Shown: in pieces, positions 1 through 45,011 of the stretch
Layout of the letters: each line of letters begins with the position of its first letter
Numbering within the stretch: the stretch's first letter is position 1
From: a virus
Strand: one strand, 5' to 3'
Virus record (IMG/VR): IMGVR_UViG_3300021087_000801
Coordinates: 1-45,011 of that record
DNA: 45,011 bases
The notes under the pieces: model-generated
Database searches by the model: none
Seen by the model: the letters and a program-made list of their open reading frames with translations, nothing else
Told to the model about the DNA's origin: nothing
Position numbers and translations under genes: made by a program

Positions 1-2
1 GA

Positions 3-566
3 ATTGGACCAGGAAGCGTGTGTACAACACGAATCCAAACAGGAGTTGGGTATCCGCAACTTAGTGCAGTCATTGAATGTGCAGATGCGGCACATGGACT
101 TGGTGGACATATTATTGCTGATGGGGGCTGTAACTCTAGTGGTGATGTGGCTAAAGCATTTGCTGGCGGTGCCGATTATGTAATGCTAGGCGGTATGCTT
201 GCAGGACACGATCAAGGTGGCGGCGAAGTTATTAGTAAGATGTATGCAACTAATGAATGGCTCACAGCAGAAAAACCTTTACTTGAACAAAAACAGTTTG
301 TGGCTTTTTACGGAATGAGTAGTGATGCAGCAAATACAAAACACTTTGGAGGACTAAAAGACTATCGTGCAAGCGAAGGACGAGAAGTACTAGTTCCATA
401 CAGAGGTGCAGTACAGCACACCATACAAGCAATCTTAGGTGGGTTGCGTAGTACTTGTACATATGCAGGTGCAATGAAATTAAAACAATTGAGCAAGTGT
501 ACAACATTCGTTCGTGTTAATAATCAATTTAATCGTACATACGAAAGTACAACAACAAAAATTTAA
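3..566 (+). CDS. guaC: GMP reductase, C-terminal part (5' end outside window)
   Basis: This is the C-terminal half of a GMP reductase, which converts GMP to IMP with NADPH in purine salvage. The visible part opens with the catalytic-cysteine loop (GPGSVCTTR), followed by the [11 protein letters not shown] segment, the phosphate-binding DGGC and [14 protein letters not shown] stretches, and the flap region YGMSS. The C-terminal [13 protein letters not shown] and TTFVRV strings are closer to GuaC than to IMP dehydrogenase, and no CBS domains are seen. The gene runs in from the left edge, so its start is unseen. It ends just before a pair of late promoters. A phage GMP reductase would shift guanine nucleotides towards the IMP and adenine pools during infection; that role is inferred. 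Confidence 0.93.
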
Positions 567-594
567 GCTATGTTTGTAATGCAGATCGGAATTG

Positions 595-602
595 CATAAA
601 TA
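595..602 (+). promoter_or_regulatory. T4-type late promoter (CATAAATA)
   Basis: CATAAATA matches the T4/cyanophage late octamer. It is the first of two copies 32 bases apart upstream of the hairpin region. Motif match only. Confidence 0.5.
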
Positions 603-626
603 AAACGGCTAAAAACATTTATCTTA

Positions 627-634
627 GATAAATA
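627..634 (+). promoter_or_regulatory. T4-type late promoter (GATAAATA)
   Basis: GATAAATA is the commonest form of the late octamer in this window. Initiation would fall near position 640, so the transcript would carry the whole hairpin array as a leader or as a stand-alone RNA. Confidence 0.6.
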
Positions 635-652
635 AAAGTGTATTAAGAATAG

Positions 653-664
653 CACAACGTTGTG
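653..664. repeat. 12-bp perfect palindrome CACAACGTTGTG
   Basis: This is a perfect inverted repeat just downstream of the predicted late start site. It could be an operator-type site or a small hairpin at the 5' end of the transcript. Nothing in the sequence decides between these. Confidence 0.4.
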
Positions 665-692
665 TTATTATTTTCATATACAAAGTAGTATA

Positions 693-853
693 GAGCGACC
701 TCGGCTCAGAAAAAAAGAGCGGCAGTTAGTGCCACGCTAACTGACTCTGGGAAAGACCAGGGCATAACCCATGCCTTACAAGCGATACATTATGAGGTAT
801 CGTGGTAGCAGCCAGGAGAGACTGGCAAAACGGATGCTTTCCCAAAAACATCC
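693..853 (+). ncRNA. Tandem-hairpin structured RNA, unclassified
   Basis: This gene-free stretch folds by eye into consecutive hairpins. They are GAGC/GCTC (693-707, or the competing GCTC/GAGC at 704-720), CAGTTAG/CTAACTG (723-743), CTCTGG/CCAGGG (745-762), GGCAT/ATGCC (761-775, sharing two bases with the previous stem), GCGATAC/GTATCGT (782-803), GCCAG/CTGGC (811-826) and GGATG/CATCC (832-853). The loop of the second hairpin (CCACG, 732-736) could also pair with CGTGG at 801-805. The stretch is richer in G+C than its flanks and lies between two late promoters and a small gene. It is not a tRNA, and I recognise no RNA family. It could be a leader of the next gene or a separate phage RNA. Confidence 0.55.
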
Positions 854-878
854 ACATAAAATATAAACGGAGAATAAA

Positions 879-1073
879 ATGACTACGACATTTTTTAATG
901 CATGGTCAAGGTTGTTCAACGGGCACCGTCGAAGTGTGGCCTATAGCAAAAACCTTATGACATATGCAAAAACTGAATATGGTAATGATTGGCTATATGC
1001 CTACACCTATATGTTAGAACATGATGGCCAAGCACCAAAGTCTTGGCATACAAAGAAGGTAACAATAAAATGA
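879..1073 (+). CDS. Small unknown protein (64 aa)
   Basis: The function is not recognised. The product is a basic, aromatic-rich small protein beginning MTTTFFNAWSRLF, with a Tyr/Trp-rich middle (DWLYAYTYMLEHDG). The start is fixed by a GGAG box seven bases upstream of the ATG, just after the hairpin array. Its stop overlaps the ATG of the next gene (ATGA), so the two are translationally coupled. The shared MTTT opening and the DUF1127 neighbour suggest a family of small regulatory proteins, but that is a guess. Confidence 0.7.
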   Translation: MTTTFFNAWSRLFNGHRRSVAYSKNLMTYAKTEYGNDWLYAYTYMLEHDGQAPKSWHTKKVTIK

Positions 1074-1261
1074 CAACAACATTAATATATAAACAAACAT
1101 GCGAAGTTTGTGAAAAGATTAAAAACGCAACTCTAACAGTGCTATTGGCACTTTGGGCATTTGGTGAATCATGTGGACGTGCAAGAGCGGCTGCACAGTT
1201 ACATCGTGATGGGTTTCATGAAGAAGCAAAAAGTTTATACATGGATAATAAAAATGATTAA
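1070..1261 (+). CDS. Small protein with GRARAAAQLHRDGFHEEAK motif (63 aa)
   Basis: I placed the start at the ATG that overlaps the upstream stop, because an AAGAAGG box lies 10 bases before it. The alternative is an upstream TTG. The N-terminal part has a CEVCEK pair of cysteines, then a hydrophobic stretch (TVLLALWAF), then GRARAAAQLHRDGFHEEAK. Similar 'RARAAAEL..GYHEEA' segments occur in small alphaproteobacterial proteins of the DUF1127 type. The role is unknown. It overlaps the start of the following DUF1127 gene by eight bases. Confidence 0.7.
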   Translation: MTTTLIYKQTCEVCEKIKNATLTVLLALWAFGESCGRARAAAQLHRDGFHEEAKSLYMDNKND

Positions 1262-1439
1262 TACTATAACAAACAAATTAGGCTGGTTAAAACGTGCATA
1301 TAGTCGCACTCAAAGTAGAAAACAAACTGAAAAGGCATTATCAGATTTAACTGATTTTGAATTGAATGATATTGGATTATGCAGAGGCGATATTAGATCA
1401 GTAGCACGTGGCGAAAAAGTTTATAGAAAGACATACTAA
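1254..1439 (+). CDS. DUF1127 (YjiS-like) small protein (61 aa)
   Basis: The C-terminal half carries the DUF1127 signature: LSDLTDFELNDIGLCRGDI followed by a basic tail. The N-terminal half is a basic amphipathic helix (LGWLKRAYSRTQSRKQ). DUF1127 proteins are abundant in alphaproteobacteria, and some bind RNA or affect RNA turnover and phosphate or stress responses. A phage copy could modulate host regulation, which is inference. I chose the ATG that begins exactly at the DUF1127 N-terminus. An in-frame upstream ATG exists, but it lies inside the preceding gene in another frame. Confidence 0.8.
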   Translation: MINTITNKLGWLKRAYSRTQSRKQTEKALSDLTDFELNDIGLCRGDIRSVARGEKVYRKTY

Positions 1440-1484
1440 ATGTGGCCTTATACTGAAGAAGAATTAGACTTTATTAATAAGTAG
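1440..1484 (+). CDS. Putative 14-residue micropeptide MWPYTEEELDFINK
   Basis: The ATG directly follows the stop of the DUF1127 gene with no gap. The peptide is acidic with an aromatic N-terminus. No separate ribosome-binding site is visible, so any translation would be by coupling. It may simply be chance. Confidence 0.3.
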   Translation: MWPYTEEELDFINK

Positions 1485-1495
1485 AGTTTTAATCG

Positions 1496-1503
1496 TATAA
1501 ATA
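1496..1503 (+). promoter_or_regulatory. Late promoter TATAAATA, 5 bases before ATG
   Basis: This is the exact T4 late consensus TATAAATA. In T4 this octamer spans about -13 to -6, so +1 would be the A of the ATG at 1509. No ribosome-binding site stands between, which predicts a leaderless mRNA. Confidence 0.75.
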
Positions 1504-1508
1504 GCTGT

Positions 1509-2486
1509 ATGAGTAAAGTACATCTATTATCAGAATTAATAACACGTTTGCAGAGTTTTGACACACAAGTTGATAAACTAGAACTCTTGCAGACGTATCG
1601 AAAAGAACCTATATTTAAACGAATAATTACTATTGCATATAATCCATGGATAGATTTTGAAATGCAAGATTTCACTCCAAGACGCATGGGTAAGCAGTTT
1701 GGTATGGGACTAACTAAGTTCTTACATATTTTAACAGATATTATTGATGAAAAATATGATGAAAGAGAAAAGAACTTTTCTTGTCAAATGGCAATGAATC
1801 ATATAGACGAACGTGATGCTGCACTATTTGTTAGTTTGTTAAGACAAGATTTAGATCTAGGACTAGAGCCTGAAACAATTAACAAAGTATGGCCTGGATT
1901 AATTATGGTGTATCCACTAAGTACACCAACAGTAGCAGATTATAAAACATTTCACAAATATCCAGCAGCAGTACAACCAATCAGTAGAGGTCTACGAGTT
2001 AATGTAATTGTTCATAAAGGATTAGTTAGTTACAAAGATAAAGAAGGTAACAATATTGAAGGTTGGAATATGTACGATGAGCAGTTTATTAATTTAGCAC
2101 AAAACAATAGCACAGTATTTGATGGCCATGCAGTTGTGGCAAATGGAATAACTATTGTAGAAACTGACAATCAAAAAGTATTAGAAGCAGACCCAGAAAA
2201 TGTTAAGTTTGTATTTTGGGATATTATACGTTATGATGGATTTGTAAAAGGTGAAGATTCACGTATAGGTTATAACTGGCGACATAATGGACTTGAGCAT
2301 ATGATTATGCTTGCATTTGATAAAAACAAAACACCTTGTTATGATATTGTAAAAGCTGACCTTGTTGGAAGTGATGAACAGTTAGAATTAACTGTTAAAA
2401 AGTTTGCAAATAAATGTGTTATAAAACGTTTAGATGGAACATGGATACGTGGAAACGATCCAACGCAAGTTATTTACGAGTCTTAA
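1509..2486 (+). CDS. ATP-dependent DNA ligase-like protein, catalytically degenerate (325 aa)
   Basis: The N-terminal 140 residues resemble the DNA-binding domain of T4 DNA ligase, most clearly LLRQDLDLGL..ETINKVWPGLI. The adenylation domain follows, but its key motifs are changed. Motif I (KxDG in ligases) reads QPISRGLRVN at residues 156-165, with Ile where the AMP-accepting Lys belongs. The DGE of motif III is DGH (residues 205-207). Motif IV (EGxxxK) reads NKCVIK. The protein ends at about 325 residues, without the OB-fold domain or the KxK motif V. It should not ligate by the usual chemistry and may be a DNA- or nick-binding pseudoenzyme. It follows a consensus late promoter and overlaps the convergent lipase gene by 17 bases. 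Confidence 0.65.
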   Translation: MSKVHLLSELITRLQSFDTQVDKLELLQTYRKEPIFKRIITIAYNPWIDFEMQDFTPRRMGKQFGMGLTKFLHILTDIIDEKYDEREKNFSCQMAMNHIDERDAALFVSLLRQDLDLGLEPETINKVWPGLIMVYPLSTPTVADYKTFHKYPAAVQPISRGLRVNVIVHKGLVSYKDKEGNNIEGWNMYDEQFINLAQNNSTVFDGHAVVANGITIVETDNQKVLEADPENVKFVFWDIIRYDGFVKGEDSRIGYNWRHNGLEHMIMLAFDKNKTPCYDIVKADLVGSDEQLELTVKKFANKCVIKRLDGTWIRGNDPTQVIYES

Positions 2487-3222
2487 TTTTCTTAATATAT
2501 TGATTTCCAAAGTGGTCATATAATCCATCAAAGAACTGAAACTTACTAAATGCTTTACCAGTTCCTTTCATTCTATCTTTAAATCGTTGCCACCATGTTA
2601 CTTTGGTTTTAATATGTACATCATATGTAATATATTGTATTTGCCCTACATGTTTGTAATATCCAAAGAATGGAACTCTAGTAACAAGATCATTATTGTT
2701 AACAAAACGATATGCCGCAATATCTTTAAACTGTTCGCCCCATGTTCTATCACCTACTTTTGGTGATCCATATGTATATAATTCTAAATCTGCACCCAAT
2801 TGGTGAAATCTACTAGCACATATAGTTGCCATTGCAGCTCCCAAACTATGTCCAGTAATTACTATTTTTTTAGTAGTTAGTTTTTTACCCAACCACTTAA
2901 TAATTTCAGGATATAGTTTATCTAGTTCATGCTTAAACCCAGAATGTACTGTACCTGTTGTATCAGCACCTGCTGGCCAAGCCTTAATATCTGCTATTAA
3001 GTCGCCTATTTGAGCGCCTTCAGTGCCCCTAAAAGCAACGATCACATAGTCATGCATAACAATGCCATAACCTTGTGCGTTTTCTTTTTCAAAGAATTTA
3101 ACACTTGAATGTTTTATTTTATTATCTTTTAGGAATTTAACTACCTCTGGTTTTTCGCCATATACTACTTTTGATATATCAATACATAGTTCTGCTAATT
3201 TCCAGTTTATTTGTTTGTTCAT
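2470..3222 (-). CDS. Class 3 lipase / alpha-beta hydrolase (250 aa)
   Basis: This is a serine hydrolase of the lipase class 3 family, expected to cleave acyl esters of lipids. The nucleophile elbow GHSLGAA puts the catalytic Ser at residue 126. The acid is probably Asp178 (NNNDLV) and the base His191 (YKHVGQ). The oxyanion-side motif VIVAFRGTEG lies near residue 60, and YGSPKVGD is also typical of the family. There is no signal peptide, so it would act in the cytoplasm or at the inner membrane, for example on host lipids at lysis. It is the second gene of a two-gene minus-strand unit. Its start abuts the stop of the upstream membrane protein. Confidence 0.88.
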   Translation of the reverse strand: MNKQINWKLAELCIDISKVVYGEKPEVVKFLKDNKIKHSSVKFFEKENAQGYGIVMHDYVIVAFRGTEGAQIGDLIADIKAWPAGADTTGTVHSGFKHELDKLYPEIIKWLGKKLTTKKIVITGHSLGAAMATICASRFHQLGADLELYTYGSPKVGDRTWGEQFKDIAAYRFVNNNDLVTRVPFFGYYKHVGQIQYITYDVHIKTKVTWWQRFKDRMKGTGKAFSKFQFFDGLYDHFGNQYIKKIKTRK

Positions 3223-3545
3223 TATTTTTTAACCTTTGGATCGTTAACTAGTTTTTCTAGTCTATGTGTAGGTATGCGTGTATTGTAAATGTATCTCCAT
3301 ACTTTACCTCTGCCGTTATCAATTTCAAATATAGTTTCTCGCATGCCTATATTAATAATAGTAGCTCTTTCACCGTCAAGATATACTTCGTCACCCGGCT
3401 CAAACCCAGGTTTCATTTTCCAACGTATACTTGCTACAAAATCACCTACTAGTTCTTTAAACCATAGAACTATGATCGCGGTAACACCTAACCCAATTAA
3501 TGGCTCTAAAAGCTGTGAAATTTCTAATGCTTGTTGTTCTAACAT
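3222..3545 (-). CDS. Membrane-anchored protein with MscS-like beta domain (107 aa)
   Basis: One N-terminal transmembrane helix (LIGLGVTAIIVLWF) is followed by a basic stretch and a small beta domain, FEPGDEVYLDGERATIINIG. The latter looks like the beta domain after the pore helix of MscS-type mechanosensitive channels. It is far shorter than a complete MscS (about 280 residues) and lacks the other helices. It is co-transcribed with the lipase and shares one base with it, so a joint role at the membrane is plausible but unproven. Confidence 0.6.
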   Translation of the reverse strand: MLEQQALEISQLLEPLIGLGVTAIIVLWFKELVGDFVASIRWKMKPGFEPGDEVYLDGERATIINIGMRETIFEIDNGRGKVWRYIYNTRIPTHRLEKLVNDPKVKK

Positions 3546-3553
3546 ACTATAAC

Positions 3554-3561
3554 TATTTATT
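3554..3561 (-). promoter_or_regulatory. Late promoter AATAAATA for the minus-strand pair
   Basis: On the minus strand AATAAATA lies eight bases before the ATG of the membrane protein. Motif match only, but it fits the position of the other late promoters. Confidence 0.45.
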
Positions 3562-3579
3562 TAAAATTGACAAAAATTG

Positions 3580-3608
3580 TTGACAAACAGACAATAATAT
3601 ACTATAAT
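3580..3608 (+). promoter_or_regulatory. Sigma70-type promoter for peroxiredoxin
   Basis: TTGACA and TATAAT are separated by 17 bases, a full consensus. A second TTGACA begins 13 bases upstream. A GGAG ribosome-binding site and the peroxiredoxin ATG follow about 30 bases later. Confidence 0.8.
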
Positions 3609-3636
3609 TACACTATTGAAATGAAAGGAGTTACCA

Positions 3637-4179
3637 ATGAGTAATGAAAACAGTAATGTACCAGCAGTAACATTTATGGTACGAGTACCAGATCCTACAG
3701 CAGAAGGAAATGCTTGTGAAATTGTACCATCAACGTGGGCAGAGTTAACAACTGGTGAAATTTTTAATAACAAGAAAGTTATTGTGTTTAGTTTGCCAGG
3801 TGCGTTTACACCAACATGTAGCACGTTCCAATTGCCAGGATTTGAACAAGATGCACAAAAGTTTTATGATAAGGGTGTAGATGATATTTATTGTATTAGT
3901 GTTAACGATGCATTTGTAATGAATGCATGGCGTGACTCACAAAACTTAAAAAATGTTAAAATTATTCCAGATGGCAACGGCGATTTTACTAAAGGCATGG
4001 ACATGGATGTCACATTTAATAATCGCGGCTTTGGTATTCGTAGTTGGCGTTATGCAATGATTGTTGATAACGGAACTATTACAAAAATGTTTGTAGAGCC
4101 AGGAAAAGCAATAGATTCAGATCCAGATCCATATGGTGAAACTTCACCTGATAATGTGTTTGCATCTCTACAGGAGTAA
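3637..4179 (+). CDS. Peroxiredoxin, Prx5/redoxin family (180 aa)
   Basis: This is a thiol peroxidase that reduces hydrogen peroxide and organic peroxides. The active-site string LPGAFTPTCS gives peroxidatic Cys61 with the conserved Thr. GFEQDAQKF and SVNDAFVMNAW are typical of the Prx5/AhpE-like redoxin group, and MIVDNGTITKMFVEPGK closes the fold. Another cysteine (Cys86, DIYCISV) is present, but I cannot say whether it resolves the sulfenate. The length is near that of bacterial Prx5 proteins. The gene has its own sigma70 promoter and a strong GGAG box, and is followed directly by a GNAT gene. It probably protects infected cells from oxidants; being redoxin-driven, it would depend on host thiol donors. 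Confidence 0.92.
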   Translation: MSNENSNVPAVTFMVRVPDPTAEGNACEIVPSTWAELTTGEIFNNKKVIVFSLPGAFTPTCSTFQLPGFEQDAQKFYDKGVDDIYCISVNDAFVMNAWRDSQNLKNVKIIPDGNGDFTKGMDMDVTFNNRGFGIRSWRYAMIVDNGTITKMFVEPGKAIDSDPDPYGETSPDNVFASLQE

Positions 4180-4674
4180 TTGTTGAAAGTATTTAAATCG
4201 TCTATTGATAATTTTTTTAGATGGGTTAACTCTAGCGAATTAGTAGAGTTAACTGACATTGATGTAAATGAAGATCCAGTAAGACCTGAACTAGATGTAG
4301 AGTTTAGAACAAGTTATGGTAGAAAAATCTTTGGACTAAAATACAAAAATGATATAGAAGGTATTATATGTGTAGCATTTTGTAATGACTTACCACAAAG
4401 TGAACGAGAACTTGATTTAATTAGTCAAAACGCATATTTGCGTGACAATGCCAATATTGCAGTTGCGTACACAGTATGGTCACGTAAACGTGGCGCTGGT
4501 AAAGAAATTGTAGCAAAACTAAAAGAGCATATAAAAGAAAAAACAAACATTGAACGAATAGTTACATTATCTCCATTAACACCAATGGCAACACATTTTC
4601 ATATAAGCAACGGTGCTAAATTAATACAACATAATGCAACTACTCAGAATTTTGAGTATAAGTTAGATAAATAG
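4180..4674 (+). CDS. GNAT-fold acetyltransferase-like protein (164 aa)
   Basis: The acetyl-CoA-binding motif of the GNAT fold is visible as SRKRGAGKEIV around residue 106. The C-terminal part, IVTLSPLTPMATHFHISNGAKL, resembles the GNAT-like C-terminal domain of malonyl-CoA decarboxylase ('TLSPIPGF' and 'FHLGNGA'). The substrate is unknown. Translation starts at one of two consecutive TTG codons directly after the peroxiredoxin stop, with that gene's last bases (CAGGAG) serving as ribosome-binding site. The gene therefore sits in the peroxiredoxin operon. Confidence 0.6.
   Translation: MLKVFKSSIDNFFRWVNSSELVELTDIDVNEDPVRPELDVEFRTSYGRKIFGLKYKNDIEGIICVAFCNDLPQSERELDLISQNAYLRDNANIAVAYTVWSRKRGAGKEIVAKLKEHIKEKTNIERIVTLSPLTPMATHFHISNGAKLIQHNATTQNFEYKLDK
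4666..4673 (+). promoter_or_regulatory. Late promoter GATAAATA before iscU
   Basis: GATAAATA overlaps the stop region of the GNAT gene, 22 bases before the iscU ATG. An AGGAAG box lies between, so this would be a normal leadered late transcript. Confidence 0.55.
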
Positions 4675-4695
4675 TATTTCATATAGGAAGAAACT

Positions 4696-5106
4696 ATGGC
4701 ATATAGCGAAAAAGTGCTAGACCATTACAATAATCCAAGAAATGTAGGTAAATTTGACCCCAATGAAGAGAATATCGGAACTGGTATGGTAGGTGCACCT
4801 GCATGTGGAGATGTAATGCGTTTACAAATAAAAGTAGATGACAATGGCATCATAGAAGATGCAAAGTTTAAAACATATGGTTGTGGAAGTGCAATTGCTA
4901 GTTCAAGTATGGTAACAACTATGCTTAAAGGTATGACACTAGACGAAGCACAAGAAATTAAAAATACAACAATTGTTGAAGAACTAGCATTACCACCAGT
5001 AAAAATTCACTGTAGCGTATTGGCAGAAGATGCCATTAAAGCCGCAGTAAGAGATTACGGCGATAAAAAACAAAAAATAAACGCAAAACCGGTTGACATA
5101 ACTTAG
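4696..5106 (+). CDS. iscU: Iron-sulphur cluster scaffold protein IscU (136 aa)
   Basis: This is the scaffold on which IscS assembles [2Fe-2S] clusters before transfer to apoproteins. All ligands are present at the E. coli positions: Cys37 and Asp39 (PACGDVM), Cys63 (YGCGSAIASSS), His105 and Cys106 (IHCSVLAEDAI). The chaperone-recognition motif LPPVK is at 99-103. It is close to bacterial IscU along its length apart from a short C-terminal extension. No IscS, IscA, HscA or HscB gene is seen nearby, so it would rely on host sulphur donors. Three radical SAM proteins elsewhere in the window each need a [4Fe-4S] cluster, an obvious (inferred) reason for a phage to carry it. Its 3' end contains the -35 box of the tmRNA promoter. 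Confidence 0.95.
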   Translation: MAYSEKVLDHYNNPRNVGKFDPNEENIGTGMVGAPACGDVMRLQIKVDDNGIIEDAKFKTYGCGSAIASSSMVTTMLKGMTLDEAQEIKNTTIVEELALPPVKIHCSVLAEDAIKAAVRDYGDKKQKINAKPVDIT

Positions 5107-5125
5107 TTTTGTGTTATCATAAATA
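5093..5125 (+). promoter_or_regulatory. Combined sigma70 and late promoter for tmRNA
   Basis: TTGACA (5093-5098) and TATCAT (5115-5120) are 16 bases apart, and a late octamer CATAAATA (5118-5125) overlaps the -10 box. Both would initiate within a few bases of each other near 5127-5131, just before the acceptor piece of the tmRNA. Confidence 0.65.
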
Positions 5126-5127
5126 AC

Positions 5128-5440
5128 ATGTAACGTTGAAACTTGACTCAACGCATTTCAGGACCTCGGGGCAGTACCGAGCAGCTCCACCATAAACACA
5201 TCTAGATGAGATATTGAATCACTGCTTGGGTGTGCTTATGATGGGGCTGAAACAGGTTCGACTGGAAGGTTAGTAGGTAAGCGGAGTTATCGGGATCTAA
5301 GCACCGTTATCGCGAAGAAAATTTATAATTGCAAACGCAAATTATGAGCCAGAAATGGCATTAGCGGCTTAGTTTTAAGCACGTAGGGGTTTTGTAAGTT
5401 GAGCCTGGCAACAGAATCAACTTACAACTAGATTATAATT
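5128..5440 (+). ncRNA. ssrA: Circularly permuted two-piece tmRNA, tag ANANYEPEMALAA
   Basis: This RNA rescues stalled ribosomes by acting first as tRNA-Ala and then as mRNA for a degradation tag. The gene order is permuted. The acceptor piece comes first, with T-arm CTCGG/CCGAG (5165-5181), acceptor strand CAGCTCC (5182-5188) and encoded ACCA (5189-5192). The coding piece starts GGGGCTG at 5243. GGGGCTG pairs with CAGCTCC over 7 bp and includes the G3-U70 wobble recognised by alanyl-tRNA synthetase. The P2 helix is also seen: CTGGAA (5262-5267) with TTTCAG (5156-5161), extended by GTTAGT with ACT-C-AAC. The intervening segment (5193-5242) closes with CATAAACACA/TGTGCTTATG. The tag frame is 5331-5372, ANANYEPEMALAA then TAG. 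An 11-bp hairpin (about 5392-5427) ends the coding piece. The mature outer ends are estimates. Permuted tmRNA is characteristic of alphaproteobacteria. Confidence 0.93.
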
Positions 5441-5480
5441 AATATATTTTAGTATAAAAATAAAAATAATAGGAAAAACT

Positions 5481-6065
5481 ATGAAGAAGACTATAATTAC
5501 AGCGGCATTAGTTGTCGCTTTAACTGGCGCGGCACAGGCCGACGACTATGACAACACATCAATATCAATGGCGGCTGAATCGGCAACTATGGGTATTTCA
5601 TTGTCAACAAACGATACATCTAGATCAATTGATGTTTATACAATGGGCAGAAGTCTAGATCTTGGAGCAGGAGTAAGTGATAACGGAACTAACCGTGATT
5701 ATAGCCTATCTGCTGGAAGAACTATGGACATCATAAACGTAGGTCCTGTAGGAACATACGTTGATGGCGAAGTTGAATACAATTGGGGTGATACGTTTAC
5801 TAAATCAGAAATGCACTTTACTCCAACATTAGGTGGTAAAATGGACCTAGGTATCATTAGCCCATATGCTGAAGTAAATTACTTATTAAAGTCAGTTGAA
5901 GGTGACTTCACAAGCATTGATAAAGTAAATCCAACAATGACTTTTGGTACAAAAGTTGCGTTGACTACTTCTACTTCATTGAACGCTAAATTAACTAATT
6001 CACTTAACAGTGATTGGAAATCTACGGACAAAGAAGTTAGTGTAGGACTTACAGTTAAGTTTTAA
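5481..6065 (+). CDS. Exported beta-barrel-type outer membrane protein (194 aa)
   Basis: A clear Sec signal peptide (MKKTIITAALVVALTGAAQA, cleavage after AQA) leads a mature protein of about 174 residues. It is rich in alternating polar and hydrophobic strands and ends VGLTVKF, with the terminal Phe typical of BAM-inserted outer membrane barrels. I do not recognise a named family. It follows the tmRNA with no terminator between, so it may be read from the same promoter, and a strong terminator follows it. Possible roles are blocking a receptor against superinfecting phages or changing host permeability, both inferred. An AGGA box precedes the ATG. Confidence 0.75.
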   Translation: MKKTIITAALVVALTGAAQADDYDNTSISMAAESATMGISLSTNDTSRSIDVYTMGRSLDLGAGVSDNGTNRDYSLSAGRTMDIINVGPVGTYVDGEVEYNWGDTFTKSEMHFTPTLGGKMDLGIISPYAEVNYLLKSVEGDFTSIDKVNPTMTFGTKVALTTSTSLNAKLTNSLNSDWKSTDKEVSVGLTVKF

Positions 6066-6083
6066 ATTTAACAAAAGTAGGTT

Positions 6084-6112
6084 AAAAAGGTCGCTTAATG
6101 CGGCCTTTTTTT
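6084..6112 (+). terminator. Rho-independent terminator after the OMP gene
   Basis: Stem AAGGTCGC/GCGGCCTT with a TTAAT loop is flanked by A and T runs that extend the pairing, followed by a T tract. It ends the tmRNA-OMP unit. Confidence 0.9.
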
Positions 6113-6116
6113 ATGG

Positions 6117-6143
6117 TCGACAAATCATAATAAATGTTATAAT
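6117..6143 (+). promoter_or_regulatory. Possible sigma70 promoter for tRNA-Arg
   Basis: TCGACA and TATAAT are separated by 15 bases and lie 11 bases before the tRNA. The -10 box is perfect; the -35 and spacing are weaker. Confidence 0.45.
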
Positions 6144-6154
6144 ATAGATAATAC

Positions 6155-6231
6155 GGACCCGTAGCTCAGTTGGATAGAGCGTTGGTTTGCGGAACCAAAG
6201 GCCAGGAGTTCGAATCTCTTCGGGTCCGCCA
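6155..6231 (+). tRNA. tRNA-Arg(GCG)
   Basis: Full cloverleaf: acceptor GGACCCG/CGGGTCC, D-stem GCTC/GAGC, anticodon stem TTGGT/ACCAA with loop TTGCGGA (anticodon GCG), T-loop TTCGAAT, encoded CCA. It reads CGC and CGU codons. Confidence 0.93.
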
Positions 6232-6261
6232 AAATAATTTTACAATTCTGTAAAAAAGGTA

Positions 6262-6290
6262 TTGACTTAGATATCCGTTTATCGTATAAT
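6262..6290 (+). promoter_or_regulatory. Sigma70-type promoter in the 6232-6441 gap
   Basis: TTGACT and TATAAT are separated by 17 bases. No gene starts for about 140 bases, so it would transcribe an untranslated stretch first (possible hairpin GAAAT/ATTTC and pairing of GTTGTT with AACAAC near 6300-6355). I see no coding frame there. Confidence 0.6.
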
Positions 6291-6383
6291 GTATGCATTG
6301 TTGTTGGAAATAGTCAATTTCATAAACATAGTATATTACGATTTAGCATAACAACTAAACAGTATATATAAGATAAAAAATAG

Positions 6384-6413
6384 TTGACAGTAATGTGACT
6401 ATTGTGTTATACT
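6384..6413 (+). promoter_or_regulatory. Sigma70-type promoter upstream of small genes
   Basis: TTGACA and TATACT are separated by 18 bases, about 30 bases before the next ATG. Confidence 0.7.
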
Positions 6414-6441
6414 AATAACACTAAAACAAGGAAGAGCGGAT

Positions 6442-6672
6442 ATGATTAGTAGTAGACAAATTGTGGAAATCATCAAAGATGAAATGAACAGAGAAGAAAA
6501 CAGCCAAGAGATCCGTATGGCACTGAAAAAAGTTAAGGAACGTATTGAAATTTTGGAAGAAATTGATTATGTGAATACTGTTAAATCGCCTATGTATAAT
6601 GAAGAACAGGTGAAGCAACAAAGTAAAGCAAAAGCAAAAGCAACTGAAGAATTTGAGAAATTTTTTAAATAA
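6442..6672 (+). CDS. Unknown charged helical protein (76 aa)
   Basis: The function is not recognised. The product is almost wholly helical and highly charged (IRMALKKVKERIEILEEIDY; then a Lys/Ala tail ending EFEKFFK), suggesting a coiled coil. It has its own sigma70 promoter and a GGAAGAG box before the ATG. The final A of its TAA stop overlaps the start of the next small gene. It is probably an early or middle phage protein. Confidence 0.7.
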   Translation: MISSRQIVEIIKDEMNREENSQEIRMALKKVKERIEILEEIDYVNTVKSPMYNEEQVKQQSKAKAKATEEFEKFFK

Positions 6673-6842
6673 TGACAGAGTTTAGCGAGATAACTAATAA
6701 AATTGAAGTATCACAAGAATTAATAGAGGTGTTCAAAAGCCGTATCAAGCCAAGTGCTACTGGACACCTTTATACTACAATTAGTACGCTCGAACAATAT
6801 ATAACAGAACTTGAAAAACAACTAGACGCAATAGAGAAGTAA
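6672..6842 (+). CDS. Unknown small helical protein (56 aa)
   Basis: A short gene between two others, starting at the ATG overlapping the upstream stop (TAATG). The product begins MTEFSEITNKIEVSQELIEV and continues as an amphipathic helix rich in Leu, Glu and Gln (LEQYITELEKQLDAIEK). With its neighbour it may form a helical partner pair. No family is recognised. Confidence 0.65.
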   Translation: MTEFSEITNKIEVSQELIEVFKSRIKPSATGHLYTTISTLEQYITELEKQLDAIEK

Positions 6843-6843
6843 A

Positions 6844-7149
6844 ATGCGATTCAAAGACATAAAAATGTTAGACCAAGGTAAGCCTCACGTAAATGGTAAG
6901 CAGGCAATTATTGACTTTGGCAAATATAAACTAAGCATAATCTGTAATGACATGTCATATGGTGGCAAATCAGGCATGTACGAAGTAGGTGTGTTTAAAG
7001 ACTGGGGAACAGAAGAAGAAAAACTATGTGAACTCCCAGGTATCACAACAGAAGGCGACACAGTCGCTGGATATCTAACTGCATCAAATCTAGATGCAAT
7101 ACTCCAAAAAATGTATTTAATTACAGCAGAGGAACCAATACAAATTTAA
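6844..7149 (+). CDS. Unknown protein (101 aa)
   Basis: No recognised family. The start codon lies one base after the preceding stop, in the same direction, so the three small genes form one unit. The product is a mixed alpha/beta protein with a glycine-rich centre (SYGGKSGMYEVGVF) and an acidic C-terminal half (GTEEEKLCELPGITTEGD). The tRNA cluster follows within ten bases and may be carried on the same transcript. Confidence 0.7.
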   Translation: MRFKDIKMLDQGKPHVNGKQAIIDFGKYKLSIICNDMSYGGKSGMYEVGVFKDWGTEEEKLCELPGITTEGDTVAGYLTASNLDAILQKMYLITAEEPIQI

Positions 7150-7158
7150 ACAGTTTTG

Positions 7159-7235
7159 GTCTCCTTAGCTCAGCTGGATAGAGCAACGGCCTTCTAAGCC
7201 GTAGGTCGAGGGTTCGAATCCTTCAGGGGACGCCA
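7159..7235 (+). tRNA. tRNA-Arg(TCT)
   Basis: Acceptor GTCTCCT/AGGGGAC, anticodon stem ACGGC/GCCGT, loop CTTCTAA (anticodon TCT), T-loop TTCGAAT, encoded CCA. It reads AGA and AGG, which are frequent in this AT-rich genome. Confidence 0.93.
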
Positions 7236-7237
7236 AT

Positions 7238-7322
7238 GCTCGCATGATGGAATTGGTAGACATAACAGACTTAAAATCTGTGGCCATATGGCGTCCCGGT
7301 TCGAGTCCGGGTGCGAGTACCA
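7238..7322 (+). tRNA. tRNA-Leu(TAA)
   Basis: 85-nt class II tRNA with a long variable arm. Anticodon stem ACAGA/TCTGT with loop CTTAAAA (anticodon TAA), T-arm CCCGG/CCGGG, encoded CCA. It reads UUA. Confidence 0.92.
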
Positions 7323-7327
7323 AATAT

Positions 7328-7402
7328 ATAGGTGTAGTGTTAATGGTAGCACGTTGGATTCCAAATCCAAAAGTCAGGGTTCAAATCCTTGCACCTATGC
7401 CA
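7328..7402 (+). tRNA. tRNA-Trp(CCA)
   Basis: Acceptor ATAGGTG/CACCTAT, anticodon stem TTGGA/TCCAA, loop TTCCAAA (anticodon CCA), discriminator G, encoded CCA end. Confidence 0.9.
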
Positions 7403-7407
7403 AATAT

Positions 7408-7484
7408 ACTCTTGTAGCATAGCGGTCTAATGCCACCCGCTCATAACGGGTCGATCACAGGTTCGAATCCTGTCGGGAGTACCA
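7408..7484 (+). tRNA. tRNA-Met(CAT)
   Basis: Acceptor ACTCTTG/CGGGAGT with two G-U pairs, anticodon stem ACCCG/CGGGT, loop CTCATAA (anticodon CAT), encoded CCA. The A1-T72 end differs from a bacterial initiator mismatch, so an elongator, or a lysidine-modified tRNA-Ile, is also possible. Confidence 0.88.
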
Positions 7485-7499
7485 AGAAAGAAAAAGGAA

Positions 7500-7574
7500 T
7501 GGAAAGTAGCATAACGGTAATGCAGTTGTTTTTGGTACAAAAGATTATAGGTTCGAATCCTATCTTTCCAGCCA
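7500..7574 (+). tRNA. tRNA-Gln(TTG)
   Basis: Acceptor TGGAAAG/CTTTCCA, anticodon loop TTTTGGT (anticodon TTG), T-arm ATAGG/CCTAT with TTCGAAT, encoded CCA. The first anticodon-stem pair is a G-A mismatch. It reads CAA. Confidence 0.85.
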
Positions 7575-7589
7575 ATAAAAGGATAGTCA

Positions 7590-8018
7590 ATGTATAAAGT
7601 AACAGCATGGTTTAAAGATAAAAAAATATCACAAGAATTTCACAATGTACTTGATGCTATTGAATATAGAGATGATGTGGACGCACATTATCCAACAAAG
7701 GTAATATTTAGAAAGGTAATATCAATGAGAGAATTTATTTACAACAGTTGGAACGTAGTTATGGATCATGAAAAGAATCCACTATGTAACATTCCAGATT
7801 TCAGCACACGGCACATGATTATGCAAGTATTAGCATGGATGTGGTGTATTGTATTTGCTATTATTGTAGGTAGCATGTGGGCAGGAGTGTTTAGTATGAT
7901 GCTACACACACTATTGCTTGGTGCAATTGCAATTACAGTAGCAACATTTGAAACTGCCAAACGTAAGCCACAATATTTTGGTGGATATGGTCGCGGTAAC
8001 GGTGGCGAACATGAATGA
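7590..8018 (+). CDS. Two-helix membrane protein, unknown (142 aa)
   Basis: A soluble N-terminal segment of about 75 residues (MYKVTAWFKDKKISQEFHN) is followed by two transmembrane helices (VLAWMWCIVFAIIVGSMWAG and LLLGAIAITVATFETA), then a Gly-rich tail (YFGGYGRGNGGEHE). An internal ATG beginning MREFIYNSWNVV could give a shorter form. An AAGGA box precedes the first ATG, directly after tRNA-Gln. No function is assigned. Confidence 0.72.
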   Translation: MYKVTAWFKDKKISQEFHNVLDAIEYRDDVDAHYPTKVIFRKVISMREFIYNSWNVVMDHEKNPLCNIPDFSTRHMIMQVLAWMWCIVFAIIVGSMWAGVFSMMLHTLLLGAIAITVATFETAKRKPQYFGGYGRGNGGEHE

Positions 8019-8024
8019 TAAATA
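8017..8024 (+). promoter_or_regulatory. Late promoter GATAAATA
   Basis: It overlaps the stop of the membrane-protein gene and precedes the small basic tagged protein by 45 bases. Confidence 0.55.
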
Positions 8025-8068
8025 ACTATCAAAAAAGATTACATTAGTAATATCAACGATGGAGGGTT

Positions 8069-8212
8069 ATGAAATTATACAAAAATTTTATAGCACACGA
8101 ATCACAACCAAAAAAGACAAGTATAGGAAACACACATTCACGAACAAAATTCAGTTCTATGAACAAAAGCAAAAAACGTTCTTATAAAAAATATAAAGGA
8201 CAAGGTAAGTAA
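8069..8212 (+). CDS. Small basic putative internal head protein (47 aa)
   Basis: The N-terminus MKLYKNFIAHES closely resembles the capsid-targeting sequence of T4 internal head proteins (MKTYQEFIAEA in IPIII). The rest is extremely basic (MNKSKKRSYKKYKGQGK), as expected of a DNA-associated core protein. A strong GGAGGG box and an upstream late promoter agree with high late expression. It probably co-packages with DNA. No family name is known to me. Confidence 0.7.
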   Translation: MKLYKNFIAHESQPKKTSIGNTHSRTKFSSMNKSKKRSYKKYKGQGK

Positions 8213-8214
8213 TT

Positions 8215-8415
8215 ATGGGATTTAAACCAGCAACAAAGGTACAAAAGCCATTAAACCTTAAACGTTCTTTAAATGGAATTGAAATAAAGCCAACACTATT
8301 CATATCAAAAAATGGTAAAAAGAAGATGGCTGGAAGTATAGATGGTGAAATAATTGTGGATAAAGATGGTAAAGTACTATCTTTACAACATATAAAGCAC
8401 AACGGAATACTTTGA
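8215..8415 (+). CDS. Unknown basic small protein (66 aa)
   Basis: Starts two bases after the previous stop. The first half is Lys/Pro-rich (MGFKPATKVQKPLNLKRSL), and the second is a likely beta-hairpin (GSIDGEIIVDKDGKVLSLQH). It is probably co-expressed late with the upstream basic protein. Function unknown. Confidence 0.65.
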   Translation: MGFKPATKVQKPLNLKRSLNGIEIKPTLFISKNGKKKMAGSIDGEIIVDKDGKVLSLQHIKHNGIL

Positions 8416-8459
8416 TAAATACTTGACACAAGTATAATTCCAGTGTAAACTAATAAATA
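8414..8459 (+). promoter_or_regulatory. Promoter cluster: two late octamers around a TTGACA box
   Basis: GATAAATA (8414-8421) abuts TTGACA (8423-8428), which has a weak TAAACT -10 after 17 bases (8446-8451). A second late octamer AATAAATA follows (8452-8459). The cluster precedes the holin-like and endolysin genes and would allow both early/middle and late expression. Confidence 0.5.
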
Positions 8460-8486
8460 ATATAGTAATATCACTAGGAGATTCCT

Positions 8487-8528
8487 ATGAATCTGCTATA
8501 TTACAATGTGAGAAGATTCTCACAATAG
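8487..8528 (+). CDS. Possible 13-residue leader peptide overlapping a hairpin
   Basis: ATG after an AGGAG box encodes MNLLYYNVRRFSQ. The end of this frame forms the hairpin TGTGAG/CTCACA. A short ORF in a hairpin just before lysis genes could act as a translational control element; this is speculative. Confidence 0.3.
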   Translation: MNLLYYNVRRFSQ

Positions 8529-8555
8529 ACTATATAATATAAAAAGGAGATCAAT

Positions 8556-8723
8556 ATGATTGAATGGATTAAAGATAGACTAAGCGAACGTACATCTTGG
8601 GATGGCGGCGCTCTAATTGCCGTAGGAGTTATTACACTTTTCTTTAGTGCAATTATTCCAGTAAACTTATTAGCCTGGGCAGCCATTGTATATGGTGCTT
8701 GGACATTGTTGAAAAGCGAATAA
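8556..8723 (+). CDS. Small membrane protein, candidate holin (55 aa)
   Basis: N-terminal charged segment MIEWIKDRLSERTSWDG, then two hydrophobic helices (ALIAVGVITLFFSAIIP and LLAWAAIVYGAWTLL) and a KSE end. Size, topology and position five bases before the endolysin fit a small holin. No holin family can be confirmed from sequence alone. An AAGGAG box precedes the ATG. Confidence 0.6.
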   Translation: MIEWIKDRLSERTSWDGGALIAVGVITLFFSAIIPVNLLAWAAIVYGAWTLLKSE

Positions 8724-8728
8724 GTTAA

Positions 8729-9556
8729 ATGCAATTTGATTTTAAAGTAGAGCAAGTCGCAGAACTATTGCCACGTGTTAATGGCCTTTTATGGCATGAT
8801 GCAATGCAGAGAGTTTTGCCCAAATGGAATATCAATACTGTTGAAAGAGTTGCAGGGTTTATAGCCCAAACGGCTCACGAATCAGGTGGATATACCGTTC
8901 TAACTGAGAATCTAAATTACAGTGCCGAAGCACTGGATAAGATTTTTCCAAAGTATTTTAAACGAGCAGGGCGAAATGCAAAAGATTATCATAGGCAACC
9001 TGAGAAGATTGCAAATGTAATTTATGCAGGTCGTATGGATAATGGTGATACAGATAGTGGAGATGGTTGGCGCTTTCGAGGTGGCGGTATTCTTCAGTTA
9101 ACTGGTCGCTATAATTATACACAATTTGGTAAAGCAGAAGATATGAGTGCAGAAGAGGCCACAGAGTTTGTTCGCAGTCCTATTGGAGCGTTAGCAAGTG
9201 CATGCTGGTTTTGGAATACAAATAACATTAATAAGTACTGTGATGCCCAAGATATTGTTGGGATGACAAAACGTATTAATGGGGGAACTATTGGACTAGA
9301 AGATCGCAAAAAACATTACGCACATGCGTTAGAAGTGTTAGGTGGACATTATACTCCACGTGAAACTTATGAAACTGTGCGTGTTGGATCTCGAGGTTCA
9401 ACAGTTGCAAAATTACAAGAAGCACTAGGAATTGGTGCAGACGGTATTTTTGGTAAAGGTACAGAAGCATCACTTAAAGAGTGGCAAAGCTCAAAAGGCC
9501 TAGTTGCTGACGGTGTTGCTGGTCCTAACACATTAGGAATCTTATTTAAAGAGTAA
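8729..9556 (+). CDS. Endolysin: GH19 muramidase/chitinase-like with peptidoglycan-binding domain (275 aa)
   Basis: Cleaves cell-wall glycan at lysis. Residues 1-195 form a glycoside hydrolase family 19 domain, with the catalytic Glu51 in QTAHESGGY, a probable second acid Glu60 (TENLNYS), and the conserved GRGILQLTGRYNY-type loop, here FRGGGILQLTGRYNY. Residues about 205-275 are a PG_binding_1 repeat (VRVGSRGSTVAKLQEALG ... DGIFGKGTEASLKEWQ). It has no signal peptide, so it needs a holin, and a small two-helix protein lies directly upstream. The stop shares a base with the start of the radical SAM gene. Confidence 0.93.
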   Translation: MQFDFKVEQVAELLPRVNGLLWHDAMQRVLPKWNINTVERVAGFIAQTAHESGGYTVLTENLNYSAEALDKIFPKYFKRAGRNAKDYHRQPEKIANVIYAGRMDNGDTDSGDGWRFRGGGILQLTGRYNYTQFGKAEDMSAEEATEFVRSPIGALASACWFWNTNNINKYCDAQDIVGMTKRINGGTIGLEDRKKHYAHALEVLGGHYTPRETYETVRVGSRGSTVAKLQEALGIGADGIFGKGTEASLKEWQSSKGLVADGVAGPNTLGILFKE

Positions 9557-10791
9557 TGGAAAAGAACACTACGCCTATTAATAAACATAGTGATACATGG
9601 TGTCCAATTCCATTTAATGCTATTAGCTTTCATCCTACAGGAAGATTAACTCGTTGCATGATGAGTGAAACTGCAATGGGTGAAAGCTATGATAGTGAAG
9701 AATTACAAGCCTTACGTCAAGATATGCTTGACGGCAAGTGGGATAAAGAAGGTTGTGAAACTTGTTACAAGAAAGAACAACATGGAAATATTAGCCAAAG
9801 ACAGAAATGGCTATTAAAAGATCCAAATAAATTTAAAAACCAAGACGGATATAACAATCCACAAGTAACAGGTAATCCTGTAAATCACATGTTCATTAAT
9901 TACAGTAATATCTGTAATTTTAAATGCAGAATGTGTAGTCCTTTATACAGTAACGGTCTTATACCAGAATTTAAGCGTCTAGCATCATTAAATATAGTTC
10001 CTAACAAATATGATCAAAATCCTGGTGTTAAGAATATAAATTCTACCAACAGTTATTTAAAAAACAATCCAAGTAAATTAGATAGTGTAACAAGTATCTG
10101 GATTACAGGCGGAGAGCCGTTTATGGATAATAGTGTTTATGACCTCATGGATATATTAGATGAAAATGATAGATCACGAGAAGTAGACATGTGTGTTACT
10201 ACAAATGGTTCAAAGGTTGATCTTAATAAATTACAAAGATGTGAAACATTAGATAATTTTATACTTGATTTAAGTCTTGATGCTCCTAATCATATGTTTG
10301 AATATATGCGTAGTGCAGGTGCATTTACTTGGACTGAAATGGAAAGATTATTAGACGAGTTAAAATATTTTAGAGAGTTAAATAGTAGTTGGTTTAAATT
10401 GCATTTAAATTCTAGCATACAAGCATATAACTTTGATACTATATTAGATTTTGATAAATTATGTAACGAACACAACACTAGTAACAATTCAAGACAACTA
10501 GTAAACCCAAGAGAATTTAGAACTGATGTATTACCAATGGAAATGCGACAGGCAGAAGTAGAAAAATTAGAAAAATACAATGTGAATAATGATGTAAATT
10601 CTGCAAGATTAAAAAGAACATTAGAAGATGCACGTTTAAATTTATTAAAGCCACAGGCAGATATAGAACAGATTAAAAAGTTTGTAAGAAGAACAGTAGA
10701 AACAGACAAGTATAGAAATATGCATTTGTATGATTATCATAAAGAATTAGGTGACTGGGTTTATAGCACTTATAACAAATACTTTTCTTGA
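9556..10791 (+). CDS. Radical SAM protein with N-terminal SPASM/twitch-like domain (411 aa)
   Basis: The radical SAM cluster motif CxxxCxxC is at Cys120-Cys124-Cys127 (NICNFKCRMC), followed by ITGGEPF, the SAM-contacting GGEP motif. The N-terminus carries four cysteines (Cys16, 34, 67, 70: WCPIPF, TRCMM, CETC), resembling the auxiliary-cluster half-domain seen in phage 'twitch' radical SAM proteins, here placed before the catalytic core. Its substrate is unknown; related enzymes modify peptides. It is one of three such genes in the window, and all share this layout. It is coupled to the endolysin by overlap. The C-terminal 150 residues are helical and charged. Confidence 0.88.
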   Translation: MEKNTTPINKHSDTWCPIPFNAISFHPTGRLTRCMMSETAMGESYDSEELQALRQDMLDGKWDKEGCETCYKKEQHGNISQRQKWLLKDPNKFKNQDGYNNPQVTGNPVNHMFINYSNICNFKCRMCSPLYSNGLIPEFKRLASLNIVPNKYDQNPGVKNINSTNSYLKNNPSKLDSVTSIWITGGEPFMDNSVYDLMDILDENDRSREVDMCVTTNGSKVDLNKLQRCETLDNFILDLSLDAPNHMFEYMRSAGAFTWTEMERLLDELKYFRELNSSWFKLHLNSSIQAYNFDTILDFDKLCNEHNTSNNSRQLVNPREFRTDVLPMEMRQAEVEKLEKYNVNNDVNSARLKRTLEDARLNLLKPQADIEQIKKFVRRTVETDKYRNMHLYDYHKELGDWVYSTYNKYFS

Positions 10792-10816
10792 CAAATAGCA
10801 TAATTTACGCTATAAT
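10788..10816 (+). promoter_or_regulatory. Consensus sigma70 promoter
   Basis: TTGACA and TATAAT are separated by exactly 17 bases. The -35 box overlaps the stop of the radical SAM gene. A GGAG box and an ATG follow 33 bases after the -10. Confidence 0.85.
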
Positions 10817-10848
10817 ATAAAAACAATAGATTTACTTTGGAGCGTAAA

Positions 10849-11289
10849 ATGTCAATGCATCTTCTAGGACCAGAAATGTCCACTACTCAATACAGTCGTA
10901 AGAAAAACAAAAAACCAATGACTGTAGCCAAACTAGAAAAACTAAAAGTACAATGGCGACAACATAACAAAGAATGTCGTAGAAAACATATTCATGCCGC
11001 ACAGTTTGAGAAGTTTGAAGACTATGTTGCATATGTAAGTGGAACATACAAAGCACCAAAACGAGATTACAAGCCTGCTCCATATCAACCCCCACAACTT
11101 AATAGAGAAACACCAGATTATCCTAGCCTTAGTAATAATATTGGCGGGTCAACTGCAAAGAAAGAATCTATGAAATATACAGGTGAGCGTAAACTTGTAG
11201 GTATTGCTACAATGCACAAAAGTAACATGGTTCCTATTTTTGAAGATAATAAAGAAGAAGCAATTGAGATTGCACGTATGAGACGTTAA
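10849..11289 (+). CDS. Conserved T4-like marine-phage protein, unknown function (146 aa)
   Basis: The start MSMHLLGPEMSTTQYSRKK is chosen for its GGAG box rather than an upstream TTG that would sit on the ribosome-binding site. The N-terminal half is very basic and helical, and the middle is Pro-rich (YKPAPYQPPQL). The C-terminal YTGERKLVGIATMHKSNMVP ... ARMRR resembles a hypothetical protein I recall from cyanophage-type genomes. It has a strong promoter of its own and is coupled to the next gene. Confidence 0.78.
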   Translation: MSMHLLGPEMSTTQYSRKKNKKPMTVAKLEKLKVQWRQHNKECRRKHIHAAQFEKFEDYVAYVSGTYKAPKRDYKPAPYQPPQLNRETPDYPSLSNNIGGSTAKKESMKYTGERKLVGIATMHKSNMVPIFEDNKEEAIEIARMRR

Positions 11290-11588
11290 TGACAAAAGTT
11301 TGGAGTGTAACTATCAAAGGAAAAAATGATACAGTTGTAATGACTGATGAACAGGCAATGATAGTTAAAATGAAGTTTATGCCAGACATTGATATACACG
11401 ATTTAACTACACTACATGGACTAACACCAGAATACTTACACAAAATAGAACGAAATAAATCTTTTGAAGGCGAAGATAAAAGTCTACTTTGGATGAAAAA
11501 CAGTTTAGAAATGGGCGTATATGGCGGCTGGCCAGGCGAATTTGAGAAAGCAGTTTGGGAATATCAAGACCTAATTGACATGAAATAG
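11289..11588 (+). CDS. Unknown protein (99 aa)
   Basis: Starts at an ATG overlapping the upstream TAA, so it belongs to the same sigma70 unit. The product opens with a beta strand (VWSVTIKGKNDTVVMT), has a Met-rich middle (IVKMKFMPDIDIHDL) and a Trp-containing C-terminus (YGGWPGEFEKAVWEYQ). No family is recognised. Confidence 0.7.
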   Translation: MTKVWSVTIKGKNDTVVMTDEQAMIVKMKFMPDIDIHDLTTLHGLTPEYLHKIERNKSFEGEDKSLLWMKNSLEMGVYGGWPGEFEKAVWEYQDLIDMK

Positions 11589-11589
11589 G

Positions 11590-11618
11590 TTGACAAAAGC
11601 AAGAACTCTTGCTATAAT
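11590..11618 (+). promoter_or_regulatory. Consensus sigma70 promoter for HAD gene
   Basis: TTGACA and TATAAT with a 17-base spacer. Initiation near 11625 decides the start of the following gene. Confidence 0.85.
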
Positions 11619-11651
11619 ATACACATAATGTTAGAAAAAAGAGGAATAAAG

Positions 11652-12233
11652 TTGGAAGATAAAATCATACTTACAGATTGCGATGGTGTACTACTTGATT
11701 GGGAAAGTGCGTTTCATAAATGGATGGAATCACATGGACATGTTAAAGTAGCACATGGAATGTACGATATAAGTCAGCAGTATGGGTTTGAGAAAGCTCA
11801 AGGTAAACAACTAATTAAAATATTTAATGAAAGTGCTTGGATGGGCTATTTAAAAGCGTTCCGTGATGCACGAAGTGGTGTTGCTAAACTATATGAACAC
11901 GGATATCGTTTTCATTGTATTACTAGTTTAAGTTTGGATAAGAAAGCAATACGTTTGCGAAAGTACAACTTAGAGAATGTATTTGGTAAAGGTACATTTA
12001 AAGAAGTACTATGTTTGGATACTGGTGCAGACAAAGACGAAGCATTGGCACCATATGTTGGAAGTGATGCATTTTGGATCGAGGACAAACTCGAAAATGC
12101 AGAGTGTGGGGCTAAGTTAGGATTAAAAAGTATTCTACTAAAACACGATCATAACAAAGATGAAGTCTTAATGGACGGAATAAAAATGGCAGGCAATTGG
12201 GCCGATATAGTTGACATGATTGTCAACAGTTAA
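11652..12233 (+). CDS. HAD-superfamily hydrolase, 5'-nucleotidase-like (193 aa)
   Basis: Motif I of the HAD phosphatases is plain: ILTDCDGVLLDW gives nucleophile Asp9 and acid Asp11. ITSLSLDKKA supplies motif II, and WIEDKLENA the acidic motif IV. The size and layout resemble phage/bacterial pyrimidine 5'-nucleotidase type C proteins, so it may dephosphorylate nucleotides. I chose a TTG start preceded by GAGG. The in-frame ATG 24 bases upstream lies only about three bases after the predicted transcription start and has no ribosome-binding site. The gene is convergent with phoH. Confidence 0.78.
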   Translation: MEDKIILTDCDGVLLDWESAFHKWMESHGHVKVAHGMYDISQQYGFEKAQGKQLIKIFNESAWMGYLKAFRDARSGVAKLYEHGYRFHCITSLSLDKKAIRLRKYNLENVFGKGTFKEVLCLDTGADKDEALAPYVGSDAFWIEDKLENAECGAKLGLKSILLKHDHNKDEVLMDGIKMAGNWADIVDMIVNS

Positions 12234-12234
12234 T

Positions 12235-12969
12235 TTATTCTTCGTCTCCGTAAATAGTTAGAACTTCAGTAACAGCGACATGTCGTTCAACATCACCTTT
12301 GGTAAAGCTGACAACTCCAATTATATCACTACCTCTTTGTTCTAGTAGTTTTACGAAATTTTTAAGACCGTTGTCTTCGAATCCACGGTCGTGTTGTGCT
12401 AAGTCTCCTGTTACAATAATTTTAGAATTCTCGCCAATGCGTGTTAATAACATCTTCATTTGAGATGGTGTCGCATTTTGCATTTCGTCTGCTATAATCC
12501 AAGAATTCTTAAAAGTTCTACCACGCATGTATGCCAGTGGTGCAATCTCAATAATGTTCTCATTAATCATATGTTCGATTGTGCTTGGTGACCAATATTC
12601 TTCCATTACGTCAAATATAGGTCTTGTCCATGGTGCCATTTTTTCTACTAGTGTTCCTGGTAGAAATCCATGTTGTTCATCAACACTGACAGCAGGTCGT
12701 GTAATTACAATTTTACTACATAAGTTTGAATTGTATGCGTCGATAGCCGCTAACACGCCTAGCAATGTTTTACCTGTACCAGCAGGTCCCATTGCAAACA
12801 CAATGTTACGTTTTTCATCGTCAAGAAGCTCTACATAATCTTCTTGTGCGAGATTACGTGGAACAATTTGTACATGTCTTTTTCTGTGTGCGTTGAGTTG
12901 GACTATCTTATCCTGTGAATGTTCTTGTTGATATTGTTGTTTTTTTGTTTTTCGAGCTCGTTTAGCCAT
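12235..12969 (-). CDS. phoH: PhoH-like ATPase (244 aa)
   Basis: P-loop ATPase of the PhoH family, common in marine phages. Walker A GPAGTGKT is at 61-68 and Walker B (WIIADEMQNAT) at about 157-167. The family strings ITRPAVSVDEQHGFLPG and VTGDLAQHD are also present. The N-terminal 35 residues are very basic. The biochemical role of phage PhoH is not settled; related bacterial proteins have been linked to RNA metabolism. It is transcribed against its neighbours from a divergent 150-base intergenic region, with an AGGAG box at its start. Confidence 0.94.
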   Translation of the reverse strand: MAKRARKTKKQQYQQEHSQDKIVQLNAHRKRHVQIVPRNLAQEDYVELLDDEKRNIVFAMGPAGTGKTLLGVLAAIDAYNSNLCSKIVITRPAVSVDEQHGFLPGTLVEKMAPWTRPIFDVMEEYWSPSTIEHMINENIIEIAPLAYMRGRTFKNSWIIADEMQNATPSQMKMLLTRIGENSKIIVTGDLAQHDRGFEDNGLKNFVKLLEQRGSDIIGVVSFTKGDVERHVAVTEVLTIYGDEE

Positions 12970-13067
12970 GTGTTCTCCTATTTGGATGCTTGGGCCCTTT
13001 ACTGCCTGCTCATAAGTATTTAATAATATATGGTATAAGTTAACTTAGTACTAAAAGAATAAAATAG

Positions 13068-13096
13068 TTGACACTACGAACCAACTGTCATAAATA
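13068..13096 (+). promoter_or_regulatory. Overlapping sigma70 and late promoter
   Basis: TTGACA (13068-13073) is followed after 17 bases by TAAATA, which is the end of a late octamer CATAAATA (13089-13096). Both would start near 13102, ahead of an AAGGA box and the ATG of the next gene. The arrangement repeats that of the tmRNA promoter. Confidence 0.6.
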
Positions 13097-13119
13097 AGTA
13101 TATATTAAAGGAATTCACA

Positions 13120-13650
13120 ATGGATCAAAATTATATTTTAAACAACCTAAGAGCAAACACTAGTAGAGATAGTGCATTAGAAACACTAATGGACTTTGAA
13201 CGTGTAATGGATACTGCTAACATTTATGCATACAAAAACTGGATGGAAGGCGAAATTGTCGAAGGTCCACATATTGATAGATATTGGGTAACAGTAACAT
13301 TAATGTATCATCAAGCACAAATGCCAGATCCAGAAGGTGCAATGCGTTTAACAAAAAATGGTTGTAAAGTATATTTTGCAGAAGAAGAATACATTACGGC
13401 AGCTAAATTAAAAAGTCCAGACGACAGTGAAGGACAAGACAATGCGGACGGTAAAAGACCAGGTCAATCACGTGCTAAAAGAGTTATTAAGCCTGTTTGG
13501 CTAGTAACAATAGTAATGCCTAGAAAATACATGGACGATGTAGAGTCTAGCAAATTACGTGTAGATGACCAAGACATAAACAGCGGTGCAGTAGAACAAG
13601 CATACACAGATGAAATATCAGCAGACAAAGAACCAGGATTAGACTTATGA
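13120..13650 (+). CDS. Unknown conserved-looking phage protein (176 aa)
   Basis: First gene of a long unit that continues into the IF-1, spanin, J-protein and ClpA genes. The N-terminal half is helical (SRDSALETLMDFERVMDTAN). The middle is a beta region (GPHIDRYWVTVTLMYHQAQ). A charged linker (SPDDSEGQDNADGKRPGQSR) is followed by a second beta segment (KPVWLVTIVMPRKYMDD) and an acidic tail. It has no recognised domain. It overlaps the next gene by four bases. Confidence 0.72.
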   Translation: MDQNYILNNLRANTSRDSALETLMDFERVMDTANIYAYKNWMEGEIVEGPHIDRYWVTVTLMYHQAQMPDPEGAMRLTKNGCKVYFAEEEYITAAKLKSPDDSEGQDNADGKRPGQSRAKRVIKPVWLVTIVMPRKYMDDVESSKLRVDDQDINSGAVEQAYTDEISADKEPGLDL

Positions 13651-14114
13651 GCATACAACAAAACGACTTAATTGACTTAATACAATCAACATTTAGTGTT
13701 GATCAATACAAAAGCAAAGTAGGTGATGATAAAAATGTTGTTGTAGTTGCATTTGATATTAAAGACGGTGATCCTGCTAAAGATTTAAGTCAATTTATTG
13801 AATCAGGACATGACACTATTGATGTAGATGTGTCACCAGGTCCAGACAAAGAAGGAAACTATAAAGTATTTGTTGAGTTAGAAAGAAATAGTAAATTGTT
13901 TGAAACAATTGATGCTATACTAAAAGATATAACTCGTGTAGATGAATCAGCAAATAGTTTTATGTTTAATGCATATAAAAGTGACATGCCAGCAAAATGG
14001 AGTAAAGAAAACTTTGAAGAAAGTGTTTACACAAGCAGTTACGATTACACAATTGCTACTGATCCAGAAGCACATGCTATAACAGAACGCATTAAATTCT
14101 TAAACAAGTATTAA
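13647..14114 (+). CDS. Unknown acidic protein (155 aa)
   Basis: Coupled by ATGA overlap to the gene before and by a one-base TAATG overlap to IF-1 after. The product is acidic with alternating beta strands ([37 protein letters not shown]) and a helical middle. The C-terminal half is aromatic-rich ([17 protein letters not shown]). No homologous family comes to mind. Its place between phage genes and a translation factor gives no clear role. Confidence 0.7.
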
Positions 14115-14332
14115 TGGCGAAACAAGAAGCAGTTAAATTACAAGGAACAGTTTTAGATTCGCTACCAGGTGCTTTTTTCAAAATAGAACTAGAAAACGGG
14201 CACATTGTCACTGGTATTATCAGTGGGAAGATAAGAAAAAACAGAATCAGGGTTTTACCCGGAGATAAAGTTGACGTAGAAATGTCACCATACGATTTAG
14301 AAAAAGGTCGTATAACATTTAGGTACAAATAA
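14114..14332 (+). CDS. infA: Translation initiation factor IF-1 (72 aa)
   Basis: An OB-fold factor that binds the ribosomal A site and helps IF-2 and IF-3 select the start codon. The sequence covers the whole of bacterial IF-1 at the same 72-residue length: [60 protein letters not shown] and a final FRYK. Conserved RNA-contact residues ([10 protein letters not shown]) are intact, so it should be functional. Phage-borne IF-1 is unusual. It could favour phage mRNAs, and is worth relating to the leaderless late mRNAs predicted here. It overlaps the upstream gene by one base. Confidence 0.94.
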
Positions 14333-14333
14333 A

Positions 14334-14810
14334 ATGTTTATATTAGGAAAACTTAAGACATATTTAATCCTTGCAGCCGTATTGGGTGCAGTAGGATTTG
14401 GTGCGTGGAAATATTATACATACACACAAGAACAAATTCGTGTATATGCCACAAACGCCGCAACTGCCGAACAGGCAGTAGAGTCAACACAAGCCGCACT
14501 TGACTCAGTACAAAAAGATTTAGAACAAGTGCAGAAACAATTTAATGAGGTGACAGAAGAGTTCGGTAATGCTCAAAAACGTGTCGATACACTAGAAGAA
14601 AAATTGAGCGAACACGACTTAGGTCAACTTGCACAAGCCAGACCTGGATTAGTTGAAAAAATAATCAACAGTGCCAGCAACGAAGTAGGCAGGTGTATGG
14701 AGATACTAAGTGGATCACCATTAACGGAGAAGGAAATAAATGCAACAAAGCCATCAAAAATCAACAGTGAGTGTCCTGATATTGCTAACCCTAACTATGT
14801 TCCTAGGTAG
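14334..14810 (+). CDS. Inner-membrane spanin-like protein (158 aa)
   Basis: An N-terminal transmembrane anchor (YLILAAVLGAVGFGAWKYY) is followed by a long periplasmic coiled coil (about residues 40-100, rich in Gln, Glu and Val), then a short Cys-containing tail. This is the layout of an i-spanin (Rz), which links inner to outer membrane at lysis. The lipoprotein gene begins inside its 3' end in another frame, the classic embedded Rz/Rz1 arrangement. The family is not certain from sequence alone. Confidence 0.7.
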   Translation: MFILGKLKTYLILAAVLGAVGFGAWKYYTYTQEQIRVYATNAATAEQAVESTQAALDSVQKDLEQVQKQFNEVTEEFGNAQKRVDTLEEKLSEHDLGQLAQARPGLVEKIINSASNEVGRCMEILSGSPLTEKEINATKPSKINSECPDIANPNYVPR

Positions 14811-15189
14811 TTGTTCTACTTTAACACCAAACGTAGTTTCATACAAATCAGAACCAATTGAAAAACCAGCATTAGTACTACCTGACACATCTGTGTTGGA
14901 ATTAAGAAATTCAGACTGGAATATCATTACACCAGAAGAACTCAATGGTATATTTGATAAACTAAAAAAAGACGGTGAACCTGTAGTTATATATGCATTA
15001 ACTACTGAAGGGTATTCACAACTTTCTTTGAATTTTGCTGATATACTTAAATTAGTATCACAACAAAAAGCAATAATCGAAGCATACAAAGAATATTACG
15101 AACAAACAGAAAAAAATATCAATGAACACAACAGTAAAGCAAATACTCCTGTCGAAAGTTCAGAATCACTTCTCGACAAAATCTTTTAA
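14740..15189 (+). CDS. Outer-membrane lipoprotein, o-spanin-like (149 aa)
   Basis: A lipoprotein signal peptide ends with the lipobox LGSC (LTLTMFLGSC), followed by a Pro/Glu-containing segment (SEPIEKPALVLPD). The domain EPVVIYALTTEGYSQLSLNF then leads into a helical tail (QQKAIIEAYKEYYEQT). I recall similar lipoproteins from T4-like marine phages next to a coiled-coil membrane protein. At 149 residues it is longer than typical Rz1 and has a folded C-terminal part. It overlaps the i-spanin-like gene by 71 bases in a different frame, with a GGAGAAGGA box inside that gene. Confidence 0.7.
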   Translation: MQQSHQKSTVSVLILLTLTMFLGSCSTLTPNVVSYKSEPIEKPALVLPDTSVLELRNSDWNIITPEELNGIFDKLKKDGEPVVIYALTTEGYSQLSLNFADILKLVSQQKAIIEAYKEYYEQTEKNINEHNSKANTPVESSESLLDKIF

Positions 15190-15221
15190 AAACACTAGCG
15201 TTTAAGGCTCTTCGTTATGTC

Positions 15222-15229
15222 AATAAATA
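15222..15229 (+). promoter_or_regulatory. Late promoter AATAAATA, 5 bases before ATG
   Basis: AATAAATA-CTACG-ATG. The late start would coincide with the A of the ATG at 15235, as at four other genes here. It overlaps an alternative upstream ATG, which would then be outside the late transcript. Confidence 0.6.
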
Positions 15230-15234
15230 CTACG

Positions 15235-15906
15235 ATGAAGAAGTTTAAAAACCCTTGGTTTATTCTTGGCCTAGAACCAGGTGCTACTTTAAAAGAGGTC
15301 AAACTAGCATATAAAAGATTAGCTCTTAAAAATCATCCTGATAAGGGCGGTACTATTGCTGACTGGCTTTCTATAAGTGATGCATATGAATCTATAACAG
15401 AAAAGAAACATATACCTATAGTAAAGTCAACAGATACACAAATGATAGATTTGCCACTTACTATTGAACAACAGATTAATGGAGTTAACGATTATGTTGA
15501 AATTGACGATTTATACTTAAAAGTAAATATTCCACCCGGTGTTTTAGCAGGTGATAAGTTTAAAATAACTGATAAGCGAAAAAAATATATAATAAATGTG
15601 AAAGAAAAGGCAAATAAAGTCTTTACAAGATCAGGAAATAATATTATAATGTATAAGACTTTAGACGTTATTGATGTAATGAAACTGAATTCGTTTATGA
15701 TTATTACACCAACAGGAGAACGAGCTGAAATACAAATACCACCAGATACAGTAACAGGTAGTATTATTGTATTAAAGGGACACGGTCTTTTGAATAGAAA
15801 GAGTAAAAGAAAGGGAAATTTAAGGATACATATTAAGGTATCCATACCATACTTAAATAGTACTAACATGGAAGAATTTATAACGAGGTTAAGGACAAAT
15901 GACTGA
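15235..15906 (+). CDS. J-domain co-chaperone, DnaJ-like without zinc finger (223 aa)
   Basis: Residues about 5-60 form a J domain with the HPD tripeptide (LKNHPDKGG) that stimulates Hsp70 ATPase. The rest resembles the DnaJ C-terminal substrate-binding domain (VNIPPGVLAGDKFKIT; TVTGSIIVLKGHGLLN; GNLRIHIKVSIPYLN). The Gly/Phe linker and zinc-finger repeats are absent, as in CbpA-type J proteins, but here it is even shorter. I prefer the ATG placed five bases after a late octamer; a start 18 bases upstream is the alternative. It overlaps the ClpA-like gene by eight bases, so J protein and unfoldase would be made together and could cooperate with host DnaK. Confidence 0.85.
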   Translation: MKKFKNPWFILGLEPGATLKEVKLAYKRLALKNHPDKGGTIADWLSISDAYESITEKKHIPIVKSTDTQMIDLPLTIEQQINGVNDYVEIDDLYLKVNIPPGVLAGDKFKITDKRKKYIINVKEKANKVFTRSGNNIIMYKTLDVIDVMKLNSFMIITPTGERAEIQIPPDTVTGSIIVLKGHGLLNRKSKRKGNLRIHIKVSIPYLNSTNMEEFITRLRTND

Positions 15907-18151
15907 TATAGAAAAAATTGTAATCACTGCTATTAATTTAGCAAAAAAATTAAAACACGAATATGTAACAATAGAACATATTGCGGCAGTTCTCTTAGAT
16001 GATCCACATATTCAAGCAATGTGTTACGAAGTAAATGCAGACTTTGAACAATTACAAATTGCACTAGTAGAATACTTAGAAAAAGAATGTGCAGAATTAG
16101 TTAAAAATGGAACTGAAGAACCTAATCCATATAAAACACAAATGTTAGAACGTGTGTTTAACAGAGCATTAACACAAGCATTATTTCAAGGTAAAAAACA
16201 TCTTAACCAATTAGATCTAGTATTAAGTATACTAGGTGAAGAAAACAGTATAGCAGCTCAATACTCTGAACAATTAGGACTTAATAAAAACAAAGTTATT
16301 AAATGGATGCAAGACGCAAATCAGCAAGAGCATGAACAAATATTTGGACCTGCTGATGGATTGAATGATCCACGCCGAGCAACTGGAATGACACCAAGAG
16401 ATGTATTGGCACAGTTTTGTACTAACATGAACGAGGCATATGATGAATATGATGACTTAATTGGACGTAGAAGTGAATTAAAAGATTTAGTACAAACAGT
16501 AGCACGTAAGAAAAAGTCTAATGCTATTTTAACAGGTGGCAGTGGTGTTGGTAAAACAGCAGTTGTACAAGGACTAGCAAAACTTATTGTAGAAGGACAT
16601 GTTCCTGATATTATTAAAGACAAAGTTGTATGGGAATTAGATATGACTAAGTTAGTAGCTGGTACAAAGTATAGAGGTGATTTTGAAGAACGCATGAAAC
16701 AGTTAGGCGAAGCATTAATACAAGAACCTAACATTATTTTATTTGTAGATGAGATACATACAATCATTGGTGCAGGTAGTACAAATGGTACTATGGATGC
16801 AGGTAACATGTTAAAGCCAGCGTTAAGCAATGGTAAACTAAAAGTAATTGGTGCTACAACAGATGAAGAATATAGAAAAGTATTTGAAAAAGAAACAGCA
16901 CTAGCACGTAGATTTACAAAAGTTGTAGTAGATGAACCTAATACAAAAGACGCAAAAGAAGTTGTATACAATTCTTTAGTATCATATGAAGCATTTCACG
17001 ATGTTACTATTAGACCAGAAGCAGCAGATCTTTCAGTTGAATTAAGTAATCAATATATCTTTAACAAAAAACTTCCAGATAAAGCATTTGATATTATTGA
17101 CAGAGCATGTGCATTTAATAGAATATTACCACCAGAAGAACGATTAGACATATTAGGTGAAGATGAAATTAAAGCAGAGGTGGCAAGATTAACTGGTATT
17201 CCAAAAGAACATTTAGGAAAAACAGATGATAAAGAAACTGCAAACAAGCACAGTGAAGTAAGAGAATTTTTAGAAAGTACTGTATTTGGTCAACAAGTGG
17301 CAATTGATTGCGTAGTTGATAGTATTACAGTTAGCATGGCAGGTCTTAAAGATCCTATTAAACCTATTGCAAGTTATTTGCTTACAGGACCAACTGGTGT
17401 TGGTAAAACAGAACTTGCTAAACGTTTAGCACAATCAATGAGTATGAAACTATGTAGATACGATATGGCAGAATATCAAGAACGTCATACAGTGTCAAAA
17501 CTAATTGGTTCACCTCCAGGTTATGTAGGACACGCAGATGGTAAAGCAGGAGATGGATTACTTATTAATCAATTAGAAGATAATCCAAATTGTGTACTGT
17601 TACTTGACGAAGTAGAAAAAGCACACCCAGATTTAATGAGTGTATTGTTAAGTTTATTAGACGAAGGTACAATTACAAGTAGCACAGGTAAAGTAGTAAG
17701 TGCCAAGAACGCTATTATTATTATGACAAGTAACCTTGGAGCCAGAGATGCTGCAATTAAGAGCATTGGCTTTAATGAAGAAACATATAATGCAAAAGCA
17801 GTAGATGACGCAGTAAACAATTATTTTGCACCAGAGTTCCGTAACAGACTAGACGGTGTTGTTAAGTTTAATTCTTTAACAAGAAACGACATGAAGCGTA
17901 TTGTTATTAAGTTCTTAGGTGAACTTGAAACATATGTAGAAGGTAGACATATTGTAATTAATTGGGGTCCTGAACTAGTAGCAATGCTAGAAGATAAAGG
18001 ATACGATCCGGCAATGGGTGCAAGACCGTTAGCAAGACTAATCAATGAAACTGTAAAACTTCCGTTAGCAAAATATTTACTTGATAATAACAAAGATTAT
18101 ACATTGGACATTGATTGGAAAAAAGATAAGTTAACAATTAATGCAAAATAA
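15899..18151 (+). CDS. clpA: ClpA-like AAA+ unfoldase with ClpP-docking loop (750 aa)
   Basis: A complete ClpA-type protein, close in length to E. coli ClpA. It has a Clp N-domain (about 1-145) and a first AAA+ module with Walker A GGSGVGKT (213-220) and Walker B FVDEIHT (about 283). A second module has Walker A GPTGVGKT (about 497-504) and Walker B LLLDEVEKAHPD. There is no ClpB-type middle coiled coil. The tripeptide IGF (623-625, in IKSIGFNEE) sits where ClpA has its IGL loop for docking on ClpP, so it should feed substrates into host ClpP. The substrate-threading loop of D1 (AGTKYRGDFEERM) is intact. With the tmRNA tag ending ALAA, this suggests a phage-run tagged-protein degradation route. 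No clpP or clpS is seen. Confidence 0.92.
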   Translation: MTDIEKIVITAINLAKKLKHEYVTIEHIAAVLLDDPHIQAMCYEVNADFEQLQIALVEYLEKECAELVKNGTEEPNPYKTQMLERVFNRALTQALFQGKKHLNQLDLVLSILGEENSIAAQYSEQLGLNKNKVIKWMQDANQQEHEQIFGPADGLNDPRRATGMTPRDVLAQFCTNMNEAYDEYDDLIGRRSELKDLVQTVARKKKSNAILTGGSGVGKTAVVQGLAKLIVEGHVPDIIKDKVVWELDMTKLVAGTKYRGDFEERMKQLGEALIQEPNIILFVDEIHTIIGAGSTNGTMDAGNMLKPALSNGKLKVIGATTDEEYRKVFEKETALARRFTKVVVDEPNTKDAKEVVYNSLVSYEAFHDVTIRPEAADLSVELSNQYIFNKKLPDKAFDIIDRACAFNRILPPEERLDILGEDEIKAEVARLTGIPKEHLGKTDDKETANKHSEVREFLESTVFGQQVAIDCVVDSITVSMAGLKDPIKPIASYLLTGPTGVGKTELAKRLAQSMSMKLCRYDMAEYQERHTVSKLIGSPPGYVGHADGKAGDGLLINQLEDNPNCVLLLDEVEKAHPDLMSVLLSLLDEGTITSSTGKVVSAKNAIIIMTSNLGARDAAIKSIGFNEETYNAKAVDDAVNNYFAPEFRNRLDGVVKFNSLTRNDMKRIVIKFLGELETYVEGRHIVINWGPELVAMLEDKGYDPAMGARPLARLINETVKLPLAKYLLDNNKDYTLDIDWKKDKLTINAK

Positions 18152-18761
18152 CGAAATAACAATTTTACCTACAGAAACTGTATTTTACAGAGAATTTGAT
18201 ACACGTATCAAACTGATAAAATTGCCTCGTAAATTTCATTTCAATTATGGTAGATTTGATGATAAAGGCAATTCTAGATTTAGGGTAGTAAAAATATATA
18301 GAAGTAGACATGAATATGATTGTAATCTTTACACATCTAGTCTTGATATTATACAAAACATACTAACTGATCCCGAACTGCAAGTAACAGAAATAACACA
18401 ACCTTTAAACGACACTCACAGAGAATTGTTACATAAACGTGACAGAAAAGTAGTTATCCGCAACAAGTTATGGTTTAACAGATACAAGCATAAAATATCA
18501 GCATGGCATAATTGGGACAAACCAACAACCCGTGATGAAAGTTTAACTATGATTAAATGGGTATACGAACATTTTCCCAAAGGTGAAAATAGAGTTGTAT
18601 CAACCTCATATGGTTCATATTTTGGTAGTACTAGAGTAGTACAACCACCAACAATCTTTACAAATAGCGAAGATACTATGATGTTATTCAAATTAGCATA
18701 TGGCGACATGCTTCGTATGACTATGGAAACCTGTATCACGCTTCAAGAACTCGATAATTGA
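18141..18761 (+). CDS. Unknown protein (206 aa)
   Basis: Overlaps the end of the ClpA-like gene by 11 bases, so it is coupled to it and might be an adaptor or substrate. That is only suggested by position. The product is basic and aromatic (LPRKFHFNYGRFDDKGNSRF; RKVVIRNKLWFNRYKHKISA), with a C-terminal part STSYGSYFGSTRVVQPP then a Met-rich helix. No transmembrane segment and no domain are recognised. Confidence 0.72.
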   Translation: MQNNEITILPTETVFYREFDTRIKLIKLPRKFHFNYGRFDDKGNSRFRVVKIYRSRHEYDCNLYTSSLDIIQNILTDPELQVTEITQPLNDTHRELLHKRDRKVVIRNKLWFNRYKHKISAWHNWDKPTTRDESLTMIKWVYEHFPKGENRVVSTSYGSYFGSTRVVQPPTIFTNSEDTMMLFKLAYGDMLRMTMETCITLQELDN

Positions 18762-18767
18762 TAAATA
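18760..18767 (+). promoter_or_regulatory. Late promoter GATAAATA
   Basis: Lies at the stop of the upstream gene and 25 bases before the ATG of the structural protein, with an AAAGGAG box between. Confidence 0.7.
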
Positions 18768-18792
18768 CTTGTAAGATTAAAGGAGATTATTA

Positions 18793-19164
18793 ATGTCTAG
18801 TTCTAATATAGTTCTAACAAATAAAAACGAACTTTCATATACAAGTGACCCTGTTAAGGGCGACGGTTACTATGGATTTGCTGATGGTTTACATACTATG
18901 AGTTTTCATGTAAGTAACTTTACTGGGAGAATTCACCTAGAAGCAACAATTGTAGAACAACCAGCAGAATCTGATTGGTTTCCTATTGATTTAGATAGTA
19001 TTACACCTTATTTACAATTTACTGCACAAACTACTACCAAAGGTACAAGTTTTGAAGGTAATTTTGTTTACTTACGTGTTAAGGTTGACAGATCATATTT
19101 AGGTGCAGGATCATATGATGCTGCATTACACGGCGCACTTGATAAAGTAGTCGTACTAATATAA
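18793..19164 (+). CDS. Probable virion structural protein (123 aa)
   Basis: A beta-rich small protein (DGLHTMSFHVSNFTGRIHLE; GSYDAALHGALDKVVVLI) with its own late promoter and a strong AAAGGAG box, directly before the tail fibre. Similar short proteins occur near tail genes of T4-like marine phages as far as I recall. It may be a fibre-base or decoration protein. There is no enzymatic motif. Confidence 0.65.
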   Translation: MSSSNIVLTNKNELSYTSDPVKGDGYYGFADGLHTMSFHVSNFTGRIHLEATIVEQPAESDWFPIDLDSITPYLQFTAQTTTKGTSFEGNFVYLRVKVDRSYLGAGSYDAALHGALDKVVVLI

Positions 19165-19177
19165 AGGAGAAATACAC

Positions 19178-21055
19178 TTGGCAATTAAAGCATTCAGTGG
19201 CGGTATACAACAGTTCCCTATACCAGATTTCGTTTTAACGGAAAGCATTGCTGATGGCGATATTTTAGTTTATAGAGATATAGACAAAGCCTTTCACAAT
19301 GAAACAGGTAATTTTACAACATTAGCAGAAGTTAATGCCTTAATAGCAAACATTAACAGCGGTGGTAGTATTGATTTAAGCGATTATGTCACAACCACAG
19401 CATTAGCAACACAGGTAGCAACACTTAACACATCAATTGGAACTAAAGCAGATACTACATATGTAGATGCTCAAATAGCCGCTATACCTGGCACAGATTT
19501 AAGTAATTATGTAACCAATGCATCATTGGCAGGTACAATAGCAAATTACGACTTGTCTTCAGAAGTAACAAGCAAGATTAATACTGCAATTGCAAACGCT
19601 TCATTTTTTGATGGTGATTATAATAATCTTACTAATACTCCAGTAATTCCAGATTTAACAGGATATGCAACACAGACTTGGGTACAAAATCAAATAGCAA
19701 ACACAACACTTGGTTCATTGTCTGATGTAAGCAGTACTGCACCAAGCACAGGTCAAGTACTTAAATGGAACGGTACAACATGGGCACCTGCAGCAGATGT
19801 TACATCTGGCGGAGGCGGAACTGATGCAGACACATTAGATAGTCAAGATGGCACTTACTATTTAGATTATAATAATTTTACTAACACACCAACATTATTT
19901 GATGGAGCATATGGCTCTTTAACTGGTGCACCAACTATACCAGCAGACATAAGTGATTTAACTGATACAACAAATTTATTAACTGGTGCAGCTTATACTG
20001 ATGCTAGTGTTGATACACATCTTAACAGAAGTTCAGCAACAACGAATCAAGTATTAAGTTGGAGTGGAACAGATTATGCCTGGGTTGCTCAAACAGGTGG
20101 CAGTGGTGGAGCAACTACATTAGGTGGATTATCAGACGTAAGTAGTACATCTCCAACAAATGGTCAAGTACTTAAATGGAATAGTACAAATTCAGAATGG
20201 GAACCAGCAGTAGATGCCACTTCGGGTGTTGGCGGAAGTAGTTATGCCACAGAAGCATATGTAGATCAAAAATTATTAGAACGTGGTGAACACTTTAGTG
20301 GTGACTATAATGATTTAACTAATGCACCAACATTGTTTAGTGGAAACTTTGTAGACTTAAATGGTAAGCCAACTACAATTGCAGGTTATGGAATTACAGA
20401 TTCACCAGATAGCCTTTTAGATTTAAATATAGTAGATGGTACAAATGGACAAGTATTAACAACAGACGGTTCAGGAAACTTTACATTTACAAATGCAGGA
20501 TCATTTAACGGTGATTATAATTCATTAATTAACTTACCTAATTTGTTTAGTGGTAACTATAATGACCTAGCAAATCAACCTTATATTCCAAGTATAGCAG
20601 GATTGGCTTCAACAACATATGTTGATAATAAAGTACAAGAACCTAATGTAAGCAAATATGTAAAAGTATCTAATGTAGTATTAGCACAACATGATAATTT
20701 TGTTATGTCAATAGAAACAACAGATGCAACTCCAACAGAAGCATTATTAACTACTGGAAGCAGAATAGTAGTTGACGATGATAGTACAGTTATGTATAAA
20801 GTACACATAATTGGTGCAGATGGAACTGATAATTATGGTATTAAATTACAAGGTATTATTGATAGAACTAGTGGAACATTAGCATTAATTGGTACTCCAA
20901 GTAAAGAAACCCTAGCAGATACCACAAGTGATACGTGGTCAGGTAGCGTTTCTGCTGATACTACAAACAATAGTTTAAAGATTTTAGTCACAGGCGAAGC
21001 ATCAAAAACAGTAAATTGGACTATTTTTGTTGAACAAAACGTGGTAAAAAGATAG
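19178..21055 (+). CDS. Tail fibre protein with repeated beta motifs (625 aa)
   Basis: Translation starts at TTG preceded by AAGGAG. The N-terminus (about 1-60) is a probable attachment domain. The body is built from phage-fibre repeats: 'GDYNxLTNxP' occurs in several variants (GDYNNLTNTPVIPDLTGY, LDYNNFTNTPTLFDG, GDYNDLTNAPTLFSG, GDYNSLINLPNLFSG). A second unit, LSDVSST.P..GQVLKWN, occurs twice. ATQVATLNTSIGTKAD-type heptads suggest a trimeric coiled coil. The C-terminal 130 residues lack repeats and may be the receptor-binding tip. It would set host range at the cell surface. Confidence 0.85.
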   Translation: MAIKAFSGGIQQFPIPDFVLTESIADGDILVYRDIDKAFHNETGNFTTLAEVNALIANINSGGSIDLSDYVTTTALATQVATLNTSIGTKADTTYVDAQIAAIPGTDLSNYVTNASLAGTIANYDLSSEVTSKINTAIANASFFDGDYNNLTNTPVIPDLTGYATQTWVQNQIANTTLGSLSDVSSTAPSTGQVLKWNGTTWAPAADVTSGGGGTDADTLDSQDGTYYLDYNNFTNTPTLFDGAYGSLTGAPTIPADISDLTDTTNLLTGAAYTDASVDTHLNRSSATTNQVLSWSGTDYAWVAQTGGSGGATTLGGLSDVSSTSPTNGQVLKWNSTNSEWEPAVDATSGVGGSSYATEAYVDQKLLERGEHFSGDYNDLTNAPTLFSGNFVDLNGKPTTIAGYGITDSPDSLLDLNIVDGTNGQVLTTDGSGNFTFTNAGSFNGDYNSLINLPNLFSGNYNDLANQPYIPSIAGLASTTYVDNKVQEPNVSKYVKVSNVVLAQHDNFVMSIETTDATPTEALLTTGSRIVVDDDSTVMYKVHIIGADGTDNYGIKLQGIIDRTSGTLALIGTPSKETLADTTSDTWSGSVSADTTNNSLKILVTGEASKTVNWTIFVEQNVVKR

Positions 21056-21061
21056 AATTTA

Positions 21062-21069
21062 GATAAATA
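21062..21069 (+). promoter_or_regulatory. Late promoter GATAAATA
   Basis: Seven bases after the fibre stop; the next gene follows with a TTAGGAG box. Confidence 0.65.
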
Positions 21070-21124
21070 AAAGTAGTGCAACAGCACAGAACTTTAAAAA
21101 TAAACATTATTAGGAGAATATATA

Positions 21125-21430
21125 ATGGCAACAAGAAATCCAGCAAACGAAATTGAATTCGGTAAATTCAACTACGGTGCAACAATTACTTCATGGACTA
21201 TCACAGCAGCAGCAGACGTTTCTGCAGAAGTTAATCCAGGTGAAGAAATGGAAGCAATTCTAGAGTGTGTAGCTCAAAAAGGTACAGTAATTGGTCTTTC
21301 TGATCACGCAACAGGTGGTACTGTATTTACAGTAGCAGTTGAAAACAGCTCATGGGCTGACGCTTCAGAACTACAAACGGCTCTACAAGCATTATCACTA
21401 GCAACTGCCGGTGCAATGACAGTAGCGTAA
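21125..21430 (+). CDS. Small structural-type protein (101 aa)
   Basis: An Ala/Thr/Val-rich beta protein (NYGATITSWTITAAADVSAE; GGTVFTVAVENSSWADASE) without Cys, with a late promoter before and a strong terminator after it. As a single-gene late unit beside the fibre it is probably an abundant virion component. No family is recognised. Confidence 0.65.
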   Translation: MATRNPANEIEFGKFNYGATITSWTITAAADVSAEVNPGEEMEAILECVAQKGTVIGLSDHATGGTVFTVAVENSSWADASELQTALQALSLATAGAMTVA

Positions 21431-21455
21431 GTTACTTAGTTAATACAATTTAAAG

Positions 21456-21490
21456 AAAACCCAGTTTTAGAAATAGAACTGGGTTTTTTT
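21456..21490 (+). terminator. Rho-independent terminator
   Basis: Stem AAACCCAGTT/AACTGGGTTT followed by a run of seven T. It closes the tail-fibre late unit. Confidence 0.92.
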
Positions 21491-21510
21491 ATGACCAATA
21501 TTATAAATTG

Positions 21511-21518
21511 GATAAATA
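21511..21518 (+). promoter_or_regulatory. Late promoter GATAAATA
   Basis: Directly after the terminator and 25 bases before the holin-like gene, with an AAGGAG box between. Confidence 0.65.
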
Positions 21519-21542
21519 CAATTATACAAGGAGATACAGATA

Positions 21543-21899
21543 ATGGCAAACACAGATTTAAACAATGACGGTAAAATATCATGGATGGAAGCATTTCCAT
21601 ATTGGTTTGATAGATTACGTTTATTCCCTCGTGCATTTATTAGTATGTACATTTATTTACTATACAGAGTAACAGAATGGTTTATGGCACTGCCAGACCC
21701 AAGTATGCCACAAGCAGGATTAGTTAGTGTTGTAGTTGGAGCAGGTGCGGCATGGTTTGGTCTCTATGTAAACAGTACTAGTGAAAACGATCAAAAGATC
21801 GTAGTGCAAACTGATACTTCCACTTCAGGAACCCGTGCTAGTTATAGCGGTTCAGCAAGTGCAGAAGCAGATTATTCTACTAAAAAGAGCAAATACTAA
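21543..21899 (+). CDS. Membrane protein, holin-like candidate (118 aa)
   Basis: The N-terminus has an EF-hand-like DLNNDGKISWMEAF loop. Two hydrophobic helices follow (FISMYIYLLYRVTEWFMA and AGLVSVVVGAGAAWFGLYV), then a Ser/Thr-rich soluble tail (TSTSGTRASYSGSASAEAD). The second helix resembles one I recall from small membrane proteins of cyanophage-type genomes, sometimes guessed to be holins. It is expressed late. It competes with the 55-residue protein before the endolysin for the holin role. Confidence 0.62.
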   Translation: MANTDLNNDGKISWMEAFPYWFDRLRLFPRAFISMYIYLLYRVTEWFMALPDPSMPQAGLVSVVVGAGAAWFGLYVNSTSENDQKIVVQTDTSTSGTRASYSGSASAEADYSTKKSKY

Positions 21900-22463
21900 A
21901 TGTATCAACATCATATATTATTAAAAACAGCAGAACCTTTAGACAGTGAAACTGCAATGGACTGGTTGGGAATTTGCAAACGTTTCGCACCAGAGGGAGT
22001 TGTTTTCTCATATAATAAAGTAGTAAATGATCACGTAGAAGTTGCTATGGAATACGGCACAGATGATAACTGTCCTGAATTCCCACACACATACATAGTT
22101 CCACTAACAAGAGATTTAACCCAAGAAGAAACTGCAATAGTTGTTGCGGCTTGGGATTATAAATTTATTCCTGATTTTAATATTGAAATATCAAACATGT
22201 ACGATGAAATGCAAGACGTAGAACTTGATATAGATCCTGAAATAGTAGAAAGTGCTACAATAGATTTAAACAAGTGGCATCACAATAGATGGCGTGATGA
22301 AATGCTTAGAGAAGGATGGCACTATGGATTGTATTTTAGCGAAAGTAAAAAATCACACCCAGCTCTTAGAGATTGGGATTCATTACCAGAAAGTCATAGA
22401 CGCAGCCCGCAATTTGATAACAAAGAAATATACGAATGGCTTCGTAAAAACGGCGTCAAATAA
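21900..22463 (+). CDS. RyR-domain protein (187 aa)
   Basis: The C-terminal 65 residues match the RyR repeat pattern (WHHNRWRDEMLREGWHYG, then KSHPALRDWDSLPESHRR). This small helical domain is known from ryanodine receptors and from many bacterial and phage proteins, where it may bind nucleotide-like ligands. The N-terminal 120 residues are acidic and alpha/beta with no named domain. It starts at the base after the upstream stop. The -35 box of the uvsE promoter begins a few bases after its stop. Confidence 0.68.
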   Translation: MYQHHILLKTAEPLDSETAMDWLGICKRFAPEGVVFSYNKVVNDHVEVAMEYGTDDNCPEFPHTYIVPLTRDLTQEETAIVVAAWDYKFIPDFNIEISNMYDEMQDVELDIDPEIVESATIDLNKWHHNRWRDEMLREGWHYGLYFSESKKSHPALRDWDSLPESHRRSPQFDNKEIYEWLRKNGVK

Positions 22464-22467
22464 CAGG

Positions 22468-22496
22468 TTGACATAGCACACTAACCTTGCTATAAT
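22468..22496 (+). promoter_or_regulatory. Consensus sigma70 promoter for uvsE
   Basis: TTGACA and TATAAT with a 17-base spacer, 30 bases before the ATG. It is almost a copy of the promoters at 10788 and 11590. Confidence 0.88.
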
Positions 22497-22526
22497 ATAT
22501 ACATAATTTTACAATTAGAGGTATAT

Positions 22527-23543
22527 ATGGTAGGCAAAGTAGGTTTCGCGTGTAAGTATTTGCACCCCGATCAAACACAAAAGAAAAAGATACTTGAAGA
22601 AATTCAAAGACCTCTAACAGAAAAAAGCACAACTATTCGTTGGCTTAATGAACAACATAAAGATGTAGCAGAACAGCGTTTGTGGGATATTATGGTACAT
22701 AATACACAAGCAGTTTACAATCTTGTAGAGTATGTAGGTAATCTTCCAGAGAATCAACGCATGGTACGTTTAGGCAGTAATCAATTACCAGCCGCAACAC
22801 ACCCAGACTGGAGTTGGTATTGGAAACGAGCAGATGTAGTAGATTACGCATCTAAGCATTATGCAAGAGCAGGTGAGCTTGCACGACAATTAGGTGTGCG
22901 TCTTAGTATGCACCCAGGTCAGTTTGTTGTACTAGCAAGCGATACACCAGAAATAGTAGAACGCAGTATAGAGGAGTTTGAATATCATGCGGATATCATC
23001 AGGTACATGGGTTACGGTAAGGAGTGGCAAGACTTCAAGTGTAACGTCCACATCTCCGGTAGACAAGGTCCAGCCGGTATCAAAGCCGCACTTCAACGAT
23101 TGTCTCCAGAAGCACGAAACTGTATTACTATCGAAAATGACGAAAACGCATGGGGCCTTGATGCCTCACTCGAACTTGAAAAGGAGGTAGCACTAGTTGT
23201 CGACATACACCACCACTGGGTTCATAGCGCCGGAGAATATATTACTCCAAGCGACGACCGTATTAAACGTGTCATTGATAGTTGGCGGGGCGTTCGTCCT
23301 GCTTGTCATTATAGCGTTAGCCGTCAAGCTCTTTTGGAAGGACACCCAATAGATGTCAAGCCAGATTACAAAGCACTAATTGAACAAGGTTACAAAAAAG
23401 CAAAACTAAGAGCACACAGTGATCTTATGTGGAATACTGCCGTAAACGAATGGGCTGGTACTTTCCGTAAAGACTTTGACATTATGGTAGAAGCAAAAAG
23501 CAAAAACTTAGCAAGTATACCATTTGAGGAATCCACAAATTGA
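22527..23543 (+). CDS. uvsE: UV damage endonuclease UvsE (338 aa)
   Basis: A TIM-barrel metalloenzyme that nicks DNA 5' to UV photoproducts. Family strings are clear: VGFACKYLHPDQ at the start, VRLSMHPGQFVVLAS, EYHADIIRYMG, NVHISGRQG, ITIENDENAWG, VVDIHHHWVHS and RAHSDLMWN. The His, Glu and Asp residues that bind metal are all present. It has its own consensus promoter and is followed by a small membrane protein whose start overlaps its stop. The middle (about 23000-23345) is visibly richer in G+C and C-ending codons than the rest of the gene, suggesting recombination with a foreign copy. Confidence 0.95.
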   Translation: MVGKVGFACKYLHPDQTQKKKILEEIQRPLTEKSTTIRWLNEQHKDVAEQRLWDIMVHNTQAVYNLVEYVGNLPENQRMVRLGSNQLPAATHPDWSWYWKRADVVDYASKHYARAGELARQLGVRLSMHPGQFVVLASDTPEIVERSIEEFEYHADIIRYMGYGKEWQDFKCNVHISGRQGPAGIKAALQRLSPEARNCITIENDENAWGLDASLELEKEVALVVDIHHHWVHSAGEYITPSDDRIKRVIDSWRGVRPACHYSVSRQALLEGHPIDVKPDYKALIEQGYKKAKLRAHSDLMWNTAVNEWAGTFRKDFDIMVEAKSKNLASIPFEESTN

Positions 23544-23815
23544 ATAAAATAATTAATTTTTTTAAACAAAGCTATGCAAACGATCGCATGGCTTTTTACG
23601 CAGAAATAGTAGAAACAACAGTTCTTATTATAGCAAGTGCAGTATTAAGTTTTACAATACTTGATCCTGCTACAACAATATTCGTTCCACTGTACCTAGT
23701 AGGAAGTATACTAGCAGTATTCAGTACATATAGACGTGGAAGTAGTGCTATTGTGTTATGCACATGGTTTACTATTATGAATTCTTGGGCATTCGTACAA
23801 CTTTTTATATTGTAA
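23540..23815 (+). CDS. Small polytopic membrane protein (91 aa)
   Basis: Starts with TTG overlapping the uvsE stop, so it is translated by coupling. Three hydrophobic segments are visible (ETTVLIIASAVLSFTIL, IFVPLYLVGSILAVFS and AIVLCTWFTIMNSWAFVQLF) after a basic N-terminus. No family is assigned. The arrangement resembles a fragment of small transporter-like proteins, but nothing supports a substrate. Confidence 0.65.
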   Translation: MNKIINFFKQSYANDRMAFYAEIVETTVLIIASAVLSFTILDPATTIFVPLYLVGSILAVFSTYRRGSSAIVLCTWFTIMNSWAFVQLFIL

Positions 23816-23832
23816 ACATAATTTAACATTTT

Positions 23833-23840
23833 GATAAATA
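23833..23840 (+). promoter_or_regulatory. Late promoter GATAAATA
   Basis: 22 bases before the first gene of the tagged-protein block, with a TAGGAG box between. Confidence 0.7.
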
Positions 23841-23861
23841 CTACAATAGGAGTTTATCATT

Positions 23862-25196
23862 ATGAGATTAGACAGTTTTACACATAAAGAAGTACCAGCA
23901 GATACAATTTTAAAAGAAATAGGCGTACCTAAAGACGAGCGAGAAGTTATATTAGAATTCTTGCCACTAATACCTGTTGCTTTATGGGCCGGTGGTGCGG
24001 CATGGACTGCCTATGATACATATCAAGCTAAAAAACAATTAGATGCAGGTAAAATAACACAAGCTCAATTTGCCGCTAGAGTAGGTACAGATGTAGCAAT
24101 TGGTGTTGCAGGTGGTGTACTAGGTAAAATAGCTGGTAAAGGCTTTAAAGTAGGTAAAGAAATCTACAAAAGTAAAAAAGCAGCCAGGGCAGCTCAAAAG
24201 AAAACTGCTGATATTCCAACTCCCAAAGATGCAGCAATTCCCCCAACAGGTATCAATGTAGTAGCAAATGCAGCCACAGATACTGCAACAGCTTCATCTA
24301 AAAAAGTTGTACAAACTGCAAATCCAGGTGATACTATAAAAACTGCCAAAGGCGAATTCCTTGCAGGTGTAGATGGTAAAGCAACTACAACTAGAGTAAG
24401 TGCTCCTAACGCCTCAGCAGTCAAAGATCAAATATTAAAAATTGCTAATCCAGATTCATCTACTGCGGTAGCAGTAGTAAAACAAACAGATGATGCAGCC
24501 GAGATTGCGGCTAAAAGATCAGCTGCAACTACAGGTGGTGATGATTATGCACGTAACTATGTTAGAAATACTGCATTAGATAGAATGAAAGATTTACCAG
24601 CTGCAGGCCAAAAATCATTTATTAAATCTCTTGAAAAAGCACATCCTGGCATTGCAAAAGAATTAGGTGTTGATAATTTATTAGCACCAGCGGCTTCAGT
24701 GGCAACTAAGACTGCTACTAAAACTACTACACAAGGAATAACTAGAGCACAACGTAACGCTATATCAAACATGGATAACGTACCAACTTCAAGTGCAACA
24801 AGAAACTCTGCATCAGGAACAGGAGCTTCAGTGGTAGCGAAAACAGGTGATGATGTAGCATCAGCAGGTGCAAAGAAAGTTGATAATGTTACTCCAACTG
24901 GTACAGCACTAGCAAAAACAGGTGATGATGTAGCATCAGCAGGTGCAAAGAAAGTTGATAATGCTACTCCAACTGGTACAGCACTAGCAAAAACAGGTGA
25001 TGATGTAGCAGCCGCGGCAGCAAAGAAAGCCGACGATGTTAAAGTTAAAGGTAAGGGCAAAGGCGACAAACCTGATAAACCTAATGCTAAACAAAAAGCT
25101 AAAGCAAGAATGCGTGGATACTTTAGTAACTTAAACAAAGGCAACTATTGGGACACAGATTTAACAGGTGTTGCACAAAAATATGGATCTTTCTAA
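23862..25196 (+). CDS. Ala-rich tagged protein with 25-residue repeats (444 aa)
   Basis: Begins with a short tag-like segment (MRLDSFTHKE). A hydrophobic region follows (PLIPVALWAGGAAWTAYDTY, then a second one at GVAGGVLGKIAGK) and a long low-complexity Ala/Thr/Lys region. Near the C-terminus a 25-residue unit 'KTGDDVASAGAKKVDN.TPTGTALA' occurs twice plus a partial third. The last residues NYWDTDLTGVAQKYGSF match a segment inside the 1009-residue protein encoded at 30386. Cys is absent. It is likely a virion-internal or membrane-interacting ejected protein, inferred from the late promoter, the tag and the composition. Confidence 0.7.
   Translation: MRLDSFTHKEVPADTILKEIGVPKDEREVILEFLPLIPVALWAGGAAWTAYDTYQAKKQLDAGKITQAQFAARVGTDVAIGVAGGVLGKIAGKGFKVGKEIYKSKKAARAAQKKTADIPTPKDAAIPPTGINVVANAATDTATASSKKVVQTANPGDTIKTAKGEFLAGVDGKATTTRVSAPNASAVKDQILKIANPDSSTAVAVVKQTDDAAEIAAKRSAATTGGDDYARNYVRNTALDRMKDLPAAGQKSFIKSLEKAHPGIAKELGVDNLLAPAASVATKTATKTTTQGITRAQRNAISNMDNVPTSSATRNSASGTGASVVAKTGDDVASAGAKKVDNVTPTGTALAKTGDDVASAGAKKVDNATPTGTALAKTGDDVAAAAAKKADDVKVKGKGKGDKPDKPNAKQKAKARMRGYFSNLNKGNYWDTDLTGVAQKYGSF
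24838..25015 (+). repeat. 75-bp in-frame tandem repeat
   Basis: Two nearly identical 75-bp units (starting near 24838 and 24913) differ by about one base, followed by a diverged partial third. They encode the 25-residue protein repeat. Confidence 0.85.
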
Positions 25197-27452
25197 ATGC
25201 TTATTAATGAAGTACTTATATATGAAGAACGATTAAATGCAAAGCCTATCATTAGTCCTGCTATAACAACTCTCGACAAAGTATTCAAAGACAACAATCA
25301 CGAAATGCGTATAGTAGGTGGTGCAGTAAGAGATATTGCATTAGGTAAATCACCCAAAGACATTGACTTTGCCACAGACGCTACTCCAGACGAAATGATG
25401 GCTATACTTGATAAAGCAGGTATTAGACACAAACCTACAGGATTAGAACACGGTACTATTACTGCAATCCTAAACAACGAACCATTTGAAATCACAACAC
25501 TAAGAGCAGATACAGAAACTGATGGCAGACATGCCAAAGTAGAGTTTGTTAAAAGTTGGGAAGAAGATGCTAAACGCAGAGACTTAACATACAATGCTAT
25601 GAGCATGGACATTGAAGGTAATGTTTATGACTACTTTGGCGGTATGGATGACTTACAAGATAAAGTAAGTAAGTTTGTTGGCGATGCAGAAGAAAGAATT
25701 ACAGAAGATTATTTACGCATATTGCGTTACTTCCGTTTCCAAGGTAGACTATCAAAACCTACCTGGGATGGTGATACACTAGAAGCAATTACAAAACACG
25801 CCAAAGGACTATCCGGCATTAGTGCCGAGAGAATATGGGCAGAAATGGGCAAAGTACTTTCAGGACAGAATGTTGCAAGTGTAGTATCAATGATAGAAAA
25901 AACAGGTGTAAGCAAAGTTATTGGGTTATCCACTAACAATGTAAACAGTGTTAAAGACAAGAGTAACCCCGTCTTAGCGTTAGCACAATTGGATAATAGC
26001 GTAGATCTTGCTAAACGTTGGAAGTTTAGTAACAACGAAACAGAATTATTAAACTTTTTAGTTAAAAACAAAAACAATCCACTTGATCAAAAGAAAGTGG
26101 AAGATATGATTGCTGATGGAGTTGATAAAGACTTAATATCAGCACTAGCAACAATGCAAGGCAAAAAAGTAAACACTGATGCAGAAGTTCCAAACTTTCC
26201 TGTAACAGGAGCAGACTTAATTGCTAAAGGTATGAAGCCAGGACCAGAAATGGGTGCAACACTAAACAAATTAAAACAACAATGGAAAGCAAGTAACTTT
26301 ACTGCTACAAAAAATGATTTATTAAAAGAAGATGCAGATTTATCCACTGAACGAGGTAGATTAGAATATTATCTAAAAAGGCCTATCCCAGAAGGAATGT
26401 TGGTTCGTTTATATAAATTAGGAAAATTCCATCAAGGAGCAGATCCATTAGCAGAGATAATTCCAGAACGTAATGGAGGATTTGCATTACATCCTGATAA
26501 ATGGGAAAGCACATTTTACAGTTTAACAAACAAAGATTTTAAAAAGATAGGCTATTACAAACCTATTATAATAGAAGCACCAGCAAACATGATTGTTGCT
26601 GATATGGCCATTGCAAATCAATTTTATAGAACAGATGATCCTAACGAACGCAATAGACTTGCAAACGCATACAAAGACAGTATGGGTAAAGATGTTTCTA
26701 GTATGAAAATGCCAGAAGTTATTTTACCAAGTGTAACAATGGAAAGTTTATTTGAAGATTTAGATCCCAAATCAGAACTATATGTAGACATGGATGGAGT
26801 ACTAGCAGACTTCTTTGGTGTATGGAATAAAATGATGGGTGTTAAACACTGGAAGGATATTCCAGACATAGATAAAGCATTACAAAAGATCAAAGACACA
26901 GATGACTTTTGGATTAACTTGCCAATGACACCTAATGGAAAAAGTTTGCTAAACGCAATTAAAAAATTTAAAGGAAAGTATAATATATTAAGTGCACCGC
27001 TTCCAGGTGATCCTAATTCAGAACCACAAAAACGTGCATGGATTAAAAAGCATTTAGGTATGTTCCCACCAGCAAAAATTATTATTGATCACAACAAAGC
27101 CGCATATGCCAAGCAAGCAGATGGAACTCCAAACGCATTAATTGATGACTTTGGAGAAAACATTAGTAAATGGCGCAGTGCAGGTGGTGTTGGAATACAA
27201 CACAAAGATATAGAAGTAGGAGATACTATTTCTAAGTTAGCAAAAGAATTAGAAGATGGACAAGAACCAGTAGAAGAAAACTTTGCTGACGGTAAGAAAA
27301 AAGGCAAAAGCAGACCAGGGCGTGTAAAACGTAGTGGTGCTAGTTGTAACGGTAGCGTAACAGAACTTAGAGCAAAAGCAAAAAAGGCAAGCGGTGAGAA
27401 AGCAAAAATGTATCACTGGTGTGCTAACATGAAAGGTGGCAAAAAGAAATGA
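25197..27452 (+). CDS. Tagged fusion: tRNA nucleotidyltransferase/poly(A) polymerase plus HAD phosphatase (751 aa)
   Basis: Starts MLINEVLIYEE, a tag of the type shared by this block. Residues about 18-380 are a class II CCA-adding/poly(A) polymerase domain: GGAVRD (41-46), catalytic DIDFAT (Asp55, Asp57), RRDLTYNAM, and EDYLRILRYFRF. Residues 385-520 are unassigned. Residues about 525-680 are a HAD nucleotidase-type domain starting YVDMDGVLADFF. The tail (about 695-751) is basic with the string RSGASCNGSVTELRAKAKK and ends YHWCANMKGGKKK, a module I recall from other phage proteins. It directly follows the Ala-rich gene. If packaged, it could act on host RNA 3' ends or nucleotides just after injection; that is inference. 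Confidence 0.82.
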   Translation: MLINEVLIYEERLNAKPIISPAITTLDKVFKDNNHEMRIVGGAVRDIALGKSPKDIDFATDATPDEMMAILDKAGIRHKPTGLEHGTITAILNNEPFEITTLRADTETDGRHAKVEFVKSWEEDAKRRDLTYNAMSMDIEGNVYDYFGGMDDLQDKVSKFVGDAEERITEDYLRILRYFRFQGRLSKPTWDGDTLEAITKHAKGLSGISAERIWAEMGKVLSGQNVASVVSMIEKTGVSKVIGLSTNNVNSVKDKSNPVLALAQLDNSVDLAKRWKFSNNETELLNFLVKNKNNPLDQKKVEDMIADGVDKDLISALATMQGKKVNTDAEVPNFPVTGADLIAKGMKPGPEMGATLNKLKQQWKASNFTATKNDLLKEDADLSTERGRLEYYLKRPIPEGMLVRLYKLGKFHQGADPLAEIIPERNGGFALHPDKWESTFYSLTNKDFKKIGYYKPIIIEAPANMIVADMAIANQFYRTDDPNERNRLANAYKDSMGKDVSSMKMPEVILPSVTMESLFEDLDPKSELYVDMDGVLADFFGVWNKMMGVKHWKDIPDIDKALQKIKDTDDFWINLPMTPNGKSLLNAIKKFKGKYNILSAPLPGDPNSEPQKRAWIKKHLGMFPPAKIIIDHNKAAYAKQADGTPNALIDDFGENISKWRSAGGVGIQHKDIEVGDTISKLAKELEDGQEPVEENFADGKKKGKSRPGRVKRSGASCNGSVTELRAKAKKASGEKAKMYHWCANMKGGKKK

Positions 27453-27610
27453 GCAAACAAAATTTAACAAAAGAAGAACTTAAACATTATATTAAAAAAC
27501 ACAAAGAACACGAAGCAAACAAAACAAGTACAAACAAAAGAAATAAATACTGGAAAGAATACTTTATACCTACTAGAACAGAAACTAGTTTTAATATGAA
27601 TAACTTTTGA
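27449..27610 (+). CDS. Small Lys/Asn-rich protein (53 aa)
   Basis: Starts at an ATG overlapping the upstream stop. Very polar and basic (ELKHYIKKHKEHEANKTSTN; NKRNKYWKEYF). It has no domain. An AATAAATA octamer lies inside it, possibly serving the next gene. Confidence 0.6.
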   Translation: MSKQNLTKEELKHYIKKHKEHEANKTSTNKRNKYWKEYFIPTRTETSFNMNNF

Positions 27611-27631
27611 TATAAAATTAGGAAATAAAAA

Positions 27632-28546
27632 ATGAAAATAGATGATATCATAAATGAAAGAATAACAAGACCAGAAGAGCTTAAAGATAACGATCCGTCT
27701 TTATGGAAAATACTTAAAAAAATGTTCACATCAAATAATTTAGGTACTGATGATAGAAAATCTAGACGAAATAAACTAGATGATATTGAAACACGCAGAG
27801 CTCAAAGAATTAGACAACGTGATAAGGTTGATAAAAGAATTAGAAGAGACAATGCAGAAAAACAAGATCGAGTAGACAGAGAATTAAACAAAAGAGAAAA
27901 AGCGAGATGGGATGGTGAAGACGAAATTGCTGATAAGATAGCACAAGAGTTGTTTGGAAAAAATGCTCACGAGCTTGGTGATTTAGATCGTGCAAATGTT
28001 ATTAGAACTTCCAGGCATGTTGTAGACCATGTAAGAAGATTTGGTACAAAGGTCTTCGATGATCCAAATTATGTAGCTGACTTTAAGAAAAAGTATCCAC
28101 AAGGTTTAATCCCAGCGATTGGAAAAAACTTAGATGGCACTGATGCAGAACCAGATTATAGTTATTTGAATCCAAAAAAGAGAGGGCAAAAATACAGCCA
28201 TCCAGCATTTAGTTTTAGATTTGACCAACCAGCGCCTGATGGAACAGGGCTTGCAACCTATCAAGGGTATGCATCTGCAACAGGTGACGGCTATGCAACA
28301 CCTAACCATGTTAAACATGATCTAGGTATAGAATTTGAACCAAGATCAACAATTTATAGATCAAATACTAATTATGCAAATAGTGAAAGAGATGAAAGAA
28401 TTGCCACTGGAAAAGCCAATATTAAAAATATAGAAATACAAAATAGAATTAATAAAGCAACAACAGATACTCCTACTGATAACACTCAGAAGAAATTTGC
28501 AAAGGATATTATGCAGAATAATACAGGTGATAATCAAAAGAAATGA
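27632..28546 (+). CDS. Tagged, highly charged protein (304 aa)
   Basis: Begins MKIDDIINERIT, matching the shared tag with an I-N-E site near residue 9. Residues 35-100 are an Arg/Lys/Asp-rich helix (RAQRIRQRDKVDKRIRRD), and the C-terminal half is Tyr/Asp/Asn-rich and probably extended. An AGGAAA box precedes the ATG. No enzymatic motif is seen. A DNA-associated internal virion protein is the best guess. Confidence 0.65.
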   Translation: MKIDDIINERITRPEELKDNDPSLWKILKKMFTSNNLGTDDRKSRRNKLDDIETRRAQRIRQRDKVDKRIRRDNAEKQDRVDRELNKREKARWDGEDEIADKIAQELFGKNAHELGDLDRANVIRTSRHVVDHVRRFGTKVFDDPNYVADFKKKYPQGLIPAIGKNLDGTDAEPDYSYLNPKKRGQKYSHPAFSFRFDQPAPDGTGLATYQGYASATGDGYATPNHVKHDLGIEFEPRSTIYRSNTNYANSERDERIATGKANIKNIEIQNRINKATTDTPTDNTQKKFAKDIMQNNTGDNQKK

Positions 28547-28806
28547 ATGTAAGCAAAGAAAACATTTGGCATTTTACTTGTGATTACTGTCAAGGTTTTT
28601 GGAGTGTTGCAACAATGGATGATTGGAAACCAAAAGAGTTATACTGTACACATTGTGGAAAGCTAAATAAATATGACAATGGAAAATTTAGTGCCGCAAA
28701 GTTTAAAAAAGAAGAATGGTGTTCATGTGGACACAGAATTATAGATTGCGATTGCAAGCCAGGATGCGAATGTGGATGCAATAAACAATACTTAGGATCA
28801 TACTAA
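28543..28806 (+). CDS. Double zinc-ribbon protein (87 aa)
   Basis: Two Cys clusters are visible. The N-terminal one has CDYC and CTHC (HFTCDYCQGFWSVAT ... LYCTHCGKLNKY), a zinc-ribbon pattern I recall from a small phage protein. The C-terminal one is Cys-dense (WCSCGHRIIDCDCKPGCECGC). The latter echoes the Cys-rich module in two larger proteins of this block. It overlaps both neighbours by one to four bases. Metal binding is likely; the function is unknown. Confidence 0.75.
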   Translation: MNVSKENIWHFTCDYCQGFWSVATMDDWKPKELYCTHCGKLNKYDNGKFSAAKFKKEEWCSCGHRIIDCDCKPGCECGCNKQYLGSY

Positions 28807-29315
28807 TGAAAGCAAATGAATTTATAAAATTATTAAAAGAAGAATATGATATAGGTCAAGATGAATTCCAAGAAGCATATTCTGATGAGATAGTTACAGT
28901 GGTAACCAATGTCTGGAAAAGAAAATACCCAGATGTTGAATTACATAACCCAGAAGATGAGTTTGGGGCTGGCCATACATTTGAAACAAAAACACCGTCA
29001 CCTGAAAAGGGTGGGTTTACATTAAGTTTTGGTTCTCAATTATATCACACCGAAGATGTACATGAATCACCTGAGAACCTGTTTTATATAGTTGTCTCAA
29101 ATGCGTATTCAGGCAACTTCAAAGGTGTTGTACTAGACATGTTAGAGAGTGTATATAAACTTATGGAAAGCAAACTACAAGAGTATGCACCTGGATCTAA
29201 TAGATCTGAATTTAAAAGAATGATTGGCATTCATCATAATAGAAATCTAGAAGCATGGTCACATATTGCAACAAAACTAGGTGCAGTTGAAGAACCAAGG
29301 GGACGCGACGAATGA
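28806..29315 (+). CDS. Tagged unknown protein (169 aa)
   Basis: The N-terminus MKANEFIKLLKEEYD resembles the T4 IPIII-type targeting helix. The remainder is acidic and mixed alpha/beta (GGFTLSFGSQLYHTEDVHES; NLFYIVVSNAYSGNFKG), with a helical C-terminal region. It overlaps the next gene by four bases. No domain is recognised. Confidence 0.65.
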   Translation: MKANEFIKLLKEEYDIGQDEFQEAYSDEIVTVVTNVWKRKYPDVELHNPEDEFGAGHTFETKTPSPEKGGFTLSFGSQLYHTEDVHESPENLFYIVVSNAYSGNFKGVVLDMLESVYKLMESKLQEYAPGSNRSEFKRMIGIHHNRNLEAWSHIATKLGAVEEPRGRDE

Positions 29316-29536
29316 AAATGGACGACATATACAAATTAAAATATCTAGCAGGTATAACTGATAAACAAGGAAATACACTAGGTGAGAAAGCACCAGAAGG
29401 AAGTAATATTAGTATTACTGGATCTGAAAAAGCACGAATTCAACGTGAAAAGAAAATACAGCCCGGAACAGATGCATGGTTTAAACTTTGGTTTGCCAAG
29501 CCTAGGTTAACAGGCGAAAAACCAACAGGAAAATAA
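29312..29536 (+). CDS. Tagged small basic phage protein (74 aa)
   Basis: Starts MKMDDIYKLKYLAGI, combining the tag with an 'LAGI' motif also seen (as LSGI) inside the 401-residue protein later in the block. The C-terminal GSEKARIQREKKIQPGTDAW then FKLWFAKPRLTGEKP resembles a module I recall from other marine T4-like phages. It overlaps the preceding gene by ATGA. Confidence 0.68.
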   Translation: MKMDDIYKLKYLAGITDKQGNTLGEKAPEGSNISITGSEKARIQREKKIQPGTDAWFKLWFAKPRLTGEKPTGK

Positions 29537-29537
29537 C

Positions 29538-29900
29538 ATGGGAACAGAATTAATTATATTGTTTGCTTTAATGTGCAAACACGCAGTAGCCGATCTAGCC
29601 GTACAGTCATTTAGAGTACCATCTAAAAAGAGGCTTTGGTTAAACAAAGGATTACATTTACATGCAATGGATCATGCAGTATTAACATTTTTAGTATTGT
29701 TATTCTGGGTTAATCCTTGGTTAGCATTGGGTTATGCACTAATTGATTATGTTGCACACTGGCACATAGACTGGGCTAAATCAAATATATTATGGATATT
29801 TGGAATATCCAGAGAAGGCAAGGGGTTTTGGCGTCTACAGACAGTAGACCAAATACTACATTATGCTACATATATGTTTATAGTATCATTAATGGTGTAA
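29538..29900 (+). CDS. DUF3307-like membrane protein (120 aa)
   Basis: Polytopic, with about four hydrophobic segments (LIILFALMCKHAVADLAVQ; HAVLTFLVLLFWVNPWLALG; ILHYATYMFIVSLMV). Conserved His/Asp pairs (CKHAVADLAVQ, YVAHWHIDWAK, TVDQILHY) match the DUF3307 pattern found in phages and bacteria. The function of that family is unknown. It sits between two tagged genes and lacks the tag itself. Confidence 0.72.
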   Translation: MGTELIILFALMCKHAVADLAVQSFRVPSKKRLWLNKGLHLHAMDHAVLTFLVLLFWVNPWLALGYALIDYVAHWHIDWAKSNILWIFGISREGKGFWRLQTVDQILHYATYMFIVSLMV

Positions 29901-29904
29901 GAAG

Positions 29905-29912
29905 GATAAATA
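29905..29912 (+). promoter_or_regulatory. Late promoter GATAAATA, 5 bases before ATG
   Basis: GATAAATA-GTTGT-ATG. The predicted late start is the A of the ATG, with no ribosome-binding site between. Confidence 0.72.
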
Positions 29913-29917
29913 GTTGT

Positions 29918-30379
29918 ATGAGAATAAATGAAATAGATTGTTGGGATGGTTACAAAAAAGATGGAACTAAACCCGGCACAGGAAAAAACAAAGGTAAGCG
30001 TGTAAACAATTGCGTCAAAGAAGACGAAGTTACACTAGATGAATCACAAGATTTCCATGAAGAGTTTGGATATCTAGGATACAGTATTGACGAAAGTGAT
30101 CTTTTTGAAGCGGAATATCAAGGACGAAAAGTTAAACTAAACAAACCAATGCGTGGTGATGTTAAAAAGTTTAAAGTATATGTCAAGGACCCTAAGACTG
30201 GAAACGTTAAGAAAGTAAACTTTGGACATGGTGGAACAAGTGCTAAATCAAAAGGTGAAAAGACTATGAAAATTCGTAAGTCTAATCCTAAAGCTCGCAA
30301 GAGTTTCCGTGCAAGACATAACTGTGATAATCCTGGACCTAAAACAAAAGCTCGTTACTGGTCATGCAGGAAGTGGTGA
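29918..30379 (+). CDS. Tagged basic protein with DUF5872-like domain (153 aa)
   Basis: The start is set by the late octamer five bases upstream; longer in-frame starts lie inside the membrane-protein gene. MRINEIDC is the tag, followed by WDGYKKDGTKPGTGKNKGKR and VNNCVKE, a short module I recall from many phage proteins. The C-terminal half (MRGDVKKFKVYVKDPKTGNV ... FRARHNCDNPGPKTKARYWS) matches the DUF5872-type Cys/Arg-rich domain. Its role is unknown, but high basicity and the tag suggest packaging with DNA. Confidence 0.75.
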   Translation: MRINEIDCWDGYKKDGTKPGTGKNKGKRVNNCVKEDEVTLDESQDFHEEFGYLGYSIDESDLFEAEYQGRKVKLNKPMRGDVKKFKVYVKDPKTGNVKKVNFGHGGTSAKSKGEKTMKIRKSNPKARKSFRARHNCDNPGPKTKARYWSCRKW

Positions 30380-30385
30380 TTCTAG

Positions 30386-33300
30386 ATGAGAATAACTGAA
30401 GTAGACAAAGGTTTAACACAAAGTGAACTGGATCAATTAGAAGTTTTTGCAGATAGATTATTTGCGAAAGTAGGTATTGATGTAGAGTTTACCCGTCACT
30501 TCTTAGATCGTGTAAATGACGAACGCAATGTAAAACAAATCACAGCAAGCGAACTCACGAGATTATTTAAACAAGAATACAAACGTTGGGGCAAACCTAT
30601 TGCACAAATGGGCCCAGACGCAGAAGCAGTACTAAAAGACTTAGCAACAGACGTAAACATACCATTTGCTTTACGTTGGGATAAAGAAAACAACGAATTA
30701 GATCTTATCGCTAAAACAGTAATGCGTAAGAAAAATTTTAAAACATCTAACAAAGAGTTTGAAATACAATCAGCTGATTACTCGTTAGATAATATACAAC
30801 ACAAAAAAGTATTTGAATCAATAAAACAACTTAACGAAGCAGGCCCGGCAGCATTGGCAGTACCAGTTGGTATTGCGGCATGGAATGCCTATGTATATTC
30901 CAGATATGCTCAAGCAGCCTGGTTTACCGCAAAATTTACTGCAACAACAGCCGCAGCATATATTGTTGCTAATAAATCTGATTTTGGCTGGCTTGAACGA
31001 AAGATGGCTTCATCGGCTATTCTTGCATATCAACTATGGGACAAAGTTAGAGGCGTACAAGATATGAGCAGTGTTCAGTGGAGAGACACTAATGCATCAG
31101 CAATGGCAGCCGGACAACAAGGAGCTGAAAATCCATTAGGTCCTAGGCCAACTGCAGATATGAACGGTGATCCATATGGTATTATAAATGCTAGACAACA
31201 AGTAGCCGCAGGACAGTTAGGTGCACAAGCACGTTTAGATTTAGCGTTAGCAGATTTGGCTGCTGATCAAAAAGCATGGGATATTGAATCTAATAAAAAT
31301 CAAGACAAGGACGCAAGCAACGGCGCAATGGCATCAGGTCAAACAGGTGCTACTTTAACACAATTAACATTAGATGCTAGTGAACAATTAAATGGAGAGC
31401 TAGCCGCAGGTGTAAATGAATTAACTGCAAATGCAAATATAGAAACTGAAATAGATAACGAAGAATTAGATAAAATAGCAATAGCAACTGCTGATGCTCA
31501 AAATTTAGTAAGTGATAATAATCTTATAAAACTAGCAACTACAATAACACAAGCAAAACAAAACGATGATAGTGATGCACAACTTATTTCATTAGCAACT
31601 AACATTGCAACAGCCCAACAGGCAGCAGACAAAGTAACTGCACAAAATACAGCCAGTGATGCTAAACTAATTGCACTTGGACAACAAGTAGCACAACAAC
31701 AAGCAGATAAGTTAGCAACAGAATTAAGTGATGCAAAATTAATTGCACTTGGACAACAAGTAGCACAACAACAGTCAGATGCTAGAGCAACAGAATTAAG
31801 TGATGCAAAATTAATTGCACTTGGACAACAAGTAGCACAACAAAAAGCAAATGCGGCTGCAAATGCAGTCAGTGATGCTAAACTAATTGCACTTGGACAA
31901 CAAGTAGCACAACAACAAGCAGATGCTAAAGCAACTGCACAAAATACAGCCAGTGATGCTAAACTAATTGCACTTGGACAACAAGTAGCACAACAAAAAA
32001 TAGATACACAGAATGCAACCAGTGATGCTAAACTAATTGCACTTGGACAACAAGTAGCACAACAACAAGCAGATGCTAAAGCAACTGCACAAAATACAGC
32101 CAGTGATGCTAAACTAATTGCACTTGGACAAGCATATGCAGATGCTAAATCAGATGCTAAAGCAACTGCACAAAACCAGGCAAGTGATGCCAAACTAATT
32201 GCGTTAGCAAAAGCAGTAAGTGATGTAAATGATGTTGAACTTAATGTTCCAGCAGATGATGGCATAGGAAAAGACATAGATATTACAATACCAGACACAG
32301 GCACTATTACAAGACCTGATGCACTTGATTTACCAGGTGCAGGAACAACAACTGGTGGCATAGATACAACTGGTGCTACAGCACAAGGAAATGCAGCGGC
32401 GGCGGCAGCGGCGGCACTAGCAACGGCAAAAGAAAAAGCAATTGCAACTGCTAAAGCAAATACTAAAAATAATAACACCGGTAAAAAGAAAACTAAGAAA
32501 TTTGATTGGGGATTCGGAGATGGTGATTATTGGGATACAGATCTATATAGATGGCAACAAAAATATGGAACATTTGAAAATCAAAACCTAATTAAAAAAT
32601 ATTTTATGATTAATGAAGGTGGAGCAATGCCAGGCGTTGGTGCTATTCATATTGATGAGATTACTCCAACATTACAAGCATTAGAAAAGTCAATAGGTGT
32701 TGACTTAATGAACAACACATTGGGTAGTGTAGGTAAAAGACAATTCAGTGGAGACATTGATGTAGCACTACAAATACAACCAGAAGAATTACCAGCATTT
32801 ATAGAAGAACTTAAAAAGAATCCACTAGTACTAGACATTGCTAAAAGCAGTGTTATTATGACAAAAGTTAAAATTATGGACTTTGATCAATCTAAGTCAG
32901 ACGGGAGACCTCGTACAGGATTTGTACAAGTAGACTTTATGCCAGGCGACCCAGGTTGGATGAAAACTTATTATCACTCACCAAGTGAAACAGAATCAAA
33001 ATACAAAGGCGTATATCGTAACATTATGATTGCTACATTGGCAGCAGTACACAACAGAGATCAAAGTGATGCTAAATTAGATGACGGTAGAGCTATGGAA
33101 GAAAGACGCTTTATGTGGAGTCCAACTGAAGGATTGTTGCGTGTACAACGTACACCTGTTCCTAAGAAAAGTGGCGAAGGTTACACTAAAAAGAATAAAA
33201 ATGAAACAATAGACGGTCCTTGGAAACAACCAGATGAGATTGCAACACAACTAGGTCTAGACAGTGGAAAAGATTTAAACAGTTTTGAATCATTACTAGC

Positions 33301-33415
33301 CGCAGTTAAAAAGAATTGGACCAAAGAAAAATTACAATATGTTATAGATGGATTCAAGCAAAACAATGTTGTACAAGACATTGGCGTGCCTGAGGAATTA
33401 GACGATGTTAATTAA
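30386..33415 (+). CDS. Large tagged protein with repeat array and pol-beta-type nucleotidyltransferase domain (1009 aa)
   Basis: Opens with MRITEVDKGLTQ (tag), then a folded domain of about 120 residues (VEFTRHFLDRVNDERN) that I recall from other T4-like marine phage proteins. A hydrophobic stretch lies at about 150-200. From about 425 to 612 the unit SDAKLIALGQ..AQQ recurs eight times. An Ala-rich linker and YWDTDLYRWQQKYGTF (about 715) follow, then an internal tag-like MINEGGAMPG. The C-terminal domain has the nucleotidyltransferase motif GS(780-781)-x8-D790-I-D792 (LGSVGKRQFSGDIDVAL). The layout looks like the 23862 and 25197 products joined in one chain. A packaged, possibly ejected, enzyme is inferred. 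Confidence 0.75.
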   Translation: MRITEVDKGLTQSELDQLEVFADRLFAKVGIDVEFTRHFLDRVNDERNVKQITASELTRLFKQEYKRWGKPIAQMGPDAEAVLKDLATDVNIPFALRWDKENNELDLIAKTVMRKKNFKTSNKEFEIQSADYSLDNIQHKKVFESIKQLNEAGPAALAVPVGIAAWNAYVYSRYAQAAWFTAKFTATTAAAYIVANKSDFGWLERKMASSAILAYQLWDKVRGVQDMSSVQWRDTNASAMAAGQQGAENPLGPRPTADMNGDPYGIINARQQVAAGQLGAQARLDLALADLAADQKAWDIESNKNQDKDASNGAMASGQTGATLTQLTLDASEQLNGELAAGVNELTANANIETEIDNEELDKIAIATADAQNLVSDNNLIKLATTITQAKQNDDSDAQLISLATNIATAQQAADKVTAQNTASDAKLIALGQQVAQQQADKLATELSDAKLIALGQQVAQQQSDARATELSDAKLIALGQQVAQQKANAAANAVSDAKLIALGQQVAQQQADAKATAQNTASDAKLIALGQQVAQQKIDTQNATSDAKLIALGQQVAQQQADAKATAQNTASDAKLIALGQAYADAKSDAKATAQNQASDAKLIALAKAVSDVNDVELNVPADDGIGKDIDITIPDTGTITRPDALDLPGAGTTTGGIDTTGATAQGNAAAAAAAALATAKEKAIATAKANTKNNNTGKKKTKKFDWGFGDGDYWDTDLYRWQQKYGTFENQNLIKKYFMINEGGAMPGVGAIHIDEITPTLQALEKSIGVDLMNNTLGSVGKRQFSGDIDVALQIQPEELPAFIEELKKNPLVLDIAKSSVIMTKVKIMDFDQSKSDGRPRTGFVQVDFMPGDPGWMKTYYHSPSETESKYKGVYRNIMIATLAAVHNRDQSDAKLDDGRAMEERRFMWSPTEGLLRVQRTPVPKKSGEGYTKKNKNETIDGPWKQPDEIATQLGLDSGKDLNSFESLLAAVKKNWTKEKLQYVIDGFKQNNVVQDIGVPEELDDVN
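31655..32223 (+). repeat. In-frame repeat array, units of about 69-81 bp
   Basis: Eight copies of a unit with the near-invariant core AAACTAATTGCACTTGGA, spaced 69-81 bp apart. They encode SDAKLIALGQQVAQQ plus a variable 8-12-residue linker. Adjacent units are almost identical at DNA level, implying recent expansion. The predicted structure is a long Ala/Gln helix or coiled coil. Confidence 0.9.
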
Positions 33416-34133
33416 CGAAATAACAAAAGCGAATCTAAATGAAAGTAATGTTATTAGAGATGTTGCTAAAGAACTTAATATACCATTTGCAATAGCTATG
33501 GAACTTTCTAATAAAGAAAGTTCTCAAGGTCAGTTTGATAAAGATGGTAATACTATTGTAGGTGATAAAAACTTAAAAAATAAAGCATATGGAATGTCTC
33601 AGGTTAGATTGCCTGCATTAAAAGATGTCAATAGGTTATATGGAACAAACTATTCATTAGATGATATAAAAAATGATGCAAATATAAATGCTAAGGTAGG
33701 ATTATTGTATTTTAAAGCACAAGGTGATTTTTATGGTGCAACAGATTATATAGAACAACTTAGAGGATATAACGGCGGTCCTAACGCAATTAAAGGTGAT
33801 GTAGCATCAGCAAATAGTTATGCAAATGATATTTTTGATAAAGCAGTGATGAATTACAATGGCGCAGATGCGTTAGAAAACTTTGGGCTAAACGAAGCTA
33901 GTCCTTGGGAATTACTTAAAAGAAAAGTAACACCAGTAGTACAAAAAGACAAATACCAACGTGTTGCAGAAAAGCTACATGCAATGTTATTACGCAAACA
34001 AAAAGAAAACGGCGGTGTATTTAGACATGCACTAGGCTGGTACACATATAACATTGGTACTTCATATATAGGCATTGATCATAAAGTTCTTCATCAATAT
34101 TACTTAGATAATTTTGATGCAGTTGTTGATTAA
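33405..34133 (+). CDS. Tagged lytic transglycosylase (242 aa)
   Basis: MLINEITKANLNE is the tag, nearly the same as in the 751-residue fusion. Residues about 15-150 are an SLT-type transglycosylase domain: catalytic Glu in SNKESSQGQF, then AYGMSQVRLPAL and the substrate-site GYNGGP. It would cut peptidoglycan during genome entry if carried in the virion. The C-terminal 75 residues are basic and of unknown fold (VQKDKYQRVAEKLHAMLLR). Its start overlaps the end of the preceding gene by 11 bases. Confidence 0.83.
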   Translation: MLINEITKANLNESNVIRDVAKELNIPFAIAMELSNKESSQGQFDKDGNTIVGDKNLKNKAYGMSQVRLPALKDVNRLYGTNYSLDDIKNDANINAKVGLLYFKAQGDFYGATDYIEQLRGYNGGPNAIKGDVASANSYANDIFDKAVMNYNGADALENFGLNEASPWELLKRKVTPVVQKDKYQRVAEKLHAMLLRKQKENGGVFRHALGWYTYNIGTSYIGIDHKVLHQYYLDNFDAVVD

Positions 34134-34138
34134 TACAC

Positions 34139-34168
34139 TTGACAATCACTCCCTTTATAATGTATAAT
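34139..34168 (+). promoter_or_regulatory. Sigma70-type promoter for radical SAM pair
   Basis: TTGACA, an 18-base spacer and TATAAT, with another TATAAT seven bases earlier. It directly follows the transglycosylase stop. The pair is thus set apart from the late block around it. Confidence 0.8.
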
Positions 34169-34186
34169 GTAGGCTAAGAGGAACCT

Positions 34187-35365
34187 ATGACAGACAAATA
34201 TTGCGTATATACAAACAATTTTACATTCGTTGACAATGACGGATATGTAGCATTGTGTTGTAAAAATCTAAAGAACAAACTTTCACAATATCATATCAAA
34301 GACTACAAATTAAGTGAAATTTGGAACAGTCCAGAAATGCATAGTGTTAGGGCAGAAATTGCCTCAGGTGGAGAACCCAATGGTTGTTTTAAATGCTATG
34401 ATCCTGAAAGAGATGGAGTGCGTAGTTTCAGACAAAAAGCACTAGGCATGATTAACAATGGTGTTCCATTTCAAGATGAAAAAATACACGCACTTGATCT
34501 TAGATTAGGTAATGTGTGTAATTTATCTTGTGTAATGTGTTTTGCTGGTAACAGTAATAAAATATTACATCAACACAAATCAATGGCAAAGCATTTTAAT
34601 TGGAAAGAAGGTCGCTTAGAAAAAGAAGCAGAAAAATATCACAAAAGCAATTACGATTGGAGTGATGATCCACAAGCATGGGATAATATTATTTCAAGTG
34701 TAGATAAGAATTTAAAACATGTATACTTAGCAGGCGGTGAGCCTTTTTATCTTAAAAACTTTCCTACTACAGTAGAACGATTAGGCAGTTTGGCTCCGGG
34801 TGCTAATTTTGTTATTAATACAAATGGCACAAGACTACTAAGAGAAAAAGACTTAAAACAATTAAAAACAGTAGAAAATGTATTCCTAAGATTTAGTGTA
34901 GATGGTTGGGGTGCCGCTGATGAGTGGACTAGGCAAGATACAGTATGGGAAGAAAAACTACAAGTAATGGATCAATACTATAATCATTTTAAATTAGCTG
35001 TATGGGATATTACTGCTAACAGTTTAAGTGTAAGACACATACCTAAACTTATTACACATTTATGGAATAATTATCCAAATGCAAAAGTACAAATACGACC
35101 AGTTGTTAATAAGACAGAAGTACTGATGGAAAACATTCCTGATAGATTTAAAAAAGAAAGTTTAGCATTTTTTGAAAAACATAAAAATAAACTAGAAGGT
35201 GTTGATCATGTTATAAATGAAATGCGTAAACCATTTAACAACGATATGAAACGTAAACACACAGTAAGACATTTTGTAAACTATTACGATACGCATGGTG
35301 TAGTTACATTAGAAAGTTTTGATCCTGAACTAGCAGAATGGATTAATAGTGATGCAGAAGAATAG
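34187..35365 (+). CDS. Radical SAM protein with N-terminal SPASM/twitch-like domain (392 aa)
   Basis: The catalytic cluster motif CNLSCVMC lies at Cys111-Cys115-Cys118, followed by the SAM motif LAGGEPF and INTNGTRL. N-terminal Cys6, 24, 25, 67 and 70 (YCVYTN, ALCCKN, CFKCYD) would hold an auxiliary cluster. The SEIWNSPEMHSVR segment is typical of phage twitch radical SAM proteins. The substrate is unknown. It overlaps the next radical SAM gene, so the two are made together and could act on one substrate or as a heterodimer. An AGAGGAA box precedes the ATG. Confidence 0.9.
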   Translation: MTDKYCVYTNNFTFVDNDGYVALCCKNLKNKLSQYHIKDYKLSEIWNSPEMHSVRAEIASGGEPNGCFKCYDPERDGVRSFRQKALGMINNGVPFQDEKIHALDLRLGNVCNLSCVMCFAGNSNKILHQHKSMAKHFNWKEGRLEKEAEKYHKSNYDWSDDPQAWDNIISSVDKNLKHVYLAGGEPFYLKNFPTTVERLGSLAPGANFVINTNGTRLLREKDLKQLKTVENVFLRFSVDGWGAADEWTRQDTVWEEKLQVMDQYYNHFKLAVWDITANSLSVRHIPKLITHLWNNYPNAKVQIRPVVNKTEVLMENIPDRFKKESLAFFEKHKNKLEGVDHVINEMRKPFNNDMKRKHTVRHFVNYYDTHGVVTLESFDPELAEWINSDAEE

Positions 35366-36569
35366 TTTTTGTACAATTCCTTGGATACATGCCGCTACTA
35401 AAACAAATGGATCTAGCAGAGTATGTTGTTTAATGAGTAATAGCTCTGGCGGAGAAACAGGGCATAACTTTAAACAACACAGTGTAGAAGAAATTCACAA
35501 TAGCGAGTTTTCACGTAAAATACGTAAGCAATTTTTAGCAGGCGAGAAACCAACAGAGTGTAATACATGTTGGGTTAAAGAAGATAATGGTGGTTACAGT
35601 AGGCGTACATTTACAAATAAGATTTATAAACACTTTGACTACGATAAAGCAGTACAAGTAACAAAATCAGATGGTAGCACAACACAGATGCCAGTATATT
35701 GGGATTTAAGGTTTGGTAACTTATGCAATTTAAAATGTGTAATGTGCGGACCTCAAAGTAGTAGTATGTGGTACAAAGACTGGGCGAAAGTTCACTCCAC
35801 TGATCATTTTTACGACAGCGGTACAAAAATTGACATTTCGGACGGAAACAAACAAAATAGGAAAGATCGTGAATCGGATTATGATTGGTGGGAAAGTGAA
35901 CACTTTTGGGAACAGTTAGATAAGCACAAGGAACAACTACAACATGTTTACTTAGTAGGTGGTGAGCCTATGTTAGTAGAGCCTCATTACAAATTTTTGC
36001 AAAAGCTAATAGACAGTGATATAAGTAAAAATGTAGTGTTAGAGTACGATACGAATATCACAAATGTACATCAACGTGCAATTGATCAATGGAAGCATTT
36101 TAAAAAACTAATGCTTAGATGTAGTATAGATGATTTTGGTGAGCAAAATGATTATATACGTTTTCCTAGTAAATGGTATAAACTAAATGAAAATATAGAA
36201 CAAATTAATGCATTACTACCTGATACAGAAATAGAAATAAGTATCACATGGCAAATGCTTAATGCATTTACAGTATTAAACTTATTAGATCATTTTAAAC
36301 AGTATCATATTAATATAAGAATATTATCTATTCCTGATCATTTAGATGCAAAGCATTTACCAAAGCAGGCAAAATTAGATATTATAAATATGTATACTAA
36401 TTCAGTACATAAAGATAAGCTATCCCATTTAATAAACTATCTGAACAATACGTTAGATTATGATAGCAATCCATATGATTGTATAGTTTTCTTAGAAAAA
36501 TTAGATGAAATACGAGGTACAGACTGGAAAAAAACGTTTATTGAATTACATAAATCGATAAATACTTAA
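35352..36569 (+). CDS. Radical SAM protein with N-terminal SPASM/twitch-like domain (405 aa)
   Basis: The cluster motif is Cys125-Cys129-Cys132 (LCNLKCVMC), then VGGEPM and a SAM-binding strand. N-terminal FCTIPWIH, RVCCLM and ECNTCW repeat the layout of the two other radical SAM proteins here. I prefer the ATG one codon after a GTG; either gives a start inside the upstream gene. It is more like its neighbour than the protein at 9556, by eye. Role unknown. Its 3' end carries the late promoter of the next tagged gene. Confidence 0.9.
   Translation: MQKNSFCTIPWIHAATKTNGSSRVCCLMSNSSGGETGHNFKQHSVEEIHNSEFSRKIRKQFLAGEKPTECNTCWVKEDNGGYSRRTFTNKIYKHFDYDKAVQVTKSDGSTTQMPVYWDLRFGNLCNLKCVMCGPQSSSMWYKDWAKVHSTDHFYDSGTKIDISDGNKQNRKDRESDYDWWESEHFWEQLDKHKEQLQHVYLVGGEPMLVEPHYKFLQKLIDSDISKNVVLEYDTNITNVHQRAIDQWKHFKKLMLRCSIDDFGEQNDYIRFPSKWYKLNENIEQINALLPDTEIEISITWQMLNAFTVLNLLDHFKQYHINIRILSIPDHLDAKHLPKQAKLDIINMYTNSVHKDKLSHLINYLNNTLDYDSNPYDCIVFLEKLDEIRGTDWKKTFIELHKSINT
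36557..36564 (+). promoter_or_regulatory. Late promoter GATAAATA
   Basis: Overlaps the 3' end of the radical SAM gene and lies 20 bases before a tagged gene that has an AGAGG box. Confidence 0.68.
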
Positions 36570-36583
36570 AACAGAGGTATACT

Positions 36584-37480
36584 ATGAAAATAAATGATAT
36601 AACAAATGAAAACAGTGGTGTCAAGAGAGTCAATACAGGCATTGATATGAAAGCTGAACTGGCTAAACGAGCTGCACAAATATCTTCGCCAGGAACTAAT
36701 CCAACCTTAAACACTAGAACAAATGTTACTAGAAATAGCAATTCAGGTACAGGTACCACACATAAAACATTTAGTAAGTATATATCTAAAACAGGCGACT
36801 TAGGTGGAACATCATTAAGTAAAGTAAACAATATAAAAAAATCAGCAACTGGAGCCACAGGCACTAGCACAAAACGATTTGTTAGACCAGGTGGAGCAGG
36901 AACACAAAGCGTAACAGATGTTGCTACTGGACAAACAACTAATACCAAGTTTCAACTAAAAGGACCACAAAGTTGGGCATATGATAAACCAAAACTAAAT
37001 GCTTCTAAGAAAATAAAAGAAGATGGCGTTATAGTTCCAGGTGTTAATACTACAGTAGATGTTAAGCCAGGGCAAACTGAAAAAGAAGCAGCCAAGTTTT
37101 TTGGAAAAGGCAAACCAGCAGAATTACACAAAAAAGCACGTAAGAACAGTAATGCACATAACTTATATAATTTAGGATTAGTATCTGAAAATAAGAAAAA
37201 AGATGATAAGCCAAGTGACATTGAAGGCTTTGATCCGCAAACTGCAATGGATATTAAAAAACTAAAAGCAAAATATCCACACGCTGATAATATAATGTCA
37301 GCACTAATGGCTCAAACAAGTCAAACTTTACAAAACCAATACAAGGGTGATCAACGCAGAGACGAACAAGACAAAAAACAAGTTGAGCAAGATAAAAAGC
37401 ATAATACAAGATTCCGAGAGCTTGAACAGAGAATATGGAATATAGTTATGAAAAACGATCTCAAAGAGGGTAAAAAATAA
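36584..37480 (+). CDS. Tagged Thr/Ser/Lys-rich protein (298 aa)
   Basis: MKINDITNEN is the tag. Residues 20-140 are low-complexity Thr/Ser/Gly/Lys. DGVIVPGVNTTVDVKPGQTE (about 147) starts a short domain that I recall from other phage virion-type proteins (KKARKNSNAHNLYNLGLVSE). The C-terminal 70 residues are a charged coiled coil (QRRDEQDKKQVEQDKKHN). No enzymatic motif is seen. It is probably an internal or structural protein. Confidence 0.65.
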   Translation: MKINDITNENSGVKRVNTGIDMKAELAKRAAQISSPGTNPTLNTRTNVTRNSNSGTGTTHKTFSKYISKTGDLGGTSLSKVNNIKKSATGATGTSTKRFVRPGGAGTQSVTDVATGQTTNTKFQLKGPQSWAYDKPKLNASKKIKEDGVIVPGVNTTVDVKPGQTEKEAAKFFGKGKPAELHKKARKNSNAHNLYNLGLVSENKKKDDKPSDIEGFDPQTAMDIKKLKAKYPHADNIMSALMAQTSQTLQNQYKGDQRRDEQDKKQVEQDKKHNTRFRELEQRIWNIVMKNDLKEGKK

Positions 37481-37483
37481 ACT

Positions 37484-37789
37484 ATGATAGTCTATATTGT
37501 ACAAATGGAAAAGTCAAAAACAGCTGATCCTGATGCAGTAGATTATAAAGACGTTGATGAACCTCATAGATATGTAGCAGGAGTTTTTAGCGATTATAAG
37601 CAGGCTCACAAAGCAGGTAAGGCAGAAGTAAAATGGCGTCATGGTAGATATGACTATTGTGTACATGATCATGTATTAGATCATATCAATAAGACTAAAA
37701 TAAAATATAAAATATGTGAAACAAACCCATATGGAGAACTTTCACCAGATTATAAAATAATTAATATCAAAGAACATATAAACAAATGA
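37484..37789 (+). CDS. Unknown protein (101 aa)
   Basis: An alpha/beta protein opening with a beta strand MIVYIVQMEKSK, a middle GVFSDYKQAHKAGKAEVKW and a His/Tyr-rich segment (HGRYDYCVHDHVLDHI). It overlaps the next small gene by four bases. No domain is recognised; it lacks the tag. Confidence 0.62.
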   Translation: MIVYIVQMEKSKTADPDAVDYKDVDEPHRYVAGVFSDYKQAHKAGKAEVKWRHGRYDYCVHDHVLDHINKTKIKYKICETNPYGELSPDYKIINIKEHINK

Positions 37790-37974
37790 AAAGAGATTAC
37801 GATAAGTTAATGGATTCAAGAATGGATTCTACCGAAGACCAATTTAAGCAATTAAATCTACTATTACACAAAATTAATGTAATGGGAAATTGGCATCAGC
37901 GTCATGACATAGTTGACATGTCATTCAAAGCAAAAAAACTAGTCGAAAGCCTAGAAGAGAAATTTAACCTATAA
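37786..37974 (+). CDS. Unknown small helical protein (62 aa)
   Basis: Helical and charged (DQFKQLNLLLHKINVMGNWH; AKKLVESLEEKF). It is coupled by overlap at both ends (ATGA before, one base after). No family and no tag. Confidence 0.6.
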   Translation: MKRDYDKLMDSRMDSTEDQFKQLNLLLHKINVMGNWHQRHDIVDMSFKAKKLVESLEEKFNL

Positions 37975-38165
37975 TGAAAATAAAAGATATATTAAAGTTA
38001 CCTAAAATAGAAATAGGCGATGAAATACTTGTAGGAAAATTTAAAAATCGTAAAGCAGTAGTTACTGGCTTTACAACAGATGAAAACAACCAGCCAGTGT
38101 TAAAAACAACCAAAGGCGATCAGAAATTATTCAAACCAAGAATAGTTAAATTAATGGATAAGTAA
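37974..38165 (+). CDS. Small phage protein with SH3/KOW-like beta core (63 aa)
   Basis: MKIKDILKLPKIEIGDEILV combines a tag-like start with a beta-rich core, GKFKNRKAVVTGFTTDENNQ then TTKGDQKLFKPRI. I recall very similar short proteins in T4-like marine phages. The VGKFKNRKA..TGF pattern is reminiscent of small SH3-like domains. Function unknown. Confidence 0.68.
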   Translation: MKIKDILKLPKIEIGDEILVGKFKNRKAVVTGFTTDENNQPVLKTTKGDQKLFKPRIVKLMDK

Positions 38166-38166
38166 T

Positions 38167-38547
38167 ATGAAGATAGAGCTGAAACGCTTTCGTCCGTCTC
38201 AGATCTTCCAGTTAAGAAGTATACTAACAAAAGAAACTGCTGAACTATGTTATTTAGAATGGCCTTTTACAAAAGAGGTTGCAGAATCTTTCATTTCCAA
38301 CTATAATACATGGGGTATATGGATTAACGGAGGAATACTGGTAGGTGCAGTAGAAGTTAAAGAAGATTTTGAAACAGCATACTTTGTAAATGAGAAGTAT
38401 AGAAATATGGGTATAGCAACAAAGGCTGTAACAATGTGTAAGGAAGCACTTGCAGACAAACAACTTTGGTGTGTTATTAACCCTAATAATAAAGCAAGTT
38501 TAAAGGTAGCTAATAATGTAAATTTAAGAGTAAGTTTTATTAGTTAA
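38167..38547 (+). CDS. GNAT-type N-acetyltransferase (126 aa)
   Basis: Acetyl-CoA-binding motif A is visible as NEKYRNMGIATKAVTM, with a preceding strand pair (GGILVGAVEVKEDF) and the C-terminal INPNNKASLKVANNVN. The C-terminus is shorter than in most GNAT enzymes and may lack the last strand. The substrate is unknown. It sits two bases after the preceding gene. Confidence 0.75.
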   Translation: MKIELKRFRPSQIFQLRSILTKETAELCYLEWPFTKEVAESFISNYNTWGIWINGGILVGAVEVKEDFETAYFVNEKYRNMGIATKAVTMCKEALADKQLWCVINPNNKASLKVANNVNLRVSFIS

Positions 38548-38550
38548 ATA
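38543..38550 (+). promoter_or_regulatory. Variant late promoter GTTAAATA, 5 bases before ATG
   Basis: GTTAAATA-CAGTT-ATG. It differs from the octamer at one position but keeps the exact spacing of the leaderless class. Confidence 0.45.
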
Positions 38551-38555
38551 CAGTT

Positions 38556-38789
38556 ATGTCAAGTAAGAAATTTAATAAAGAAGAACTAAAAGATACACAT
38601 GGTCCTATGAACAGTGTAGCAAAAGATGATGCATTAGTTTGGGCAGGAGCACCAGATGTAAAACATTTAAGTAAATTAGAACCACACAAACGCAGAGAAG
38701 TTATTGCTAAAAAACAAAAAGCAAAAACTAGTAGTAAAAAACATGATAGAAATTTAGGTAAGCAAATACTTAAAAACCTAGAGGAGTAA
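38556..38789 (+). CDS. Small basic protein (77 aa)
   Basis: Lys-rich and hydrophilic (GAPDVKHLSKLEPHKRREVI; AKKQKAKTSSKKHDRNLGKQ). There is no ribosome-binding site, and the start sits at the expected +1 of a variant late promoter. It is probably nucleic-acid binding by composition alone. Confidence 0.65.
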   Translation: MSSKKFNKEELKDTHGPMNSVAKDDALVWAGAPDVKHLSKLEPHKRREVIAKKQKAKTSSKKHDRNLGKQILKNLEE

Positions 38790-38792
38790 AAT

Positions 38793-39554
38793 ATGGACTA
38801 TTCAAAAGTAGACAAAGACGGAAAAAAATTAACATCAATAGTAGAACCTGCTAATCAAAAGTACCAGGCAGGATATTATGATTACTGGTTAGAAGATCCT
38901 TCAAAATACGAACCAACAGAAGAAGATATTAAATGTGAATTGCAATTATCAGCATTAAGTACTGTTGAGCCTTTAAAGTGGGAAATTGACTTAGGATGGT
39001 TTAGAAAAGAAATAAAAGCATATGATGATAAATGGGTTCCATATTTACGCAGAGAAGGTGTAGTAAACAACAGAGAAGGCCTATGTTTAGTAGGACTACC
39101 AGGAGATAATCCTTGGGATAGTTTAAGTATGCCAGAAGCAATAAAAAGATCTGGACGAATGCTTACTGAATTAGATTTTAATGAACCTACACAGTTATAC
39201 AAAGACTGTAAAAGTTTGCATCCACTATTAGACTATTGGAAGCCACTAGGGCGTACAATTATTGTTAACAGCGGTGCAGGCGGCTGGTTCCCACCACACA
39301 AAGATCAGCCTATGCTGACAAGAAATACATTTAGAGTATGTGCATTTGTGTCAAAAAATGTAGGACATGATGCATACGAATGGGTATCAGACGGGCATAC
39401 TTGGCCTGTTAAATCGGGCGGTGTATACTACATAGACACACGTAAAACACATAGAACACACAGTTGGAAGCCAGATAGCATGCATTTAGTAATGAATATA
39501 CCCAAAACATGGGAAAATGTCATGAAGCTAATGAGTGCCACACTCAATTACTAA
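38793..39554 (+). CDS. 2-oxoglutarate/Fe(II) oxygenase-like protein (253 aa)
   Basis: The C-terminal half has the double-stranded beta-helix pattern: the iron motif HxD as FPPHKDQPM (about 169-171), RNTFRVCAFVS, SGGVYYIDTRKTHRTHSW carrying the distal His, and HLVMNIPK. This is closest to aspartyl/asparaginyl beta-hydroxylase-type enzymes. The N-terminal 100 residues are not assigned. The substrate (protein, nucleotide or DNA base) is unknown. A GAGGAG box precedes the ATG. Confidence 0.72.
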   Translation: MDYSKVDKDGKKLTSIVEPANQKYQAGYYDYWLEDPSKYEPTEEDIKCELQLSALSTVEPLKWEIDLGWFRKEIKAYDDKWVPYLRREGVVNNREGLCLVGLPGDNPWDSLSMPEAIKRSGRMLTELDFNEPTQLYKDCKSLHPLLDYWKPLGRTIIVNSGAGGWFPPHKDQPMLTRNTFRVCAFVSKNVGHDAYEWVSDGHTWPVKSGGVYYIDTRKTHRTHSWKPDSMHLVMNIPKTWENVMKLMSATLNY

Positions 39555-39572
39555 AGGTTTCTAATCGAATTA

Positions 39573-39580
39573 GATAAATA
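39573..39580 (+). promoter_or_regulatory. Late promoter GATAAATA, 5 bases before ATG
   Basis: GATAAATA-CTTGT-ATG. Same geometry as at 1496 and 29905; predicts a leaderless transcript for the tagged gene. Confidence 0.72.
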
Positions 39581-39585
39581 CTTGT

Positions 39586-39792
39586 ATGAAGATTACGGAC
39601 ATAATAACCGAAGATGCAGACGCAGGAAGTACAATGGCAGGTAATATTGCTAGTGTTTCTTTTCCTATGACGCCCGGAACTAAGAAAAAAGACGCTCGTA
39701 AGGCAGTTGATCCTAACGGATACTTAGGTAATGGTAAACGTAAAAAGCAAAGCGTAGGTTATAATGAAGAAGTAAAGGTTATAAGAAGATGA
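39586..39792 (+). CDS. Tagged small basic protein (68 aa)
   Basis: MKITDIITED is the clearest tag in the block, with I-T-E at 7-9. AGNIASVSFPMTPGTKKKDA and GYLGNGKRKKQSVGYNEEVK follow, a layout I recall from short proteins of other T4-like marine phages. It has no ribosome-binding site upstream and probably starts on a leaderless late mRNA. Its stop overlaps the next gene. Confidence 0.72.
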   Translation: MKITDIITEDADAGSTMAGNIASVSFPMTPGTKKKDARKAVDPNGYLGNGKRKKQSVGYNEEVKVIRR

Positions 39793-40085
39793 GAGCAGAC
39801 CAATTAGAAAGCATTTATGCAAAAAACAGAGACGAGCCTATGAATCCTGAAGTATTAGTACAAGGATGGGGTAGACTTGATCTTAAGTCTTTAGAAACTA
39901 AAGTAGTAAGAATGTTTCATGAGATTGCAGAAATGGGCGAAAAAGGTAATTGGGAAAATGTTGAATACAATCTAAACAAGGGTTTAGTACAATCATTTAT
40001 AAAAGCCATCAATGAAACCTATGAAGAATTAGAAACAATTAGAAAACGCGGCGGTACGAACAGTCGTGGCATTGAAAAAAGGTAA
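39789..40085 (+). CDS. Unknown helical protein (98 aa)
   Basis: MRADQLESIYAKN is a weak tag candidate. The body is helical and amphipathic (KVVRMFHEIAEMGEKGNWEN; GLVQSFIKAINETYEELETI). Coupled to the gene before by ATGA. No family recognised. Confidence 0.65.
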   Translation: MRADQLESIYAKNRDEPMNPEVLVQGWGRLDLKSLETKVVRMFHEIAEMGEKGNWENVEYNLNKGLVQSFIKAINETYEELETIRKRGGTNSRGIEKR

Positions 40086-40090
40086 CGACT

Positions 40091-41140
40091 ATGGATACAA
40101 AGCACCCAACATATATAAAAATTAATAATACTTTTGATCGTGTTATGGACGAAATTAGCAAATTTGAAAAAGTATTTCAACCAGGAGGCAAGCTAGAGCA
40201 AGCCATCCTAGAAATTGATGGAGACCCATCATATTTAAAAGACTTAGCAACATCACTTGAAGAAACATATGAGGTTTTACAAGAAGCACACTACGGTACA
40301 TTAGGTCACGTAGTAGATGAGCAACTAAGCAAAAAGAAAAAAATTACACCAAGCACACCAGTTGATATGGTAGCAGAAGGCGTACTAGATGGCGCAGACG
40401 AAGATGGATTTATGGCTCGTAGCCAATTATACTTCCTAGCCAGAGATGCAATTAAATTACACGGTATTGTAAAAGACCAAGATGATTTAGCACCATGGGT
40501 TTCAAGTAAAATTGCACAAGCTTCAAAGGATATGGATTCAGTTCGTCGTTACACTGAATACAATGCCATGAAAGCTGAAATCGAACCAGAAGCACATACA
40601 CACGAAATGCCACAAGAGATGCCACAAGAGATGCCACAAGAGATGAATGAAGGTACTATGATTGGCGGACTAATGAAATATGATGGTCAACCAGAAGGCG
40701 AATATGCAGACGCAGTAGCAAGATATAAAGAGTTTATGTCTCAACCTCGTCCACCAAGTGAAGCAACAACTGATATGGTACAAGGCTTTATATTTGACGA
40801 TGAGTTATTAGATAGCCTAGGCGAAGCCGAAGATGGTAATGATGTACTTGACGTTAGATACATTGTTCAAAGCAGACTAGAAGATTTCTTTGGTCCAGAC
40901 TTTGAACTAGGCGAAAGTGTTTATGAAGCAAAAGCAGAAATGTGCCCAGAAGCATGTTGTGGAAAGCCTATAACAGAATGCAAATGTGGACCAGATTGCG
41001 AACACTGTGATTGCCATTCAAAGAACTCAGCAATGAACGAAGGTATGGAATTTGATGAAAAACGCAATGATGATTTACAAGTTATAGCAAAAGACATGTT
41101 TAAGCATGCATTAGCAAACGCTAAGAAAAAGGTGAAATAA
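40091..41140 (+). CDS. Acidic modular protein with Cys-rich cassette (349 aa)
   Basis: Residues about 100-165 hold a helical module (DGFMARSQLYFLARDAIKLH) that I recall from other T4-like phage proteins. A linker contains three MPQE repeats encoded by a 12-bp tandem repeat. Near the C-terminus lies a cassette of about 28 residues with eight cysteines (EMCPEACCGKPITECKCGPD, then CEHCDCHSKN), almost identical at DNA level to one in the 401-residue protein. The last 40 residues are basic and helical. The cassette is probably metal binding. There is no clear N-terminal tag. Confidence 0.7.
   Translation: MDTKHPTYIKINNTFDRVMDEISKFEKVFQPGGKLEQAILEIDGDPSYLKDLATSLEETYEVLQEAHYGTLGHVVDEQLSKKKKITPSTPVDMVAEGVLDGADEDGFMARSQLYFLARDAIKLHGIVKDQDDLAPWVSSKIAQASKDMDSVRRYTEYNAMKAEIEPEAHTHEMPQEMPQEMPQEMNEGTMIGGLMKYDGQPEGEYADAVARYKEFMSQPRPPSEATTDMVQGFIFDDELLDSLGEAEDGNDVLDVRYIVQSRLEDFFGPDFELGESVYEAKAEMCPEACCGKPITECKCGPDCEHCDCHSKNSAMNEGMEFDEKRNDDLQVIAKDMFKHALANAKKKVK
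40607..40642 (+). repeat. 12-bp tandem repeat, three copies
   Basis: ATGCCACAAGAG occurs three times head to tail in frame and encodes MPQE three times. A minisatellite-like linker. Confidence 0.9.
40939..41040 (+). repeat. Cys-rich cassette, copy 1
   Basis: About 100 bp nearly identical to 42597-42698, encoding the eight-cysteine cassette. The flanks are dissimilar, so a module has been copied between genes. Confidence 0.85.
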
Positions 41141-41142
41141 TT

Positions 41143-41721
41143 ATGTTTACTAAAGCCGATTTTGAAAAGAACGAAGATAATAATTATCATACAGAAAATG
41201 GTATTGAAATGGCAAAACATTTTGGTACTGAAGATGAACAAAAATTAATGTTACAAATTCAAAAAGATCATTATGCTCGTGGGCATATTAATCCAGATGA
41301 AATTGAAGCACGTTCAGGTATCGTTAAAAAATATTGGCATATGTTAGAAAGTATTAGTGAAGGTGTTAGCGATGATGAAATTGCAAAACATTACAGAATG
41401 TTAAAACTTCCAAGCATGAAGTCATGGGAAAAACTAGTTAAAATGGGCCTTCCTAAACAAAAGGCTAATGAAGACGAAGGCTCAGGACATGATAGACAAT
41501 ATTATAGAGATCTAGACAAAGGCCAACTTAATCATACTAAATCAATGTTAATGAAAACTGCAGCTCAATTAGAAGTAGCAATTAATCAAAGATCAAAATT
41601 CAGTAGAGAATTAATGGGAAATGGCGATAAAGCCGGTACAGGCGATCTGTATAATATGTTAGACAAACTCAACAAATTAATTGAAGAGTGGGATAACGAA
41701 ACAGAATTATACGGAATGTAG
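41143..41721 (+). CDS. Unknown protein (192 aa)
   Basis: Helical and charged, with NYHTENGIEMAKHFGTEDEQ near the start and a possible short fold DEIAKHYRMLKLPSMKSWEK in the middle. The C-terminal part is a long helix (SMLMKTAAQLEVAINQRSKF). It starts two bases after the upstream stop and ends with an internal TAGGAG that serves the next gene. No tag. Confidence 0.65.
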   Translation: MFTKADFEKNEDNNYHTENGIEMAKHFGTEDEQKLMLQIQKDHYARGHINPDEIEARSGIVKKYWHMLESISEGVSDDEIAKHYRMLKLPSMKSWEKLVKMGLPKQKANEDEGSGHDRQYYRDLDKGQLNHTKSMLMKTAAQLEVAINQRSKFSRELMGNGDKAGTGDLYNMLDKLNKLIEEWDNETELYGM

Positions 41722-41731
41722 GAGAGCTATT

Positions 41732-42556
41732 ATGAGATTAAGCAATTTAGAAGAAGGATCATACAACAATGCTCCAGAGCCAAAGAAAATGCAAGTAACA
41801 GTTGCTGATAAAAAAGCTAACACTGAAGCATGGAAACGTTATCAAGCAGGCGACTCAAGATACGAATTTAAAAATCCAACAACCGAAGCTGAACAAGAAA
41901 AAGCATTTTTAAGAAGAATGCAACCAGGACAACCAGACATTATAGAAGATGCTAAAGGCAGAGATGAAAGTGTAAAAAACATTGACGAGATTTTAGTAAA
42001 AATGGGTGCTGATGCTCCAAGCGATATCATTGCTGATATTATGCATTGGATTGATGCACACCCAGGTGAAAACTTAGAAGACTTAATAAGACAAGCTAAT
42101 GGTTATTACAACGATGAATTAGAAGAAGGCAAAAGCCCACATAAAAAAGGTACTAAAAAGTACAACGATCATATGGCGGCGATGCATGCAGAATCAAATA
42201 TTAATGAGTTTGGTCCAGATGAACGTTATACGAAGATTGGCAATAATACAATGATTGCAAATAAAAAAACAGGTAGTGTAAGCAGCACCTTAAGTTTAGG
42301 TGGAGACAAATATGCAACTGTCAATAATCATCTTAATAGAGATGGTTCAGCAGGTAAACTTAAAGTATCAGGAACACTTGGAGGAATGAAATTTAAAGCC
42401 AGTAATCAAGTAAATGGCAAAACTCCAAAAGCATCAGTAAACGGTGTTAATATGCCTGTGAACGCATCTAAAAAAGTAAAAATGAAAAAAGAAGGCAAAT
42501 ACGTTAGCGATGCACAACGCAAAGCAGTTCATGCCTCAAAAGCGGAGAAAAAATAA
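41732..42556 (+). CDS. Tagged modular protein (274 aa)
   Basis: I use the ATG after a GGAGAG box, not the upstream in-frame one. MRLSNLEEGS is a tag with L-E-E at 6-8. A helical middle (DEILVKMGADAPSDIIADIM) is followed by the short module GKSPHKKGTKKYNDHMAAMH, a Gly/Ser/Thr-rich beta region (TGSVSSTLSLGGDKYATVNN), and the C-terminal GKYVSDAQRKAVHASKAEKK, modules I recall from other phage proteins. Basic ends and an acidic middle. Probably packaged. Confidence 0.68.
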   Translation: MRLSNLEEGSYNNAPEPKKMQVTVADKKANTEAWKRYQAGDSRYEFKNPTTEAEQEKAFLRRMQPGQPDIIEDAKGRDESVKNIDEILVKMGADAPSDIIADIMHWIDAHPGENLEDLIRQANGYYNDELEEGKSPHKKGTKKYNDHMAAMHAESNINEFGPDERYTKIGNNTMIANKKTGSVSSTLSLGGDKYATVNNHLNRDGSAGKLKVSGTLGGMKFKASNQVNGKTPKASVNGVNMPVNASKKVKMKKEGKYVSDAQRKAVHASKAEKK

Positions 42557-43761
42557 TGGGTATATTAAGCAATATCGTAAATGAAGACAAGGTAGAGATG
42601 TGCCCAGAAGCATGTTGTGGAAAGCCTATAACAGAATGTAAATGTGGACCAGATTGCGAACACTGTGATTGTCATTCTAAGAACAAAGCAATGAATGAAG
42701 GCACACAAGGTTGTGCAGATTGTGAATGGATTAAAGACGAAACAGACGGCGACATTGATACATGTGATGAGTGTGCGGCAGAAAAGCGTCAAACTAATGA
42801 ATCAGAAAAGCGTTGGAAACAAACTAGTATGTCTCCAGAAGAAGCAATTGAAAAATACGGCAAAGAAAACGTAAAAGTTAAAAAAGGTGCATTGCGTAAT
42901 GGCGATGACATGGTAGAAGTATTTGTTGAATCAATGAATGAAGAAATTGATGATGAAGCAGTAAAAAAAGCAATTATGTCAAGCGGTAAAGAACCACAGG
43001 ATGCATTATATGATTTAATGGGTGTAGATGGACCGTTAGGCGACTACGTAAGAAGATCATATGAAATTACAGGAGGCGAGAATGGCCTACACGGTGATGA
43101 TGACCATGAAGAAATATTTGATAGAATGGTATATGACCTAGGATTAGATGAAGAATACTACGAATCAGAAATAAGCAGATTAAGAGAACTATCTGGTATT
43201 ACAGAAGCTCCAGGAAAGGGATCTTTCTCTTTTGGTCCAAAAGATCCTCAGAATATGTCCCCTAAAGATATTACAGACCCAAATGCTGCATTAATTCATA
43301 AAGGTTCAACAAGAGGTGTAGATGATCCTTTTGATGCAAGCGGAACAGGACATGCAGATGGTATTGGCTGGAGTCAAGATGAATTAGACGGTGCAATGCA
43401 AGGATTTAAAGATGTATTAGGCACTGAAAACCAAATAAAAATTAACAGATACTTAGCTAAATTACCTCTTACTATTGCAAAAGATATTGCCGACCGGAAT
43501 GGATATGGCACATACACAAATCCAGAGACTGGTGCAAGAGAAAATCCAGATTCAATGATTGGCGGTTATGATCATGTTGGTAATCCTAACTATGGCACAG
43601 ATGCTATGGATGACGAAACTATTGCTAAAATTAAAGATCCTAATTGGAGAGATACTTTCGACATGCAAGATCCTAAATTTAAAAACATCAGACCTACAGA
43701 AGCAACCAATGAAGAAATTGAAGCTGAAATAAAAAGACTACAAGATCTAATTAAGTATTAA
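42556..43761 (+). CDS. Tagged acidic protein with Cys-rich cassette (401 aa)
   Basis: MGILSNIVNED is the tag (V-N-E at 8-10). Directly after it comes the same eight-cysteine cassette as in the 349-residue protein, then a second Cys group (GCADCEW, DTCDECAAE). An acidic middle (MSPEEAIEKYGKENVKVKKG) is followed by ISRLRELSGITEAPGKG, an 'LSGI' module, and a Pro/Asp/Asn-rich C-terminal half without recognised fold. The first base overlaps the previous stop. The Cys groups suggest metal binding. Confidence 0.7.
   Translation: MGILSNIVNEDKVEMCPEACCGKPITECKCGPDCEHCDCHSKNKAMNEGTQGCADCEWIKDETDGDIDTCDECAAEKRQTNESEKRWKQTSMSPEEAIEKYGKENVKVKKGALRNGDDMVEVFVESMNEEIDDEAVKKAIMSSGKEPQDALYDLMGVDGPLGDYVRRSYEITGGENGLHGDDDHEEIFDRMVYDLGLDEEYYESEISRLRELSGITEAPGKGSFSFGPKDPQNMSPKDITDPNAALIHKGSTRGVDDPFDASGTGHADGIGWSQDELDGAMQGFKDVLGTENQIKINRYLAKLPLTIAKDIADRNGYGTYTNPETGARENPDSMIGGYDHVGNPNYGTDAMDDETIAKIKDPNWRDTFDMQDPKFKNIRPTEATNEEIEAEIKRLQDLIKY
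42597..42698 (+). repeat. Cys-rich cassette, copy 2
   Basis: Nearly identical to 40939-41040; the two copies differ at a handful of mostly silent positions. Confidence 0.85.
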
Positions 43762-43772
43762 GGAATAACAAG

Positions 43773-44813
43773 ATGAGATTACACCATTTATTTGAGAAGT
43801 CAATTGATCCTAAGCAGGCTAAAAAGATGCAACGTATCTATGCCAAGATGCAGGAAAATCCAGCAGTTATTGATGAACTATGGAAGACAGTATCAACGAT
43901 GACTGCCGCAGAAGGTGGTGAACTTAAAAATAGAATACTTGTAGCAGTAGATCCAAAAAATACAGGCAGTGAACAAGACCAAACATATGCAGAAGGTTTT
44001 ATCGAAGGCTTAGTTAATGCTATTGATAAAACAGAAGGCACTACTGAGGAACGCATTGCATTTGCTAAAGGACTAGGCAAGGTAAGTCATATCGATACAA
44101 CTGCATTACTACAACCATTGGCTGGTTGGGGTGACTGGTTAACTGGTACTGATTTTAGTAAAAGACTATTTGAAACATTATTTCTTGATCCAGCGTTCTT
44201 ACAAGCAAACAAAGGACCAGGTGAATTTGCACTTGCAATACTAAGTCCTGAAATTTCACTCACTGGTGCTAAAGGCGATATTCAAGTTAAGGGTAAACCA
44301 ATTGAAGTAAAGTCAGGAAAGACAAGTTCTGGTGGTAGATTAACACCAACTGATGGAACACTTGGACAGTTATACAAGAATAAAGAATTTTGGGATGCTA
44401 TTGCAGGTGAAGATGAAGCAAAAGCAGGACAGTTAGCAGGTGTTAACAAAGTTAACGCAAATAACTATGCACAATTTTTAGATCAATACAACTTAGGTCC
44501 TGAACAATCAACACAAATATTAAAAGCAATCTTTAAACACCCAGATGCAGTGCCAATGGCACAGTCAATTGGTAGATCTGGAACAAATGTAACAGCAGCA
44601 GACTTAATTAAGTTGTCAGTAAAGAACTATGGTGCATCACAAGGTGACGATCATTTCCTAATCCTACAAAAAGACATCAGAGCAAGTTTATATTTTGATG
44701 TAGACAACTTAGATCCAGTGCTTAATAGACTATCCTTCTCATTACCATTAATTGATAGTGATGCAAGAAGCCAAGGTAAAGCACAAATTGGTATCTTAAA
44801 GAAATCAAGATAA
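43773..44813 (+). CDS. Tagged protein with PD-(D/E)XK nuclease-like motif (346 aa)
   Basis: MRLHHLFEKS is the tag. The segment PGEFALAILSPEISL, followed by KGDIQVKGKPIEVKSGK at about 166-182, has the E...D...ExK spacing of restriction-type (PD-(D/E)XK) nucleases: Asp, then about 10 residues later E-V-K. N- and C-terminal regions are helical with no named domain. If packaged, it could degrade or cut host DNA on entry, or act as a nuclease in genome processing; both are inferred. An AGGAA box precedes the ATG. Confidence 0.6.
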   Translation: MRLHHLFEKSIDPKQAKKMQRIYAKMQENPAVIDELWKTVSTMTAAEGGELKNRILVAVDPKNTGSEQDQTYAEGFIEGLVNAIDKTEGTTEERIAFAKGLGKVSHIDTTALLQPLAGWGDWLTGTDFSKRLFETLFLDPAFLQANKGPGEFALAILSPEISLTGAKGDIQVKGKPIEVKSGKTSSGGRLTPTDGTLGQLYKNKEFWDAIAGEDEAKAGQLAGVNKVNANNYAQFLDQYNLGPEQSTQILKAIFKHPDAVPMAQSIGRSGTNVTAADLIKLSVKNYGASQGDDHFLILQKDIRASLYFDVDNLDPVLNRLSFSLPLIDSDARSQGKAQIGILKKSR

Positions 44814-44814
44814 T

Positions 44815-45011
44815 ATGTGGGATACCATTACACAACTAGCAACAGAAAGGTTGTGGATTTACACAGCATTAGCAGGAAGTATATTTGGTGCATTATTCAT
44901 TTACTGGATAAGAGACACATACATTGCCTTTTGGGCAATAAATAAGTGGGAAGCAATACTAGACTTCCTAGTCAATCGTTGGGGCTGGAGCTGGTTTAAA
45001 CATAACCCAGA
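44815..45011 (+). CDS. Membrane protein, 3' end outside window
   Basis: Starts one base after the preceding stop and runs off the right edge; 65 residues are visible. MWDTITQLATERLWIYTALA leads into a transmembrane helix (LAGSIFGALFIYWI), then an aromatic-rich segment (NRWGWSWFKHNP). No family can be given from this part. Confidence 0.6.
   Translation, partial: MWDTITQLATERLWIYTALAGSIFGALFIYWIRDTYIAFWAINKWEAILDFLVNRWGWSWFKHNP

Follow-up and report, generated by a model that had tools for sequence, protein, structure and literature searches.

Does the permuted tmRNA gene carried by this virus record work for the phage, or is it a copy recently taken from a bacterial host, and what would become of the proteins that it tags? 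The window analysed here is the whole record (45,011 bases). It encodes phage protein families, including those of DNA ligase, PhoH and endolysin as well as a match to a tail fibre, in agreement with the first-pass annotation, which had placed the gene on a virus.

The tmRNA gene and its conservation

The gene is a circularly permuted tmRNA gene of the two-piece type, located at 5130-5426 on the + strand, as confirmed by two Rfam models, ARAGORN and our reading of the sequence. RF04321 (tmRNA_permuted; gathering threshold 47) matches 5130-5372 with 107.4 bits (E 4e-20) over model positions 1-213 of 213, RF01849 (alpha_tmRNA; gathering threshold 50) matches 5072-5426 with 105.3 bits (E 7.3e-28) over model positions 1-355 of 355, and both matches span the full tRNA-like domain above the gathering threshold; ARAGORN independently reports a permuted tmRNA at 5100-5463 with the tag ANANYEPEMALAA. 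The first-pass annotation, which had described a phage-borne circularly permuted tmRNA with a tag and proposed Infernal with alpha_tmRNA as a check, was right on this point, and its landmarks (the CCA end at 5192 and the start of GGGGCTG at 5243) are exact to the base.

The acceptor 3' piece is encoded ahead of the coding piece, and all parts lie on the + strand. The acceptor piece of the pre-tmRNA (5128-5192, with a putative 5' end), delimited by sequence, Rfam match and the pairing seen in relatives, contains the P2 5' strand GTAAC (5130-5134), the T arm (5165-5181, with T stem CTCGG at 5165-5169 and CCGAG at 5177-5181) and the acceptor 3' strand CAGCTCC (5182-5188), followed by A5189 and CCA (5190-5192). 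A spacer of 50 bases (5193-5242) is expected to be excised, judging from sequence, fold and the alignment of relatives; in the precursor fold its ends pair with each other, prolonging the acceptor stem into a spacer hairpin. The coding piece (5243-5426; sequence, Rfam match and fold) holds the acceptor 5' strand GGGGCTG (5243-5249), which pairs with the 3' strand with a G-U wobble at the third pair, a D-loop-like part, the P2 3' strand GTTAT (5286-5290, the partner of GTAAC), an mRNA-like part and a 3' hairpin (about 5394-5426; sequence, Rfam match and fold). The tag reading frame ANANYEPEMALAA with its stop TAG (5331-5372; ARAGORN and sequence) ends in ALAA-TAG, and ARAGORN finds its resume codon, -AA end and stop.

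The 299-base precursor folds at -93.3 kcal/mol vs -74.0 (sd 4.4) kcal/mol for shuffles (z -4.36; 0 out of 200 as low). Relatives were collected by pattern scans of viral contigs, to which ARAGORN was then applied: the first scan gave 75 loci, with a permuted tmRNA called in 31 and a standard tmRNA in one (L073), and both scans together gave at least 188 loci, at least 96 of them called as permuted tmRNA by ARAGORN, to which the window is added. Because the search patterns prescribe acceptor pairs 1-4 and CCA, these were left out of the conservation count, which uses 78 of 81 rows (two SAR11 rows and the misparsed L050 set aside). For these 78 distinct phage genes among the matches listed, acceptor pairs 5-7 are paired in 234 out of 234 cells, compared with a mean of 172 and a best of 193 in 1000 shuffles. 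Six pair sets occur: GCG/CGC (31), CTG/CAG (26), GTG/CAC (nine), TCG/CGA (five), TTG/CAA (four) and CCG/CGG (three). These pairs would hold together two RNAs separated by processing. For the T stem, 386 out of 390 cells are paired in the same 78 genes among the matches listed (best shuffle 301), and all four unpaired cells belong to a single locus, L124. The tag frame with its AA end is kept in 95 of the 97 phage permuted genes among the matches listed, with varying inner letters. Given the pairing kept in its relatives, the window tmRNA looks functional.

A gene identical to that of the window is found in two viral loci (L051 and L075), and the next-nearest row in the tree described below has 94% identity to it; a BLAST search of 50,697 phage records with the gene gave no match at E 0.001. 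Most phage tags have 9-14 aa, and very long ones (predicted 22-31 aa) are found in loci L108, L113, L117, L118 and L127.

Promoter motifs and origin

Directly upstream of the tmRNA gene lies iscU (4696-5106, + strand; TIGR01999 at 222.9 bits, cut-off 192.4; phrog_8429), and the 3' end of iscU contains a -35 element, TTGACA (5093-5098, + strand). A -10 element, TATCAT (5115-5120, + strand), follows 16 bases past it and is overlapped by a late-type box, CATAAATA (5118-5125, + strand), which we take to resemble a T4-type late promoter; transcription would start near 5127-5130. These motifs (5093-5125) are an addition to the coordinates of the first-pass annotation. A sigma-70-type pair (at most two mismatches) is found just upstream of 64 out of 86 phage permuted tmRNA loci among the matches listed vs four out of 58 bacterial permuted tmRNA genes, and a late-like box upstream of 64 out of 86 vs one out of 58; letter shuffles of the upstream stretches give 2% for the pair and 6% for the box. 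The count is a fixed-distance test, which bacterial promoters farther upstream would escape. Judged from these motifs, the putative layout of overlapping sigma-70-type and late-type elements is common in phage and rare in bacterial tmRNA genes. A pure late promoter was considered and rejected, because most relatives also have the -35 element. In six isolates other than Melnitz, inspection by eye of the upstream stretch did not reveal a late-type box; among them, the Mesorhizobium phage has a sigma-70-like pair alone upstream of its tmRNA (by eye).

Across the window, 14 out of 23 occurrences of the wider motif NATAAATA are intergenic, compared with 70 out of 583 when 20 same-letter controls are counted; the + strand carries 21 of these 23 sites (and 55 of the 61 predicted genes). 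By itself, TATAAATA shows no enrichment here (two vs 8.1 expected). All six TTGACA-15..18-TATNA(T/A) sites in the window are at gene ends or intergenic (by eye, from the ORF list). Among the 13 + strand intergenic late-like sites examined, a perfect -35 element accompanies only those at 5118 and 13089; the latter is a further site where TTGACA and CATAAATA form an overlapping promoter-like arrangement, immediately ahead of an ORF at 13120.

The first-pass annotation also proposed that the phage had acquired the gene from an alphaproteobacterial host. The alphaproteobacterial model RF01849 does fit, and that part of the proposal stands; the comparison with sampled hosts such as SAR11 goes against it in tag, bits and tree. 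RF01849 matches five out of eight SAR11 genomes searched with 225-232 bits, and the tag is ANESYALAA in all five vs ANANYEPEMALAA in the window, so that the tag comparison proposed earlier turned out negative. More widely, RF01849 is over its cut-off in 105 out of 115 sampled alphaproteobacterial genomes (best matches 143-313 bits, with one second copy at 72.8), and the window tag matches none of 70 ARAGORN-called bacterial permuted genes. In a tree of 139 rows (88 phage and 51 bacterial), 50 out of 51 bacterial rows fall into a single cluster (100/98); the window sits inside a phage-only lineage, beside L348. A first tree with fewer bacteria (29 rows) had every bacterial row in one cluster, and when seven isolates were added, 50 out of 51 bacterial rows again clustered, now with one phage row among them. 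Within this limited sampling, which leaves 16 bacterial rows aside, the window tmRNA does not nest among bacterial genes.

The trees are unrooted, with about 200 alignment columns and rough support values; identical cores were merged, and the rows set aside are 16 of the 70 bacterial permuted genes (without the expected end motifs), one phage gene and rows cut by contig ends, with 17 further bacterial loci, without an ARAGORN permuted call, also outside. Since the trees are short and rough, have no known root and dropped bacterial rows, an old origin from alphaproteobacteria is possible, and a recent acquisition from the sampled alphaproteobacterial groups is not supported. The tree points to permuted tmRNAs as a long-standing possession of phages, not something newly copied from hosts.

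ClpA, ClpP and other genes of the phage lineage

The window also encodes a ClpA-type unfoldase of 750 aa (15899-18151, + strand), recognized by TIGR02639 and by its motifs. TIGR02639 is the best of all families for this protein, with 746.6 bits over residues 3-728 of 750 (its cut-off of 993 is not reached), and the protein has two Walker A motifs (GGSGVGKT and GPTGVGKT, by eye), a GYVG pore loop at residue 541 and an IGF loop at residue 623, which we take to be the ClpP-docking motif. Directly ahead of clpA is a gene for a DnaJ-like protein (15217-15906, + strand; TIGR02349 at 80.5 bits, below cut-off).

A ClpP gene is found in an 80 kb record, G017, which belongs to the phage species of the window (identity 99.97% across two compared stretches of 5,711 and 22,250 bases). 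ClpP (29214-29759; PF00574 at 264.9 bits over 2-181 of 182), tmRNA (43319-43561) and ClpA (54088-56337) follow one another in that order on the + strand of G017, within 27.2 kb, and the offset between the two records maps ClpP 8.4-9.0 kb before the first base of the window. The protein is full length, with the motifs GQACSMG, MIHQP and ERDNFM, presumably the catalytic Ser, His and Asp motifs. A homologue of it (L490) passes the cut-off of the NCBIfam ClpP subfamily (302 vs 249) and misses that of TIGR00493 (285 vs 309); the PHROG label for this ClpP is head maturation protease.

How general is this association? Among 36 ClpA records, ClpP was sought in 31 (G012, G014, G028, G030 and G036 were left out) and found in 17, and 15 have all three genes. 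The order ClpP-tmRNA-ClpA on one strand is found in 11 of these 15, with the genes 12-16 kb and 9-16 kb apart (distances were computed for these 11 only); as the 11 records have a common ancestry, their synteny does not count as independent evidence. The remaining four depart from it: the genes are ordered differently in G029 and widely separated in G034, G039 and G040, which are very large records. A permuted tmRNA is found in 23 out of 36 ClpA records vs seven out of 39 IscU records (at least 20 kb, outside the ClpA set); it is found in 20 out of 25 ClpA records of at least 62% identity and in three out of 11 of the others. Among the former, four of the five misses extend no more than about 11 kb upstream of clpA; the fifth, G020, has 33 kb there and no tmRNA in it.

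Starting from the tmRNA, the picture is different: only one out of 48 permuted-tmRNA records (G017) has a full ClpA (many of these records are short, but three of 116-153 kb also lack it), and a general tmRNA-ClpA partnership in phages is therefore rejected. ClpP was found in four out of 35 tmRNA records searched. Among the 39 IscU records (ClpP of at least 198 bits, tmRNA over cut-off), four have tmRNA and ClpP (G052, G061, G062 and G076), three tmRNA only, six ClpP only and 26 neither, a tally in which fragment length is a confounder; six out of the 10 IscU-set records with ClpP thus have no tmRNA over cut-off, and a general tmRNA-ClpP link is not borne out by these records. The Clp link holds for the lineage of the window, not for phage tmRNAs in general, and, as many tmRNA phages are without Clp and some Clp phages without tmRNA, phage Clp is not required by the tmRNA. 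Six records have a further ClpP-like match (93-113 bits), distinct from the first; G083 is one of them, and the match of G108 has a stop inside. SmpB was found in none of 24 phage records (the control was found in 10 out of 14 genomes), and the phage would therefore depend on host SmpB. Sinorhizobium phage Phosso was tried as an isolate with the three genes and rejected, as no tmRNA was found in the 100 kb covered, out of its 469 kb. A GOLLD RNA (L545:33533-34001, 186.6 bits) lies about 2.7 kb past clpP in Phosso, where the numbering of the listed features skips one.

The phage lineage has T4-like features, and this T4-likeness is patchy, resting on one relative and the late-type boxes. Eight out of 23 records searched have a Gp23 capsid gene, among them the relative G016. 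Of the ClpA-lineage records, three are >180 kb (G011, G016 and G031), and the search found no such gene in G011 and G031; the window and G017, both fragments, gave none either. Other genes of the window include three for twitch-domain radical SAM proteins (9556-10791, 34187-35365 and 35349-36569; NF033640, all over cut-off) and one for a protein of 1009 aa with many copies of a SDAKLIALGQQVAQQ-like repeat (30386-33415). The 751-aa frame at 25197-27452 matches a tRNA nucleotidyltransferase (CCA-adding) family in its N-terminal part and then a 5'-3' deoxyribonucleotidase family; a CCA-adding enzyme encoded by a phage could repair the ends of tRNAs and of tmRNA.

Proposed role and known systems

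Taken together, we have good confidence that the gene, from a phage lineage with T4-like features, encodes a functional tmRNA of the permuted two-piece type that serves ribosome rescue, with the Clp part being weaker. Ribosome rescue is likely, and trans-translation with host SmpB is the most likely form of it; the phage ClpAP route is a lead, by which tagged products may be destroyed. The cutting, charging and rescue steps are taken from established tmRNA biology. Cleavage of the transcript at the acceptor ends would yield separate acceptor and coding pieces, joined by the acceptor stem and P2; the tmRNA would be charged with alanine (G-U at the third pair) and bound by host SmpB and EF-Tu, and ribosomes stalled on broken mRNAs would be freed by adding ANANYEPEMALAA. 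Tagged proteins would be degraded by Clp proteases, perhaps including phage ClpA docked on phage ClpP. The two overlapping boxes, one sigma-70-type and one late-type, would allow expression in both early and late infection, and in the late phase, with host mRNA and machinery failing, ribosomes would be kept free and amino acids recycled with little need of the host beyond SmpB. A more far-reaching version is that the phage has a quality-control route of its own, in which a diverged tmRNA from a long-standing phage-borne lineage with its own tags is expressed from the overlapping early/late promoter and its tag is read chiefly by phage ClpA-ClpP. We regard this version as rather unlikely; if true, stalled ribosomes would be freed and their products destroyed under phage, not host, control during infection.

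The strongest competitor concerns the Clp part only and is compatible with the rest: the tmRNA works, but phage ClpA and ClpP do other jobs, such as virion maturation or the removal of host regulators. We put this at slightly less than an even chance, considering that PHROG places this ClpP under head maturation protease, that ClpA or ClpP occurs without tmRNA in other phage records and that ClpA is absent from most tmRNA records searched, while the IGF loop retained in ClpA, the full-length catalytic form of ClpP and the gene order kept in 11 out of 15 three-gene records point the other way, and the second ClpP-like match (93-113 bits, six records) would suit head maturation better.

The two alternatives that deny the tmRNA a role in rescue fare worse. 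That the gene is a recent copy of a host ssrA, carried as an unadapted passenger after imprecise excision or transduction, is highly improbable, even though the alphaproteobacterial Rfam model fits and the authors of the Melnitz study, in the excerpts of their paper, favour an alphaproteobacterial source for theirs (PMC9004378): the window lies in a phage-only lineage with 50 out of 51 bacterial rows apart (100/98, with 16 bacterial genes outside the tree), its tag is unlike that of SAR11 and of all 70 ARAGORN-called bacterial permuted genes, and its promoter layout is its own and rare among bacteria. Slimmer still is the chance of a decoy, a phage tmRNA that soaks up host SmpB or alanyl-tRNA synthetase and so blocks host trans-translation. 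The tag-less tmRNA of mycobacteriophage DS6A is a precedent (excerpts of PMC11915505 and PMC4131195), and the finding of SmpB in 0 out of 24 phage records suits a decoy, but DS6A has no tag, whereas an AA-ended tag frame is kept in 95 out of 97 phage permuted genes among the matches listed. We therefore keep to ribosome rescue by a phage-encoded tmRNA.

The gene is thus a real, probably working tmRNA of a known kind in an unusually testable setting. The overlapping promoter layout and a phage species with its own ClpP and ClpA are new beyond the first-pass annotation. A phage with a tag-giving RNA, an unfoldase and a protease lets purified parts address the job of phage tmRNAs; it also raises the question of a phage protease reading the phage's own tag, and the common promoter layout leads to a testable forecast of when phage tmRNAs are used.

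Phage tmRNAs as such are documented in the excerpts of the papers cited here. In one survey (PMC9004378), 402 out of 18,146 phage genomes encode tmRNA; ARAGORN classes 53 of the 133 unique structures as two-piece, and 50 of these 53 come from marine or aquatic samples; the tmRNA database has 79 unique bacteriophage sequences (PMC11915505), and a list of phages with ssrA includes the tag-less DS6A (PMC4131195). Permuted tmRNAs of phages, i.e. Melnitz and other marine phages, are already in print (excerpts of PMC9004378), and the kind is known. We also found permuted tmRNAs (RF01849, 98-113 bits) in phages V10, DSS3P8, RcXuper, Cp1R7A-A1 and RcSimone-Hastad (L548, L549, L550, L551 and L552, respectively), whose records have no RNA feature annotated in the stretch viewed. 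As for Clp proteins, excerpts describe jumbo phages with ClpP, ClpS and ClpA (PMC7824862, where the word tmRNA is absent from the excerpt), ClpP of a freshwater phage (PMC5964084), and the jumbo phage AP-J-162 with one tmRNA and six Clp-like ORFs (PMC11242549); Atu_ph07 has 0 tmRNA in a table excerpted from the latter, though Clp genes are present. No paper linking phage tmRNA with phage ClpA or ClpP was found among open-licence PubMed Central papers, which is weak evidence of absence.

Among these systems, Sinorhizobium jumbo phage AP-J-162 is like the lineage of the window in having a tmRNA and Clp-like ORFs, but it is a 471.5 kb soil phage, and its authors draw no tmRNA-Clp link in the excerpted parts of PMC11242549. 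Sinorhizobium phage Phosso also has a DnaJ-like gene before its Clp ATPase gene, but with a peptide deformylase gene between, whereas the DnaJ-like gene of the window directly adjoins clpA. The ssrA gene of Methylophilales phage Melnitz (MZ577097) is likewise a permuted two-piece tmRNA gene of a phage and falls in the same Rfam class (106.7 bits with RF01849), and its promoter, TTGACA-17-TATAAATA, has the same layout as TTGACA-16-TATCAT with its overlapping box in the window; the two differ in the tag (ANDNYVPVDYALAA in Melnitz vs ANANYEPEMALAA) and in a glutamine riboswitch downstream of the Melnitz gene, of which there is none at the gathering threshold in the window. Finally, the alpha_tmRNA genes of Caulobacter and SAR11 share with the window gene the permuted order, the T arm, the acceptor and P2 helices and the tag frame, but the best matches in the sampled alphaproteobacterial genomes over the cut-off score 143-313 bits vs 105 bits for the window, and the tag and promoter differ.
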